DNA of 64,000 nucleotides from the NCBI GenBank assembly GCA_026389845.1, contig JAPLHB010000055.1, positions 55,738 to 119,737 on the forward strand, given 5' to 3'. This stretch comes from Chloroflexota bacterium (GTDB taxonomy: Bacteria > Chloroflexota > Anaerolineae > CG2-30-64-16). The stretch's first letter is position 1, and each line of letters begins with the position of its first letter. The notes beneath the pieces were generated by a model. That model was not told the DNA's origin. It worked only from the letters and a program-made list of their open reading frames with translations, and ran no database searches. Shown here piece after piece: positions 1-64,000 of this stretch. Position numbers and translations under genes: made by a program.

Positions 1-285
1 TTTCAGGAGACCGGCGTGAACGCGGTGGCGGCGATGGGCCGGGCGCAGGGCCGCACCGATGCGTCTACCGATTCGGTGGTCGCCGAGGGCGAGCTGGACA
101 CGATGCAGTACGGCAACCTGCTCGAAGCCCGCGGTCTGGTGGGGATGCGCGGGGTGGGCTACAGCTACGACGGCCTCTGGTACGTCAAGCGCGTCCGTCA
201 CGTGATCGAGAAGGAGAAGTACACGCAGAGCTTCACGGTGACGCGTGAAGGATTGGGCTCGACGGTGCCGGTGGTGGTGCCGTAA
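1..285 (+). CDS. Phage late control gene D-like / VgrG N-terminal-like protein, C-terminal part (gene starts before the window)
   Basis: ORF 16..285 (LLEARGLVGMRGVGYSYDGLWYVKRVRHVIEKEKYTQSFTVTREGLGS) looks like the C-terminus of gpD-type tail hub proteins; position upstream of gpV fits. Confidence 0.6.
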   Translation, partial: FQETGVNAVAAMGRAQGRTDASTDSVVAEGELDTMQYGNLLEARGLVGMRGVGYSYDGLWYVKRVRHVIEKEKYTQSFTVTREGLGSTVPVVVP

Positions 286-288
286 GGA

Positions 289-380
289 GTATCTTCTCAA
301 CCTGTAGGGGCGCACCCTTGCGGTCGCCCTGGCGGGCAGGCGCAAGGCCATGCCCCTACCCCGGATGATTGAGAAGATAC
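289..380. mobile_element. MITE-like palindromic element with an 8-bp direct-repeat flank (CGTAAGGA at 281-288 and 381-388)
   Basis: Terminal inverted repeats GTATCTTCTCAA/TTGAGAAGATAC; inner palindrome GTAGGGGC...GCCCCTAC; flanking 8-bp direct repeats. Confidence 0.7.
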
Positions 381-397
381 CGTAAGGATCACATTTC

Positions 398-901
398 ATG
401 CCCCAAGGCTCATTTTTCGGTAAGTACCGAGGCAAAGTCGAGAACAACATTGACCCGATGATGCAGGGTCGCGTCCAGGTGAGCGTGCCGGCGGTGCTGG
501 GCGAAGGCTCACTGAGCTGGGCGATGCCGTGCGCACCATACGGCGGCTCGGGCGTGGGTTTCTTTGCCGTCCCACCGGTCGGCGCGAACGTCTGGGTGGA
601 GTTCGAGGGCGGCGATCCCGACTATCCGATCTGGGCCGGCTGCTTCTGGGGCATCGGCGAAGCCCCGGCCACGCCTGCGCTGCCGCAGATGAAGGTCCTG
701 AAGACCGATTGCATCACGCTCACCCTCAGCGACCTGCCGGGGATCGGCGGGGTCACGCTGGAGGTCAATCCGCCGGCAGTGCCCATGCCGCTCAAGCTGG
801 CCTTCTCGGTCAGCGGCATCGAGATCACCAACGGCGCGGCCAGTGTCAAGCTGACGCCGGTAAGCGTGTCGCTGAACAACGGCGCGCTGGAAGTTATCTG
901 A
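398..901 (+). CDS. Phage baseplate assembly protein V / VgrG-like spike
   Basis: YRGKVENNIDPMMQGRVQVSVPAVLG...WAMPCAPYGG...GANVWVEFEGGDPDYPIWAGCFWG is the typical gp5/gpV OB-fold. Confidence 0.85.
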   Translation: MPQGSFFGKYRGKVENNIDPMMQGRVQVSVPAVLGEGSLSWAMPCAPYGGSGVGFFAVPPVGANVWVEFEGGDPDYPIWAGCFWGIGEAPATPALPQMKVLKTDCITLTLSDLPGIGGVTLEVNPPAVPMPLKLAFSVSGIEITNGAASVKLTPVSVSLNNGALEVI

Positions 902-939
902 AAGTAGGGGCGGGTCTTGCACCTGCCACGGGAGCGGCC

Positions 940-1260
940 ATGCCGGGCTTCCTGGTCCATCTCGGCGCCACGGTCATTTGTAGCCACGGCGGACAGGCGA
1001 TGCCCGCCGCGCCGAACCCGCGCGTTTTGGTGGGTGGTCAGCCGGTGGCGACCCTCTCCACCCCATACACGGTCGCGGGCTGCGCGTTCGTGCCTCCCGC
1101 CGGCAACGGCCCGTGCGTGACCGCGCAGTTCGTCTCGGGCGCAACCCGGGTCTTGGCCGGTGGGGTTCCGGTCCTGGTGCAAAGCAGCCAGTCCATCTGT
1201 ACGCCCACCGGCACGCCGCTCGTCATCCTCGTCACCCAGTTTCGGGTGCGGGGAATGTGA
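940..1260 (+). CDS. PAAR-like spike-tip protein
   Basis: MPGFLVHLGATVICSHGGQAMPAAPNPRVLVGGQPVATLSTPYTVAGC... ATG at 940 in the frame of ORF 529..1260; lies between gpV and gp25. Confidence 0.65.
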   Translation: MPGFLVHLGATVICSHGGQAMPAAPNPRVLVGGQPVATLSTPYTVAGCAFVPPAGNGPCVTAQFVSGATRVLAGGVPVLVQSSQSICTPTGTPLVILVTQFRVRGM

Positions 1261-1267
1261 GGCCCTG

Positions 1268-1627
1268 ATGCACATTGACTATCCTTGGCATTTCGATCAC
1301 CGGGGGCGGACGGCCCTGACGGGGCAGGACGACTACATCCGTGACCTGATCGAGCAGGTGCTCTTCACCTCGCCCGGCGAACGGGTCAACCGGCCCGACT
1401 TCGGCTGCGGCCTGATGCAGCTCCTTTTCGCGCCCAACAGCCCCGAGTTGGTGACTGCTACTACCTTCATGGTGCAAGGCGCGCTGCAACGTTGGCTCGG
1501 CGATCTGATCCAGGTCGAGGCAGTCAACGTCGGGGCCGGGGAGTCCACGCTGCGGGTCACGGTGCAGTACGTCGTCCGCCGGGGGCAGGAGCGCCGGGTC
1601 GCGCAGTTCAGCAGAGGAGGGGTGTGA
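1268..1627 (+). CDS. gpW/gp25 family baseplate wedge protein
   Basis: DDYIRDLIEQVLFTSPGERVNRPDFGCGLMQLLFAPNS motif; ATG at 1268. Confidence 0.85.
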   Translation: MHIDYPWHFDHRGRTALTGQDDYIRDLIEQVLFTSPGERVNRPDFGCGLMQLLFAPNSPELVTATTFMVQGALQRWLGDLIQVEAVNVGAGESTLRVTVQYVVRRGQERRVAQFSRGGV

Positions 1628-4401
1628 TGGTGACCTACTCCTGCTGTGGCGACGACCGCCGGCGGGTCCTCGGTGAGCACGGCGGCCTGAAGGGGATTGA
1701 CTACGTCGAAGTCTCGCCCGACCAGGCGACCATTTTCGTGCACTTCCTCCCTGCGGAGCAGGGGATCGCGAAGGACCCGGTGCCGCACAGCCTGACCGCG
1801 GATAACGTGCGGATCACGGGCGGCGAGCGGGTCACGACGATCCGGGTGACGGGCGTGAGCTACGCCGGCAACGTGCTGGTGGTGACGGTCGCGGACGACA
1901 GCGCCGCGACGAGCGGCGTGGGCGACTTCTCGACCTATACCCTGCACCTGGCCGGCGTGCCCGATCTCGATCCACGACTGTCGTCCATCGCGTTCTCGTT
2001 TAAGGCCGGCTGCCCCACCGATTTCGACCCGAAAGCCGCGCCCGGCTGCCCGGTCGAGCCATCCGTACGGCCCGAGATCAGCTATCTGGCCAAGGATTAT
2101 GCCAGCTTCCGCCAGCTCATGCTCGACCGGCTATCCCTGCTGATGCCCGGCTGGACCGAGCGCAACCCGGCCGACACCGGCATCATGCTGGTAGAACTGC
2201 TGGCCCACGTCGGCGACCTCCTCTCCTACCGGCAGGACGCGGTAGCCACGGAGGCCTATCTCAGCACTGCACGGCTCCGTACCTCGGTCCGCCGGCACGT
2301 GCGCCTGGTTGACTACGACATGCACGACGGCTGTAATGCGCGCACCTGGGCCCAGGTGCGCGTCAGCGCCGAACGGCTCCGCCTGCCCGCCGGGACCCAG
2401 TTGCTGACCGCGGTGGAGAACCAGCCGATCCGCATTGCGCCGGGCACCGCTGCCTATGTCGAGGCGATCAGTCAGGGGCCGGAGGTGTTCGAGACGGTGG
2501 AGCCGGCCGCGCTCTACGCAGAGCACAACCGCCTAACCTTCTATACCTGGGGCGACCGCGATTGCTGCCTGCCGAAGGCCGCGACGTCGGCGACGCTGGC
2601 CGGAAAGCTGCCGCGGCTCACCGCGGGGGACGTGCTTCTGCTCGTCCAGCAGCGCGATCCGGTGACCGGGCTTCAAGAGGACGCGGACCGGGACCGTCGC
2701 CACGCGGTGCGCTTGACCCACGTCCGAACCATCGAGGATCCTCTCGGCGGCCGTCTCGACCCCAGTCCGGACGACAACCCGCGGCCTGTCACTCACATCG
2801 AGTGGGCCGCGGAGGACGCGCTGCCCTTCCCGTTCTGCATCTCGGGGACGGGAAGCGCGACCGGAAAATACCACGAGGATATCACCGTCGCACTGGGCAA
2901 CGTCGTCCTGGCCGATCACGGCCGCTCGCTGCCCTATCCCGAGCTTTACCACGAGGGCCGGGTGCTGGCTGGCCCGGCGCTGCCCCGGCCCGAGGCGCTG
3001 CCCGCGGCGCCCGCCCCCACATTGTTCCTCGCGGCCGACAGGGGCGCCGGCCGCGCACGCTGCGAGCGAGCTGCGCAGGAGCCTGTGCCGGTGCGCTACC
3101 GGCCTCAACTCAAGTCCGGCCCGCTGACCCAGGCGGTACCCTACCGGCAGGAGCCGCTCTTTGGACTGTCGTTTACTGCGGCGCAGGGGACCGAGCTGGA
3201 CAGCGGTACGCTGCCCGCCGACCTGCGCCGTGAGTTGGTAGACCGGGGGCTGCAACCTGACCCGGACGGGACCGCAATCCAGGGCGGGGCCGACGAGTGG
3301 TCGCTGAGCGATGACCACCGCGGCTTTGTCCTCCGCCGCGAACCCGAGCCATCGGGCAGCGGCGAGCGGTTGAACGTCTACGCGCTGCCGCCCCCGGCCA
3401 GGAGGATTACCCAGTGGAGCGCACGCGACGCCCGGCCCGCGGTCATCCTCTACAGCCCGAACGCGGAGGACACGGCCCGGTCTCAGTGGACGCCTGTCCG
3501 GCATCTGCTCAACAGCGGCCCGGCCAGCCGTGAGTTCGTGGTCGAGGTCGAGAACGATGGGTCCGCCAAGATCCGCTTCGGCGACGACCGTTTCGGACAG
3601 CGGCCGAACCAGGGAGCGACCTTCGACGCGGTCTACCGGGTGGGCAACGGCAGCCGGGGCAACATCGGCGCGGAGACGCTCGTGCACATCGTCAGCACTG
3701 AGCCGGGGATCAGCTCGGTGACCAACCCGCTGCCCGCGTGGGGCGGGGTCGAGCCGGAGAGCGCTGACCATGCCCGGCAGATGGCGCCCTACGTCTTCCG
3801 CACGCAGGAACGCGCTGTGACCCCCGACGACTACGCGGAGGTCGCGATGCGCCATCCGGGCGTCCAGCGCGCGGCCGCAACGCTGCGCTGGACCGGAAGC
3901 TGGTTCACGGTCCAGTTGACCGGCGACCGGTTCGGCGGGCTGGAGGTAGACGACCCGTTCGAGCGCGAGCTGGGCCGTTTTCTCGACCGCTACCGGATGG
4001 CGGGGCAAGATGTCGAGATCGAGGGGCCGCACACCGTGCCGCTCGAGATCGAGATGCGGGTGTGCCTGAAGCCCGACGCCTCCCGCAGCGACGTGGCCGA
4101 GCAGTTGCTCGCGATCTACAGCGCGGGGACGCTGCCGGACGGCCGGCGGGGGGTCTTCCATCCCGACGACTTCACCTTCGGCCAGCCAGTCTACCTGAGC
4201 CAGGTCTACCGGGCGGCCGAGGGGATCGCGGGCGTCGCGTCGTACGAGATCACCACGTTTCAGCGCCAGGGCGCGCCGAGCCGGAAGGGGCTTGACGAGG
4301 GTAAGCTGGCGCTGGGCCGGCTGGAGATCGCGCGGCTGGATAACAACCCCAACTTCCCGGAGCATGGCGTGTTCCGACTGAAACTGGAGGGCGGCAGATG
4401 A
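1627..4401 (+). CDS. Putative baseplate assembly protein (gpJ-like)
   Basis: EISYLAKDYASFRQLMLDRL...NPADTGIMLVELLAHVGDLLSYRQDAVATEAYLSTA; ATG 1627 overlaps the previous stop. Confidence 0.85.
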   Translation: MVTYSCCGDDRRRVLGEHGGLKGIDYVEVSPDQATIFVHFLPAEQGIAKDPVPHSLTADNVRITGGERVTTIRVTGVSYAGNVLVVTVADDSAATSGVGDFSTYTLHLAGVPDLDPRLSSIAFSFKAGCPTDFDPKAAPGCPVEPSVRPEISYLAKDYASFRQLMLDRLSLLMPGWTERNPADTGIMLVELLAHVGDLLSYRQDAVATEAYLSTARLRTSVRRHVRLVDYDMHDGCNARTWAQVRVSAERLRLPAGTQLLTAVENQPIRIAPGTAAYVEAISQGPEVFETVEPAALYAEHNRLTFYTWGDRDCCLPKAATSATLAGKLPRLTAGDVLLLVQQRDPVTGLQEDADRDRRHAVRLTHVRTIEDPLGGRLDPSPDDNPRPVTHIEWAAEDALPFPFCISGTGSATGKYHEDITVALGNVVLADHGRSLPYPELYHEGRVLAGPALPRPEALPAAPAPTLFLAADRGAGRARCERAAQEPVPVRYRPQLKSGPLTQAVPYRQEPLFGLSFTAAQGTELDSGTLPADLRRELVDRGLQPDPDGTAIQGGADEWSLSDDHRGFVLRREPEPSGSGERLNVYALPPPARRITQWSARDARPAVILYSPNAEDTARSQWTPVRHLLNSGPASREFVVEVENDGSAKIRFGDDRFGQRPNQGATFDAVYRVGNGSRGNIGAETLVHIVSTEPGISSVTNPLPAWGGVEPESADHARQMAPYVFRTQERAVTPDDYAEVAMRHPGVQRAAATLRWTGSWFTVQLTGDRFGGLEVDDPFERELGRFLDRYRMAGQDVEIEGPHTVPLEIEMRVCLKPDASRSDVAEQLLAIYSAGTLPDGRRGVFHPDDFTFGQPVYLSQVYRAAEGIAGVASYEITTFQRQGAPSRKGLDEGKLALGRLEIARLDNNPNFPEHGVFRLKLEGGR

Positions 4402-7109
4402 GCCTGACGGCCGATCCCAACGCGCGCCAGGGGGCGGAATGCGGCTGCTGCGAGGGGCTGCAGCCGCAGACGCCGGCCCGAATCTACAACAGGCCGGGCC
4501 TGGCCGCGATTGCCTACCGCACCGGCGACCACGCGAGATTCAAGGCCAGCATGCTCGCTGCGCTTTCGGCCGTGCGCCGGCGGCCCGCGCTGGGCGGGCT
4601 GCGCACGCGCGAAGACGACGACCCGAGCCTCGCGCTGCTGGACGCCTGGGCCACCATCGCGGACGTCCTCACATTCTACCAGGAGCGCATCGCCAACGAA
4701 TCCTACCTGCGGACCGCGACCGAGCGCCTTTCGGTCGCGTACCTGGCCGCGCTGACCGGGTATCACCTGCAGCCGGGCGTGGCCGCATCAACGTATCTGG
4801 CGTTCACGCTCGAAGACAGCCCAGGCGCCACGACGCTCCCCGCCGCGTCGATCGGCGTCGGGACGCGCGTCCAGAGCATCCCATCCGGCGGCGGACTGCC
4901 GCAGACCTTCGAGACGGTGCAGGCGGTCACCGGCCGGCCGGAGTGGAACGCGCTCAAGCCGCGCCTCACCCAGCCCCAGGTGATCAGCAAGAGCGTGGCG
5001 GGCGTGACCGTCAAGGGGCTGGCGACGACGATCAAGGCCGGTGACTCGGTGCTCATCGTCGAGTCGCCGGGGGTCCAGGCGCTGCGGACCGTCACGCGCA
5101 CCTCGGTGACAAAGGAAACGCAGACGACGTATGTCGAACTGGATAGGGCGGGCGGCGAAGTGCTCGCGGTGAAGGAAGATGTCTTCGAGAGGACCACCTT
5201 CCCTGTCGCGCTGCAGCCGCTGAGTAACGCGGCAGTCAATACGCACCTGATCGGCTACCGCTGGCGCGCGGCCGACGTGGTGACGCTGGCCTCGGTGCAG
5301 CGCTGGTCGCTGCGCAGTCTCAAGGCCAATATCAGCCACGTGTTGGGACATCCCACGACGCAGCCTGACGCGGGCATCTTCCTCTTCCGCAGGACCGCCG
5401 CCCCCTTCGGTTACAACGCGCCGGTCTGGCAGTTGCTGTCCGAGACCCAGCGAGGGGCGCTGGCCGCGAGCTACGGGTACACGGAGCCTGACGGGTGGGA
5501 GGGCCGCACCGTCCAGCAGGATTCCGGGGCGGACAAAAACCTGCTTTACCTCGATACGACGTACCCGGCGATTGCCACGGAGAGCTGGATCGTACTGCGC
5601 AACCAGCAAAACAGCACGATGCTGTTCCAGGTGGCTGACAACGTCGAGATGTCGCGGACGGCCTACACCGTGAGCGGGAAGGTCTCACGGCTGAAAGTGA
5701 AGGGCACGCTGCCCAGCAGTTATAAGCTGCGCGAGACCAGCGTGCTGGTCGAGAGCGAGAGGATCGAGCTGGCCGAGGCGCCGCTACCCGAGCAGATGGA
5801 GCGGGACGCGATCGCGCTGGCGGGCGCGTACCCCGAGCTGGCGGCCGGCCAGCCGGTCATCGTTACGGGCGAGCCGCTGGACCCAGCCGGGCAGGTCACG
5901 AGCGAGGTCGCGACCCTGTTGGATGTGACGATCGAGGGCGGATACACCAGGCTCTACCTCAAAAAGCCGCTGGCGCACGATTACGTCCGCAAGACCGTTA
6001 CCTTCAACGCCAACGTCGCGCTCGCCACCCACGGCGAGACGAAACAGGAAGTGCTGGGCAGCGGCGACGCGAGCCAGGCCTACCAGTCGTTCAAGCTGAA
6101 ACACCCACCGCTGACCTACGTCGTCTTCGCCGAATCGGGAAAGGCCGAATCAACCCTGGAGGTGCGCGTCAACGACCTCCTCTGGCACGAAGCGGAGGAC
6201 CTGGCCCGGCTCGGTCCGCACGACCGCCGCTATATCGTGCGGCTGGCCGACGATGGCTCTACGACGATCACCTTTGGCGACGGCGAGCACGGCGCGCGGC
6301 TGCCCACGGGGGTCGAGAACGTGTCCGCGACCTACCGCAGCGGCAGCGGCCTCGACGGCCAACTGGACGCCGGGCAGCTCGCGTTGTTGACCAGGCGGCC
6401 GCCCGGCGTCCGCGCGGTGACCAACCCGACCCCCACGACCGGCGCGGACGACGCAGCCTCGCGCGACGCGGTGCGCCGCAACGCACCGCTGGCAGTCCTC
6501 ACGCTCGACCGGATCGTGTCGTTGCAGGATTATGAGGACTACGCCCGCGCTTTCCCTGGGGTGGCCAAGGCGCTGGCGACGCTCGCCTGGGAGGGGCAGA
6601 CGCAGGCGGTGTTCCTCACCGTCGTCGGCCCTCGGGGCGACGAGCTGCCGCAGGACGGGCAGACGCTCCTGGGACTCCTGACCGCCCTGCGCAAGTACGG
6701 CGACCCGCACACCCCGCTGCACGTCCGGTCGTGCCGCCAGGCCTGGTTCCAGGTGCAGGTCAACGTCAAGGTGCATGGGGACTACGTGCAGGCGCGCGTG
6801 TTCACGACGATCGAGCAGGCGCTACGTGACCGCTTCTCATTCGATGCGCGCGAGTTCGGCCAGCCGGTGAGCATCGGCGAAGTCGTCGCGGCGGTCCAGA
6901 ATGTCCCGGGCGTGGTCGCCGCGGACGTTGACTATCTCTACCGGACCTATGACCAGAAAGCAGCGGGCGAGCTTGTCGCTGCATCGCCGGCGTGGAACGC
7001 GATCCTCCTCGCGGAACGGCCGCGATCGGGTGCAGACGTGACGACCATGCTCCCGGCCGAGCTGCTGACGCTGGACCCCCGCCCGCTGACACTGGGGGTG
7101 ATGCCGTGA
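4398..7109 (+). CDS. Second putative baseplate assembly protein (gpJ-like)
   Basis: DDPSLALLDAWATIADVLTFYQERIANESYLRTATERLSV...; ATGA overlap with the preceding gene. Confidence 0.85.
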   Translation: MSLTADPNARQGAECGCCEGLQPQTPARIYNRPGLAAIAYRTGDHARFKASMLAALSAVRRRPALGGLRTREDDDPSLALLDAWATIADVLTFYQERIANESYLRTATERLSVAYLAALTGYHLQPGVAASTYLAFTLEDSPGATTLPAASIGVGTRVQSIPSGGGLPQTFETVQAVTGRPEWNALKPRLTQPQVISKSVAGVTVKGLATTIKAGDSVLIVESPGVQALRTVTRTSVTKETQTTYVELDRAGGEVLAVKEDVFERTTFPVALQPLSNAAVNTHLIGYRWRAADVVTLASVQRWSLRSLKANISHVLGHPTTQPDAGIFLFRRTAAPFGYNAPVWQLLSETQRGALAASYGYTEPDGWEGRTVQQDSGADKNLLYLDTTYPAIATESWIVLRNQQNSTMLFQVADNVEMSRTAYTVSGKVSRLKVKGTLPSSYKLRETSVLVESERIELAEAPLPEQMERDAIALAGAYPELAAGQPVIVTGEPLDPAGQVTSEVATLLDVTIEGGYTRLYLKKPLAHDYVRKTVTFNANVALATHGETKQEVLGSGDASQAYQSFKLKHPPLTYVVFAESGKAESTLEVRVNDLLWHEAEDLARLGPHDRRYIVRLADDGSTTITFGDGEHGARLPTGVENVSATYRSGSGLDGQLDAGQLALLTRRPPGVRAVTNPTPTTGADDAASRDAVRRNAPLAVLTLDRIVSLQDYEDYARAFPGVAKALATLAWEGQTQAVFLTVVGPRGDELPQDGQTLLGLLTALRKYGDPHTPLHVRSCRQAWFQVQVNVKVHGDYVQARVFTTIEQALRDRFSFDAREFGQPVSIGEVVAAVQNVPGVVAADVDYLYRTYDQKAAGELVAASPAWNAILLAERPRSGADVTTMLPAELLTLDPRPLTLGVMP

Positions 7110-9235
7110 GCCTCGACCTGGAAAGCCTCTACTCGCTGTTGCCCGCCATCTACCGCGTCCGCGACGCGGAGCAGGCCCGCGACGGCGGTCACGCCGAAGA
7201 GCTCAAGGCGCTGCTCGACGTGATCGCGGAGCAGGCGGCGGTGCTGGAAGAGAACCTGGCGCAGTTGTACGATGACCAGTTCATCGAGACATGCGCTGAG
7301 TGGGTGGTACCCTACATCGGCGATGCGCTGGGGGTGCATCCACTCAGCGCGGGGGGCGAGACCGCGGCCTACAGCCTGCGCGCCTACGTTGCCAACACCA
7401 TCGCGTATCGCCGGCGCAAGGGCACCGCGAGCGTGCTGGAGCAACTGGCCCGTGATGTGAGCGGATGGCCGGCCCGCGCGGTGGAGTTCTTCCAACTCCT
7501 CGCGACCACGCAGCACCTGGCCCACCTGCGCCCCGCCGCAACCACGGTTAACCTGCGTGCGGCGGACCGGCTCGACCTGCTCGACACCCCCTTTGACACC
7601 CTCGCACACACGGGCGAGGTGCGCCGCATCGCCAACCGCCGCGGCAAGTATAACATCCCGCACGTCGGTATCTTCCTGTGGCGGCTGGGGGCTTACCTGA
7701 TGTCCCGCGCACCCGCGTCGGGCGCGGACGGGCTGTACCACTTCAGCCCCCTGGGCCACGACATGCCGCTATTCCATCAGCCGCTCACCGAAACGGAGAT
7801 GACCCACCTGGCAGAGGAGGCCGACGTGCCCGGGCCGATCCGCCCGCGCGGCCTGGCAGCGGACCTGACCGGTTATTGGGACCGCTTCTCGGGGGAAGCC
7901 GGCGAAGACCAGCCGCAGCACAGCCGGTACTACGGCCTTGACCGCTCGCTTGCCATCTACCGCGACGGCGAGCTGGTGCAGCCTCTGGACCTGGTCGTAG
8001 CGGACCTGGAGCCGTGGGAGAAGCCGCGGCCAGGCAAGGTGGCGATTGACCCGCGACGCGGGCGACTGGCGTTCGCCGAGCACGAGACGCCAGCGCACGT
8101 CGCGGTCTCGTACAGCTACGGCTTCAGCGCGGACATGGGCGGTGGCCCCTATGACCGGCAGGCAACGTTGGACCCGGCGCCCCCGGAGACGACGTTGCTG
8201 GTGCCCGTGTCGAAGAACGGCACGACCAAGACGCTGCAGCACGCGCTGCACCATTGGGATCCGATCGCCAGGCCCCGCTGTGTGATCCGCATCGAAGACA
8301 ACGGGATCTACGGCGGCGTGTTCAACGTGACCCTCGGCCCACACACTACGCTGGTCATCGAGGCGGCCGACGGCTTCCGGCCCATCTGGCGCGCACTCAG
8401 CCCTATCGGGGTCACGGGCCACGAGGATGCCATATTCGCTCTGAATGGCATCCTGGTTGAGGGCAGCCTGACGCTGCATGGCGATGTGGCATGCACCCTT
8501 TCGCACTGTACGCTGGTGCCCGGCAGCGGCCTAAACAAGGACGGCACTGCACACTTGCCCGCGGCGGACGGCCTGCGCGCCGCTGCCGGCGGCCACCCAC
8601 AGGTGACTGTGGCCGACAGCATCGTCGGGCCGATCCGCCTGAGCGCGGACGCCGGCCTGCTGGTCCTTCGGGACAGCATCGTTGATGCGCCGACCGCCAA
8701 GGGATCGGGCAGCCCGGCCGTGGCCGCGTACGCAATCGCGGCCAACGACACGGGCACGGCGCCCGGCCCCGCGGCCACGCTGGAGCGGTGCACTATCTTC
8801 GGCCGGAGCCACGTGCGCCAGGTGGAGGCGACCGACGTGATCTTCACCGACCTCCTGCACGTCGAGCGACGGCAGGCGGGCTGGCTGCGCTTCTGCTACA
8901 CGCCGCCCGGCTCCGTGACCCCGCGGCGCTACCGGTGCCAGCCCGACCTGGCGCTCGCCGCGTATGCGGCGGCGGCCGGCAAAACGATGCAGGCCCTGAC
9001 CGCGGCCGAGGCTGCGCAGGTGCGCCCGCAGTTCACCATCCGGCGCTACGGTGCGCCGGCTTACGCCCAGCTCAGCACGGCCTGCTCGGCTGCGATTAAG
9101 GCTGGGGGCGAAGACGGCGCGGAGATGGGCGCGTTCAACCGGCTCAAGCAGACGCAGCGGGAGGCGAACCTGCAGGCCGCGCTGCGCGAGTACCTGCGAT
9201 TCGGGCTGGAGACAGGTATCTTCTGGGTCAGTTGA
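7106..9235 (+). CDS. Phage tail protein I (P2 gpI-like) with extended C-terminal region
   Basis: GTG start at 7106: SLDLESLYSLLPAIYRVRDAEQ...WVVPYIGDALGV; follows gpJ genes. Confidence 0.75.
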   Translation: MSLDLESLYSLLPAIYRVRDAEQARDGGHAEELKALLDVIAEQAAVLEENLAQLYDDQFIETCAEWVVPYIGDALGVHPLSAGGETAAYSLRAYVANTIAYRRRKGTASVLEQLARDVSGWPARAVEFFQLLATTQHLAHLRPAATTVNLRAADRLDLLDTPFDTLAHTGEVRRIANRRGKYNIPHVGIFLWRLGAYLMSRAPASGADGLYHFSPLGHDMPLFHQPLTETEMTHLAEEADVPGPIRPRGLAADLTGYWDRFSGEAGEDQPQHSRYYGLDRSLAIYRDGELVQPLDLVVADLEPWEKPRPGKVAIDPRRGRLAFAEHETPAHVAVSYSYGFSADMGGGPYDRQATLDPAPPETTLLVPVSKNGTTKTLQHALHHWDPIARPRCVIRIEDNGIYGGVFNVTLGPHTTLVIEAADGFRPIWRALSPIGVTGHEDAIFALNGILVEGSLTLHGDVACTLSHCTLVPGSGLNKDGTAHLPAADGLRAAAGGHPQVTVADSIVGPIRLSADAGLLVLRDSIVDAPTAKGSGSPAVAAYAIAANDTGTAPGPAATLERCTIFGRSHVRQVEATDVIFTDLLHVERRQAGWLRFCYTPPGSVTPRRYRCQPDLALAAYAAAAGKTMQALTAAEAAQVRPQFTIRRYGAPAYAQLSTACSAAIKAGGEDGAEMGAFNRLKQTQREANLQAALREYLRFGLETGIFWVS

Positions 9236-9275
9236 TGATTCGTTGACACGCCACACGGCGTGAGGAGCGTCGAGC

Positions 9276-12200
9276 ATGAAGGGTGATTTCACGCGTAACA
9301 CGTTCGACCGGAGCAAGCACTACTCCGGGGTCCGGATGCAGCAGGGCCGGGTGCAGCTCGATGCCGACTGGAACGAGCAGGTTGACATCGCGGCCCACCA
9401 CAGCCGCGCGACCCATCGTGACGTGATCGGCATCTCGGGTGGCCCGAAAGGCAAAGACAGCCAGGGAAAGGATCTGGCAGGCTTCAAGGTGCTCGCCAAC
9501 CAGCCCCACCATCCCGGGAAGCTGCTCGTGACGAGCGGCCGCTACTACGTGAACGGTATCCTGTGCGAGAACGAGCAGGCGATCGAGGCGCCACCCCCGG
9601 CCGGATCAGGACCCCGGGTGGTCTATCTCGACGTGTGGGAGCGCCTCGTGACCGCGCTGGATGACGCGAATATCCGCGAGATCGCCCTCGGCGCGGCCGA
9701 CACCGCCACGCGCACGCAGGTAGCCTGGGAGGTCCGCAGCGCCGCCCTACCCGCGGGGACCTGGACGTGTGAGCGGCTTGCCGCCTGGCAGCCGCCGGAG
9801 GCTGCCGCTTCCCCCAGGCTCAGGGCACAGATTAAGCGCAGCGAGGGCCAGGCAGGGCCGTGCGATCCGCTGACCGGCGAATACCGTCACCTGGAGAACC
9901 AGCTCTACCGGGTTGAGGTGCATAAGGGCGGGCCGCGCAACCAGGCGACCTTCAAGTGGTCGCGCGACAACGGCTCGGTCGTTGCGCGTTGGACAAAGGT
10001 CGATGCGCAGGGCCGCCTGATCGTCAGCGCGGCGCCACAGATGCTGCAGGCGCTCCAGGAAGGCAAGTGGATCGAGGTTACGGACGCGAGCTACGAGCGC
10101 CAGCGCAAACCGGGCGTCATGGCGCGGCTGGCCCAGGCCGACGGCGACGCGCTAACGCTCCAGGCCGGCTCGGTCCAGAACCTGGAGCACCCGGCGGCCA
10201 CGAGTATTGACCTGACCAAGTTCACCGATCCGCAGTTGCGCCGCTGGGACTCGCCGGCCGGCCCTGCGGCTATGGTCAAGCCCGAGACGCAGGATTGGAT
10301 CGAGCTGGAGGAGGACATCCAGGTCTCTTTTGAGCCGGGCACGTATCGAACCGGCGACTATTGGCTGATCCCCGCACGCACGCTGATCAACAACATCCTC
10401 TGGCCCACGGAGAGCCAGGATCCCGCGTTCCGGCCGCCGGACGGGGTCACGCACCACTTCTGCCCGATCGCCCTGGTCACGGGGACGGGCGCCGGCCTCA
10501 ACGTCCGGGATTGCCGCAACCTGTTCCCGCCGCTTACCGCCATCACTGCGGAGGACGTCTCGTACGACGACAGCACGTGCGACATCGGCGCGGGGGTGCA
10601 GACGGTCCAGGATGCGTTGGATGCGCTGTGCCGCCGCGGGGGCCAGTGCAACATCGTGGTGAGCCGCGAGGCGGCGACGGGGGATTGGCGCAAGCTCATC
10701 GAGCAAATCCCGGAAGATAAGCGGAACCGCCTGCAAGTCTGCTTCCAGGCCGGCGATTTCGGGCTGGCCCACCCGGTGACCGTCAGCGGGCAGGGGCACC
10801 TGCGTGTCACCGGCTGCGGCCCCGCGACCCGCATCCGCGCCTCCCAGTCCGAGGCGGCGCTCGTGTTCGAGGGATGGCAGAGCGTGACGGTCGAGAACCT
10901 GGCCGTCGAGGCGGGTTTCGCCGGGCACACGGTGGCGCACGACCCGAAGCTGAACGGGGCGCTCATGTTTATCAACTGCGGGAGTGTGACGGTCGAGAAC
11001 GTCAGCGCGGCGTGCGCGGAAGGCCCCCGGCGGACCGTGGCATGCATCAGCGTGCTCAACCCCGACCCGAAGCCGCAGCAGCCGACGAGGCAGGTGGTAC
11101 GCATCCGGGGCTGCAACCTCACCCCGGGCCATGGGCAGACCGGCATCCTGGTCGCTAACGCGGGGCGGGTGCAGGTGGAAGACAACGTGCTCCGGCCCGC
11201 GGCGAGCAGCCAGGGGCCTTCGACGCCGCAAAGCCTGTTGCAAAGCCTGTTCCGGGATAGGGACTATCGGCAGGCGGTGGCCCGGCGGCTGGTGGCTAAT
11301 CCGCAACTCGTCCAACTCGTCCCGCAGCCGGGGCGCGTCGGCAAGGTGCAGTTCGAGGACTTTTCGGTCTACTTCGAGACACCGGCGACACTCACGCGCG
11401 CCTGGCACAACCTGATCCAGGAGCAAAAGCCGAAGGGCATCACGGACGCGCAGAAGCTGCGGAGCTACCTGGAGGAGCAGGTTGATGCGATCATCAGCGC
11501 CAAAGGAATGGTCGGCCGCGCGGCAGAGGGGAACGAGCCGAAGTGGCGCAAGGCCTTCGGCGACTGGTACGCGACAATGGAGAAGAAGTACAGCGACGAG
11601 TTGCAGCATGGCGAAAAGATCAGCGACGAGACGCGCGCCAGGCTGCGCGGTGAGCTGCTTTCCAAGCTGCGCGTCGGCACCTGGCAGGAACCAGACCAGC
11701 GGCGGAGCGTCACGGTCACCTACGGCGGTTTCTCCGTGCGCTTCGACACCGACCCCGATTTGGTGAGCGACTGGCAGAAGCTGGTGGACACCGCGAAGCC
11801 GACGAACATCCGCAAGGCGCTGGAGTTGGTGGATTTCCTGCGCAACCGGGCGGCGCAGATGCTTTACCAGGGCTGCGCGGCGGAGGGGTTGGCGGGGTTC
11901 AAGAACTGGCTGGCTGCCGCGGCCACGGAGCACCGGCCGACTGCGGACGCAGGGATCGTGATCGCGGGCGCCGCACAGCCCGACGTCCGGGTGATGAACA
12001 ACACCCTGACCGGCGTCTTGCGGGGGGTACACATCGGTGTGAGTCACGAGAATGCTGCGCGCACGAATCGCGACCAGATCAACCGGGCGGTGGTAACGGG
12101 CAACACGGTGGAGGTAACAGTCACCCGCCTGACCGCGGAGGCGGCGCACGGGATCTTCGGCGGCAACTGCCAGAGCCTGGTGGTGGAGAACAACCTGGTG

Positions 12201-12440
12201 CGGGTGAGCCGGCCTGCGTGGATGGAAGCGACCGGCATCAAGGTCGTTGGCCTGCTGGGGCCGATGATCATCATCCGGCAGAACCACATAGCGAACGCGA
12301 CGACCGGCATCCACGTGCAGCCGATCGCGGGCAGCCAGACCGGCTCGGTACAGTGGCTGGCGGGCGACAACCTGACGCAAGGCGCCCTGTTCGCGGTGCT
12401 CGCGCCGCCGACGGTGCGGAACGCAGGGACGGTGTCGTAG
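9276..12440 (+). CDS. DUF6519 / right-handed beta-helix protein, putative fibre or baseplate-associated protein
   Basis: MKGDFTRNTFDRSKHYSGVRMQQGRVQLDADWNEQVDI N-terminus; C-terminal beta-helix-like repeats (VRVMNNTLTGVLRGVHIGV, LVVENNLVRV). Confidence 0.75.
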   Translation: MKGDFTRNTFDRSKHYSGVRMQQGRVQLDADWNEQVDIAAHHSRATHRDVIGISGGPKGKDSQGKDLAGFKVLANQPHHPGKLLVTSGRYYVNGILCENEQAIEAPPPAGSGPRVVYLDVWERLVTALDDANIREIALGAADTATRTQVAWEVRSAALPAGTWTCERLAAWQPPEAAASPRLRAQIKRSEGQAGPCDPLTGEYRHLENQLYRVEVHKGGPRNQATFKWSRDNGSVVARWTKVDAQGRLIVSAAPQMLQALQEGKWIEVTDASYERQRKPGVMARLAQADGDALTLQAGSVQNLEHPAATSIDLTKFTDPQLRRWDSPAGPAAMVKPETQDWIELEEDIQVSFEPGTYRTGDYWLIPARTLINNILWPTESQDPAFRPPDGVTHHFCPIALVTGTGAGLNVRDCRNLFPPLTAITAEDVSYDDSTCDIGAGVQTVQDALDALCRRGGQCNIVVSREAATGDWRKLIEQIPEDKRNRLQVCFQAGDFGLAHPVTVSGQGHLRVTGCGPATRIRASQSEAALVFEGWQSVTVENLAVEAGFAGHTVAHDPKLNGALMFINCGSVTVENVSAACAEGPRRTVACISVLNPDPKPQQPTRQVVRIRGCNLTPGHGQTGILVANAGRVQVEDNVLRPAASSQGPSTPQSLLQSLFRDRDYRQAVARRLVANPQLVQLVPQPGRVGKVQFEDFSVYFETPATLTRAWHNLIQEQKPKGITDAQKLRSYLEEQVDAIISAKGMVGRAAEGNEPKWRKAFGDWYATMEKKYSDELQHGEKISDETRARLRGELLSKLRVGTWQEPDQRRSVTVTYGGFSVRFDTDPDLVSDWQKLVDTAKPTNIRKALELVDFLRNRAAQMLYQGCAAEGLAGFKNWLAAAATEHRPTADAGIVIAGAAQPDVRVMNNTLTGVLRGVHIGVSHENAARTNRDQINRAVVTGNTVEVTVTRLTAEAAHGIFGGNCQSLVVENNLVRVSRPAWMEATGIKVVGLLGPMIIIRQNHIANATTGIHVQPIAGSQTGSVQWLAGDNLTQGALFAVLAPPTVRNAGTVS

Positions 12441-12474
12441 CGGGCAGTACTGCAAAATTACGCCAAGAAAACGC

Positions 12475-12503
12475 TTGACAAGCTGAGCGTGTCGCAGTAT
12501 AAT
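12475..12503 (+). promoter_or_regulatory. Consensus sigma70-type promoter TTGACA-N17-TATAAT
   Basis: TTGACA 12475-12480, TATAAT 12498-12503, 17-bp spacer. Confidence 0.8.
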
Positions 12504-12510
12504 AGCGATT

Positions 12511-12651
12511 GGTGACCAACCCCAGGTGGGGCAAGGTCTTTGACATGAAGAAGACGCTGGGCGGCCTTTAGATCTGGGTTACACCTCTTCGACGGTAGAC
12601 GCTTTTGCTAATCAACGTGTTTGGGCAAGATGGTTCGAGTCCAGGTCACCA
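12511..12651 (+). ncRNA. Candidate structured small RNA, class unknown
   Basis: Starts 7 nt after the -10; closing stem GGTGACC (12511-12517)/GGTCACC (12644-12650); TGGTTCGAGTCCA T-loop-like hairpin; followed by an intrinsic terminator; no long ORF. Confidence 0.6.
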
Positions 12652-12653
12652 GG

Positions 12654-12691
12654 AAGCGGGCAAGGGTGTTATCCTTGGCCCGCTTTCTTTT
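12654..12691 (+). terminator. Rho-independent terminator
   Basis: AAGCGGGC.AAGG ... CCTTGGCCCGCTT stem followed by TTTCTTTT. Confidence 0.75.
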
Positions 12692-12721
12692 GTGCGCCAG
12701 GCATGGAGTGCGCAAGGACAG

Positions 12722-12750
12722 TTGTGAATTTCACAGAACCCGATTACAAT
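12722..12750 (+). promoter_or_regulatory. Sigma70-type promoter TTGTGA-N17-TACAAT upstream of the helicase
   Basis: TTGTGA 12722-12727, TACAAT 12745-12750, 17-bp spacer. Confidence 0.55.
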
Positions 12751-12900
12751 GCACCTCAGTTAACGTGATGAAGCTGACCAGGTCGCCACTGGCCGGCTTC
12801 GCACCCGAGTCCTGTCCCAAAGGGATGGTTCCCAATCAATCCCAGGAACCGGGCTTCGCAGCCCTCATTGTAGTACGGCTGTTCTTGACGAACAAATGAG

Positions 12901-12934
12901 GTCGCGGCCCTTCATCTTGGGGCCGCGACTTTTT
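12901..12934 (+). terminator. Intrinsic terminator 25 bp upstream of the helicase ATG (possible attenuator)
   Basis: GTCGCGGCCC (12901-12910) / GGGCCGCGAC (12920-12929) perfect 10-bp stem, then TTTTT. Confidence 0.75.
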
Positions 12935-12958
12935 ACGTTCTTGCAGCTTGAGAGTTCT

Positions 12959-15900
12959 ATGGCCCGACTTGAAGACCTGACCCGCGGCGCCGCTGTGCGG
13001 GGCATCTTGCCCGGCGGTCTCGTCACGGTCGTGGACGTGAAGTGGTATGGCACGGCCGTCGTCGAACTGACCTACAAGGACGCCAGCGGCCGCCCCGGCA
13101 ACCAACTGATTTACCGGGACGACGAGACGCGGTTGGAAGTCGTCACCGCGGGCCGGCCGTGGAGCTTCGACGCCGACGGCGAGTTGCTGCGCCTGGTCTC
13201 GGAAGCGCAACGCATCCGCCTGGCGCACCTTTTCGACCCCATCCTGGCTGTCCACACCTCGCTGATCGAGCCGCTGCCGCACCAGATCACTGCCGTCTAC
13301 GAGCAGATGCTGCCGCGCCAGCCGTTGCGCTTCCTGCTGGCCGATGATCCTGGCTCGGGTAAGACGATCATGGCCGGGTTGCTCATCAAGGAACTGTTGA
13401 TCCGCGGCGACCTGCGGCGCTGCCTGGTCGTCTGTCCGGGCAGCCTGGCCGAGCAGTGGCAGGATGAGCTCTACCACCGTTTCCATCTCCCCTTCGAAAT
13501 CCTGACCAACGATCGTATCGAGACCGCACGAACCGGCAACGTCTTCCAGGAGATGCCGCTCTTGATCGCGCGGCTGGATAAGCTGGCGCGCAATGACGAC
13601 CTGCAGGCCAAGCTGCTGTTGACTGATTGGGATCTGGTAGTCTGCGACGAGGCGCACAAGATGTCGGCCTCGTATTTCGGTGGCGAGATCAGCTACACCC
13701 AGCGCTACCGGCTGGGCCAGCGGCTGGGCGGGATTGCGCGCCACTTCCTGCTGATGACGGCCACGCCACACAACGGTAAGGAAGATGACTTCGAGCTCTT
13801 CATGGCGCTGCTCGATGCCGACCGCTTCGAGGGTCGCGTCCGCGATGGCGTGCACACCTCGGACGCGTCTGACCTGATGCGCCGGTTGCCCAAGGAACAA
13901 CTCCTCAAGTTCGACGGCCGGCCGCTTTTTCCGGAGCGACTGGCCTACACCGTGCCCTACCAGCTTTCCGCACTCGAAGCGCGGTTGTACCACGACGTCA
14001 CCCAATATGTCCAGGAGGAGTTCAACCGGGCGGATGCGCTGGAAAGCGAAGGGCGCAAGGGCACGATCGGCTTCGCCCTGACCATCCTACAGCGCCGCCT
14101 GGCGTCGTCGCCGGAAGCGATCTACCAGTCGCTCAAGCGGCGGCGTGAGCGGCTGGAGCGGCGGCGGCGCGAGACGGATCTGCTCAGCCGGGGCGCGACC
14201 CAGACCTGTCAGGTCTCCGAAGACCTGACAGGTCTCGCTGGTCTCGCTTCACCGGACGACCTCGCCGACCTGGAGGATGCGCCGGCCGAAGAAGTGGAGC
14301 GGATCGAGGAGGAGCTGGTTGACCAGGCTACCGCCGCGCGCACGGTGGCCGAGCTGCGCGTCGAGATCGGCATGTTGCAGCGTCTGGAAATGCTGGCGCT
14401 GGAGGTGCGCCGCTCGGGCACGGATCGCAAGTGGGAGGAGCTGGGGAAGATCATTGCGGATTTGCGATTGCCGATTGCGGATTCTCACCTCCACGACGAA
14501 CGATCGGGCAATCAGGTCAATCCGAAATCGGAAATCCGAAATCACAAATTGATCATCTTCACCGAGCATCGCGACACCCTCAGATACCTGGCAGATCGCA
14601 TCCGCACGCTGCTCGGCCGGCCCGAGGCGGTCGTCATCATTCACGGCGGGATGGGGCGCGAGGAGCGCAAGCGGGCGCAAGAGGGTTTCACCCAGGACAA
14701 GGAAGTCCAGGTGCTGGTGGCGACCGACGCGGCCGGCGAAGGCATCAACCTCCAGCGCGCCCACCTGATGATCAACTACGATCTGCCGTGGAACCCCAAC
14801 CGGTTGGAGCAGCGCTTCGGCCGCATCCACCGCATCGGCCAGACCGAGGTTTGCCACCTGTGGAATCTGGTGGCGCAGGAGACGCGCGAGGGCGACGTCT
14901 ATCTGACGCTGCTACGCAAACTGGAGCGGGAGCGTGAAGCTCTCGGCGGCGCAGTCTTCGACGTACTGGGCCGCGCGCTGGATGGCGTTGAGCTGCGCAA
15001 GCTGATGATCGAGGCGATCCGTTACGGCGACCGCCCCGAGGTGCGCGCCCGCCTGAACCAGGTGGTGGAAGGCGCGCTGGACCGTGATCGGCTGCGCGAT
15101 CTGCTGGCGGATCGTGCCCTGGCGCACGACGTAATGGATGCCAGTGCGGTCGAGCGCATCCGCCTGGACATGGCGCGGCTGGAAGCGCGCAAGTTGCAGC
15201 CCCATTTCATCGCCGGCTTCTTCAAAGCCGCGTTCGTGCACCTGGGGGGCACGTTGCGGGAGCGCGAGGCCGGCCGCTACGAGATCAGCCACGTGCCGGC
15301 GCTCATCCGCCAACGCGATCGCGTGATTGGCACGGGCGAGCCGGTGCTGACCCGGTATGAACGCATCTGTTTCGAGAAGACGCTCATCGCCGTGCCGGGC
15401 AAGCCGCTGGCGGCCTTCCTCTGCCCCGGCCACCCACTGCTGGACGCCACCATTGATCTGATGCTGGAGCGCTACCGCGACCTGATGAAGCAGGGCGCGA
15501 TCCTGGTGCACGAAAACGACCCGGGTGAAAACCTGCGTGCGTTGTTCTACCTGGAGCACAGCATCCAGGACGCGCGACCGGGTGGCAGCGGGGGCCGGCG
15601 CGTGGTCTCTCGCCGTCTGCAGTTTGTGGAACTCCCTCTCCCCTCGCTCCCCTCCCCCAAGGTTGGGGGAGGGGATGGGGGTGGGGGCTGCGCCCGCGAT
15701 GCCGGCCCAGCCCCGTACCTGGACTACCGCCCATTGCGGGACGACGAGCGGGCACTGGTGGCGGCGGTCGTTGAGCAGGCGCTCAACCACCAAGATCTGG
15801 AGGGACAAGCCATCGCCTGCGCCATCCAGGATCTGGTGCCGCGGCACTTGGACGAGGTGCGCCGCGTGCGCGAGCCTCTGATCGCCAAGACGATTGCCGC

Positions 15901-16324
15901 CGTGAAGGATCGCCTGACCAAAGAGATCGCCTACTGGGACCACCGCGCCGAGGAGCTGAAGGCGCAGGAGCTGGCCGGCCGCGTCAATGCCAAGATCAAC
16001 TCCAGCAAGGCGCGCCAGCGGGCCGACGAACTGGAAACGCGGCTGCGGGCTCGCCTGGCCGAGCTGGAGCAGGAACGGCAGATCGCCGCGCTCCCGCCGG
16101 CCGTCATTGGCGCGGCGCTGATCGTGCCCGGGGGCTTGCTGGCCCGCCTACGCGGTCAGCGCCGGGCTGCGCCTGGTCTCTTCGCCCGTGAGACCAAGCG
16201 CGTCGAAGAAGCCGCGATGGCCGCGGTCATGGCCGCTGAGCGGGCGCTGAGCCATGAACCCCGCGATGTTGGCCGCGAGAACCGGGGTTACGATACTCTA
16301 TCTATGGGTTCTCAAGAGCGATAA
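12959..16324 (+). pseudogene. DrmD-like SNF2/HepA helicase, N-terminal and helicase portion; 3' end replaced by IS sequence
   Basis: LLADDPGSGKTIMAGLLIKELL, VCDEAHKMSA, MTATPHNGKEDD, TDAAGEGINLQRAHLMINYDLPWNPNRLEQRFGRIHRIGQ; reading frame enters the IS at 16295. Confidence 0.85.
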
Positions 16325-17392
16325 GCGCACTTTGACATAATGGCTGTTTTGGTGGCATCCTTAAGGTTATCCTGAACCCAAGCAAGGAGGCTCCCATGAA
16401 CGGCTTAACCGACTATATCACCGAACGGCCCTGGGTGGATACCATCACCGCCTGGTATGTGCATATCGACGACGCCTATCAACGGCTGCTGGCTAAACGT
16501 GGGCGGCCGTTGCGGACCAACGGGCCAGAGCCGAGCTTTTCGGATAGCGAGGTCATCACCCTCTCGTTGATCAGCGAGACCTTCTTTCAAGGCCATGAAG
16601 ACGTCGCCTACGCTTTCGTGGCCCAGTACCATCGGGACCTGTTTCCCAAGCTGATTGACTTGGATCGTTTCAACGTGCGCCGACGGGAACTCATCGCCGT
16701 GATCGAAGCGATCCGGCGGGATTTGCGGGATCAGAAGCTGGATCGCACCGACCGCGTGCGCCTGGTCGATAGTGCCCCCATCGCCCTGATGACCTACAGC
16801 CGCGGCGCTCGCTGTCAAAGCGTGATCGGCAGTGAGTATTTCGGCGTCGTGACCAGCAAGAAAAGCAAGGTGTTCGGCTTACGCTTGCATGCCACGGTGA
16901 CCGTCGACCAACTCATTGACGAATGGCTCCTGGCGCCTGCCTCCATACCCGATGGGAAAGTGCTCGAAACCCTCGTGCTGGACTGTCGAGACCTCGATAT
17001 CATCGGTGACAAAGGCTATGTCGACGCCGACCTGGAAGACTGGTTGTGGCAACAGCGCGGTATCCACCTCCTGCCCTTACGCCGCGACAACCCAAAAAAG
17101 CAGTGGCCTGACGACATCCGGCGCATCCTGGGCCGCATCCGTCATCGCGTCGAGACCGTTTTCAGCACGTTGACCACGGTGTTCAATGTCGAACGCCCGC
17201 GCGGCCGCACGTTGGCTGGGCACGTAGTGCGAATCGCCACCTGCATCCTGGCTCACACGCTCAGTTTCTTCATGGTGTAACCGACCGACTGCAGGGCTGC
17301 CATTCTACGCAAAGGTGCTGTACCACAGCGCTCAGTTTCGTGCCGCCTGCGTCTGGGCGCCGGCTGTCGCAATAACAACCCATAGATAGAGT
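16295..17392 (+). mobile_element. IS982-family-like insertion sequence
   Basis: 16-bp terminal IRs ACTCTATCTATGGGTT (16295-16310) and AACCCATAGATAGAGT (17377-17392); 5-bp direct repeat ACGAT at 16290-16294 and 17393-17397; transposase inside. Confidence 0.85.
16396..17280 (+). CDS. IS982-family-like DDE transposase
   Basis: SEVITLSLISETFF..., LVDSAPIALMTYSRGARCQ, IIGDKGYVDADLEDWL, RRRIE-type motif RRILGRIRHRVETVFSTLTTVFNVERPRGRTLAGHV. Confidence 0.85.
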   Translation: MNGLTDYITERPWVDTITAWYVHIDDAYQRLLAKRGRPLRTNGPEPSFSDSEVITLSLISETFFQGHEDVAYAFVAQYHRDLFPKLIDLDRFNVRRRELIAVIEAIRRDLRDQKLDRTDRVRLVDSAPIALMTYSRGARCQSVIGSEYFGVVTSKKSKVFGLRLHATVTVDQLIDEWLLAPASIPDGKVLETLVLDCRDLDIIGDKGYVDADLEDWLWQQRGIHLLPLRRDNPKKQWPDDIRRILGRIRHRVETVFSTLTTVFNVERPRGRTLAGHVVRIATCILAHTLSFFMV

Positions 17393-17397
17393 ACGAT

Positions 17398-17742
17398 ATC
17401 GAATCCGTCGTCAGTGGCCCCGGCGCCGGCAACGATCGGCTGCGCTTCATCGAGGTCAAGGGCCGCATATCCGGCGCGGAGACGGTGACGATCACTAAGA
17501 ATGAGATCCTGACAGCACTGAACAAACCCGACGACTGGCTCCTGGCGTTGGTGGAAGTGCCGCCCGCGCCCGACTTCGGTGAGGCGCTGATGGTGGGCGA
17601 GGAGCGGCCGACTTACGGCGCGCCGGCCGGCTGTGTGGTAAAATACGTGCAGCGTCCGTTCACGCGCGAGCCGGACTTCGGCGCGACGAGCGTCAATTAC
17701 AATTGGCGCGACCTGTGGACGCGCGGGGAGATCGTGACATGA
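17398..17742 (+). pseudogene. Detached C-terminal DUF3883-like domain of the helicase
   Basis: Excising the IS plus one ACGAT copy restores GGT TAC GAT ATC GAA TCC..., giving GYDIESVVSGPGAGNDRLRFIEVKGRISGAETVTITKNEILTALNKPDDWLLALVEV... Confidence 0.85.
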
Positions 17743-18902
17743 CAAGCAAAACCAATAAGCCATTGCGTTTGACAGCGGTCCATCTGGAAAACTGGCGCAA
17801 CTTCACGCTGGCAGATGTTGCACTGCAGCAACGAGTTTTCCTTGTCGGGCCAAATGCGGCGGGAAAATCTAACTTACTGGATGGTTTTCGCTTTTTACAC
17901 GACATCGTCGCTGTAGGCGGCGGCTTCCAGGAGGCGGTGCGCAAGCGCGGCGGCGTATCCAAGCTGCGGAGTCTGGCTGCGCGTCGCTACCCGGATGTGG
18001 TCGTACAGGTGCAGATCGGCAACGATGAAGACCCCGCGGCCTGGACTTATGAGTTGCGCTTCACCCAAGACAACCGCCAGCGCCCGATTATCAAGCGCGA
18101 ATGGGCCGCGAAGGCCGGCAAGACCATCATCGAACGCCCAGATGAAAAAGACGGCAGCGATCCAGAGCGACTGACCCAGACCTATCTCGAACAGGTCAAC
18201 GCCAACCTGGAATTCCGGGATGTGAGCGATTTCCTGACGACGATTCGTTATCTGCATATCGTCCCGCAACTTGTCCGGGAGCCAGATCGCTCGGTGGGCC
18301 GGAGCAATGACCCCTATGGGGGCGATTTCTTGGAACAGATTGCCCGCACTACTGAGAAGACCCAGAAGGCGCGCTTGCGCAAAATCAGCAACGCCTTGAA
18401 GGTTGCGGTGCCGCAATTGGCCGAACTGGTGTTATGGCGCGATGACGTCAAGGGCACGCCCCATCTGCGCGGGAAGTACGAGCACTGGCGTCCCCAGGGC
18501 GCCTGGCAGACGGAGGAGCAGTTCTCGGATGGCACGCTCCGGCTGACGGGATTGCTATGGGCCGTCTTAGATGGCGCTGGCCCGCTCTTGCTTGAGGAGC
18601 CAGAACTGTCGCTCCATCCGGAGGTGGTTCGATTTCTGCCCCAGATGTTCGCTCGTATCCAAGGCCGTTCGGGCCGGCAAGTTCTGGTCAGTACGCACTC
18701 GACCGATCTTCTCCGCGACAGCGGCATCGGTCTGGATGAAGTGCTCCTGTTGCGACCCGGCACAGAGGGCACTACCGTGTCGGCAGCGCGCGAGCGAGAC
18801 GAGGTCAAGCTGCTTCTCGATAGTGGTCTGAGCATGGCTGAGGCCGTCATGCCCCTGACCCGACCGGAACGCGCCGAACAACTGACGCTCTTTGGGGAAT
18901 GA
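17739..18902 (+). CDS. AAA15/RecF-SMC-type ATPase (OLD-like without TOPRIM)
   Basis: Walker A GPNAAGKSNLLD; ABC/SMC signature and Walker B GPLLLEEPELSLHPEVV; VSTHSTDLL; ATG overlaps helicase stop. Confidence 0.85.
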   Translation: MTSKTNKPLRLTAVHLENWRNFTLADVALQQRVFLVGPNAAGKSNLLDGFRFLHDIVAVGGGFQEAVRKRGGVSKLRSLAARRYPDVVVQVQIGNDEDPAAWTYELRFTQDNRQRPIIKREWAAKAGKTIIERPDEKDGSDPERLTQTYLEQVNANLEFRDVSDFLTTIRYLHIVPQLVREPDRSVGRSNDPYGGDFLEQIARTTEKTQKARLRKISNALKVAVPQLAELVLWRDDVKGTPHLRGKYEHWRPQGAWQTEEQFSDGTLRLTGLLWAVLDGAGPLLLEEPELSLHPEVVRFLPQMFARIQGRSGRQVLVSTHSTDLLRDSGIGLDEVLLLRPGTEGTTVSAARERDEVKLLLDSGLSMAEAVMPLTRPERAEQLTLFGE

Positions 18903-19543
18903 AACCGATGCCACCTTTGCCCATCACCTTTTCGGCAGCCGTCGAGGGTCCGTCCGACGAGGCCGTTCTACGGCGCGTTGTCGAGCATCTCGGTGCAACC
19001 CTGGGGCCTGTTTATGGCAAGACCGGCAAGGCAACCCTGCTGAGACAACTGCACAGCTACAATCAGGCCGCACAATTCCAACCGTGGATCGTCCTCGTTG
19101 ATCTGGACCGGGATACCGAGTGTGCGCCGCCGGCCCGGGCGCAGTGGCTGCCTACCGCGGCGGCGCACATGTGCTTCCGGATCGCAGTGCGAGAAGTCGA
19201 GAGCTGGCTCCTGGCAGATCGGGAGACGCTGGCGGATTTCCTGGGGGTTGCCCTGTCACGCATCCCCATAAGTCCTGAAACCCTGGACGATCCCAAAGCA
19301 GCCCTGGTCAACCTCGCTCGCCGTTCCCGCCGCCGCGACATCCGGGTGGATATGGTGCCACGACCGGAGAGCGGCCGGTCGGAAGGACCGGCCTACACTT
19401 CGCGCCTCATCGAGTATGCTCAGGGTTCCTGGCGACCAGACATCGCAGCCCAGCACGCCGACAGCCTACAGCGGTTTTGCGGGCGCGTGGCTGAACTTAT
19501 GGCGCGACCCGTTGTCTTGGACAGCGAGAGACCCGGCAAATGA
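18899..19543 (+). CDS. DUF4276 family protein (TOPRIM-like nuclease partner)
   Basis: AAVEGPSDEAVLRRVVEHLGA...WIVLVDLDRDTEC...AVREVESWLLADRETLADFLGV; ATG overlaps ATPase stop. Confidence 0.75.
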   Translation: MKPMPPLPITFSAAVEGPSDEAVLRRVVEHLGATLGPVYGKTGKATLLRQLHSYNQAAQFQPWIVLVDLDRDTECAPPARAQWLPTAAAHMCFRIAVREVESWLLADRETLADFLGVALSRIPISPETLDDPKAALVNLARRSRRRDIRVDMVPRPESGRSEGPAYTSRLIEYAQGSWRPDIAAQHADSLQRFCGRVAELMARPVVLDSERPGK

Positions 19544-19803
19544 CCACTCAACGCAAGCTCATCGCGGTCGCCCTCACCCTCGAAGCCATCAACAAGGAAT
19601 CGGCGCGCGAGAAATCCATCCGCCCCGGCCACCCGAGCACGCTGCACCTGTGGTGGGCGCGACGGCCGCTGGCCGCGTGCTGTGCCGTGATCTTCGCGCG
19701 ACTGGCACGTCCTTTGGGCGCACGGGAAGGCGGCGGGATGAACGTTGATCTGACTCAACTCGCTACCGGCCGCAATTACGTCACTGTCATGCGTTTGACG
19801 TAA
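19540..19803 (+). pseudogene. 5' fragment of a DUF1156 DNA methyltransferase
   Basis: MTTQRKLIAVALTLEAINKESAREKSIRPGHPSTLHLWWARRPLAACCAVIFAR nearly matches the start of the intact gene at 19982, then diverges. Confidence 0.85.
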
Positions 19804-19808
19804 TTGCG
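19771..19808. repeat. 13-bp perfect inverted repeat, 12-nt loop
   Basis: CGCAATTACGTCA (19771-19783) / TGACGTAATTGCG (19796-19808). Confidence 0.85.
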
Positions 19809-19898
19809 ACGTAATCTTTGACACAATTGAACCGAGACACTCGTTGCATCAGGATACTGCTGTTGCGAAATCTGATCGTGCAACGGTCAAGGATCCCG

Positions 19899-19943
19899 AT
19901 GACCACCCATCGCAAACACATCAAAGTCGCCTTATCCGCCTGA
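19899..19943 (+). pseudogene. Very short DUF1156 methyltransferase 5' remnant
   Basis: MTTHRKHIKVALSA stop resembles MTTQRKLIAVALTLEA. Confidence 0.55.
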
Positions 19944-19981
19944 AGGCTCCAATCCAGAGTCGAGGCCTTAGTTGGAGAACC

Positions 19982-22873
<2,892 letters not shown>

Positions 22874-22897
22874 CTCAAATTCAGGGCTTCGCAGGAG

Positions 22898-23380
22898 ATG
22901 GCTAAGATGATTCTGCAAGACGTGCCTCCAATTCCGTCGTTGACCGAGGATAAGTCCAGAGCGCGCAAGATCGCGTGGCGCGTTGCTGCGGTCATGCTCT
23001 TAGCAATAGCGCTGCTTAACGCATTCACCCTGATCACAATGCCGGACCTTGTCACCAACCAGACATCCGCGGTGCTGGTGATCAACGTGGTGCTGGCGAT
23101 TGGCTTGCTGTGCGAGAAGCGGTGGGCGCTCGTTTGGACGCTCGGGCGGGCGGTGTTGGGCGGCATCGTGCTCGTCATCGCCGCCATCGTCCAACAGAAT
23201 TACCTCGAAATCCCATTTCAGATCGCCCTGGCCGTGAGCCTGGGCATTGTGCTCACCGGACGTCCGCACAAGCGTCGCACGCTCGTGGCCGGCGTACTCT
23301 TCGCAATAACCTTCTTTATCATGGCGGACCTGTATGTTCTGGCGTGGCTGGCCCAACTTCTGGATATTCCCATCGGCTGA
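22898..23380 (+). CDS. Small multi-pass membrane protein
   Basis: Hydrophobic segments; paralogous N-terminus (ARKIAWRVAAVMLLAIALLN) to the protein at 23667. Confidence 0.6.
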   Translation: MAKMILQDVPPIPSLTEDKSRARKIAWRVAAVMLLAIALLNAFTLITMPDLVTNQTSAVLVINVVLAIGLLCEKRWALVWTLGRAVLGGIVLVIAAIVQQNYLEIPFQIALAVSLGIVLTGRPHKRRTLVAGVLFAITFFIMADLYVLAWLAQLLDIPIG

Positions 23381-23393
23381 CGTATGGGAGGTG

Positions 23394-23495
23394 CAGCCAT
23401 ACAACAGGCTGGTGGTCGCGCGGAGCGAAGTGGGCAGGTTGGCGGTGGAGAGAGTGAAGGAGATGCCGGTGCAGGGCAAGTTGTTCGAGACGTGA
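23394..23495 (+). pseudogene. Copy of the methyltransferase 3' end
   Basis: QPYNRLVVARSEVGRLAVERVKEMPVQGKLFET* compared with LPYNGLVVAWSEVGRLAVEKSKETPVQGRLFEP* at 22773-22873. Confidence 0.8.
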
Positions 23496-23498
23496 TTT

Positions 23499-23569
23499 GG
23501 ATTCGAGGCTTTAGCCGGTCCCTGGCGGCGTGTCGTAACCAGTGGCACACCGGCTGAGGCCTTGAATCC
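23499..23569. repeat. Long hairpin, 21-nt arms
   Basis: GGATTCGAGGCTTTAGCCGGT / ACCGGCTGAGGCCTTGAATCC; the three non-Watson-Crick positions are all G-U compatible. Confidence 0.75.
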
Positions 23570-23666
23570 GTAGCTGAGTCGGAGTGGCAACTCTCGCGAG
23601 ACGGGCTCGATTTTAGCCGTAGATCGGTTGCGACCCTGCAACCGGCAAGAGGCACGGGAGGGCGGG

Positions 23667-24590
23667 ATGAGGACAGAAGATAGACTTGCGACGCCTGCAA
23701 GGAAGACCGCTTGGCGTGTCGCAGCGGTCATGCTGCTTGTCACGGCCATTTCCAATTTCGTTCAGATTCTTCTTAACGCCGAGGGAGCCGCATCACGCCT
23801 CATAACAACCATCATCATTGACCTGGTGCTGATGGTCGGGCTTTGGGCAGGCGTGTCGTGGGCGCGTACCTGGACTTTATGGCGCGCCGGCGCCGGCGCG
23901 GTGCTCTTCCCCATCATCTTGATCACGCAACACGAGTATGCCATCGCCGTCGCACAATTCGCCGTGACGGGCGGCGTGTTGCTGATACTGACGGGTCAGT
24001 CCAGCACCCGGCGAACCGTCCTCAGCAGCGGGCTATTTGCCTGCGGCATCCTGCTCGTTTTGATTATGCCTTTTGTGACGGCCACAGTCGGGGCTTTCAA
24101 GGAAGCCCATAGCGAGCGGGCGCTCCTCACAAAGGGCTACGATGCAATCAACCGTGAGGACTATGCCGCCGCGTCAAATGCCTTCAATGCAGTCTTAGAG
24201 ATGGACCCGGATTCCGCCCTGGCCTACAACGGCTGGGGTTGGATAGACTATTGGCAGAAGCAGTATGAACATGCGCTGACCAACTACAACCGTGCGATCG
24301 AATTGGATCCCGACGATGCGGGCTTCTATGTTAACCGGTGCGGCACATTCATGGAACTGCAGTGGTTCGAGGAGGCGCTTGCCGACATGGATCGGGCGAT
24401 CGAGCTGGATGATAGTGACTATCAGGATTTTGTCCTCCGTGGAATGATTCATATCAAGCTGCACCATCCTGCGGAGGCACGAGCCGACTGGGAGACAGCC
24501 TTGAAGAAAGCGCCGAAGGGTGCTGACGTCAGCGAAATCAAAGCACTATTGAAGGCGCTCGACGCGCCAGGCGGTGAGATCATGAGTTGA
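23667..24590 (+). CDS. Membrane protein with C-terminal TPR repeats
   Basis: N-terminal TM region then TPRs (SALAYNGWGWIDYWQKQYEHALTNYNRAIELDPDDAGFYVNRCGTFMELQWFEEALADMDRAIELD). Confidence 0.75.
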   Translation: MRTEDRLATPARKTAWRVAAVMLLVTAISNFVQILLNAEGAASRLITTIIIDLVLMVGLWAGVSWARTWTLWRAGAGAVLFPIILITQHEYAIAVAQFAVTGGVLLILTGQSSTRRTVLSSGLFACGILLVLIMPFVTATVGAFKEAHSERALLTKGYDAINREDYAAASNAFNAVLEMDPDSALAYNGWGWIDYWQKQYEHALTNYNRAIELDPDDAGFYVNRCGTFMELQWFEEALADMDRAIELDDSDYQDFVLRGMIHIKLHHPAEARADWETALKKAPKGADVSEIKALLKALDAPGGEIMS

Positions 24591-24621
24591 AGGGCTGGGC
24601 GCCGGCCGGAAGATGGGGTCG

Positions 24622-24700
24622 TGTACCGCGCTGGCGTTCGTGTGGAGCGAGGCGGGAAGGTCGGCGGTGGAGGGGGCGCCCCAGAAACCAGTTCACTAGC
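24622..24700 (+). pseudogene. Degenerate copy of the methyltransferase 3' end
   Basis: ctggcgttcgtgtggagcgaggcgggaaggtcggcggtgga aligns with the 3' end copies. Confidence 0.5.
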
Positions 24701-24759
24701 GATGGCTATGGGGCGATGCAGTCTTGGGGCCAGTTGAAAGGATGAAAGGGGTTGCATAA

Positions 24760-25302
24760 ATGAACGTCTCAGAGACCGTTGAGCGTATGCTTTCCGGTGT
24801 GCGTCGTCGTCCGGAGTGCTTCGACCTTGCCCAGGATAGGGGTCTGGGCGAAGGGATGCTTATAGAGAAATGGCTTCTTACCGAGATGCTGGTGCAGCTC
24901 GTCAGATTGCGCGACGAGCGTGCCCTTCAGGCAGTTGAAGGGGAGCATAAGTTCCCCATCAAGAAGACAAGTCGCTTCGAGCATTGCGACCTGTGGTGGC
25001 GCTCGGACGGGATCGAGTACTGGCTCGAGGTCAAGACAGTCGTTCTTGATCGGTGGGGCATCCCACGCGGCTTCGAAGAAGTCCAGGGAGATTACGAGAA
25101 GCGGAACCGTTTGAGGGCAATTGATCGCTTTCACCAGCTGGTCCTGACGTTTCCGGTTTCAGATGACGACTCAGCCAAGTGGCAGTCAAAGTGGCAGAAT
25201 GCAGCTGGTAAAACCGGACAGACTATTGAGCATTTCTGGTTTGATCTTCTTTGGCCGAAAGCAGGTGTACTGAGCATACTGCTCTCTTCTAGCGTTGAAT
25301 GA
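24760..25302 (+). CDS. Putative PD-(D/E)XK nuclease-like protein
   Basis: CDLWWRSDGIEYWLEVKTV gives a D...ExK arrangement. Confidence 0.45.
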   Translation: MNVSETVERMLSGVRRRPECFDLAQDRGLGEGMLIEKWLLTEMLVQLVRLRDERALQAVEGEHKFPIKKTSRFEHCDLWWRSDGIEYWLEVKTVVLDRWGIPRGFEEVQGDYEKRNRLRAIDRFHQLVLTFPVSDDDSAKWQSKWQNAAGKTGQTIEHFWFDLLWPKAGVLSILLSSSVE

Positions 25303-25311
25303 GGGGTAAGC

Positions 25312-25566
25312 ATGGCAATCACCAACCACGAGCGTGTCGGCAAGGCGCTGGACCTCTTGCGCCAGGGCCTGGCGCCCTACATCGAGCGCGAGATGCGCGC
25401 CGCATACGAGAGCCAGTGGCGCAAGCAAGCCGCCTACAGCCTCACGCGCGAGGGCGACCCGCAGGAGGCGCTGCCGTACAACGGGTTGGTGGTCGCATGG
25501 AGTGAGGTGGGGCGGTTGGCGGTGGTGAAGGCTAAGGAAGTGCCGGCGCAAGGAAGGCTATTCTGA
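25312..25566 (+). pseudogene. Chimeric ORF: first ~49 aa of the DUF499/HEPN protein fused to last ~33 aa of the DUF1156 methyltransferase
   Basis: MAITNHERVGKALDLLRQGLAPYIEREMRAAYESQWRKQAAYSLTREGDPQ + EALPYNGLVVAWSEVGRLAVVKAKEVPAQGRLF*. Confidence 0.9.
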
Positions 25567-25579
25567 GGGAGCAAATGGA

Positions 25580-26281
25580 ATGAACTTCGATATTTATTGC
25601 GATGAGAGTCGCCAGGAGTACTTCGCGACGCCGTCATCCGGTTTGCAGGAGCGCTTTGTGCTGATCGGTGGCCTATGGGTCATCACCGAGAAGCGGGAAG
25701 AGCTGAAGGCTCAGATCAAGCAACTGCGCGCCACGCACGATGTTCACGGCGAGTTCAAATGGACCAGGGTAAGCCCATCACGCCTGTCCTTCTACCTGGA
25801 CGTAGTGAACTTGTTCTTCAGCAGCGATGCCATGCGGTTTCGTTGCCTTGTCTTGCCAGCGAATCAACTTGATGCCATCCATTTTCACGACGGCGACAAT
25901 GAGTTGATGTTCTACAAATTCTATTATCAGCTCTTGCACCACTGGATCTTGGATTTCAACGCTTATCGCGTCTTCACGGACTTGCGAACCAATCGGGTGA
26001 AGCAGCGCCTTGATCGGCTCAGACAAATCCTGGATAATTCCAACTACTTTGCAGATGTTGCGAGCGTGCAGGCTCTCCCATCAGAGCAACTTGACCTTCT
26101 GCAACTGGCTGATTTGCTGATCGGCGCAGTAGGCTACCGGTTTCACCGAGGAGGCGCCAGTTCTGCCAAGCTGGCTGTAGCCCAGGCGATTGAGATCAAG
26201 CTCGGCCACCCGATTCAGCCGACACGCAAGACTGAAGAGAAGTTCAATGTGTTTCGTTGGCGTCCAGGCGGAGGGTGGTAA
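25580..26281 (+). CDS. DUF3800 family protein
   Basis: MNFDIYCDESRQE...FVLIGGLWV...HGEFKWTRVS...LQLADLLIGAVGYR. Confidence 0.8.
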   Translation: MNFDIYCDESRQEYFATPSSGLQERFVLIGGLWVITEKREELKAQIKQLRATHDVHGEFKWTRVSPSRLSFYLDVVNLFFSSDAMRFRCLVLPANQLDAIHFHDGDNELMFYKFYYQLLHHWILDFNAYRVFTDLRTNRVKQRLDRLRQILDNSNYFADVASVQALPSEQLDLLQLADLLIGAVGYRFHRGGASSAKLAVAQAIEIKLGHPIQPTRKTEEKFNVFRWRPGGGW

Positions 26282-26282
26282 G

Positions 26283-26708
26283 ATGCCGCCTGCGCTCGTG
26301 CATTACGCTACTGAAGCCGAATATCGCGATCATTATGAGCGCTGCTATTGCCGTGTCGTGATCCACACGTTCGATGGTCTGCGAGTGCATTTCCCCAGAC
26401 AACAGTTCGACGACGCGTTCTTCGAGAGCGCAGACCGAAAGGCACGGGACAAAAGCGTCTTCTCGCTGGAACGCGCGGAGCGGATAGATTGGATTCGCGC
26501 TGCCGTCGAGGATCCTACGGCAGAACTATACCAGGGTTGGGACCGAGATCGGAAAGTGATTGCCCACGGCCGTCGGATCGCCCTCGTATTCGGCAATTAT
26601 GTCGTAGTTTTGCAGGTTAGCAGCAAGCGCAGCGCGGCGACTTTCATCACGGCGTACGTGGCCGACCCTAACACACTGCGCAAGATCAGAAGCAATCCGC
26701 GATGGTAA
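26283..26708 (+). CDS. Small protein resembling PBECR/RelE-colicin-like nuclease folds
   Basis: DWIRAAVEDPTAELYQGWDRDRKVIAHGRRIALVFGNYVVVLQVSSKRSAATFITAYVADPNTLRKIRSNPRW. Confidence 0.45.
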   Translation: MPPALVHYATEAEYRDHYERCYCRVVIHTFDGLRVHFPRQQFDDAFFESADRKARDKSVFSLERAERIDWIRAAVEDPTAELYQGWDRDRKVIAHGRRIALVFGNYVVVLQVSSKRSAATFITAYVADPNTLRKIRSNPRW

Positions 26709-26746
26709 CAAGCGTAGCGAAGACGGGGGAAAGAAAAGCAAGAGCC

Positions 26747-26776
26747 GCTGGTTAGTATTGGCCCAGCGGCTGAAGC
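26747..26776. repeat. REP-like hairpin
   Basis: AGCCGCTGG...CCCAGCGGCT stem followed by GAAGCCTTT. Confidence 0.55.
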
Positions 26777-26934
26777 CTTTGTAGGACCCAGACTGTAAGT
26801 AAAGGTCAACACCATCATAACCGATCCGAGACCAAAAGTCAATAGATTTTCGAACAATTGGGCAAATTCGGCTCATTCATCGCGTTGATGCGCCTGTCCA
26901 GGTGAGTCCGGGCAGCTCAAGTCGGGAGACAAAT

Positions 26935-29900
26935 ATGGCAATCACCAACCACGAGCGTGTCGGCAAGGCGCTGGACCTCCTGCGCCAGGGCCTGGCGCCC
27001 TACATCGAGCGCGAGATGCGCGCCGCATACGAGAGCCAGTGGCGCAAGCAAGCCGCCTACAGCCTCAAGCGCGAGGGCGACCTGCCCGACGACGAGCAGC
27101 TGGACACCCACACGCTGCTGGTCATCATGTGGGACCACTGGAACGAGGCGTTTAAGGGCACGCTGGGGTTTGCCGAACGCAGCCTGGTCAGCGAGCTGCG
27201 CGAGACGCGCAACCGCTGGGCGCACCAGGGGACCTTCTCCACGGACGACACCTATCGCGCCCTGGACAGCATCGCACGCCTGTTGGCAGCGGTCTCGGCG
27301 CCGGAAGCGACCGACGTGGAGCGGCAGAAGCAGGAGCTGCTGCGGCTGCGTTTCGAGGAAGAGGCGCGGCGTGAAAGCCGCAAGGCCGCGGTCGCGCCGG
27401 TGGAAGGCCGGCCGTCGGCCGGGTTGCGCCCCTGGCGCGAGATCGTCACACCCCATCCCGACGTGGCCTCGGGTAGGTATCTGCAAGCCGAGTTCGCAGC
27501 CGACCTGTGGCAGGTGTACATGGGCGAGGGGACCGACGAGTACCGCGACCCCGTCCAGTTCTTCGAGCGCACCTTCCTCACCGACGGCCTGCGCCGGCTG
27601 CTGGTCGGCGCGCTGCGCCGGCTGGCCGGCCAGCCGGCTGACCCGGTGATCGAGCTGCAAACCAATTTCGGCGGCGGCAAGACCCACTCGATGCTGGCGC
27701 TGTATCACCTCTTCTCCGGTACTGCGCTCTCAAAGTTGCCGGGCGTCGAGAGCATGCTGCGCGATCACGGAGTGCAGGAATCCGCAATCCGCAATCCGCA
27801 ATCTGCAATCTGCAATCGTGCGGTCCTGGTGGGCACCAAGATCTCGCCCGGCCAGCCCAGCCGCAAGCCCGACGGCACGCTGGTACACACCTTGTGGGGC
27901 GAGCTGGCCTGGCAGTTGGGCGGCGCGGAGGGGTACGCCGTAGTGGCCGAAGATGACCACCGCGCCACCAACCCCGGCGACGCGCTGCGCGTGCTCTTCA
28001 ACCGCTACGCGCCCTGCCTGATCCTGGTGGACGAATGGGTGGCTTACGCGCGGCAGCTCCACGACCGCGCCGATGCTTCGGCCCGGCTCAGCACAAGCCT
28101 GCCCGGCGGCAGCTTCGATACCCACTTCACCTTCGCCCAGACCCTCACCGAGGCGGCCAAGGCTGCCGACCGCACGCTGCTGGTGGTCAGCATGCCCGCG
28201 TCCGACATCGAGGTCGGCGGCGACCGGGGGCGGACGGCCCTCGACCGGTTGAAGAACGCCATCGGCCGGGTGGAGTCGCCCTGGCGGCCGGCCAGCGCCG
28301 AGGAGGGGTTCGAGATCGTGCGCCGGCGGCTGTTCCAGCCGATGAGCGATCCCGCCGCGTTCGCGGCGCGCGATGCTGTGGTGGATGCCTTTGCCCGGCT
28401 CTACCGCGAACAGGGCCAGGAATTCCCGCCCGAGTGCCGCGAGGCGGCCTACGAACGCCGCATGACGGCCGCTTACCCCATCCACCCGGAGCTCTTCGAC
28501 CGGCTCTACACCGAGTGGTCGAGCCTGGATGAATTCCAACGCACCCGCGGCGTGCTGCGCCTGATGGCCGCAGTCATCCACGCGTTGTGGGAGCGCGGGG
28601 ACGGCAACCTGCTGATCCTGCCCGCCACCGTGCCGATTGATGACGCCAGTGTACAGGCCGAGCTTACCCGCTACCTGGAAGACCACTGGGTGCCGGTGAT
28701 CGAGAAGGACGTGGACGGGCCGAACAGCCTCCCGCTGGCGCTCGATCGGAGCAATCCTAACCTGGGCCGCTACTCCGCCTGCCGCCGCGTCGCCCGTACC
28801 GTCTACATGGGCTCTGCGCCCACGGCCAAGACGCGCAACCCGGGCATTGATGACCGCAACGTCAAGCTCGGCTGCGTGCAGCCAGGCGAGACGCCGGCCA
28901 CCTTCGGCGACGCGTTGCGTCGGCTGGCCGATGGCGCCGCGCACCTGTATGTGGATCGCAGCCGCTACTGGTTCAGCACCCAGCCCAGCGTCAACCGGCT
29001 GGCGCAGGATCGGGCCGCGCGCATTGACGAGGACACGGTGCATGAGGAAATCGTGCGTCGGTTGCGTGAAGATCGTGCAAGAAGCGATTTCTCTGCTGTC
29101 CACCTGGCGCCGTTGTCCACGGCGGACGTGCCAGACGAGCCTTCGGCGCGCCTGGTCGTGCTACACCCGAAACATCCGCACGTGTTCAAGGCCGCCGACA
29201 GCCCCGCGCGGCAGCAGGCCGCGGCGATGCTGGCCGGCCGTGGCGCCGGTCCCCGGCTCTACCAAAACATGCTGGTCTTCCTGGCCCCCGAGAAGGCGCG
29301 GCTGGCTGAGTTGGTCGATGCTGTGCGGGGGTATCTGGCCTGGAAATCCATCCACGACGAGCGGGAGGCGTTGGATCTGGGCGCGTTCCAGCGCAGCCAG
29401 GCGGAGACCAAGGTCAAACTGGCCGACGACACCGCGCGAGCCCGCATCGGCGAGACCTACGCGCTGGTGTTGACGCCAACGCAGCCCGACCCGCGCCAAC
29501 CCGAGCTGACATGGGAGGACCTGCGGCTCCAAGGGCCGGATTCCCTGGCCGTACGCGCCGGGCGCAAGCTGAAGAACGACGGCCAACTCATCGTCCAATA
29601 CTCAGCCGCCAGCCTCAAGCTGGAGATAGACCGCTACAACCTGTGGGGGGAAGGCGATCACATCTCGCTCAAGCAGGTCTGGGAGTACTTCGCCCGCTAT
29701 CCGTACCTGCCGCGGCTGTTGGATGCCAACACGCTGCTGGGCGCGGTCCAGGATGGCATCGGCCAGGTGACCTGGACCGAGAACTTCGCTTACGCGGAGG
29801 GCTACGATGCCGAGCGCCAGCGCTATCTCAATCTCAAGGCTGGCGTGAGCGGCAGTGTGGTCATGGACAGCCGCAGCGTGCTTGTCAAGCCCGCGGTTGC

Positions 29901-30294
29901 CTTGACCCAACTCCGTCAGGATGAAGAGGCGGCCACGGCACACCTGCGCCGTGGCCAGCCCGAGGGCGGTGAACAACCGCCGCGCGGGGGCCTGGTCGAA
30001 CCGGGTCAGGCGGACCGGCCAGGAACCGGGGGCGGTGTCCCATCACCGATCGAGCGCCGGCTGCGGCGCTTCTACGGTACTGTGGAGATTGACCCGCTTC
30101 GTGCCGGTCGCGATGTCGGGCAGATCACCGAGGCGGTGATCCAGCACCTGGCGGGGCAGGTGGGCGCGCGGGTGAAGGTGACGCTGGAGATCGAGGCCGA
30201 GCTGCCGGATGGCGCGCCGGAGAATGTGGTGCGAACCGTATCGGAGAATGCGCGCACGCTGCGGTTCACCAATGCGGCGTTCGAGGAAAGATAG
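26935..30294 (+). CDS. Swt1-HEPN-like plus DUF499 P-loop ATPase
   Basis: N-terminal HEPN-like region with Rx4H (RNRWAH); ELQTNFGGGKTHSMLALYHLFSG Walker A; CLILVDEWVAYARQL Walker B. Confidence 0.85.
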   Translation: MAITNHERVGKALDLLRQGLAPYIEREMRAAYESQWRKQAAYSLKREGDLPDDEQLDTHTLLVIMWDHWNEAFKGTLGFAERSLVSELRETRNRWAHQGTFSTDDTYRALDSIARLLAAVSAPEATDVERQKQELLRLRFEEEARRESRKAAVAPVEGRPSAGLRPWREIVTPHPDVASGRYLQAEFAADLWQVYMGEGTDEYRDPVQFFERTFLTDGLRRLLVGALRRLAGQPADPVIELQTNFGGGKTHSMLALYHLFSGTALSKLPGVESMLRDHGVQESAIRNPQSAICNRAVLVGTKISPGQPSRKPDGTLVHTLWGELAWQLGGAEGYAVVAEDDHRATNPGDALRVLFNRYAPCLILVDEWVAYARQLHDRADASARLSTSLPGGSFDTHFTFAQTLTEAAKAADRTLLVVSMPASDIEVGGDRGRTALDRLKNAIGRVESPWRPASAEEGFEIVRRRLFQPMSDPAAFAARDAVVDAFARLYREQGQEFPPECREAAYERRMTAAYPIHPELFDRLYTEWSSLDEFQRTRGVLRLMAAVIHALWERGDGNLLILPATVPIDDASVQAELTRYLEDHWVPVIEKDVDGPNSLPLALDRSNPNLGRYSACRRVARTVYMGSAPTAKTRNPGIDDRNVKLGCVQPGETPATFGDALRRLADGAAHLYVDRSRYWFSTQPSVNRLAQDRAARIDEDTVHEEIVRRLREDRARSDFSAVHLAPLSTADVPDEPSARLVVLHPKHPHVFKAADSPARQQAAAMLAGRGAGPRLYQNMLVFLAPEKARLAELVDAVRGYLAWKSIHDEREALDLGAFQRSQAETKVKLADDTARARIGETYALVLTPTQPDPRQPELTWEDLRLQGPDSLAVRAGRKLKNDGQLIVQYSAASLKLEIDRYNLWGEGDHISLKQVWEYFARYPYLPRLLDANTLLGAVQDGIGQVTWTENFAYAEGYDAERQRYLNLKAGVSGSVVMDSRSVLVKPAVALTQLRQDEEAATAHLRRGQPEGGEQPPRGGLVEPGQADRPGTGGGVPSPIERRLRRFYGTVEIDPLRAGRDVGQITEAVIQHLAGQVGARVKVTLEIEAELPDGAPENVVRTVSENARTLRFTNAAFEER

Positions 30295-30319
30295 CACGTT
30301 GTCTACGAACTTCCTCGAT

Positions 30320-30922
30320 TCAAGGAGTGCCTGGTTTGCTCACGTCACCCTTGCCCAGGCGTTGCCCCAGCTTGAGGGCGCGTTCCATGAGCTGCTGCTG
30401 ACCCTGGATGTCGCCAACTCGTGAGGCGCTCCCGTAGACAATTCCGACGATCTCGGCCCGGAGATAGCGGATCATGTCCTGGAAGGTGCGGATGGCGTTG
30501 ACTGCGCCCGATGAATAGGGGTCGGTGTCGCCATAGGTCAGGAGCAGGCCGAACTGTTTGCCGGCCAATGCGCTGCCGCCAGGTCCTTCCAGGGCATACC
30601 ACCGATCTATGCAGAGCTTCGTCTGGGCGCTGAACGTGAACCAGTAGATGGGGCTGGCAATCACGATGGCGTCGGCCGCCTGCAGCTTGGGATACAACAT
30701 CTGCATGTCGTCGGCGATGGTGCATTGGCCGCCCCCGACGCCCTGGCAGTAGTCGCAGGCGTCGCACGGTCGAATCTCCAGCGTGTGGAGGTCGAAGCTC
30801 TCGACAACCGCCCCCGCTTCCCGCGCCCCGGCTGCAACCTGCTCGGCCAGGACCGAGCTGTTGCCTCGCTTCCGGGGACTGCCCTTCAGAATCACGACTT
30901 GTCTACCGCTCATGGTTTTCAC
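30320..30922 (-). CDS. Flavodoxin family / NADPH-dependent FMN reductase
   Basis: VVILKGSPRKRGNSSVLAEQVAAGAREAG...CDACDYCQ...IVIASPIYWFTFSAQTKLCIDRW. Confidence 0.85.
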   Translation of the reverse strand: MKTMSGRQVVILKGSPRKRGNSSVLAEQVAAGAREAGAVVESFDLHTLEIRPCDACDYCQGVGGGQCTIADDMQMLYPKLQAADAIVIASPIYWFTFSAQTKLCIDRWYALEGPGGSALAGKQFGLLLTYGDTDPYSSGAVNAIRTFQDMIRYLRAEIVGIVYGSASRVGDIQGQQQLMERALKLGQRLGKGDVSKPGTP

Positions 30923-30971
30923 CTCGCTGCATATATACTTGGCACGGTCCCAAAGTGCGCTTTCAGGCGTC

Positions 30972-31154
30972 TGTCATTCTGAGCGGGTCTGCCCCTAACT
31001 TCTCGCGACGGCGAGCATCCAGCGAAGAATCCTTCACTGCGTTCAGGACAGGTTCTTTTTTCGCAACGAGACCCCTTCGACTGCGCTCAGGGCAGGCTCT
31101 TCGCTGGATTCTCGCCGCAACGCACTTCACGGGACCAACCCGCTCAGGGTGACA
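30972..31154. repeat. Interspersed palindromic intergenic repeat, copy 1
   Basis: Ends TGTCATTCTGAGCGGGT...ACCCGCTCAGGGTGACA; CCAGCGAAGAATC...GCTGGATTCTCGCCG; second copy at 47989. Confidence 0.7.
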
Positions 31155-31164
31155 AAGCCCCGGC

Positions 31165-32787
31165 TCAGTTCCCCAGTAACAGGCATACCTCGTGCGGATC
31201 AAGCTCCAGCCCGCCCCGCGGCTCCGGGCGCTGACTGCGCCGGGTCGAATAGAGCAGCTCAGAGGAGCCGCCGAGCGTGGCCGGGCTGATCCGCGCGGGG
31301 CGCCGGGCGAAGTTCAACGCCACCAGGATCCGCTGACCGGGCAGGGTGCGAGTGAAGGCCAAGACCTGCGGCGAGCCGGAGGGCGTCACGGCCAATGCGC
31401 CGCGGATCAGCGCCGGTGTCTGCTTGCGTAGGGCGATCAGATCGCGGGTGAAGTTAAAGAGGGAGGACGGGTCCTGGCGCTGGGCAGCCAGGTTGCGCTG
31501 AGTGGCGTTGCCATGCACCCTCAGCCAGGGCCGGCCCGTGGTGAAGCCGGCCTGGGGCGTACCGTCCCACTGCATCGGGCTGCGGCAGCCATCGCGACCT
31601 TTGAGGAAAGGCCAGTACGCTTTCCCCACCGGGTCCATGATTTGGTCACGGCGCAGGTTCAGGTCTCTCATGCCGATCTCGTCGCCGTAGTAAAGAAACG
31701 GCGTGCCGCGCAGGGTCAGCAGCAGCGCCATGGCGAGCTTCGCGGGCGCGTCGTCTTCTCCGCGGCAATAGCGAGTGGCGGGTCGCGGCACGTCGTGGTT
31801 GCCCATCACCGTTGTCGGCCAGACGCCGGCCGCGCCAAAGACGCGCTCGCGCTCTTGGATCTTCCGGGCGATATAGCGCGGCCCCCAGCCGACGCCCAAC
31901 CCGGCCAGCCCGGTGAACTCGAAGCTGAACGCGGCGTGGAGCCGATCCGGCCCGCAATAGGCGGCCGCCTTTTCGACCGTGGCAAAGCTCGTCTCGCCGA
32001 CCGCGTAGCGTTCGGGGTACCCATCCAGGATGCCGCGCAGCTCGTTGAGCAGGGGGATCATCTCCGGCTGGTCAATGTCGTAGACGTGCTTGCGCCGCAG
32101 CACGGGCGCCAAACCGAACTGGGTCGGGTTGTCGCGGAGCGTTTCGTCCTTGAAGTAGGCGTTGAAGACGTCCAGGCGAAAGCCATCCACGTCGCGGCGC
32201 AGCCAGAAGCGCACCACGTCCAATTGGGCCTGGCGGACCGCCGGGTTGCGCCAGTTGAGATCCGGCTGCTCCGGGGCAAAGAGATGCAGATAGTACTGGC
32301 CGGTAGCCGGCTCCCACCCCCAGGCCGCGCCGCTGAACATGGACATCCAATTGTTCGGCAGCCGGCTGCTGGCGGACCGGCCGGGCCTGGGATCGCGCCA
32401 GAGATACCAGTCACGCTTGGCCGAAGGATCGCGGCTGCTGCGCGCCTCCTGGAACCAGGGATGCTGGTCGGAGGTGTGGTTGAGCACCAGATCGAGCACC
32501 ACCCGGATGCCGCGGGCGTGCGCCTGTTGCACCAGCGCATCGAAATCCGCCAGCGTGCCGTAGCGCGGATCCACCGCGCAGTGGTCGGCGACGTCGTAGC
32601 CGAAATCCTTGTCGGGCGAGGGGTAGAACGGCGAAAGCCAGATCGCGGCCACGCCCAGATCGGCCAGGTAGTCCAGCCGCGCGGTGATGCCGGGCAGGTC
32701 GCCCAGGCCGTCGCCATTCGTGTCGAGGAATGAGCGCGGGTAGATCTGGTAGATCACCCCGTCGCGCCACCAGAGGAAATCGGTCAT
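31165..32787 (-). CDS. GH13 alpha-glucosidase / oligo-1,6-glucosidase family
   Basis: WWRDGVIYQIYPRSFLDTNGDGLGDLPGITARLDYLADLGV; VVLDLVLNHTSDQHPWF; DGFRLDVFN; MGNHDVPR. Confidence 0.9.
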   Translation of the reverse strand: MTDFLWWRDGVIYQIYPRSFLDTNGDGLGDLPGITARLDYLADLGVAAIWLSPFYPSPDKDFGYDVADHCAVDPRYGTLADFDALVQQAHARGIRVVLDLVLNHTSDQHPWFQEARSSRDPSAKRDWYLWRDPRPGRSASSRLPNNWMSMFSGAAWGWEPATGQYYLHLFAPEQPDLNWRNPAVRQAQLDVVRFWLRRDVDGFRLDVFNAYFKDETLRDNPTQFGLAPVLRRKHVYDIDQPEMIPLLNELRGILDGYPERYAVGETSFATVEKAAAYCGPDRLHAAFSFEFTGLAGLGVGWGPRYIARKIQERERVFGAAGVWPTTVMGNHDVPRPATRYCRGEDDAPAKLAMALLLTLRGTPFLYYGDEIGMRDLNLRRDQIMDPVGKAYWPFLKGRDGCRSPMQWDGTPQAGFTTGRPWLRVHGNATQRNLAAQRQDPSSLFNFTRDLIALRKQTPALIRGALAVTPSGSPQVLAFTRTLPGQRILVALNFARRPARISPATLGGSSELLYSTRRSQRPEPRGGLELDPHEVCLLLGN

Positions 32788-33046
32788 CGTGTTCACGCCT
32801 CCGTAGAGTGGGCGCTTTGCCAGGCGGCGAGCCAGCCGGCGATAAAGGCCCCCTGCACCTCGCACACATGCTCATGGCCGTATTGGATCGAGATGCTATC
32901 GCTCAGCACATAGACCTTCATCACGCCTACTCCCTCCCGGCTGGACTGTTGTCGCACCTGCATCATAAACAGTTTCGTTCCGGGATGCAAATGGCCGCCA
33001 GAACCGTCACTTTGCGAACCTCCGCGACCTCTGGTATACTCGTCCC

Positions 33047-33829
33047 ATGATCAGACCCATCCAGCTCACCGTTCTCGCGTTGGCATTTGTCCTGGCGATC
33101 CTGGTGCCAGGGGTCGCCGCCGCCTACCCACCCGTGGGACAGGACGACCTCCCTGCTTCCGGTCTGCCGGCCGCGACCGCGACCACGGCCACGCCAACCC
33201 TTCCATACGCCTACACCGTGCAGCCGGGCGATACCCTCTGGGATATCGCTGCGGCCCACGGGCTGTCGCTCGCGGCCTTGCTTAAAGCCAACATCGCAAT
33301 GGACCCGGCGCTCCTGCAGCCAGGCCAGACCATCTTCGTGCCGGCCGCGCCTGCGCTCGTCCCACGCAAGCCGCCCGTCCCCACGCCGGCGGTTGCTGCC
33401 AGGCCGCCGACCGCGCCCGCGGCGCTCCCATCCGCGCTCGCGGCCTGGCCCGGTGAACTCCTGGCGCTCATGAATGCGCAGCGCGTCGCAGCCGGTCTGC
33501 CCGCGCTGGTCTGGTCGCCCGAGCTGGACCGCGCGGCCCAGGCCCACGCGGATGACTGTGCGCAGCGCAACTGGATCAGCCACGTCGGATCCGATGGTGC
33601 GGTGCTGCGGACCCGACTGGCCCGGATCGGCTATGCGGCCGCCTGGGCCGGCGAAAATTCGGCCAACGCCCAAACCGTGCAGCAGACCTTTACCATGTGG
33701 TGGGATGAGCCGCCGGGCGCCGATCCCCACCGCCGCAACATCCTGCAGCCCCAATATCGGGAGGCCGGCATCGGCGTGGCGGCCGGCGGCTGGGGCTACT
33801 ACTTCATCGCCGATTTCGGCAGCCGGTAG
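33047..33829 (+). CDS. Secreted LysM plus CAP (SCP-like) domain protein
   Basis: Signal peptide; YTVQPGDTLWDIAAAHGLSLAALLKAN; LLALMNAQRVAAGLPALVWSPELDRAAQAHADDCA...HVGSDG. Confidence 0.9.
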   Translation: MIRPIQLTVLALAFVLAILVPGVAAAYPPVGQDDLPASGLPAATATTATPTLPYAYTVQPGDTLWDIAAAHGLSLAALLKANIAMDPALLQPGQTIFVPAAPALVPRKPPVPTPAVAARPPTAPAALPSALAAWPGELLALMNAQRVAAGLPALVWSPELDRAAQAHADDCAQRNWISHVGSDGAVLRTRLARIGYAAAWAGENSANAQTVQQTFTMWWDEPPGADPHRRNILQPQYREAGIGVAAGGWGYYFIADFGSR

Positions 33830-33862
33830 CCAGTGGCGGGTGACCATAGGCGGAGGGCACAG

Positions 33863-34411
33863 ATGCCACAACTCATCATCTTCGTCATCGCCTCGGCGGG
33901 GATTGTCTACGTGTCACGCGCCTCGCTGCGCCAGCCCCGCGCCCACGGCTTCTATCGCTTTTGGGCCTGGGAGGCAATCCTGGCCCTGGTGCTGCTGAAC
34001 GCGCCGGCCTGGTTCCGCGACCCGTTCTCCTGGCATCAGATCATCGCCTGGACGCTTCTGGTTATCGCAATCATCCCGCTCGTGCTCGGCGTCCGGTTGT
34101 TGCGCCAGACCAGACAGGCGGGGAAGGAGCGACCAGACGCGGCGCTATTGGGGTTCGAGAGGACGGCCGAGTTAGTCACTGCGGGCGTGTACCGGTACAT
34201 CCGCCACCCGATGTACAGTTCACTGCTCTTCCTGGCGTTGGGGGCGTTTTTCAAAGCGCTGTCGTGGCCGGGCGCCGCGCTGGCCTTGGCCGCGACAGGA
34301 TTCCTGGCGGCGACCGCGAAGATCGAGGAGCGGGAAAACATCCGCTTCTTCGGGCCGGACTATGAAGCCTACATGGCACAAACGAAGAGGTTCGTCCCGT
34401 TCGTTTTCTAG
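33863..34411 (+). CDS. Isoprenylcysteine carboxyl methyltransferase family protein
   Basis: GVYRYIRHPMYSSLLFLALGAFF...EERENIRFFGPDYEAYMAQTKRFVPFVF. Confidence 0.85.
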   Translation: MPQLIIFVIASAGIVYVSRASLRQPRAHGFYRFWAWEAILALVLLNAPAWFRDPFSWHQIIAWTLLVIAIIPLVLGVRLLRQTRQAGKERPDAALLGFERTAELVTAGVYRYIRHPMYSSLLFLALGAFFKALSWPGAALALAATGFLAATAKIEERENIRFFGPDYEAYMAQTKRFVPFVF

Positions 34412-34467
34412 GGAGGGCGCATGATCATCGTATCGCAAGCGTGGTCAGCCACGTAACGCCTGGCGGA

Positions 34468-35385
34468 TCACGTAGCGCGCTCGCCGTCCACCCCGCCGTG
34501 AACCAGGCCAGGATTCGCTTGCGCAGGGAGGCGCGCCCCCATCACGAGCGCGATGCCGGCCAGGATCACACCACCACCGAGCAACATGCCGGTGGTAATC
34601 GGCTCGCCGAGGAAGATCGCGCCCCACAAAAGGCCGAAAACAGGCACCAGGAAGGTCACACTCAAGGCCCTGACCGGGCCGACATCTACGATCAACCGAA
34701 AGTAGAGCAGATAGGCCACTGCGGTTGAAAGGAGGGCGAGGGCGGCAACGGTACCGACGACAACGGCCGCCGGTTGTGCAGTCGGGAGGGTGAATGGGAT
34801 CAGCGGCAACAGGACGAGACTGGCGCCGATCTGGCTGCCGGCGGCCATGCCGAACGCCGGCGCCCCGGCCGCCTTCAACTTGGTGTAAACACTGGCCAGA
34901 CCGTAGCACGCCGCCGCAAACAGCGATGCGCCGATGGAGAGCAGCACATTCTCCGTGGCCATAAACGCCTTTCCACCGACGAGGATCACGACGCCGGCGA
35001 TGCCCAGCCCGATGCCGCCGATCTTACGGAGGGTCAGCGGTTCACGGAGCCAAAGCGCCGCCATCATGGCCCCGAAAAGCGGGCTGGTCGCGTTGAGAAT
35101 GGCTGCCAGCGAAGCGGGCAGCTTCAGCTCCGCCGTCGCAATCAGGACAAACGGGAGCGCCGAGTTGATTGCGCCGATGATCAGATATTGACGCCAATAG
35201 CGCCTGAGTGCCAGCTTCTGCCGGGTGATGGCCGCGTAGGCCAGCAGCGCCAGGCCGGCGAGACTCACACGCAGCGCAATCAGCACCACTGGACCGAGCA
35301 CCGGCGCCGCGATGCGCATGAACAAAAAGGAGCCGCCCCACAGGACGGCAAGCATCAGCAGCCTGACGACATCCGCTGGTCTCAT
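34468..35385 (-). CDS. EamA/DMT family transporter
   Basis: Ten hydrophobic segments, WGGSFLFMRIAAPVLGPVVLIALR, NATSPLFGAMMAALWLREPLT. Confidence 0.9.
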   Translation of the reverse strand: MRPADVVRLLMLAVLWGGSFLFMRIAAPVLGPVVLIALRVSLAGLALLAYAAITRQKLALRRYWRQYLIIGAINSALPFVLIATAELKLPASLAAILNATSPLFGAMMAALWLREPLTLRKIGGIGLGIAGVVILVGGKAFMATENVLLSIGASLFAAACYGLASVYTKLKAAGAPAFGMAAGSQIGASLVLLPLIPFTLPTAQPAAVVVGTVAALALLSTAVAYLLYFRLIVDVGPVRALSVTFLVPVFGLLWGAIFLGEPITTGMLLGGGVILAGIALVMGARLPAQANPGLVHGGVDGERAT

Positions 35386-36479
35386 CGGTGGCCTCCACCT
35401 GTCTCGGTCTGACCTGCACCTGCGCCAGGTGTGGCTGCCTGACGCGCCTCTTGTTCCAGCAGGGCCTGCTTGCGGGTGATGCCCCAGCGGTACCCGCCCA
35501 GATCGCCGTCGGCGCGGATCACGCGATGGCAGGGGATGACCAACGCCGCCGGATTGGTAGCGCAGGCGCGCGCGACGGCCCGCGTTGCTGCCGGCTGGCC
35601 GATCGCGATGGCGACATCCCGGTAGGAACGGGTGCTGCCATACGGGATCGCCCGCAGCGCCTCCCAGACGCGGCGTTGAAAAGCCGTGGCGCGCACGTCC
35701 AGCGGCAGATTGAGGTGCGGTTCTCGACCATCCAGGTAGGCGAGCAGCGCGCCGAGCCATGCACCCAGTTCTGCGTCCTCTCGCCCGATCGTTGCGGTCT
35801 GAAACTCTGCCGCCAACGTCTGTACCAATTCCGACTCGGAGTCGCCGAGCCGCACAGCACAGATCCCTCGTTCGGTCGCAGCGATCAGCAGCCAACCCAA
35901 CGAGCACGGTACGATTGAGTAGGCGATCTGAGTCGCGGGGCCGCCGCGCTGATAGCGCACGGGCGTCATGCCGAGTTGGGCCGCCGCGTCGCCATAGGCC
36001 GTGCTGCTGGACTGGAAACCGGCCTCGTAGAGCGCATCCGTCACGGTCTTGCCACCCTTCAGCTCGCCCTTGAAACGCGCCAGGCGCTGCTCCGCCGCGT
36101 ATTGGCGCGGCGACACGCCGACGATGCGCTTGAAGGTGCGTTGCAGGTGGTGGGGACTTAAGCCGAATCTCTCACCCAACTCATTCAGCGTGGGCACGCG
36201 ATCATTCGGCTCGGCCAGGTAGCGACAGATGCCCTGCATCAGCGCCAGGTTGGGTTCGTCGGGAGTCGCCCGGTCGGGCTGACAGCGCCGGCAGGCGCGA
36301 TACCCCGCGGCCGCTGCCTCAGTCGGTCCGACGAAGAAAGTCACGCCATCCCGCTGCGGCCGCCGTGATGGACACGCAGGACGACAATAAACGCCGGTTG
36401 AGCGCACGGCGTAGACAAACTGCCCATCATAGGCCCTATCGCGTTCGAGTACGGCCTGCCAACATTGCTCGAGATCCAT
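35382..36479 (-). CDS. ada: Bifunctional Ada regulator / O6-methylguanine-DNA methyltransferase
   Basis: GVYCRPACPSRRP zinc site; AraC-like HTH; AVARACATNPAALVIPCHRVIRADGDLGGYRWG. Confidence 0.9.
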   Translation of the reverse strand: MDLEQCWQAVLERDRAYDGQFVYAVRSTGVYCRPACPSRRPQRDGVTFFVGPTEAAAAGYRACRRCQPDRATPDEPNLALMQGICRYLAEPNDRVPTLNELGERFGLSPHHLQRTFKRIVGVSPRQYAAEQRLARFKGELKGGKTVTDALYEAGFQSSSTAYGDAAAQLGMTPVRYQRGGPATQIAYSIVPCSLGWLLIAATERGICAVRLGDSESELVQTLAAEFQTATIGREDAELGAWLGALLAYLDGREPHLNLPLDVRATAFQRRVWEALRAIPYGSTRSYRDVAIAIGQPAATRAVARACATNPAALVIPCHRVIRADGDLGGYRWGITRKQALLEQEARQAATPGAGAGQTETGGGHR

Positions 36480-36815
36480 GCAAACGCCTCCGGCAACAGA
36501 TTTCACGCCCGTAAGTATACCCGACGCACATCAAAGTCGCTATCGGAATCTTGCGCTTCAAAGTCGGGTGCTGTCACCGGGGCACGACCTTTGGCGACAG
36601 ATTACAGCCCATCCCCCCGCACCGTGCCGTTGAAAATGAACACCGCCGGGCAAGCCATTCGGCTTGCCCGCACGAATGCTTGATTGACGCGCGTGCGCTG
36701 TGGCAGTATAATGCCCACATAGACGCCTTCGAGCGGCCTTGCTATTCGCGCAAGAGCCAGATGCAAGTGTCTAGCCATTTCCAGTTTGCCTTCTGATTGG
36801 ACCCGTGACAGACAG

Positions 36816-37076
36816 ATGATCAGCGTCGAAGTCCGCTTTTTCGGCGGCCAACAACTTTTCACCCGTCGGATTAGCCTGGAAGTCGAGCGTACCTTGCCCA
36901 GGGTGACGCTACCTGACGGCGCGAGGGTTGATGATCTGCTGAATCTGTTGAATGTACCTACCGGGGAAAACCGGCCGCTTGTCAGCGTCAACCGTTTCTA
37001 TCAGCGTGACAATGTGCCGCTGGCCGACGGCGATCGGGTGCAGTTGCTGAAGACGGTTGTCGGCGGTTCTCAGTGA
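36816..37076 (+). CDS. MoaD/ThiS-like sulfur carrier family protein
   Basis: MISVEVRFFGGQQLF...LPDGARVDDLLNLLNV...VNRFYQRDNVPLADGDRVQLLKTVVGGSQ; lacks a clear terminal GG. Confidence 0.65.
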   Translation: MISVEVRFFGGQQLFTRRISLEVERTLPRVTLPDGARVDDLLNLLNVPTGENRPLVSVNRFYQRDNVPLADGDRVQLLKTVVGGSQ

Positions 37077-37100
37077 CTACGGCGCCAAAGGAAAAACCGT

Positions 37101-37976
37101 ATGCCAAGATTCGACTACGTGTGCGCCCATTCCGTGGCGGAGGCGCTCCAACTCCTCGGTGATCCGGGGCAGGTGAGCCGGCCGCTGGCGGGTGGCACCG
37201 ACGTGCTGGTTTATGTCCGGCAGGAAAAGCCGCCCTTCGACCGACTGGTGGACATCAGCCGGATTCCAGAGCTAAAGAGGATAGAACGCCGCGGGGACGA
37301 GGTCTCGGTGGGCGCGGCAGTCACGTTCACCGAGGCGGCCGAGAGTGCGCTGTTGCGCGAGGTGGCCGCGTGCCTCGTCGAGGCGTGTCTCTCGGTGGGC
37401 GGCCCCGCGATTCGCAACACGGGGACGCTGGGCGGCAATGTCGCCAACGCCGCGGCGTGTGCCGACTCGTTGCCCGCGTGGGCCTGCCTCGATGCCGCGG
37501 TCCACCTGCGCAGCCTCAGCGGCGAACGACGCCTGCCCCTCGATGACTTCATCCAGGGCGCCAACCGTACTGCCCTCCAGCCCGGTGAGTTGTTGACGCA
37601 CTTCACCTTCCCTGTGCCGCCCGCGGGCGTGGGCGCGGCGTTCACCAAGCTGGGCCGGCGCAACGCCCAGGCCATCTCGCGGCTGAGCATGGCCGCGATG
37701 GGCCGCCTCGACGCGCAGGGCCGCGTTGACTACGTGCGGCTGGCGCCCGGCGCCGCGATGCCGCGGCCACAGCGTTTCACCGAAGTCGAGGCGCTGCTGC
37801 TGGGCCAGACGCCCACCGACGAGTTGTTGACCGCCGCGGGGGCCAAAACGGCCGAGGTGATGATTGGCGTCACCGGCCGCCGTTGGTCCACCGAGTACAA
37901 GGAAATCGCCATCCAGGCGCTGGCTGAGCGAACGCTCCGCCGGGCGCTGGGGCAGTCGAAGGTATCATCATGTTGA
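37101..37976 (+). CDS. Xanthine dehydrogenase family FAD-binding subunit (CoxM-like)
   Basis: PLAGGTDVLVYVRQEK; GGPAIRNTGTLGGNVANAAACADSLPA. Confidence 0.9.
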   Translation: MPRFDYVCAHSVAEALQLLGDPGQVSRPLAGGTDVLVYVRQEKPPFDRLVDISRIPELKRIERRGDEVSVGAAVTFTEAAESALLREVAACLVEACLSVGGPAIRNTGTLGGNVANAAACADSLPAWACLDAAVHLRSLSGERRLPLDDFIQGANRTALQPGELLTHFTFPVPPAGVGAAFTKLGRRNAQAISRLSMAAMGRLDAQGRVDYVRLAPGAAMPRPQRFTEVEALLLGQTPTDELLTAAGAKTAEVMIGVTGRRWSTEYKEIAIQALAERTLRRALGQSKVSSC

Positions 37977-38470
37977 TCGAATTCACTCTCAACCACAAAC
38001 CTGTCATGGTGGATGCCCCGCCCGACATCACCCTGCTGGAATTGCTGCGTGACCACCTGGGCCTCACCGGCGCGAAGGAAGGCTGCGCGGTGGGCGAGTG
38101 CGGCGCGTGTGCCGTCATCCTGGATGGCCGGCTGGTGAACAGTTGTCTCGTGTTGGCCCCCCAGGCCGGCGGCAGCGACATCGTCACCATTGAGGGGATC
38201 CACGCGCCGGACGGCGGGCCGAACGACCTGCAGGAGAATTTCATCACCTATGGCGCGGTGCAGTGCGGCATCTGCATCCCCGGCATGGTGCTGGCCGGCG
38301 AGGCGCTGCTGCTGAAGACCCTGACCCCCACCCGCGCCGAAATCCGCACCGCGCTGGCAGGCAACCTCTGTCGCTGCACCGGCTATCAGCAAATCGTGGA
38401 TGCGATCGAGGCGACGGCCCAGCAGCGCAGGAGACAGGAGACAGGAGTCAGACGATCCCCTGGCACCTGA
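37970..38470 (+). CDS. (2Fe-2S)-binding subunit of molybdenum hydroxylase (CoxS-like)
   Basis: GAKEGCAVGECGACAVILDGRLVNSCLVLA; QCGICIPGMVLAGEALL; NLCRCTGYQQIVDAIEA. Confidence 0.95.
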   Translation: MLIEFTLNHKPVMVDAPPDITLLELLRDHLGLTGAKEGCAVGECGACAVILDGRLVNSCLVLAPQAGGSDIVTIEGIHAPDGGPNDLQENFITYGAVQCGICIPGMVLAGEALLLKTLTPTRAEIRTALAGNLCRCTGYQQIVDAIEATAQQRRRQETGVRRSPGT

Positions 38471-38504
38471 CTCCTGATCCCTGACCCCTTCCGAGGAACC
38501 TACC

Positions 38505-40841
38505 ATGACCGAACTCAAATACATCGGCAAACCCGCACGCCGCGTCGACGCGCTGGAAAAAGTCACGGGCAAGGCCAAGTACATCGCGGATCGGAAGCTG
38601 CCCGGCATGTTGTATGCGCGCTGCCTGCGCAGCGAGACGCCGCACGGCCGCATCGTCCAGCTCGACACCGCACCTGCACTGGCGGTGCCCGGCGTGCAGG
38701 CCGTGATCACCAGCGAGGATTTCTTCGAGCACGGCCTCTACGGCTTCCCGGTCAAAGACAAGTACATGCTGGCGTATCAGAAGGTGCGCTACGTGGGCGA
38801 GGCGATCGCGGCGGTGGCGGCCGACACGCCCGAGGCCGCGCTGGCCGGCGTCCAGGCGATCATCTGCGAGTTGGAGCCGCTGCCCGCGGTGTTCGATCCC
38901 GACCACGCGCTCGACCCCGACGCGCCGCAGATCGGCCCCGACCGGCCCGACGGCAAGCATCCTAACTTCCTCGATTTGCTCATCGTGCGCAAAGCGGATC
39001 CGTTGGCCGAGTGGGAGCGGTCGCCGGTCAAGCTCGACCAGCGCTACTCTGTCGGCCCGCAGGAGCACGCGTACATCGAGCCGGAGGGCGCATTGGCCGT
39101 GCCGACGCGCGAGGGCGGCGTGATCGTCTACGCGCCAAACCAAAGTCCCTTCGTCAACCAGGGCAACCTGGCCATGGTGCTTGATCTGCCGCACAACCTG
39201 GTGCGCGTCATCCAGCCGCCGGTGGGCGGCTCCTTCGGCGGCAAGGACGATCTCGTCTACGAGACCTCGGCGCAGGTGGCGAAGCTGGCGCTTGTAACAG
39301 GCAAGCCCATCCGCATGGTCTTCAGCCGCGAGGAGAGCCTGATCGCCAGCTACAAGCGCGACGCGATGCGGATGCGCATCCGCCTGGGCGCGGATCCCGA
39401 CGGCACGCTGCGCGCCTGCAAGTTCGAGGGGCTGCTCGACTCCGGCGCGTACGCTTCCGAGGCCACCTTCACCGCCTGGCGGGCGAGCATCCACGCGATG
39501 GGCGCGTACAAGTACAACGCCTGCGACGTGGACATCGCGTGCGTCTACACCAACAACAGCTATTCCGGCGCGTTCCGCGGCTTCGGCAACACCGAGGTTT
39601 GCTCGGCCATCGAGCAGGCGATTGACGAGCTGGCCGACGCGGTGGGCATGGATCCGATGGATTTCCGCCTGAAGAACTGCCTGCGCCTGGGCGACGAGAC
39701 CGCGCACGGCCAAGTGCTCACCGAGTCGGTGGGGCTGCCCGAATGCATCCAGACTGCGCGCCGACTCAGCGATTGGGATCGCAAGCGAGCAGAATACTCA
39801 GCACCACGCACCACGCAACACGCACTACGTCGCGGCATCGGCGTGGCCGCGCTCTACCACGGCACGTCGCTGGGCGCGGAAGGCTCGGATTACGCCTCCA
39901 GCACGATCAGCGTCGAGCAGAACTATTCCGTGGACCTGACCTCGGGCCTGACCGACTACGGGCAAGGCTCACGCACGGTCTTCACGCTGATCGCGGCCGA
40001 GGAGTTGGGCGTGCGCCCGGACCGCATCCACATGCAGCGGCCCGACACCGACACAGCCGTCGAATCCGGGCCGACGGTTGCCAGCCGCTCGACCATGCTG
40101 GGCGGGAACGCGGCGCGCATCGCGGCCGGCAATCTGCGCCAGACGTTGGATTTCGCCGCGGCCGATCTGCTGGGCTGCGAGCTGCATCAGCTCATCCGCG
40201 CGGACGAGGCCTATGTCGGCCCCACGGAGGAGCCGGTGGCGTGGGAGCAGGTGGTGGATCACGCCCGCGCGATGGGGCTGGCGCTGTCGGCGCACGGCAA
40301 GTGGACCGCGCCGCAGATCACGTGGAATCATCACGCCGGCCGCGGCACGCCGTACATGGCCTATCACTTCGCCACGCAGGTGGCCGAGGTCGAGGTAGAC
40401 ATGCGCACCGGGGTCGTGCAGGTGATCGGCTTCTGGGCCGTGCATGATCCGGGCAAGGTGATCTTCCCGCAGGGCGCCTACGGCCAGCTCTACGGCGGCA
40501 TCGCCCAGGGCCTGGGCTATGCGCTGATGGAGCAGATCACCTACACGAACGGCTATCTGCAGGAGACCAACTTCGAGTCGTACCTGATCCCGACCTCGGT
40601 GGACGTGCCGGAGATCACCGCGCAGTTCGTGGAGGCGCCCTTCTCGGCCGGGCCATACGGCGCCAAGAACATCGCGGAGCCGGCCATGGTTCCCGCCGCA
40701 CCGGCGATCCTCAACGCCATTGCCCACGCCACCGGCCGCCGCGTGCGCGATCTGCCCGCCAACCTGGAACGCGTGCTGCTGGGCAAAGATCTGACCAAAG
40801 GCGGATCGGCCAAGGCGTGCAAGTTGGGGTTGAAGACTTGA
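38505..40841 (+). CDS. Molybdopterin-binding subunit of xanthine dehydrogenase-type hydroxylase (CoxL-like)
   Basis: RRVDALEKVTGKAKYIADRKLPGMLYARCLRSETPHGRI; PPVGGSFGGKDDL; SGAFRGFGNTEVCSAIEQAIDELA. Confidence 0.95.
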   Translation: MTELKYIGKPARRVDALEKVTGKAKYIADRKLPGMLYARCLRSETPHGRIVQLDTAPALAVPGVQAVITSEDFFEHGLYGFPVKDKYMLAYQKVRYVGEAIAAVAADTPEAALAGVQAIICELEPLPAVFDPDHALDPDAPQIGPDRPDGKHPNFLDLLIVRKADPLAEWERSPVKLDQRYSVGPQEHAYIEPEGALAVPTREGGVIVYAPNQSPFVNQGNLAMVLDLPHNLVRVIQPPVGGSFGGKDDLVYETSAQVAKLALVTGKPIRMVFSREESLIASYKRDAMRMRIRLGADPDGTLRACKFEGLLDSGAYASEATFTAWRASIHAMGAYKYNACDVDIACVYTNNSYSGAFRGFGNTEVCSAIEQAIDELADAVGMDPMDFRLKNCLRLGDETAHGQVLTESVGLPECIQTARRLSDWDRKRAEYSAPRTTQHALRRGIGVAALYHGTSLGAEGSDYASSTISVEQNYSVDLTSGLTDYGQGSRTVFTLIAAEELGVRPDRIHMQRPDTDTAVESGPTVASRSTMLGGNAARIAAGNLRQTLDFAAADLLGCELHQLIRADEAYVGPTEEPVAWEQVVDHARAMGLALSAHGKWTAPQITWNHHAGRGTPYMAYHFATQVAEVEVDMRTGVVQVIGFWAVHDPGKVIFPQGAYGQLYGGIAQGLGYALMEQITYTNGYLQETNFESYLIPTSVDVPEITAQFVEAPFSAGPYGAKNIAEPAMVPAAPAILNAIAHATGRRVRDLPANLERVLLGKDLTKGGSAKACKLGLKT

Positions 40842-40878
40842 GGCAGCGAATGGAAACGGATAAGCGGATAGGTCTCGC

Positions 40879-42108
40879 ATGAGCACACAAACCAACAGAC
40901 TTAACGAACTTGCCCATCGCATCTCCCTCCTATCTGATTCGATGGCCGAGCGGCAAACCCGCTTTCTGGCCGACCTTATCCGCATCCGGTCGTACACTGG
41001 TCAGGAGCGGCCGGCCGTCGAACGCACGATGGAGGAGTTGCGTGTGATCGGCTGCGATGACGTGTGGATGGACTCGGCCGGCAACGCCTTGGGCCGCATC
41101 GGCCGCGGGCCACGCGTCATCCTCTACGACGCGCACCTGGACACCAACGAGGTCGCCGACGAGCGCGAATGGCTGCACCCGCCGCTGGAGCCGGTCGTCG
41201 TGGGTGACACGATGTTCGGCCTCGGCGCGTCGGACTGCAAGGGGGGTGTCGCGGCCATCGTCTACGGCGCGGCGATCCTTCGAGACCTGACAGGTCTGCC
41301 AGACCTGTCAGGTCTTTGGGATCGCTATTCCTTGGTCATCATGGGTGCTACGCTGGAAGAAGACGCCGAGGGGTTCGCGCTGCGTTCGTTGGTCGAACGC
41401 GACGGCCTCCGCCCCGACGTCGTGCTGTTGGCCGAGGCGACCGACCTGACTCTCCGCCGCGGGCAACGCGGCCGCTGCGAGGTGCGCGTCCGCACTGAGG
41501 GCCGCGGGGCGCACGCCAGCCAACCACACCTGGGCGAAAGCGCCATCCTCAAGATGCTGCCCGTCATTGCCGCGCTGGAGGACATGAACGGCCACCTGCC
41601 GGTTGATCCGATCTTCGGCGCGGGCAACCAGGTGGTGACGCTGATCGAAGGCCCGCACACCCCCAACTCGGTGCCGTCGTGGTGCGAAGTGGCCGTAGAC
41701 CGGCGGCTTGTCCCCGGCGAAACGGCAGACAGCGTGCTGGCGGGCATCCGCGCGGTGATCGAGCCACTGGGCGCGACGGCGCACATCCCCGTCCAGCCGG
41801 TCACCACGCACACGGGGCTGCGGCTGGATGGGCCGAGCTTCTATCCTGGCTGGCTGTTGGACGAGGCCGATCCGCTGCTGGACGCGGGGCGGGCGACCTG
41901 CGCCGCGCTGTGGGGTCAGGCGCCACGCGTGGATATCTGGAAGTTCTCCACCGACGGCGCATACTCGGCCGGCGCCGCGGGCATCCCGACCCTGGGCTTC
42001 GGCCCGGAAGAGGAGCGGTACGTCCACTCCGCGTTGGATCAGGTGAATCTGACCAAGCTGCACAAGGCCGCGGCATTTTACGCGTTGTTCCCGCTGATCT
42101 ACAGGTAG
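40879..42108 (+). CDS. M20 family metallohydrolase, YgeY-like
   Basis: ILYDAHLDTNEVADEREWLHPPLEPVVVGDTMFGLGASDCKGGVAAIVYGA; GRGAHASQPHLGESAI. Confidence 0.85.
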   Translation: MSTQTNRLNELAHRISLLSDSMAERQTRFLADLIRIRSYTGQERPAVERTMEELRVIGCDDVWMDSAGNALGRIGRGPRVILYDAHLDTNEVADEREWLHPPLEPVVVGDTMFGLGASDCKGGVAAIVYGAAILRDLTGLPDLSGLWDRYSLVIMGATLEEDAEGFALRSLVERDGLRPDVVLLAEATDLTLRRGQRGRCEVRVRTEGRGAHASQPHLGESAILKMLPVIAALEDMNGHLPVDPIFGAGNQVVTLIEGPHTPNSVPSWCEVAVDRRLVPGETADSVLAGIRAVIEPLGATAHIPVQPVTTHTGLRLDGPSFYPGWLLDEADPLLDAGRATCAALWGQAPRVDIWKFSTDGAYSAGAAGIPTLGFGPEEERYVHSALDQVNLTKLHKAAAFYALFPLIYR

Positions 42109-42109
42109 G

Positions 42110-42172
42110 GGCGATCCCTCGCGGTCGCCCGCACGGGCAGGCGCAAGGCCGTGCCCCCTACACATTGAGAAG
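42110..42172. repeat. Truncated copy of the GTAGGGGCG MITE-like repeat
   Basis: GTAGGGGCGATCCCTCGCGGTCGCCC...GGGCAGGCGCAAGGCCGTGCCCCCTAC...TTGAGAAGATAC, matching 289-380. Confidence 0.7.
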
Positions 42173-42190
42173 ATACGTGAGGATATCATC

Positions 42191-43213
42191 ATGGCACGTC
42201 ACCCCACCCTCTTCATCACCCATCGCGGCGAGCGACATCAGCAGGTTGCGCTGGTTTCCGCGCCCGCGGAACTCGACATTACCCTGCGGCGTACGCCGTC
42301 CAAGGAAGAAATCATTGCGCTGCTGCCCGGCATGGAGTTCCTGATCACCGAGCGCACCGGTGAGATTGACGCCGACATCATGCGGGCCGGCGCAAACCTG
42401 CGCTTGATTCAACGCCTCGGCTCGCAAACCTACGACATTGACCTGGCCGCGGCGCGCGCGGCCGGCATTCCGGTCTGCTATCTGCCGGTGCGCGGCTGCA
42501 TCATGGTGGCCGAGCACATGCTGATGCAGATGCTGGCGTGCGCCAAGCGGCTGCGCGAGACGATGGATGACACGTTGAGCGGCAAGGATTTCGGACACCC
42601 GCCGCATCGCTGCGACGAAGACTACTTCGCCTACAACTGGACGGGGCGGACAGACATCCGTGGGCTGTGGGGCGCAACCGTGGGCATCCTGGGCTACGGC
42701 GAAATCGGCGCGGAGTTGGCGCGCCGGCTGGCCGGCTTCGGATGCAAGGTGATCTACAACAAGCGCAACCGGCTGCCGCCAGAGGCCGAGGCTGAGATGC
42801 ACATCCAGTTCGCCGAGACCGACGACCTGGCGGCGCAGAGCGACTACGTCTGCATGTTGCTGCCCTTCTTCCCCGAGACCGCGCAATCGCTGAGCCGCGC
42901 CTTCTTCGCGGGAATGAAGCCGGGCGCCATCTTCGTCAGTTGCGGCGGCAGCGGCGTCGTTGACGAGGACGCGCTCGCCGAAGCCTATGCCACCGGGCAT
43001 CTCGCCGGCGCGGCGCTCGATACCTTCACCTACGAGCCGATCGCGCCGGACGATCCATTGCTGCCATTGGCGCGAGACCCGCGGGCCAACCTGGTGCTCA
43101 CACCGCACACCGCTGCCGGCACAGCCAGTGCAACCCGCAACGAGCGGACCGACGACTACGCCAACCTCATGCACGTCCTGCGCGGCGAGGAGTTGGTGGG
43201 CCGGCTGGTGTGA
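42191..43213 (+). CDS. D-isomer-specific 2-hydroxyacid dehydrogenase (phosphoglycerate dehydrogenase-like)
   Basis: LWGATVGILGYGEIGAELARRLAGFGCKVI; LLPFFPETAQSLSRAFF; GGSGVVDEDALAEAYATGHLAGAALDTF. Confidence 0.9.
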   Translation: MARHPTLFITHRGERHQQVALVSAPAELDITLRRTPSKEEIIALLPGMEFLITERTGEIDADIMRAGANLRLIQRLGSQTYDIDLAAARAAGIPVCYLPVRGCIMVAEHMLMQMLACAKRLRETMDDTLSGKDFGHPPHRCDEDYFAYNWTGRTDIRGLWGATVGILGYGEIGAELARRLAGFGCKVIYNKRNRLPPEAEAEMHIQFAETDDLAAQSDYVCMLLPFFPETAQSLSRAFFAGMKPGAIFVSCGGSGVVDEDALAEAYATGHLAGAALDTFTYEPIAPDDPLLPLARDPRANLVLTPHTAAGTASATRNERTDDYANLMHVLRGEELVGRLV

Positions 43214-43383
43214 TTTGCCCCTTCACCTTCAACGATAGCCTCAACCACGGCGAGGCGATCAACGACGAGGCGTACTCCATTCGGCGGGCAAGCGCAGGCC
43301 CGGATGGCCGCCATGCTGCTGCTGACCCTGCGCGGTACGCCGACGCTATCCTATCTGTGAAAAAGAGCAAAGGATTTCCCGCT

Positions 43384-44541
43384 ATGAACAACCGCGAACG
43401 CACTTTGGCGATCCTGAACTATCAAACCTACGACCGGCTGCCAATCGTACACTTCGGCTACTGGACCGAGACGCTGGAGAAGTGGGCGGCCGAGGGCCAC
43501 ATCTCGCGGGCCCAGGCGGCCGGCTGGCGAGACGGCAACACCATTGACCGCGCCATCAGCGGGCGCTTGGGCTTCGACTTCGGCTGGGGCGGCGCCTTCG
43601 GTCCGCACCTGCGCCTGCAGCCGGGCTTCCGCCGCCGCGTCGTGACCCAGTTCCCTGACGACTCGTGCCACGTGCTCAACGCCGACGGCGCCATCGTGCT
43701 GGAGAAGCCCGACATCGTCTCCATCCCCTCCGAGATTGATCACCTGCTGAAGGGCCGCGCCGAGTGGGAACGAATCTTCCGGCCCCGGCTGCGTTACAGC
43801 GCGCGCCGCCTGGATCGCGCCAGTGTTAACGCTAAAGATCGAACGCTGCGCTTTGATCGCGGCGGCCGCGCATATCTCCTGGCTGAAGACCCGACGTCAC
43901 CCCGCGGTCTGCGGTGCGGCAGCCTGTTCGGCGTCATCCGCAACTGGCTGGGCATGGTCGGCCTCAGCTATCTTACCGCCGACGACCCGGTGCTGCTGGA
44001 TGAGATGATCGAGACGGTGGGCGAGTTGTGCTACCAGGGCGTAGCCGCGGCTTTGGCGACCGGCATCGCCTTCGATTACGGCCACTTCTGGGAGGACATC
44101 TGCTTCAAGAACGGCCCGCTGGTCAACCCGCGGCTATTCGCCGCGAAGGTCGGCCCGCACTACCGCCGCATCACGCAACTGCTGAACGACCACGGCATCG
44201 GCATCGTGTCGCTGGACTGCGACGGCATGATTGACAAGCTGATCCCGACCTGGCTTGCGAATGGCGTCAATACCATGTTTCCCATCGAGGTGGGCACCTG
44301 GAACGCCAGTATCGAGCCGTGGCGTGCGCAGTTTGGTCGGAAGCTTCGGGGCGTGGGCGGCATGGACAAGCGGGTCTTCGCCTACGATCGCGCAGCCGTT
44401 GACGCTGAGATCGAGCGGCTCCGGCCGCTGGTTGCGCTGGGCGGCTACATCCCTTGCCCGGATCATCGGATTGCCCCGGACGCGAAGTGGGAGAACGTGC
44501 AGTATTACTGCGAACGCATGCACGCGGTGTTTGGAGGCTGA
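43384..44541 (+). CDS. Uroporphyrinogen decarboxylase (UroD) family protein
   Basis: MNNRERTLAILNYQTYDRLPIVHFGYW...; HFWEDICFKNGPLVNPRLFAAKVGPHYRRITQLLNDHGI. Confidence 0.8.
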   Translation: MNNRERTLAILNYQTYDRLPIVHFGYWTETLEKWAAEGHISRAQAAGWRDGNTIDRAISGRLGFDFGWGGAFGPHLRLQPGFRRRVVTQFPDDSCHVLNADGAIVLEKPDIVSIPSEIDHLLKGRAEWERIFRPRLRYSARRLDRASVNAKDRTLRFDRGGRAYLLAEDPTSPRGLRCGSLFGVIRNWLGMVGLSYLTADDPVLLDEMIETVGELCYQGVAAALATGIAFDYGHFWEDICFKNGPLVNPRLFAAKVGPHYRRITQLLNDHGIGIVSLDCDGMIDKLIPTWLANGVNTMFPIEVGTWNASIEPWRAQFGRKLRGVGGMDKRVFAYDRAAVDAEIERLRPLVALGGYIPCPDHRIAPDAKWENVQYYCERMHAVFGG

Positions 44542-44574
44542 CGGGCCGCCAACAACGACTCTTTCGAGAGGGGC

Positions 44575-45966
44575 ATGATGATCCTGATCGAGCATGGCGC
44601 CCTGGTTACTGCGATGGACGAGCGCTTGGGCGAGTTGGCATCCGGCTACGTGGTGGTCGAGGGCGATCGCATTGCTGCCATCGGCGCGGGTGATGCGCCG
44701 GACGAGTGGCGGCAACGGGCCGCGCGCGTGATTGACGCCCGACACATGGCCGTCCTGCCTGGCCTGGTCAACGGCCACACGCACCTGTCGCAGACCTTCC
44801 TGCGTGGGCTGGCTGACGGTCGGCCGCTGATCCGCTGGCTGAAGGAGGTCATCTGGCCCGCCCAGGCCGCCATGACGCCGGAAGATCAATACCTGGCCGC
44901 GCTGCTGGGGCTGGTGGAAAATTTGCGCTGTGGGGCCACGACCGTCGTGCAGCACCACAAGCTGTCAGGCCGCGGCCACATGGATGCCGCGGCGCGGGCC
45001 GCCGCGCGTGTGGGCGTGCGGATGCTGCTGGCCCGCGGCTGGGTGGACCTGGGGCCGACCGGCGAGCCGCTGGACACCATCCTCGCCGAGATGCAGCGGC
45101 TATACGAGACGTGGCATAATCCGCAATCCGCAATCTGCAATCTGCAATCAATCCGCATCGCCTCCGGCCCGCTGGCGCCCTGGCGCTGTTCCGACGCCGC
45201 CATGCGGCGGATCACCGCCTGGGCGCGTGCGCGGGGGCTGCCCACGCACATCCACGTGGCCGAGGCGCAGGATGAGATTGACCTGATGCTGACGCGCTGC
45301 GGGAAGCGGCACATCGAGTGGCTGGCCGATCTCGACTGCCTGGGGCCGGACACGCAACTCGTCCACGCGGTTCACGTCACCGACGCCGAGCTGGATCTGA
45401 TCGCCCAGTCCGGCGCCACGGTGGTCTACTGCCCCACCAGCAACATGTACCTGGCTTCGGGCGCTGCGCCGGTGCGCAAGATGCTCGAACGCGGCATCCC
45501 GGTCGCTCTGGGCACCGATGGTTCTGGCTCCAATAACTCGCAAGACCTACTGGAATGTGCTAAAATCGGCGCATTGCTGGCGAAGCACGCGACCGGCGAC
45601 GCGCAAGCGGTGCTGCCAGAGGATTTGATTCGGATGATGACTGAGAGCGGGGCGCGGCTGTGGGCAAATCAGAAACTCGCAAAACGCAAAACGCAAGACG
45701 CCATCGGCACGCTCAAAATCGGCGCACTCGCTGACCTGACCCTCATCAACCTGAACAACGCGCGCTGCCAGCCGGTTCACAGCGCGGCATCGGCGCTCGT
45801 CTACAACGCCAGTGGGGCCGACGTCCACACGGTCATCGTTGGCGGGGAGATCTTGCTGGATGCAGGGCGCGTGACCATGTTGGACGAGGCAGCCCTGCTG
45901 GAAGAATGCCGCCACGCCGCCAATGCACTAATGCGGAGAGCGGAGATTCGTTTTCCTGACTCCTGA
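44575..45966 (+). CDS. Amidohydrolase, SsnA / 8-oxoguanine deaminase-like
   Basis: MAVLPGLVNGHTHLSQTFLRGLADGRPLIRWLKEVIWP; THIHVAEAQDEIDL; VALGTDGSGSNNSQDLLE. Confidence 0.85.
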   Translation: MMILIEHGALVTAMDERLGELASGYVVVEGDRIAAIGAGDAPDEWRQRAARVIDARHMAVLPGLVNGHTHLSQTFLRGLADGRPLIRWLKEVIWPAQAAMTPEDQYLAALLGLVENLRCGATTVVQHHKLSGRGHMDAAARAAARVGVRMLLARGWVDLGPTGEPLDTILAEMQRLYETWHNPQSAICNLQSIRIASGPLAPWRCSDAAMRRITAWARARGLPTHIHVAEAQDEIDLMLTRCGKRHIEWLADLDCLGPDTQLVHAVHVTDAELDLIAQSGATVVYCPTSNMYLASGAAPVRKMLERGIPVALGTDGSGSNNSQDLLECAKIGALLAKHATGDAQAVLPEDLIRMMTESGARLWANQKLAKRKTQDAIGTLKIGALADLTLINLNNARCQPVHSAASALVYNASGADVHTVIVGGEILLDAGRVTMLDEAALLEECRHAANALMRRAEIRFPDS

Positions 45967-45989
45967 TCACTGACACCTGCGCACTGACC

Positions 45990-47075
45990 ATGACCCTCAA
46001 CCCACATTTCACTCCCAAAGATTGGGAGCGTATCACCCGTGACTGGACGGCGTGGTGGGCGAGCGAGTTGGATCGGCCGATGGTGATCATCACCAGGGAA
46101 GAGCCGGCCGATCCAACTCGCCCCTATCCCAGCCGATTTGTCACCTACTACGGGCTGGAGACGCCTGTTGACGAGCTGCTCGACCGCTACGGTGAACAAC
46201 TCGAAGCAACGCACTGGTATGGCGACGCCTGGCCCAAGTGGTGGCCGAACTTCGGCCCGGGCATCATGGCGGGCTTCCTGGGCGCGTGGGTCAACGCGGT
46301 ATGGGACACAACCTGGTTCGAGCCGGTGCGAGAAATCCCCATCGCCGATCTGCACCCGGCTTATGACCCGGCGAACCCCTGGTGGCAACGGGTGCGGGGT
46401 CTAGCGCAGCGGGCCGTCGAGCGCTGGGCCGGGCAGGTGAGCGTGGGATTCACCGACCTGGGCGGCAATCTCGACATCATCGCCTCGCTGCGGACGACCG
46501 CGGGGTTGCTTTTCGATCTGTACGATGCGCCGGGCGAGGTGCTGCGGGTGGCGCAGGAAGTCACTCCGCTCTGGCTGCGCTACTACGACGAGTTGGACAC
46601 CGTGATCCAGGGAGGTGGCCGCGGCACGACGCCGTGGGCGCCGATCTGGTCGCCGGGGCGCTGCTACATGCTCCAGTGCGACTTCGCCTACATGATCTCG
46701 CCGAAGATGTTCGAGCGCTACGTCCTGCCCGACGTGGCCGCGTGTTGCGCGGCAATGGACGGTGGCTTCTACCACCTGGACGGCAAGGGGCAGATCGCAC
46801 ACCTGGAAATGCTCCTGTCGCTCGAACGCCTGCGCGGCGTCCAATGGATTCCGGGCGATGGCGCGCTGCCACCCGAGGACTGGCTGCCGGTGCTGAAGCG
46901 CATCCGCGACGCGGGGAAGCTGTGCCAGCTCTACGTGAGCACCGAAGGCGCGCTGAAGATCGTCCGCGCGTTGGGCGGCAAAGGCTTCGCCTTCTGCATC
47001 ACCGACGAGTCGGCTGAACGGATGTCTGAGGCCGAGATCGGCGATTTTCTGGACACGATGCGCAGGAACGGCTGA
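45990..47075 (+). CDS. Second UroD-superfamily-like protein
   Basis: CDFAYMISPKMFERYVLPDVAACCAAMDGGFYHLDGKGQIAHLEMLLSLERLRGVQWIPGDG. Confidence 0.7.
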   Translation: MTLNPHFTPKDWERITRDWTAWWASELDRPMVIITREEPADPTRPYPSRFVTYYGLETPVDELLDRYGEQLEATHWYGDAWPKWWPNFGPGIMAGFLGAWVNAVWDTTWFEPVREIPIADLHPAYDPANPWWQRVRGLAQRAVERWAGQVSVGFTDLGGNLDIIASLRTTAGLLFDLYDAPGEVLRVAQEVTPLWLRYYDELDTVIQGGGRGTTPWAPIWSPGRCYMLQCDFAYMISPKMFERYVLPDVAACCAAMDGGFYHLDGKGQIAHLEMLLSLERLRGVQWIPGDGALPPEDWLPVLKRIRDAGKLCQLYVSTEGALKIVRALGGKGFAFCITDESAERMSEAEIGDFLDTMRRNG

Positions 47076-47174
47076 TGGACGACGAACGACGAACGACCGT
47101 TGACCGATGACGCACGACAGACGACCGTACTATTGCACTATTGCACTATCGTACTATCATACGAAAGCACACCC

Positions 47175-47960
47175 ATGACTCAACCCCTTCTCCCATTGAC
47201 GACCTCCCTCCAGGGCCAGGTCGCCCTCGTCACCGGCGGCGCGGTACGTGTGGGCCGGGTGATTTGTCGGGCGTTGGCCGGTCGCGGCGCGTCGATCGCG
47301 TTCACCTACCTGCCGGGCGAGCCGACCGATGAAGCGGTGGCCGAGATCGCCGCCCAAGCGTCACCCCAGACCTTCGAGGTTTCCAGGACCTCAAAGGTCT
47401 TAGCGCTCCCGCTGGACGTCCGCGTCCCCGGCGCGGCCGCGCGCGTCGTCGAGCAGGTCGTCACCCATTTCGGCCGGCTCGACATCCTGATCAACAATGC
47501 ATCGGTGTGGCTCAAGGCGCCCTTCCTGGAAATCACGCCCGAAGCCTGGCAGACCGCACTCGACGTCAACCTGACCGGCCCGTTCCTGATGAGCCAGGCC
47601 GCCGCGCCGCACATGTTGCGGCAACAATCCGGCTTGATCGTCAATATCACCGATCTCTCGGCCTACCAAACCTGGCCGGGCTACGCCCATCATGCGGCCA
47701 GCAAGGCTGGCCTGGTCGCGCTGACCCGCGTCATGGCCGCCGAGCTGGCCCCACACGTGCGCGTTAACGCCATCGCGCCCGGCACCGTCCTGCTGCCCGA
47801 AGGCGCCGGTGAAGCCAAGGTGAAGTGGGCGGTGGAGAACTCCCTGCTGGGTCGGGTGGGTCATCCGGAGGACGTGGCGCGCACCGTGCTCTTCCTGGTG
47901 GATAGCGATTTTGCGACCGGCGCGGTCTACTTCATAGACGGGGGACGCGCGCTTGTCTGA
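47175..47960 (+). CDS. SDR family oxidoreductase
   Basis: QVALVTGGAVRVGRVICRALAGRGASIAFTY; ILINNASVW; YAHHAASKAGLVALTRVMAAELAPHVRVNAIAPGTV. Confidence 0.9.
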   Translation: MTQPLLPLTTSLQGQVALVTGGAVRVGRVICRALAGRGASIAFTYLPGEPTDEAVAEIAAQASPQTFEVSRTSKVLALPLDVRVPGAAARVVEQVVTHFGRLDILINNASVWLKAPFLEITPEAWQTALDVNLTGPFLMSQAAAPHMLRQQSGLIVNITDLSAYQTWPGYAHHAASKAGLVALTRVMAAELAPHVRVNAIAPGTVLLPEGAGEAKVKWAVENSLLGRVGHPEDVARTVLFLVDSDFATGAVYFIDGGRALV

Positions 47961-47988
47961 AAAGAGGCAATGACGCAAAACTCACATT

Positions 47989-48122
47989 TGTCACCCTGAG
48001 CGGGTTGGTCCCGAGAACCGCGTTGTGGCGAGAATCCAGCGAAGGGTCTCGCTGTGGACAAAGATTCTTCGCTGGTGTCACGCCGTTATGCGAGATCAGG
48101 GGCGAACCCGCTCAGAATGACA
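47989..48122. repeat. Interspersed palindromic intergenic repeat, copy 2
   Basis: Ends TGTCACCCTGAGCGGGTT...AACCCGCTCAGAATGACA; shared modules with 30972-31154. Confidence 0.7.
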
Positions 48123-48167
48123 GGCAAAGGGTAGCGAGTCTTGCGGTACTGCGAAAAGAGAGACGAT

Positions 48168-50060
48168 ATGGGGAAATCCGCTTTCGTGAACCTTTCGACC
48201 GGTGACATCCGGATCACCGAAACCAATCCGGACGACCTGCGCCGGTTCTTGGGCGGCAGGGGTCTCGGCGCCAGGCTGCTGTATGACCTGGTAGGGCCGA
48301 ACGTGGACCCGCTGAGTCCTGAGAACTACCTGATCTTCACTGCCGCGCCGCTGGCTGGCTCCCCGTGGCCCACGTCGGCCCGGCTCCACGTGACCTTCAA
48401 GTCGCCGCTGACCGGCGCTTACGGCTACGCCAATGCCGGCGGCCAGTTCGTCGCCGAGCTGAGCCACGCGGGCTACGATGCCGTGCTGATCACGGGCCGC
48501 GCGACTGTGCCTTCGATTCTGCGCATCAGCGACGACGCCATCGCGATCGAGTCGGCGCCGGAGTTGTGGGGAAAGAAGACGGGCGAGGTTCACGATGCCC
48601 TGCTCGGAGCGGATGGCAAGGCCAGCCAGGGACGCGTGGCCTGCATTGGTCCGGCGGGCGAGAACCTCGTACGCATCGCGGCCATCATCAACGACCGGGG
48701 ACGCGCGGCCGCGCGCGGGGGGCCTGGCGCGGTGATGGGCAGCAAAAACCTGAAGGCGATTCACGCGGTCGCCAGGAACCGGCCGCCCACATTGCCCGAG
48801 CTGCGAGTCGCGGCCAGGGAAGCAGTGGAGAAGCTGCGCGCCGATCCGCACCTGGACGGCCTTCGGCGTTGGGGCACCCTGGTGCTGATGGACGGCAAGA
48901 ACATCGGCGGCGACCAGCCGGCCAAAAACCACCAGTTCGCACAGGTGCCGTTCATCAAGTCGGTGAACGCCGCGGCCTTCGACGGGTACGTGGCGGAGCA
49001 CCGCGGCTGCTATGCCTGCCCCATCAAGTGCAGTCGTGATTCTAAGGTGGCCGACGGGCCATTCGCCGTGGAAGTAGAAGGCCCGGAGTACGAAACTACC
49101 AACGCGCTCGGCCCGATGTGCTGGGTCAGCGATCCCGAGGCGATCCTCTACGCCAACCGGCTGTGCAACGAATACGGCCTGGACACCATCTCGACCGGCG
49201 TGACCATCGCCTTCGCGTTGGAGCTGCACGAAAAGGGGCTGCTGGATGCCGATGATCTGCCCCTGGAGTGGGGCAATCCCGCCACCCTCCACGGCCTGAT
49301 CGCGCGCATTGCGCTGCGCCGGGGCCTCGGCGACATCCTGGCCGAAGGCACTAAGCGCGCGGCCGAACGCATCGGCCACGGCGCCGAACGCTACGCCATG
49401 CAGGTGAAGGGGATGGAGCTGCCGCGCCAGGAGCCACGCTTCGCCAAGGGGTTTGGATTGGGCCACGCTACATCTAACCGAGGGGCCGATCACCTCTACG
49501 GGTTGCCCGCCATTGATCTTGCCGGCGCGTGGGACGTCGCCCGCCGCCTCTTCCCGGCTGAGATCGTGCCTGAACTGATGGATCCGGCCAACGAGAAATA
49601 CAAGGCCGACATGGTGGTCTACGGCGAGCACTTCTGCGCTATCACCGATTCGCTGGGCATCTGCAAATTCAGCACCATCGAGGAGTATGCGCTCTTTCCG
49701 GAGGATCTCGCGCCGGGGGTGGCGGCGCTGTGGGGAAAACCGGTGACAGGCGCCGATCTGCTCGAAGTGGGCGAGCGGATCGTCAACCTGGAGCGGATGT
49801 ACAACGTGCGTCAGGGTCTCTCTCGCGCCGACGATCATCTGCCCAGGCGTTTCACCGAGGAGCCGGCGCCGTTGTATGAGTTCGAGGAAGACCCGATCAC
49901 CGGCCAACTGCGCCAGTCACCCGAGCCGATCCGCTATGGACTGTTGCACGACTTCGACGCGATGCTCGACCGCTATTATGCCCTGCGCGGCTGGGACGGC
50001 GACGGCATCCCGCGACCTGAGACGCTGCGCCGGCTGGACCTGCACGACCTGACAGCATGA
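48168..50060 (+). CDS. Tungsten-dependent aldehyde ferredoxin oxidoreductase family protein
   Basis: GGRGLGARLLYDLVGPNVDPLSPENYLIFTAAPLAGSPWPTSARLHVTFKSPLTGAYGYANAGG; GCYACPIKCSR; RGAARGGPGAVMGSKNLKAI-type motif. Confidence 0.95.
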   Translation: MGKSAFVNLSTGDIRITETNPDDLRRFLGGRGLGARLLYDLVGPNVDPLSPENYLIFTAAPLAGSPWPTSARLHVTFKSPLTGAYGYANAGGQFVAELSHAGYDAVLITGRATVPSILRISDDAIAIESAPELWGKKTGEVHDALLGADGKASQGRVACIGPAGENLVRIAAIINDRGRAAARGGPGAVMGSKNLKAIHAVARNRPPTLPELRVAAREAVEKLRADPHLDGLRRWGTLVLMDGKNIGGDQPAKNHQFAQVPFIKSVNAAAFDGYVAEHRGCYACPIKCSRDSKVADGPFAVEVEGPEYETTNALGPMCWVSDPEAILYANRLCNEYGLDTISTGVTIAFALELHEKGLLDADDLPLEWGNPATLHGLIARIALRRGLGDILAEGTKRAAERIGHGAERYAMQVKGMELPRQEPRFAKGFGLGHATSNRGADHLYGLPAIDLAGAWDVARRLFPAEIVPELMDPANEKYKADMVVYGEHFCAITDSLGICKFSTIEEYALFPEDLAPGVAALWGKPVTGADLLEVGERIVNLERMYNVRQGLSRADDHLPRRFTEEPAPLYEFEEDPITGQLRQSPEPIRYGLLHDFDAMLDRYYALRGWDGDGIPRPETLRRLDLHDLTA

Positions 50061-50117
50061 CCCGCAGTTCCGGCCATGATGGGAACGTCATAATATTAAT
50101 TAGGAAGATCAGTAGCT

Positions 50118-51518
50118 ATGCAGATCATCATGCCCAAGCTGGGCCTCACCATGACGCAGGGGACGATTACGGAGTGGATGAAATCGTCCGGTGAGGCCGT
50201 CAAAGCCGAGGAGGCGCTTTGCGCCTATGAGACCGAAAAGGTCACGCTGGAGTTGACCGCGCCGGCAGATGGTGTACTGGTCGAGATTCTGGCGCCGGCC
50301 GGAACGATTGTGGCGGCCGGCGCGGCGGTGTGCGAGTTTGCGACGATTGACGAACGACGAACGACCAACGACCAACGACCGGCGACCAACGTCTTTCGTC
50401 CTTCGTCGTTGGTCGTCGGTCCGGCCCACGCCACGCCTAAGGCCCGCGCGGTGGCGCGAGAGCGTGGCGTGGATCTGCGCCAGGTGAGCGGCACAGGGCC
50501 GGGCGGACGCGTCCAGGTCGCCGACGTGACCGCGTTCCACGCCGCGGCCCAGCCGGCGCCGATCAAGGCGACTCCGCTGGCCCGTCGCATCGCCGCGGCC
50601 GAGGGTGTGAATCTCCGTGCCATCGCCGGCACCGGCCCCGAAGGGACGATTACGCGAGAGGATGTGGAAGCAGTGGTCAGGAGGCAGGAAGCAGGAGACA
50701 GGGATCAGGAGGCAGGGGACAGGGGTCAGCCCTTGATCGTCACGGATCACGGATCACGGATCACGGATCACGCACCACGGATCACGCATCACGTTGCGGA
50801 GACCGTCATCCCGCTCACCGCGCTGCGCCGCACCATCGCGGAACGGATGTCGGCCAGCGCGTTTACCGCACCGCACGTCACCCTGTTCACCGAGGCGGAC
50901 GCGACGAATCTCGTCTCGGCGCGGGCGCAGATCAATGAAGAGCTTGCGCTCAACGTGCCAGGCACTTGCGAAGTGCCTGGCACGTCCACCACGCTCAAAA
51001 TCTCCTACAACGCGCTCCTGGCGGCGTTGGTGGCGCGTGCGCTCAAGGAATTCCCGCTTCTGAATTCCCGCCTGGAGGCGGATGGGATCCACGTGCTGCC
51101 CGAAGTCAACATCGCCCTGGCTGTAGAGAGCGAGCGGGGCTTGCTGACGCCAGTGCTGCGGAACGTGGCCGCGTTGAGCCTGCCGGCCATCCAGCGCGGT
51201 TATGACGAGTTGACCGGCCGTGCCTTGACCGGCAAGGCGCAGCCCGCGGATTTCGAGGCCGGCACGTTCACGATCACCAACCTGGGCGGCCTGGAGATAG
51301 ACGGGTTTACGCCGATCATCAACCCGCCCCAGGCCGCGATCCTGGGCATCGGACGCATCATCGAGAAGCCGGTGGCCCGCGACGGGGCTGTGGTGATCCG
51401 GCCGATGGTCGTCCTGAGCCTGAGCTTCGACCATCGCATCGTAGACGGCGCGCCCGCGGCCTGTTTCCTGCAGCGAATCAAGCAGCTTGTCGAACGGCCG
51501 GTCGCGCTGCTGCTGTGA
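50118..51518 (+). CDS. 2-oxoacid dehydrogenase E2 (dihydrolipoamide acyltransferase), two tandem peripheral-subunit-binding domains
   Basis: Lipoyl domain YETEKVTLEL; ATPKARAVARERGVDLRQVSGTGPGGRVQVADV and ATPLARRIAAAEGVNLRAIAGTGPEGTITREDV; catalytic LSLSFDHRIVDGAPA. Confidence 0.95.
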   Translation: MQIIMPKLGLTMTQGTITEWMKSSGEAVKAEEALCAYETEKVTLELTAPADGVLVEILAPAGTIVAAGAAVCEFATIDERRTTNDQRPATNVFRPSSLVVGPAHATPKARAVARERGVDLRQVSGTGPGGRVQVADVTAFHAAAQPAPIKATPLARRIAAAEGVNLRAIAGTGPEGTITREDVEAVVRRQEAGDRDQEAGDRGQPLIVTDHGSRITDHAPRITHHVAETVIPLTALRRTIAERMSASAFTAPHVTLFTEADATNLVSARAQINEELALNVPGTCEVPGTSTTLKISYNALLAALVARALKEFPLLNSRLEADGIHVLPEVNIALAVESERGLLTPVLRNVAALSLPAIQRGYDELTGRALTGKAQPADFEAGTFTITNLGGLEIDGFTPIINPPQAAILGIGRIIEKPVARDGAVVIRPMVVLSLSFDHRIVDGAPAACFLQRIKQLVERPVALLL

Positions 51519-51614
51519 CGAAGGACGAAGGACGGATGGCGAAGGTCAGGGATCGTGAGTCGCTGATTTGCCGATTTGCTGATTTGCTGATTCGCCCACC
51601 TATCGGAGACACAC

Positions 51615-52607
51615 ATGCCCATCACAGACTATTCTACCGAAGAACTGCTGTCGTTGTATCGCCAAATGCTCACCGTGCGCGAATTCGAGTTGCGTGCGAT
51701 CAACGAGCGGCGGGCTGGGTTGATCCCCGGCTTCATCCATAGCTGTGTCGGCCAGGAGGCGACCGCGGTCGGCGCGTGTGCAGCGCTGGCACCGTCCGAC
51801 GTGATCACCAGCACGCACCGCGGGCACGGCCACCTGGTCGCCAAGGGCGGCGAGCCGAAGTACATGATGGCCGAACTGGCCGCGCGCACCACCGGCTATT
51901 GCGGCGGCAAGGGCGGTTCGCTCCACATGACCGATTTCAACCTCGGCATCCTCGGCGCAAACGGCATCGTGGGCGGCGGGATTCCGATTGCTGTGGGCGC
52001 GGCGTTGGCCTTTCAGCAGCGGCGCGAGCCACGCGTGGCGCTCGCCTTTTTCGGCGATGGCGCAACCAACGAAGGCGCATTTCACGAGGCGCTGAACCTG
52101 GCGGGTCTGTGGAAGCTGCCGGTGCTCTTCTTCTGCGAAAACAACCTGTATGGCGAGGGCACCCCGCAGGCCAAACAGGCGCCGGTGGCCGATCTCGCGA
52201 TCCGCGCCAGCAGCTACGCCATGCCCGGCGTCACGGTGGACGGCAACGACGTGCTGGCCGTCTACGAGGCGACGAAGGCCGCGGTCGCGCGCGCCCGCGC
52301 CGGCGGCGGCCCCGCGTTGATCGAGGGCAAAACCTACCGCCAGCGCGGCCACTACGAGGGCGACCCGATGGTCTACCGCAGCAAGGCCGAGATGGACGAG
52401 TGGAAGCAGCGCGATCCGGTCAGCGGCTTCCGCGCCCGCCTGTTGGCGGAAGCCGGCGTAGCCGAAGCCACCATCGTCGCCATCGAGCAGGCCGTCCAGG
52501 CTGTGCTGGACGAGGCCGTCGCCTTCGCCGCATCCAGCCCCAAACCCGCGCCGGAGACCGCCTTGGAAGGGGTGTACGGAGAGACGCATGGGGGATTGGT
52601 GTTCTGA
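51615..52607 (+). CDS. Thiamine-PP-dependent dehydrogenase E1 alpha
   Basis: STHRGHGHLVAKGGEPKYMMAELA...GGKGGSLHMTDFNLGILGANGIVGGGIPIAVGAALA; FFGDGATNEGAFHEALNLA. Confidence 0.95.
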   Translation: MPITDYSTEELLSLYRQMLTVREFELRAINERRAGLIPGFIHSCVGQEATAVGACAALAPSDVITSTHRGHGHLVAKGGEPKYMMAELAARTTGYCGGKGGSLHMTDFNLGILGANGIVGGGIPIAVGAALAFQQRREPRVALAFFGDGATNEGAFHEALNLAGLWKLPVLFFCENNLYGEGTPQAKQAPVADLAIRASSYAMPGVTVDGNDVLAVYEATKAAVARARAGGGPALIEGKTYRQRGHYEGDPMVYRSKAEMDEWKQRDPVSGFRARLLAEAGVAEATIVAIEQAVQAVLDEAVAFAASSPKPAPETALEGVYGETHGGLVF

Positions 52608-52722
52608 TTCGTGATACGTGCTACGTGATCTGTGGGCGTGAGTCTCGCGTTTCTCACGCAGCACGCATCATTCAGCACGTCGTCTCATCAACCCCGTGCC
52701 CTTCACTTACGAGGAACATTCC

Positions 52723-53709
52723 ATGCGAACCATCACTTACAGCCAAGCCATCTACGAAGCCATGCGCGAGGAAATGGCGCGCGATCCGAACGTCATTTTG
52801 ATCGGCGAGGATGTGGGCGCGTTCGGCGGCGTCTGGGGCGTCTCCGGCGACCTGGTGAAGCTCTTTGGCGAAGATCGGGTGCGCGACACGCCGATCAGCG
52901 AAGCCGCCATCGTCGGCGCGGGACTCGGCGCAGCCATGGTGGGGATGCGCCCCATCGTCGAGATCATGTTCGGCGACTTCATGCCCGTGGCCGGCGACCA
53001 ACTGGTGAACCAGGTGGCGAAGGCGCGTTACATGAGCGGCGGCAGGGCCAAGATTCCGTTGACCATCCGCATTACGACCGGCGCGCCCGGCTCGGCCGCG
53101 GCCCAACACTCGCAGTCGCCCGAAGGCTGGTACATGAACGTGCCGGGCTTCAAGATCGCGGTCCCCGCCACTGCCGCCGATGCCAAAGGCTTGCTCAGGA
53201 CAGCCATCCGCGGGGAAGACCCGGTGCTCTTCTTCGAGCACAAGATGCTCTACGCGACCAAGGGCGAGGTGCCGGAAGACCCGGATTTCGCGGTGCCATT
53301 CGGGCAGGCGGCCGTGCGCCGCGAGGGCAAGGATGTGACGATCATCGCCATCGGCGGGATGCTGCCCAAGGCGCTGGCAGCGGCCGAGGCATTGGCCGGC
53401 CGGGGCATCCAGGCCGAAATTCTGGATCCGCGCACGCTGGTGCCGCTCGACAAGGCGACGATCCTGGTCTCGGTGCAGAAGACCAGCCGCGTCATCATCG
53501 CCTACGAAGCGCACCGTCGCCTGGGGCCGGGCGCGGAGATCGCCGCGATGATCGCCGAGGAAGGAATCGGCTACCTGGACGGCCCCATCGTGCGCGTGGC
53601 CGCAAGGAACGTGCCCCTGCCCTACAGCCCGGAGTTGGAGACTTTCGTTCTGCCGAGCACTCAAGATATTATCGAACAGGCGGAGAAGCTGGTACACTTG
53701 GCCCTGTAG
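52723..53709 (+). CDS. Thiamine-PP-dependent dehydrogenase E1 beta
   Basis: MRTITYSQAIYEAMREEMARDPNVILIGEDVGAFGGVWGVSGDL...DTPISEAAIVGAGLGAAMVGMRPIVEIMFGDFM. Confidence 0.95.
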   Translation: MRTITYSQAIYEAMREEMARDPNVILIGEDVGAFGGVWGVSGDLVKLFGEDRVRDTPISEAAIVGAGLGAAMVGMRPIVEIMFGDFMPVAGDQLVNQVAKARYMSGGRAKIPLTIRITTGAPGSAAAQHSQSPEGWYMNVPGFKIAVPATAADAKGLLRTAIRGEDPVLFFEHKMLYATKGEVPEDPDFAVPFGQAAVRREGKDVTIIAIGGMLPKALAAAEALAGRGIQAEILDPRTLVPLDKATILVSVQKTSRVIIAYEAHRRLGPGAEIAAMIAEEGIGYLDGPIVRVAARNVPLPYSPELETFVLPSTQDIIEQAEKLVHLAL

Positions 53710-53713
53710 AGCT

Positions 53714-53811
53714 GTAGGGGCGGGTTTCTGCGTGTCAATGGTAAGCTCGCCGTCGCAGCGCGGCCGCCAGAAAAGGCAGACCTGGGCTAACGATAGAAAA
53801 CCCGCCCCTAC
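53714..53811. repeat. GTAGGGGCGGGTTT...AAACCCGCCCCTAC inverted-repeat element
   Basis: Matching terminal inverted repeats about 98 bp apart in the E1beta-carbamoyltransferase spacer. Confidence 0.65.
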
Positions 53812-53842
53812 ACCAAATCAAACACCTCAAGGAGAATCACCC

Positions 53843-54835
53843 ATGCAATCGCAACTATTCGGCAAAGACTTCATCACCACCGAGGACTGGACCCGCGACG
53901 AGCTGGAGAGCGCGCTGGAACTGGCCGGCGACCTGAAACGCCAGTGGATCACCGGCACCTACCACGATCACCTGCTGCGCGCCAAGACCCTCTACATGAT
54001 CTTTTTCGAGGAGTCCACGCGCACGCGTAACTCGTTCGAGGCGGGCATGACCCAACTCGGCGGGCACGCGCACTGGCTGACCCCCAAGGCGACGCAGATC
54101 GGCCACGGGGAAAGCCCCAAGGACACTGCCATCGTGCTGGCGCGCTACGGCCACGGCATCGCGGTGCGCGATTGCCGCCTCGGCATCGGCCAGAAGTATC
54201 AGTACGAACTGGCGAAGCACGCCAACATCCCGATCTTCTCGATGCAAGATGACGTGGATCACCCTTGCCAGACCATGGCTGACATCATGACGATCCGCGA
54301 GAAGTTCGGAAATGATCTCCGCGGGCGCAAGTTCGTCATCTCCTGGACCTACGCGCCGCAATACGTCCGGCCGCTCTCCGTGCCGCAGGGCCTCATCATG
54401 CTGATGCCGCGCTTCGGCATGGATGTGACGCTGGCGCACCCCAAGGGCTTCGAGATGATGCCGCACACCCTGGAAGCCGCCCGCCGTCACGCCGACGAGG
54501 CCGGCGTCAAGTTCGAGGTGGTGGACGACATGGATGCCGCCTGCGAAGGCGCCGACATCGTCTACGCCAAGAGCTGGGGCCCGATCATGGTCACCGAAGA
54601 GGAGGCCGCAGTCAAGACGATGGTGGATCAGCACAAGGACTGGTGCCTGGACGAGCGGCGCATGGCCCTGGCGAAGCGCAACGCGATCTACATGCACTGC
54701 ATGCCCATTGATCGCGGCTACGAAGCCACCGACGCGGTGATTGACGGCCCGCAGTCGGTGATCTACGACGAGGCCGAGAACCGGCTGCACATCCAGAAGG
54801 CGTTGATGACGCTGACGATGGCCCCACGGGGGTGA
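53843..54835 (+). CDS. Knotted carbamoyltransferase, YgeW-like / ornithine carbamoyltransferase family
   Basis: FFEESTRTRNSFEAGMTQLGG; DVDHPCQTMADIMTIREKFG; SVPQGLIMLMPRFGMDVTLAHPKGFEM; MHCMPIDRG. Confidence 0.85.
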   Translation: MQSQLFGKDFITTEDWTRDELESALELAGDLKRQWITGTYHDHLLRAKTLYMIFFEESTRTRNSFEAGMTQLGGHAHWLTPKATQIGHGESPKDTAIVLARYGHGIAVRDCRLGIGQKYQYELAKHANIPIFSMQDDVDHPCQTMADIMTIREKFGNDLRGRKFVISWTYAPQYVRPLSVPQGLIMLMPRFGMDVTLAHPKGFEMMPHTLEAARRHADEAGVKFEVVDDMDAACEGADIVYAKSWGPIMVTEEEAAVKTMVDQHKDWCLDERRMALAKRNAIYMHCMPIDRGYEATDAVIDGPQSVIYDEAENRLHIQKALMTLTMAPRG

Positions 54836-54910
54836 CAAGGCGACAAGGTGACAGGGTGACAGGATGGACGTGTCACCTTGCCGCTTTGCCACGGCAAAGG
54901 TAGGCCACTC

Positions 54911-56443
54911 ATGGGACTCGACACGGTCATCCGCAACGGCACACTGATCACGCCGGACGGCCCGATCAACGCCGATTTAGGCATCGAGGGAGAGACCATT
55001 GCGGCCATCAGCCAGGGATTGATGGGGCGCCAGGTCGTTGACGCCACGGGCAAGCTCGTCATCCCCGGCGCTATTGACCCGCACGTCCACCTGGAGATGC
55101 CGGCGGGCGCGGTGCAGTCCAGCGACGATTGGATCACCGGCACGATCGCGGCCGCGTGCGGCGGCACGACGACGGTGATTGATTTCGTGGAACCTATCCC
55201 CCCGGCCCTCCTCCCTGCGAGGGAAGGGGAAGACCTGTCAGGTTTCGAAAACCTGACAGGTCTGCGCAGGGGAGGGGTCGGGCCGCTCCTCTCTGCCCTC
55301 GCCGCGCGGCGCGGCCTGGCCGAAGGCCGCGCCGCCATAGACTTCGGCCTCCATATGACGCTGCTGAACGCGCAGTCCGAAACCCTAGATGAAATTCCCG
55401 CGGTCGTTGCCGCGGGCTGCCCGTCGTTCAAGACCTACACGACCTATAGCTTCAAGCTGACGGATGACGTCCTGGTGGCGGCGATGGCGGCTGTGGGCAA
55501 GGCCGGCGGCATCGTCATGGTCCACGCGGAGAACGACGCGGGCATCGCATATCTGCGGCGGAAGTTACTGGCCGAAGGCAAGACCGAGCCGCGCTGGCAT
55601 CCCCGTTCGCGGCCCGCCGGCATGGAGGTGGAGGCCATCGAGCGGGCGCTGGCGCTGGCCGAAGCGGCAGAGTGCCCGGCGTACATCGTCCACATCTCCA
55701 CGGGCCGCGGGGCCGCGGCTGTGGCCGGCGCTCGGCATCGGGGCCAGGCGGCCTTCGGCGAGACCTGTCCCCAATACCTGCTGTTGACCGATGCCGAGTT
55801 CGACCGTCCGGGGTTCGAGGGGGCGAAGTTCATCTGCTCGCCGCCGCTGCGCAAGGCCGAGGACAATGCTGCGTTGTGGAGATACCTGGCCGCGACCGAT
55901 CTGCAGACCGTCGGCACAGACCACTGCCCGTTCTTCTACGCCGGGCAAAAGGACCTGCGCGTCCGTAGGGGCGAGGAGACCCTACGTGCGTCTGTGGGCG
56001 GGGAGACCCCGCCCCTACCGGCGTTCACGCAGATTCCCGGCGGCATGCCCGGCATCGAGTCGCGGCTGTCGCTGCTCTATACCTTCGGCGTGAGGGCGGG
56101 CCGGCTGACCCTGGCGCGCTGGGTCGAGGCCTGTTGCACCGGGCCGGCGCGGATCTTCGGTCTGGTAGGGCGGAAGGGCGTGCTGGCGGTCGGCGCGGAC
56201 GCCGATGTGGTGATCTTCGACCCGGAGCGGGAGGCCGTCCTGACTCACGCAGGTGCAACCCACCTCGGAGGTGCGCCGCACGTCCACCGCCTGCACGAGA
56301 ATTGCGATTACACCCCCTACGAGGGCCTCCGCCTGCGCGGCTGGCCCGCGCTGACGATGCTCCGAGGCCAGGTGATCGCGCGCGATGGCGAGTTCGTGGG
56401 GCAGCAGGGGGCGGGGAAGTTTCTGGCACGGGGAAACAAGTAG
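54911..56443 (+). CDS. Dihydropyrimidinase / D-hydantoinase family
   Basis: VIPGAIDPHVHLEMPAGAVQSSDDWITGTIAAACGGTTTVIDFVEP; FGETCPQYLLLTDAEFDRPGFEGAKFICSPPLR; GTDHCPF. Confidence 0.9.
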   Translation: MGLDTVIRNGTLITPDGPINADLGIEGETIAAISQGLMGRQVVDATGKLVIPGAIDPHVHLEMPAGAVQSSDDWITGTIAAACGGTTTVIDFVEPIPPALLPAREGEDLSGFENLTGLRRGGVGPLLSALAARRGLAEGRAAIDFGLHMTLLNAQSETLDEIPAVVAAGCPSFKTYTTYSFKLTDDVLVAAMAAVGKAGGIVMVHAENDAGIAYLRRKLLAEGKTEPRWHPRSRPAGMEVEAIERALALAEAAECPAYIVHISTGRGAAAVAGARHRGQAAFGETCPQYLLLTDAEFDRPGFEGAKFICSPPLRKAEDNAALWRYLAATDLQTVGTDHCPFFYAGQKDLRVRRGEETLRASVGGETPPLPAFTQIPGGMPGIESRLSLLYTFGVRAGRLTLARWVEACCTGPARIFGLVGRKGVLAVGADADVVIFDPEREAVLTHAGATHLGGAPHVHRLHENCDYTPYEGLRLRGWPALTMLRGQVIARDGEFVGQQGAGKFLARGNK

Positions 56444-56495
56444 ACAGGCAGACAAGGACGCCCCTTGTTTCCTCGTCCACTCAAAGGGTCAACTG

Positions 56496-57875
56496 ATGAC
56501 CAGCACTCTAGTCCTCCCTGACTGGCTGATTGACATCCCTGGCTCATCGCCGAAGCAGGGTTGGGGCGTGCGCGTCGTCGGCCAGGTGGTGGATGCCGTG
56601 GGGCCGCACGACGAACTGCGGCGGCGGTATCCGACGGACCTCGTCTGGAAGGCACCTGGGCAAGCGCTCGCGCCCGGCTTCGTGGACGCGCACACGCATC
56701 TGTATGGTGTCCTGGCCCATGGTATTCCACCTCCCCCCAAGCCTCCACCCCCCTGCCCCCCAATCTTGGGGGAAGGGGGCGGGGAGGGAGAGAGCGGGGG
56801 ATGGTCTTTCCTCTCCGACTTCTGGTGGCCGTTGGTCGAAGACCGGCTCGATCACGAGATGATCTGCGCGGCGACCGACCTGAACCTGGCGCAGATGCTC
56901 CGCGGGGGCATCACCAGTTTTTACGACATCACCGAGGCGCCGAACGCCCTCCCTGGCTGCCTGGCGGCCCAGGCCGAGGTCGTGCGCGCCCGCGGCATTC
57001 GTGGTATCCTCTCCTTCGAGGCCACGGAGCGGGTCAGCAGGGAGAACGGGCGGTTGGGGCTGAGGGAGAATCTGGAGTTCATCCGCGCCGGCAAATCGCA
57101 AATTGCAAATTGCAAATTGCAAATCATCACGGGGATGATGTGTTATCATACGACTTTTACGTGCTCGGCCGAATTCATCAAGCAAGCGTTCGAGTTGGCC
57201 GCGGGTGAAGGCGCGTTGATACATATGCACGCGTCGGAAAGCACCTACGAGCCGGAGCAGGCACTGAAACACTTCGGCGCACGCACCTTCGAGTATTACG
57301 ACCGGCTGGGCGTAGCGGGGCCGAACATGCAGGCGTCGCAGTGCGTGCAGATCACGCCGGCCGAGGTCGAGATCATCGCGCGCCGCGGGGTGCGCGTGAC
57401 CCACATGCCGCTCTCCAACTGCGAGGTCGGCGGCGGCATCGCGCCGATCCCCGATCTCGTGGCTGCAGGAGTCACGGTCGGGTTGGGCAGCGATGGGTAC
57501 ATCACGGACTTCTTCGAGATCATGCGGGGCGCGTTCCTGCTCCACAAGGCCTATCGCCAGGATACTCAGGTGATGCCGGCCCACCTGGTCTGGCGGCTGG
57601 CGACCGAGGGCGGGGCCAAAACCCTGGGACTGGAGCGAGTGGGCCGGCTGGCGCCGGGCTGGCAGGCCGATTTGCAGCTCATTGACGCCGTTTTCCCCAC
57701 TCCGGCCACGGCCGGCAACCTGTACGACCAACTACTCCTCTATCGCAACCAGACCCACGTCCGGGCCGTGATGGTCGCCGGCCAGGTGCGGGTGCGGGAT
57801 GGCGTGGTGTTGGGCGTGGATGAGGTTGCGCTGCGGGCCAGGGTGCACCGGGCCGCCGAGAGGCTGTGGAAGTAA
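56496..57875 (+). CDS. Amidohydrolase family protein (TRZ/ATZ-like)
   Basis: APGFVDAHTHLYG; LIHMHASEST; VTHMPLSNCEVGGGIAPIPDLVAAGVTVGLGSDGYITDFFE. Confidence 0.85.
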   Translation: MTSTLVLPDWLIDIPGSSPKQGWGVRVVGQVVDAVGPHDELRRRYPTDLVWKAPGQALAPGFVDAHTHLYGVLAHGIPPPPKPPPPCPPILGEGGGEGESGGWSFLSDFWWPLVEDRLDHEMICAATDLNLAQMLRGGITSFYDITEAPNALPGCLAAQAEVVRARGIRGILSFEATERVSRENGRLGLRENLEFIRAGKSQIANCKLQIITGMMCYHTTFTCSAEFIKQAFELAAGEGALIHMHASESTYEPEQALKHFGARTFEYYDRLGVAGPNMQASQCVQITPAEVEIIARRGVRVTHMPLSNCEVGGGIAPIPDLVAAGVTVGLGSDGYITDFFEIMRGAFLLHKAYRQDTQVMPAHLVWRLATEGGAKTLGLERVGRLAPGWQADLQLIDAVFPTPATAGNLYDQLLLYRNQTHVRAVMVAGQVRVRDGVVLGVDEVALRARVHRAAERLWK

Positions 57876-57891
57876 ACGAAAGCTGGAGTCC

Positions 57892-59235
57892 ATGCCGAAG
57901 ATTCACGATCTGCGATCATACCTTCAGGTTCTTGAAGCAGCCGGCCAACTAGTCCGCATTCGGCGAGCGGTGAGCCTGGAACACGAATTGGCCGATGTCG
58001 CGGCGGCGCTGGAGCGGCAGGGCGGGCCAGCCCCCTTGTTCGAGTCGGTCACGGGATCTCCCTGGCCGATCTTTTCGTCCGCCGTAGCCAACCAACAGCG
58101 CGCTGCCCTGGCCCTCGGCTGCGACAAGCCCCAGGTAGTGGAGGTGATGCGCCGCGCGCTTGATCCGAGCCAGGGCATCCCGCCCGTTCGCATCGAGTCG
58201 GCCGCGTGGAAGGCGCACGTGGTCACGGGCGATGCGGTAGACGTGCGCACCCTGCCGATCCCGATCCACGCCGTAGGCGACGGCGGGCCGTTCATCACCG
58301 GCGGCGTGACCGTGAGCAAGGATCCCATCAGCGGCCGCGGCAATCTCTCGTACAACCGGATGCAGGTCAAGGGGCCGCGCGAGATGGGCTTCGATGTGAA
58401 CGAATGGCGGCACGTCCGCCAGTTCATGGACGTGCAAGAGGCCAAGGACGCGCCGCTGCCCATCGCCATCGCCATCGGCCTCGATCCTGCCATCTCGATC
58501 GCGGCCGGCGCACGCTATGATGGAGACGAACTGCTCATCGCCGGGGCCATCCGCAGGGAGGGTGTGCCGGTCAGTCGGGGCGTGACGGTGGATATTGACA
58601 TCCCCGCCGAGGCGGAGATCGTCATCGAGGGCCTGCTGCCGCCGCACGTCCGCCAGGGCGAAGGCCCGTTGGCGGAATTCCACGGCTACTACGGCCGCAT
58701 CTGGGAAAGCCCCGTGTTCCAGGTTTCAGCCATCTGCTGGCGCGACGAGCCGATCTTCCAGACGATCATCCCAGGCTGGAACGAACACGTCTACATCGGC
58801 AACGTGCTGCCGCGCGAGCCACTTCTGCTCAACTTCGCCCAGCACGTCAGCAAGAACGTCACCGGCCTGCACCTGGCGCCCTACGGAAGCGGCTTCCTGG
58901 CGATCGTGACCCTGAACAAAAAGAACCCCGGCGAGCCGAAGAACGTGGCGATGGGGGTCTTCACCGCGCACGTGAACGTCAAATGGTGCATCGTCGTAGA
59001 TGGTGACGTGGACATCTATGACCCGGCTGACGTGCTGTGGGCGCTGACGACGCGGGTGGACTGGGGCCGCGACATCTTCCTGGTGCCGGGCAGCCAGGGC
59101 CACGAGATGGATCCGACCGCCGACACGCGCGGGGTACACACCAAGATCGGCGTGGACGCCACGGCCGACAAGGGTCGCCGCGAGGCCGCCGAGCGAGTGC
59201 GGTATGGCGATGTGGATCTGAGCAAGTATCTTTAA
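57892..59235 (+). CDS. UbiD family decarboxylase
   Basis: IHDLRSYLQVLEAAGQLVRIRRAVSLEHELADVAAALERQGGPAPLFESVTG; GNLSYNRMQVKGPREMGFDV; GPLAEFHGYYGRI. Confidence 0.9.
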   Translation: MPKIHDLRSYLQVLEAAGQLVRIRRAVSLEHELADVAAALERQGGPAPLFESVTGSPWPIFSSAVANQQRAALALGCDKPQVVEVMRRALDPSQGIPPVRIESAAWKAHVVTGDAVDVRTLPIPIHAVGDGGPFITGGVTVSKDPISGRGNLSYNRMQVKGPREMGFDVNEWRHVRQFMDVQEAKDAPLPIAIAIGLDPAISIAAGARYDGDELLIAGAIRREGVPVSRGVTVDIDIPAEAEIVIEGLLPPHVRQGEGPLAEFHGYYGRIWESPVFQVSAICWRDEPIFQTIIPGWNEHVYIGNVLPREPLLLNFAQHVSKNVTGLHLAPYGSGFLAIVTLNKKNPGEPKNVAMGVFTAHVNVKWCIVVDGDVDIYDPADVLWALTTRVDWGRDIFLVPGSQGHEMDPTADTRGVHTKIGVDATADKGRREAAERVRYGDVDLSKYL

Positions 59236-59286
59236 GTAGAAGACCTTCGAGGTCTGCGAGACCTCGAAGGTCTGAAGGAGTAGCCA

Positions 59287-60417
59287 TTGGCCGCTCTGAC
59301 GACCACCCTGTTCGGCATCATCATACCATCTCCGTTCATCCTGGCTTCGGGGCCGCTGTCCTACGACGCGACCGGACTGTGGGAAGCCTACCGCGCGGGC
59401 GCGGGCGGCATCACGACCAAGACGCTGCGTCTGGAGCGAGCGATCAACCCCACCCCGCACATGGTCGTGCCGCGGTCGTCCAACCTGCGCGCCACGCTCT
59501 TCAACACCGAGAAGTGGGCCGATCTGCCGTGGGAGCAATGGGTGGAGCAAGAGCTGCCGGCCATGAAGGGCCATCCGGGCATGTTGATCGCGAGCATCGG
59601 CCACACGCCCGCCGAGGGCGAGGTGATCGCCGGCCCGGTGGCGGCTACGGGCGTGGTGGACGCGATCGAGTGCGTGGCATACACGAAGGATACCATCGTC
59701 GGCCTCGTGCGCGCCGTGCGCGAGCGCACCGATCTGCCCATCCTCGCTAAGCTGACCTTCAACTGGGGCGACGATCTCTATCCGGCCGCGGAAGCCGCGC
59801 TGAAGGCCGGGGCCGACGGCTTCACCGCCATTGACTCTATCGGACCGACCCTGCAGATTGACATCGAGACGGGTCAGCCGACCATCGGCGGGGTGGGGAA
59901 CAAGGCGTGGATGTCGGGCGCGGCCATCCGGCCCGTGGCGCAGGCGGTGATCTCCGAGCTGGCGCACCGGTTCGGCGTGCCTATTATCGGCACAGGCGGC
60001 ATCATCCAGGCCGAGGACGCGGTCGAGATGACGATGGTCGGCGCGAGCGCGTTGGGGGTGTGCACCGCGCCGCTGCTGCGCGGTCTCGAATGGTTCGGCC
60101 GCACGCATGAGAAGCTGAGCGCCTGGCTCGATGGTCACGGCTACGCCAGCCTGGCGGACGTGCGCGGAATCGCGCTGAAGCACTTGCACGCGGTCGAAGA
60201 CACCGCGCCGCTCACGTTCGAGTTCGAGCCGCTCAAGTGTACCAAGTGCGACCTCTGCGTGGTCCTCTGTCCCTACGATGCCCGGGAAATGGAGGGCGAC
60301 AAACCGAAGACGCCCGACCTGAAGCAGATTCTTCTCGAGGATCGCTGTCGCTATTGCGGGCTGTGCGTCGAGGTGTGCAAGCCGGGCGCGCTGACATACG
60401 GCAACTGGCCGCGGTGA
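59287..60417 (+). CDS. Dihydropyrimidine/dihydroorotate dehydrogenase family protein with C-terminal 4Fe-4S clusters (PreA-like)
   Basis: TTG start; PFILASGPLSYDATGLWEAYRAGAGGITTKTL; KCTKCDLCVVLCPYDA and CRYCGLCVEVCKPGAL. Confidence 0.9.
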   Translation: MAALTTTLFGIIIPSPFILASGPLSYDATGLWEAYRAGAGGITTKTLRLERAINPTPHMVVPRSSNLRATLFNTEKWADLPWEQWVEQELPAMKGHPGMLIASIGHTPAEGEVIAGPVAATGVVDAIECVAYTKDTIVGLVRAVRERTDLPILAKLTFNWGDDLYPAAEAALKAGADGFTAIDSIGPTLQIDIETGQPTIGGVGNKAWMSGAAIRPVAQAVISELAHRFGVPIIGTGGIIQAEDAVEMTMVGASALGVCTAPLLRGLEWFGRTHEKLSAWLDGHGYASLADVRGIALKHLHAVEDTAPLTFEFEPLKCTKCDLCVVLCPYDAREMEGDKPKTPDLKQILLEDRCRYCGLCVEVCKPGALTYGNWPR

Positions 60418-60472
60418 CGCGAAAGACCTTCGAGGTCTGCGAGACATCGAGGGCCTGGAGGCATTCCAACCC

Positions 60473-61894
60473 ATGGCGATCCTCATCGAAAACGGTGCCA
60501 TCCTGACCCTGGCTGGTACCCCTCCCGCGATCCTCGACCCTGGCTACGTGCTGATTCGCGAGGAGCGCATCGTGGCCGTGGCCGCGGGCCGGCCGGCCGA
60601 CGAGACGCGCACGGCCGCCGACCAGATCATCGATGCGACCCACATGGCCGTGTTGCCGGGCCTGGTCAACGCCCATACCCACCTGTTCCAGACCTTCATC
60701 CGCGGCCTGGCCGACGACAAGACGCTGCTGCCCTGGCTGAAGGCGGCAATCTGGCCTGTGGGCGCGGCCATGGGCGCGGAAGAGGCGTATCTGGCCGGGC
60801 TGCTGGGGTTGGTCGAGAACATCCGCTCCGGCGCAACCGCGGTGATTGACAACCAGTACCTTCACTCCGACGACCGCACCGACGCGGCGTTCTGCCGGGC
60901 GGCGCGGGACGTCGGCTGCCGCTTCACCATCGCCCGCGGCTGGGCCGACCACGATTACCACCCGGTCTTCCAGGAGACGCCAGAGCAGATCATCGCGGCG
61001 ATGACCGCGCTGCACGACGACTGGCACGGCGCGGCCGAGGGCCGGATTCGGGTCGCCTTCGGGCCGCTGATCCCCTGGGGGTGCAGCGCGGCGACGATGC
61101 AACGGACGGTAGCACTGGCGCGGCAGTGGGGCGTCGCCACGCACATCCACACCGCGGAAACGCGGGAGGAAGTGCAGATGAGCCTGGACGCGACCGGCCT
61201 GCGTCACGTCCAGTGGCTCGACCGGCTGGGCGTGCTGGGACCGGATGTGCAGTTGGTGCATGCCGTCTGGCTGGACGATTCGGAGATCGAGCGGATCGCG
61301 GAGACCGGGACGCTGGTCGTCCATTGCCCGGTCAGCAACATGTACCTGGCGTCCGGGATCGCGCCGGTGGTGAAGCTGCTCCGGGCGGGCGTGCCGGTGG
61401 CGCTGGCGACCGATGGGCCCGGCAGCAACAACAGCCAGGACATGTTGGAGACCCTCAAGTTCGCGGCGTGCCTGCAGAAAGTGGGCACGCTGGATGCAAC
61501 CGCATTGCTGCCCGTGGACGTGCTGCGGATGGCGTGCGTTTATGGCGCGCGGGCAATCAACCTCACCCCCTACCCCCTCTCCTACGAGGAGAGGGGGATT
61601 GACGCTCCCTTTCCCTCGCAGGGAGGGGGTCAGGGGGTAGGTGGTTGCCTGGCCCCCGGCGCGGCGGCCGACCTGGCGCTGGTGGATCTGAACTCACCCC
61701 GGATGCAGCCGGTTTGGAGCGTCCCGTCGGCGCTGGTGTATAATGCCAACGGCGGCGACGTGGACACGGTGATCGTGGCTGGCCGCGTGCTGATGCGCGA
61801 CAAACGCGTGACCTGCCTGGATGAGGCCGCCCTGCTCGATGAATGCCGGCGCGCAGCAAAAGCGCTGCTAAAGCGGGCGGGCGTTGTAGGCTAA
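60473..61894 (+). CDS. Amidohydrolase, SsnA-like paralogue of 44575
   Basis: MAVLPGLVNAHTHLFQTFIRGLADDKTLLPWLKAAIWP; THIHTAETREEVQ; VALATDGPGSNNSQDMLE. Confidence 0.85.
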   Translation: MAILIENGAILTLAGTPPAILDPGYVLIREERIVAVAAGRPADETRTAADQIIDATHMAVLPGLVNAHTHLFQTFIRGLADDKTLLPWLKAAIWPVGAAMGAEEAYLAGLLGLVENIRSGATAVIDNQYLHSDDRTDAAFCRAARDVGCRFTIARGWADHDYHPVFQETPEQIIAAMTALHDDWHGAAEGRIRVAFGPLIPWGCSAATMQRTVALARQWGVATHIHTAETREEVQMSLDATGLRHVQWLDRLGVLGPDVQLVHAVWLDDSEIERIAETGTLVVHCPVSNMYLASGIAPVVKLLRAGVPVALATDGPGSNNSQDMLETLKFAACLQKVGTLDATALLPVDVLRMACVYGARAINLTPYPLSYEERGIDAPFPSQGGGQGVGGCLAPGAAADLALVDLNSPRMQPVWSVPSALVYNANGGDVDTVIVAGRVLMRDKRVTCLDEAALLDECRRAAKALLKRAGVVG

Positions 61895-61943
61895 TCCCGC
61901 TTGTTGCCCTGTTTCTCTATCTACCTACTCCCGGAGAACAACC

Positions 61944-62762
61944 ATGTACGTCATCAAACGTTTCGAGGACAAAGTTGTCGCCGTCACAGGCGGCGCGAAG
62001 GGCATCGGCAAGGCGTGCTGTCTGCGTTTCGCCGAAGAGGGGGCTAGGGTGGCAGTGTTGGATCTGGCGCTGGAAGACGCGGTGGCTACCGCCGCGGAAT
62101 GCGAGAAGCTGAGCGGACAGCCTGCGCTGGCACTGCACTGCAACGTCGCCGATGCAGCCAGCGTGGACGCGGCGTTCAAGGCCGTCGCGGATGCGTGGCC
62201 GCAGGGCCTGGACGTGGTCGTCGCATCGGCCGGCATCTACTCCGGCCAGCCGTTGGTCGAGGTGCCGCTGTCGGAGTGGCAGAAAGTCATTGACGTTGAT
62301 CTGACCGGCGTCTTCTTGACCAACCAGGCCGCGGCCAAGATCATGATGAAGCAGACCTGTCGAAGATCCCCGTCAGGGGGCGGCGGCTCCATAATCAACA
62401 TCTCATCTATGGCCGGCAAGACCTCCTGGTCGGCCAGCGCGCAGTACAGCGCGGCCAAGTCGGGCGTAATCGGTCTCACACGCAGTGTGGCGATGGACAT
62501 GGCACCCTACGGGGTCACGGTCAACGCCGTCTGTCCGGGCAACACCATGACCGAGATGGTGCAGGGCGTGGCGGCGACCATCGCTGCTCGCGATGGTCTG
62601 TCAGCCGGCGAGTGGCTTAGGCTGCGCGCCCAGGATTGCCCGCTGAAGCGTTTTGCCGAGTCGGAGGAAATCGCCGGCGTGGTGGCGTTCCTGGCCTCGC
62701 GCGACGCCGGGTACATCAACGGACAGGCGATCGAGGTGGATGGCGGGATGGTAATGTCGTGA
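61944..62762 (+). CDS. SDR family oxidoreductase
   Basis: DKVVAVTGGAKGIGKACCLRFAEEGARVAVLD; ISSMAGKTSWSASAQYSAAKSGVIGLTRSVAMDMAPYGVTVNAVCPG. Confidence 0.95.
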   Translation: MYVIKRFEDKVVAVTGGAKGIGKACCLRFAEEGARVAVLDLALEDAVATAAECEKLSGQPALALHCNVADAASVDAAFKAVADAWPQGLDVVVASAGIYSGQPLVEVPLSEWQKVIDVDLTGVFLTNQAAAKIMMKQTCRRSPSGGGGSIINISSMAGKTSWSASAQYSAAKSGVIGLTRSVAMDMAPYGVTVNAVCPGNTMTEMVQGVAATIAARDGLSAGEWLRLRAQDCPLKRFAESEEIAGVVAFLASRDAGYINGQAIEVDGGMVMS

Positions 62763-62845
62763 CGTGGTGCGTGGTGCGTACTGCGTGGTGCGTACTGCGT
62801 GAAGCGTGAGGGCCAAGATCACGTTTCACGGCGTGAGGAGGACAT

Positions 62846-63649
62846 ATGGAGCTTACCGGTTACCTCGACTTCTGGTTCCGCGATCTACCGATCGTTGAGC
62901 GCATCCAGCACTTCCAGCGATTGGGCATCCGCCGGCTGGATGTATGGCTGTGGCGCGAACGACCCATGACCGAGATCTACGCCGAATGCAAGCAGCGCGG
63001 CATGATCATCAACTCGACCTTCGACGGCGACTGCGGCAACCTGGTGGACGCCACCGATCACGACCGGGTCCTGCGGGCCTGGAATGAATCGCTGGAGGCG
63101 GCTACCAGGTGGGAAATCCCGCATCTGTTCATCTTCAGCAATCAGATTGATGTCGGGCCGAAGGGCGAATGGGTGCAGCGGCTGAACCACGACTACACCG
63201 CGGCCGAGATGTACGCCAATCTGCTCGACGGCATCGAGAAGATCATGCGGCTGGTGAAGCAGACGAAAGTGCAGCTATGGTTCGAGGCGCTGAACACCTT
63301 CCACATCCACGGCGGCGTCTTCGTCTGCACTCACGACCTGGCGGCCGACGTCGTGCGGCGCTTCGACGATCCGCAACTACGCCTGTCGTTCGACTGCTAC
63401 CATCAGCAGCGCACCGCGGGCAATCTGATCTGGGGGATGGAGGAATATGCCGGGCTGTACCCCACCTTCCACATCGGTGACTGCCCCACGCGTCAGGAAC
63501 CCGGCACCGGCGAGATCAACTTCTCTAACATCTCGAAGAGGCTCGACGCGCTGGGCTACGACGGCCTGATCGGGATGGAATGTTTCCCCAGTACGACCGA
63601 GGAAGAGGCGTTGGCGCGAATTCGCTCCTACTTCCCGCGCGCGCGGTAG
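62846..63649 (+). CDS. Sugar phosphate isomerase/epimerase (AP endonuclease family 2 fold)
   Basis: [71 protein letters not shown]. Confidence 0.85.
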
Positions 63650-63770
63650 GGGCGATCCCTTGCGGTCGCCCAGGGCAGATGCCCATGCCGGTGTCGCCGC
63701 CACGGAGTACAAAAACAGGCCGCGGATCGGCGCGGAAGGACGCGGATTCTTTCTATCTTATGAGGAGAAC

Positions 63771-64000
63771 ATGAACAAAACCCGAAGACTCAACCGCATT
63801 CTCGCCAATGACGGCAAGGCGCTCATCGTCGCGATGGATCATGGCGCGATCCAGGGGCCGAAGGGACTGGAGCGACCCGGCGAGGTCATCCGCCAGGTGG
63901 CGGCCGGTGGGGCTGATGCCATTCTGACGAGCTATGGCGTGGCCCGCGTGTTCAGCAAGGAGCTTGCCCGGCTGGGCCTCATCATCCGCACCGACGGCGG
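63771..64000 (+). CDS. DhnA/LsrF-type class I aldolase, N-terminal part (runs off the window)
   Basis: [58 protein letters not shown]. Confidence 0.8.

Follow-up and report, generated by a model that had tools for sequence, protein, structure and literature searches.

A conserved structured RNA associated with anti-phage defence genes in one Chloroflexota group, and a probable short transcription unit beside it

Introduction

It is an open question how bacteria hold many costly defence systems in check and step them up at need. The window (i.e. the whole stretch of 64,000 nucleotides that was analysed) carries, at the border between an injection-type locus and a defence island, a short unit with a perfect promoter and a terminator, which a sequence-only reading had proposed to be an orphan structured RNA gene. 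What this unit (RNA1) is, and what stands between it and the first defence gene, are the questions addressed below. The parts of RNA1 and RNA2 and the hma genes described for the window lie on the forward strand.

Results

Promoter, closing stem and terminator of RNA1

RNA1 opens with the promoter TTGACA-N17-TATAAT (12475–12503; 12 of 12), the -35 box of which is read directly at 12475 and the -10 box at 12498 with a spacer of 17 nt, and it closes with a long intrinsic terminator hairpin with TTTCTTTT and a T-rich tail (about 12653–12691 by sequence and folding), reaching 12691. A pattern scan identified 40 perfect TTGACA-N17-TATAAT sites in the host genome, located upstream of tRNAs and genes, as against none for the reversed control. 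Such promoters clearly constitute a real, non-random class in this genome, and so large a difference makes promoter scanning an exceptionally informative approach for this lineage. The two ends of the unit are joined by GGTGACC (12511) and GGTCACC (12644), which may be extended to a 9-bp stem with one T-G pair (5' arm TTGGTGACC, 12509–12517; 3' arm GGTCACCAG, 12644–12652). At least eight Watson-Crick pairs joining the ends were found in 0.4% of dinucleotide shuffles (p about 0.004); the exact reverse complement pointed out by the sequence-only reading is present and forms part of a stem that is rare by chance. The combination of promoter, end-joining stem and terminator makes a transcript of ~180 nt likely, and we infer from it both that RNA1 is transcribed at all and that the product is a terminated RNA of this size. 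Every motif that had been named between 12475 and 12691 was located within a base of its assigned site, the view of the region as a free-standing unit gains support from the promoter class and the rarity of the stem, and its position where the defence island adjoins the injection-type locus was likewise borne out.

The interior of the unit contains CCCCAGGTGGGG (12520), GTCTT (12536), AAGAC (12551) and TGGTTCGAGTCCA (12631), while direct reading places GATCTGG at 12571 and CCAGGTC at 12641. The micro-ORF MKKTLGGL (ATG...TAG, 12545–12571) that had been reported is indeed present, but its significance is lost, since an ORF with an upstream AAGG-like motif occurs in 6% of shuffles. Similarly, the description of RNA1 as structured is not supported for its body, which without the terminator is no more stable than shuffles (folding z 0.02) and for which no homologue was available to reveal covariation; the lower value of the complete unit (z -2.25) is due to the contribution of the terminator.

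Identity and conservation of RNA1

No Rfam family matched RNA1 at the gathering score, with chance-level matches only at E values up to 10, in agreement with the sequence-only reading, which had recognised no known RNA family in it. It is extremely improbable that RNA1 represents a tRNA, a tmRNA or a tRNA remnant, as the tRNA-like reading, which drew on a tRNA-type promoter and on TTCGAGT adjoining a 7-bp stem, is contradicted by negative ARAGORN and Rfam results for both RNA types, by a normal tmRNA elsewhere in the host genome, by a putative T-stem in which only three pairs fit (where a 5-bp stem with a TTCRANN loop is required), by the absence of any visible D-arm or anticodon arm, and by a best predicted fold that pairs TGGGC with GTCCA and has no T-arm.

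RNA1 is present as a single copy in its own genome. A blastn search of 59 relatives yielded short stretches only (best E 0.018), a covariance model recognised RNA1 itself at 1.5e-48 and otherwise returned E values of 0.01 or worse across 396 genomes of the class, and a deep search of 13 genomes produced nothing convincing. No RNA1-like sequence was found near the other copies of RNA2 (see below), and searches of plasmids, phages and viral contigs were without match. The covariance search of relatives suggested by the sequence-only reading thus gave no convincing homologue as far as searched, an outcome which that reading had itself listed as counting against its proposal; these relatives included no other member of the genus, so RNA1 could be a very young RNA. 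A pair of matches in genome G039 looked like GC-rich, coding-type sequence and was judged to be due to chance. A role as a conserved helicase leader was rejected, as nothing with a recognisable likeness to RNA1 stands upstream of the helicase genes most similar to the one here. Membership of the injection locus likewise gained no support, few relatives having a homologue of the DUF6519 gene that lies upstream.

RNA1 is therefore regarded as a probable non-conserved transcription unit directly before a defence operon, likely either an orphan sRNA or an upstream portion of a leader; most likely it gives a non-conserved short transcript, possibly as part of a longer hma leader. The original proposal of a functional, trans-acting orphan small RNA, structured and with an essential closing stem, is doubtful: the perfect promoter, the terminator and the rarity of the end-joining stem in shuffles argue for it, but the body folds like shuffled sequence and neither a homologue in relatives nor a second copy was found. 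RNA1 alone would be of little importance unless a transcript and relatives turn up.

A second unit, RNA2, is a conserved structured RNA

About 60 nt downstream of RNA1, and overlooked by the first reading, begins a second unit (RNA2, 12757–12934) which separates RNA1 from the first defence gene and has its own promoter (TTGTGA-N17-TACAAT, 12722–12750) and its own intrinsic terminator (12902–12934), the latter situated 24 nt before the start codon of hmaA. The palindrome TGTGAATTTCACA (12723–12735) overlaps the -35 box, and two further copies in the genome carry the related GGATTTCACGGAATCC at the same place, which may constitute an operator. Separately, an 11-nt near-match was noted between RNA1 (12641–12651, CCAGGTCACCA) and RNA2 (about 12785–12795, CCAGGTCGCCA); this may be chance, but one consequence is complementarity between the loop region of the first RNA2 hairpin and the 5' end of RNA1.

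That hairpin (H1) comprises 13 bp, GAAGCCGRCCAG...CTGGCCGGCTTC (12769–12781 with 12789–12801), and covaries, while the second helix (H2), CCCG-nn-TCCTG...CAGGA-nn-CGGG (12804–12814 with 12843–12853), is nearly invariant. H2 is followed by GCATCGCAGCC and then by CCTCAT (12863–12868), which may pair with a conserved ATGAGG (12896–12901) immediately before the terminator; the latter consists of CCGCGGCCC...GGGGCCGCGG followed by T residues, and it also covaries. Besides H1 and H2, single-stranded blocks are conserved. In a MAFFT alignment 91.8% of cells were paired (27–49% when the alignment was slid), with eight double-change pairs, while 27 copies fitted to the model, an alignment that leans towards the structure, gave 90.0% and 14 double-change pairs, none of 500 shuffles being as high on pairs or score. 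Covariation is concentrated in H1 and the terminator, the CCTCAT/ATGAGG helix being the weakest, and since recent duplication or transfer links the copies to one another, the counts overstate the number of independent events. RNA2 is a conserved structured RNA whose homologues display compensatory changes, as counted without regard to phylogeny.

Distribution of the RNA2 family

An initial search with the RNA2 stretch produced many matches, and a covariance model trained on 15 copies identified 12 in the host genome. It placed a further 19 in six other genomes, of which five belong to the same family and one (G039) to another family of the class. No copy was found in four further genomes of the same family (G002, G003, G006 and G007), and almost none elsewhere in the sampled class and phylum. 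An exact motif search of a collection of 85,000 species returned six records only: four from Chloroflexi/Anaerolineae, which fit, and two in other phyla that are likely chance. Weak model matches in G340 (L199, 1778–1918) and G206 (L200, 1820–1943) keep the layout of H1, H2 and terminator and may be distant relatives; they were excluded from the counts, as was a weak class match in G245, which is probably not a relative. A phylum match in G712 (a 13.7-Mb genome) was rejected as a simple long inverted repeat. The RNA2 copies scanned against Rfam gave no match at the gathering score and no sensible weak match, and, judged by these comparisons, RNA2 is a member of a family absent from Rfam and previously unlisted. 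The open-access literature yielded no description of such leaders, an earlier description elsewhere being possible.

RNA2 precedes unrelated defence genes

The gene immediately downstream of RNA2 in the window is hmaA, encoding an SNF2-type helicase (12959–16324), which together with the DNA-adenine methylase gene hmaB (19844–22873) and the DUF499-type ATPase gene hmaC (26902–30294) makes up a complete Hma set; Hma has been related to BREX (PMC12839542, a 2026 paper). The operon is interrupted between hmaA and hmaB by a gene for a transposase together with two genes resembling the HEC-01A/HEC-01B pair (16396–19543). Other copies of RNA2 are followed by an HmaA/DrmD-like helicase (C199) or HmaC (G1_C93), by BrxA (G9_C227 and G4_C249, and as the second gene at C13) or BrxC (second gene at C223), by HsdM (C211, C149 and G8_C522) or HsdR (C204), by Mod-type methylases (C108 and C200) and ResIII-type proteins (C92 and G39_1835), by SspB/DUF4007 (G4_C315), by DruE-like helicases (G9_C267a and G5_C325b), and by a PLD-helicase (G1_C43), a WYL regulator (G1_C59a) and a DinG-type helicase (G39_1471). 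The systems represented are BREX, type I and type III restriction-modification, Hma, SspB and Druantia-like; no ToxN-like toxin family was found among the downstream genes.

Twenty downstream genes, selected from the clearest open frames (the C223 entry being the second gene), were compared using PADLOC at E 1e-10 with 19 control genes located behind perfect promoters in the host genome: 15 of the former and two of the latter were recognised (Fisher p 5e-5). RNA2 is associated with anti-phage defence genes in this one group of Chloroflexota. At two loci (L143 and L144; G009:C247 and G004:C405) RNA2 stands before a RadC-like gene (UPF0758 N-terminal), which to our knowledge is not established as a stand-alone defence gene. 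At a further locus (L139, 353–1986; G005:C325) RNA2 is followed by a short, apparently truncated hmaA-like start and then by an AAA ATPase gene, a gene order that resembles that of the window.

A -10 box was observed 15–18 nt upstream of the model start in 23 of 31 copies, and this constant distance fixes the 5' end of RNA2, while the terminator is followed on the same strand by a start codon, typically after tens of bases. When copies with differing downstream genes were paired (G1_C43/G39_1471, window/C223 and C149/C200), similarity was gone within about 10 nt past the terminator; the promoter-leader-terminator block accordingly acts as a unit passed between operons. The best reading of these comparisons is that RNA2 represents a transferable promoter-leader-terminator cassette placed before many unrelated defence operons. 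Some copies have no recognised adjacent defence gene or have lost the terminator (C130, C18, G39_415, G39_2190 and G9_C267b). Next to the C200 copy (L189) there is no -10 box; some 200 nt further upstream stands a TTGACA/TATAAT promoter whose spacer measures 18 nt, and some RNA2 leaders may accordingly be longer.

Discussion

The explanation that we consider probable for the locus as a whole is that RNA1 is a non-conserved unit, while the RNA2 family constitutes an attenuating cassette before defence operons. RNA2 has the layout of an attenuator (i.e. a promoter, a folded leader and an intrinsic terminator before a start codon). Its terminator would halt most transcripts and thereby keep the defence genes low, and the polymerase would be able to read through when the folded leader is acted upon by a particular factor or condition. 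Transcription attenuation with regulated read-through is most likely what this arrangement brings about, and we lean towards regulated attenuation as the function of RNA2. Since no clear antiterminator overlapping the terminator stem was seen in the alignment, the regulated nature of the read-through is something that we infer. A more ambitious version of attenuation, in which RNA2 is a general defence switch (a riboswitch-like or factor-bound leader sensing infection or another cell state), is speculative and rather less likely to be correct; if true, it would place the BREX, restriction-modification, Hma, Ssp and Druantia-like operons of a single cell under common RNA-based control.

Two other explanations have to be weighed, each of which appears unlikely. 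The conservation of the terminator and the lack of a recognised antiterminator would suit an insulator or a terminator that damps constitutively, read-through being under no regulation; however, a plain terminator would have no need of H1, H2 and the single-stranded blocks, all of which are kept. Alternatively, as its own promoter and terminator would yield a discrete RNA, RNA2 could act in trans, either as a free sRNA or as a partner resembling an RNA antitoxin, and merely be located before defence genes; a precedent exists in the abiF motif RNA RCd22 of Clostridioides difficile, which affects its defence protein in trans as well as in cis (PMC12373285). Against this, the distance to the start codon is usually no more than tens of bases, and the genes that follow represent many unrelated families, which makes a single protein partner unlikely.

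Under the favoured attenuation reading, one terminator-bearing leader common to unrelated defence operons of a genome would amount to a simple control layer, and RNA2 would serve as a marker for further defence operons in Chloroflexota.

RNA1 shares with tmRNA and tRNA an end-joining stem, a TTCGAGT motif and a strong promoter, but it has no model match or cloverleaf, and the normal tmRNA of the host is encoded elsewhere. Like RNA2, type III toxin-antitoxin RNAs precede a gene and carry a terminator; in contrast, RNA2 has no repeat array, and its genes are those of restriction, BREX and helicase proteins rather than of one toxin family. Of the defence-linked RNAs found, the abiF motif RNA comes closest: it is likewise conserved, non-coding and linked to an anti-phage gene, although it accompanies and binds a single protein family whereas RNA2 accompanies many unrelated ones (PMC12373285). 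With terminator-type leaders such as the T-box and metabolite riboswitches, RNA2 has in common a promoter, a conserved folded leader and a terminator near a start codon, repeated at many loci; it differs from them in having no Rfam match or recognised antiterminator or ligand, and in that what it serves is not a single metabolic pathway but a range of defence operons unrelated to one another.
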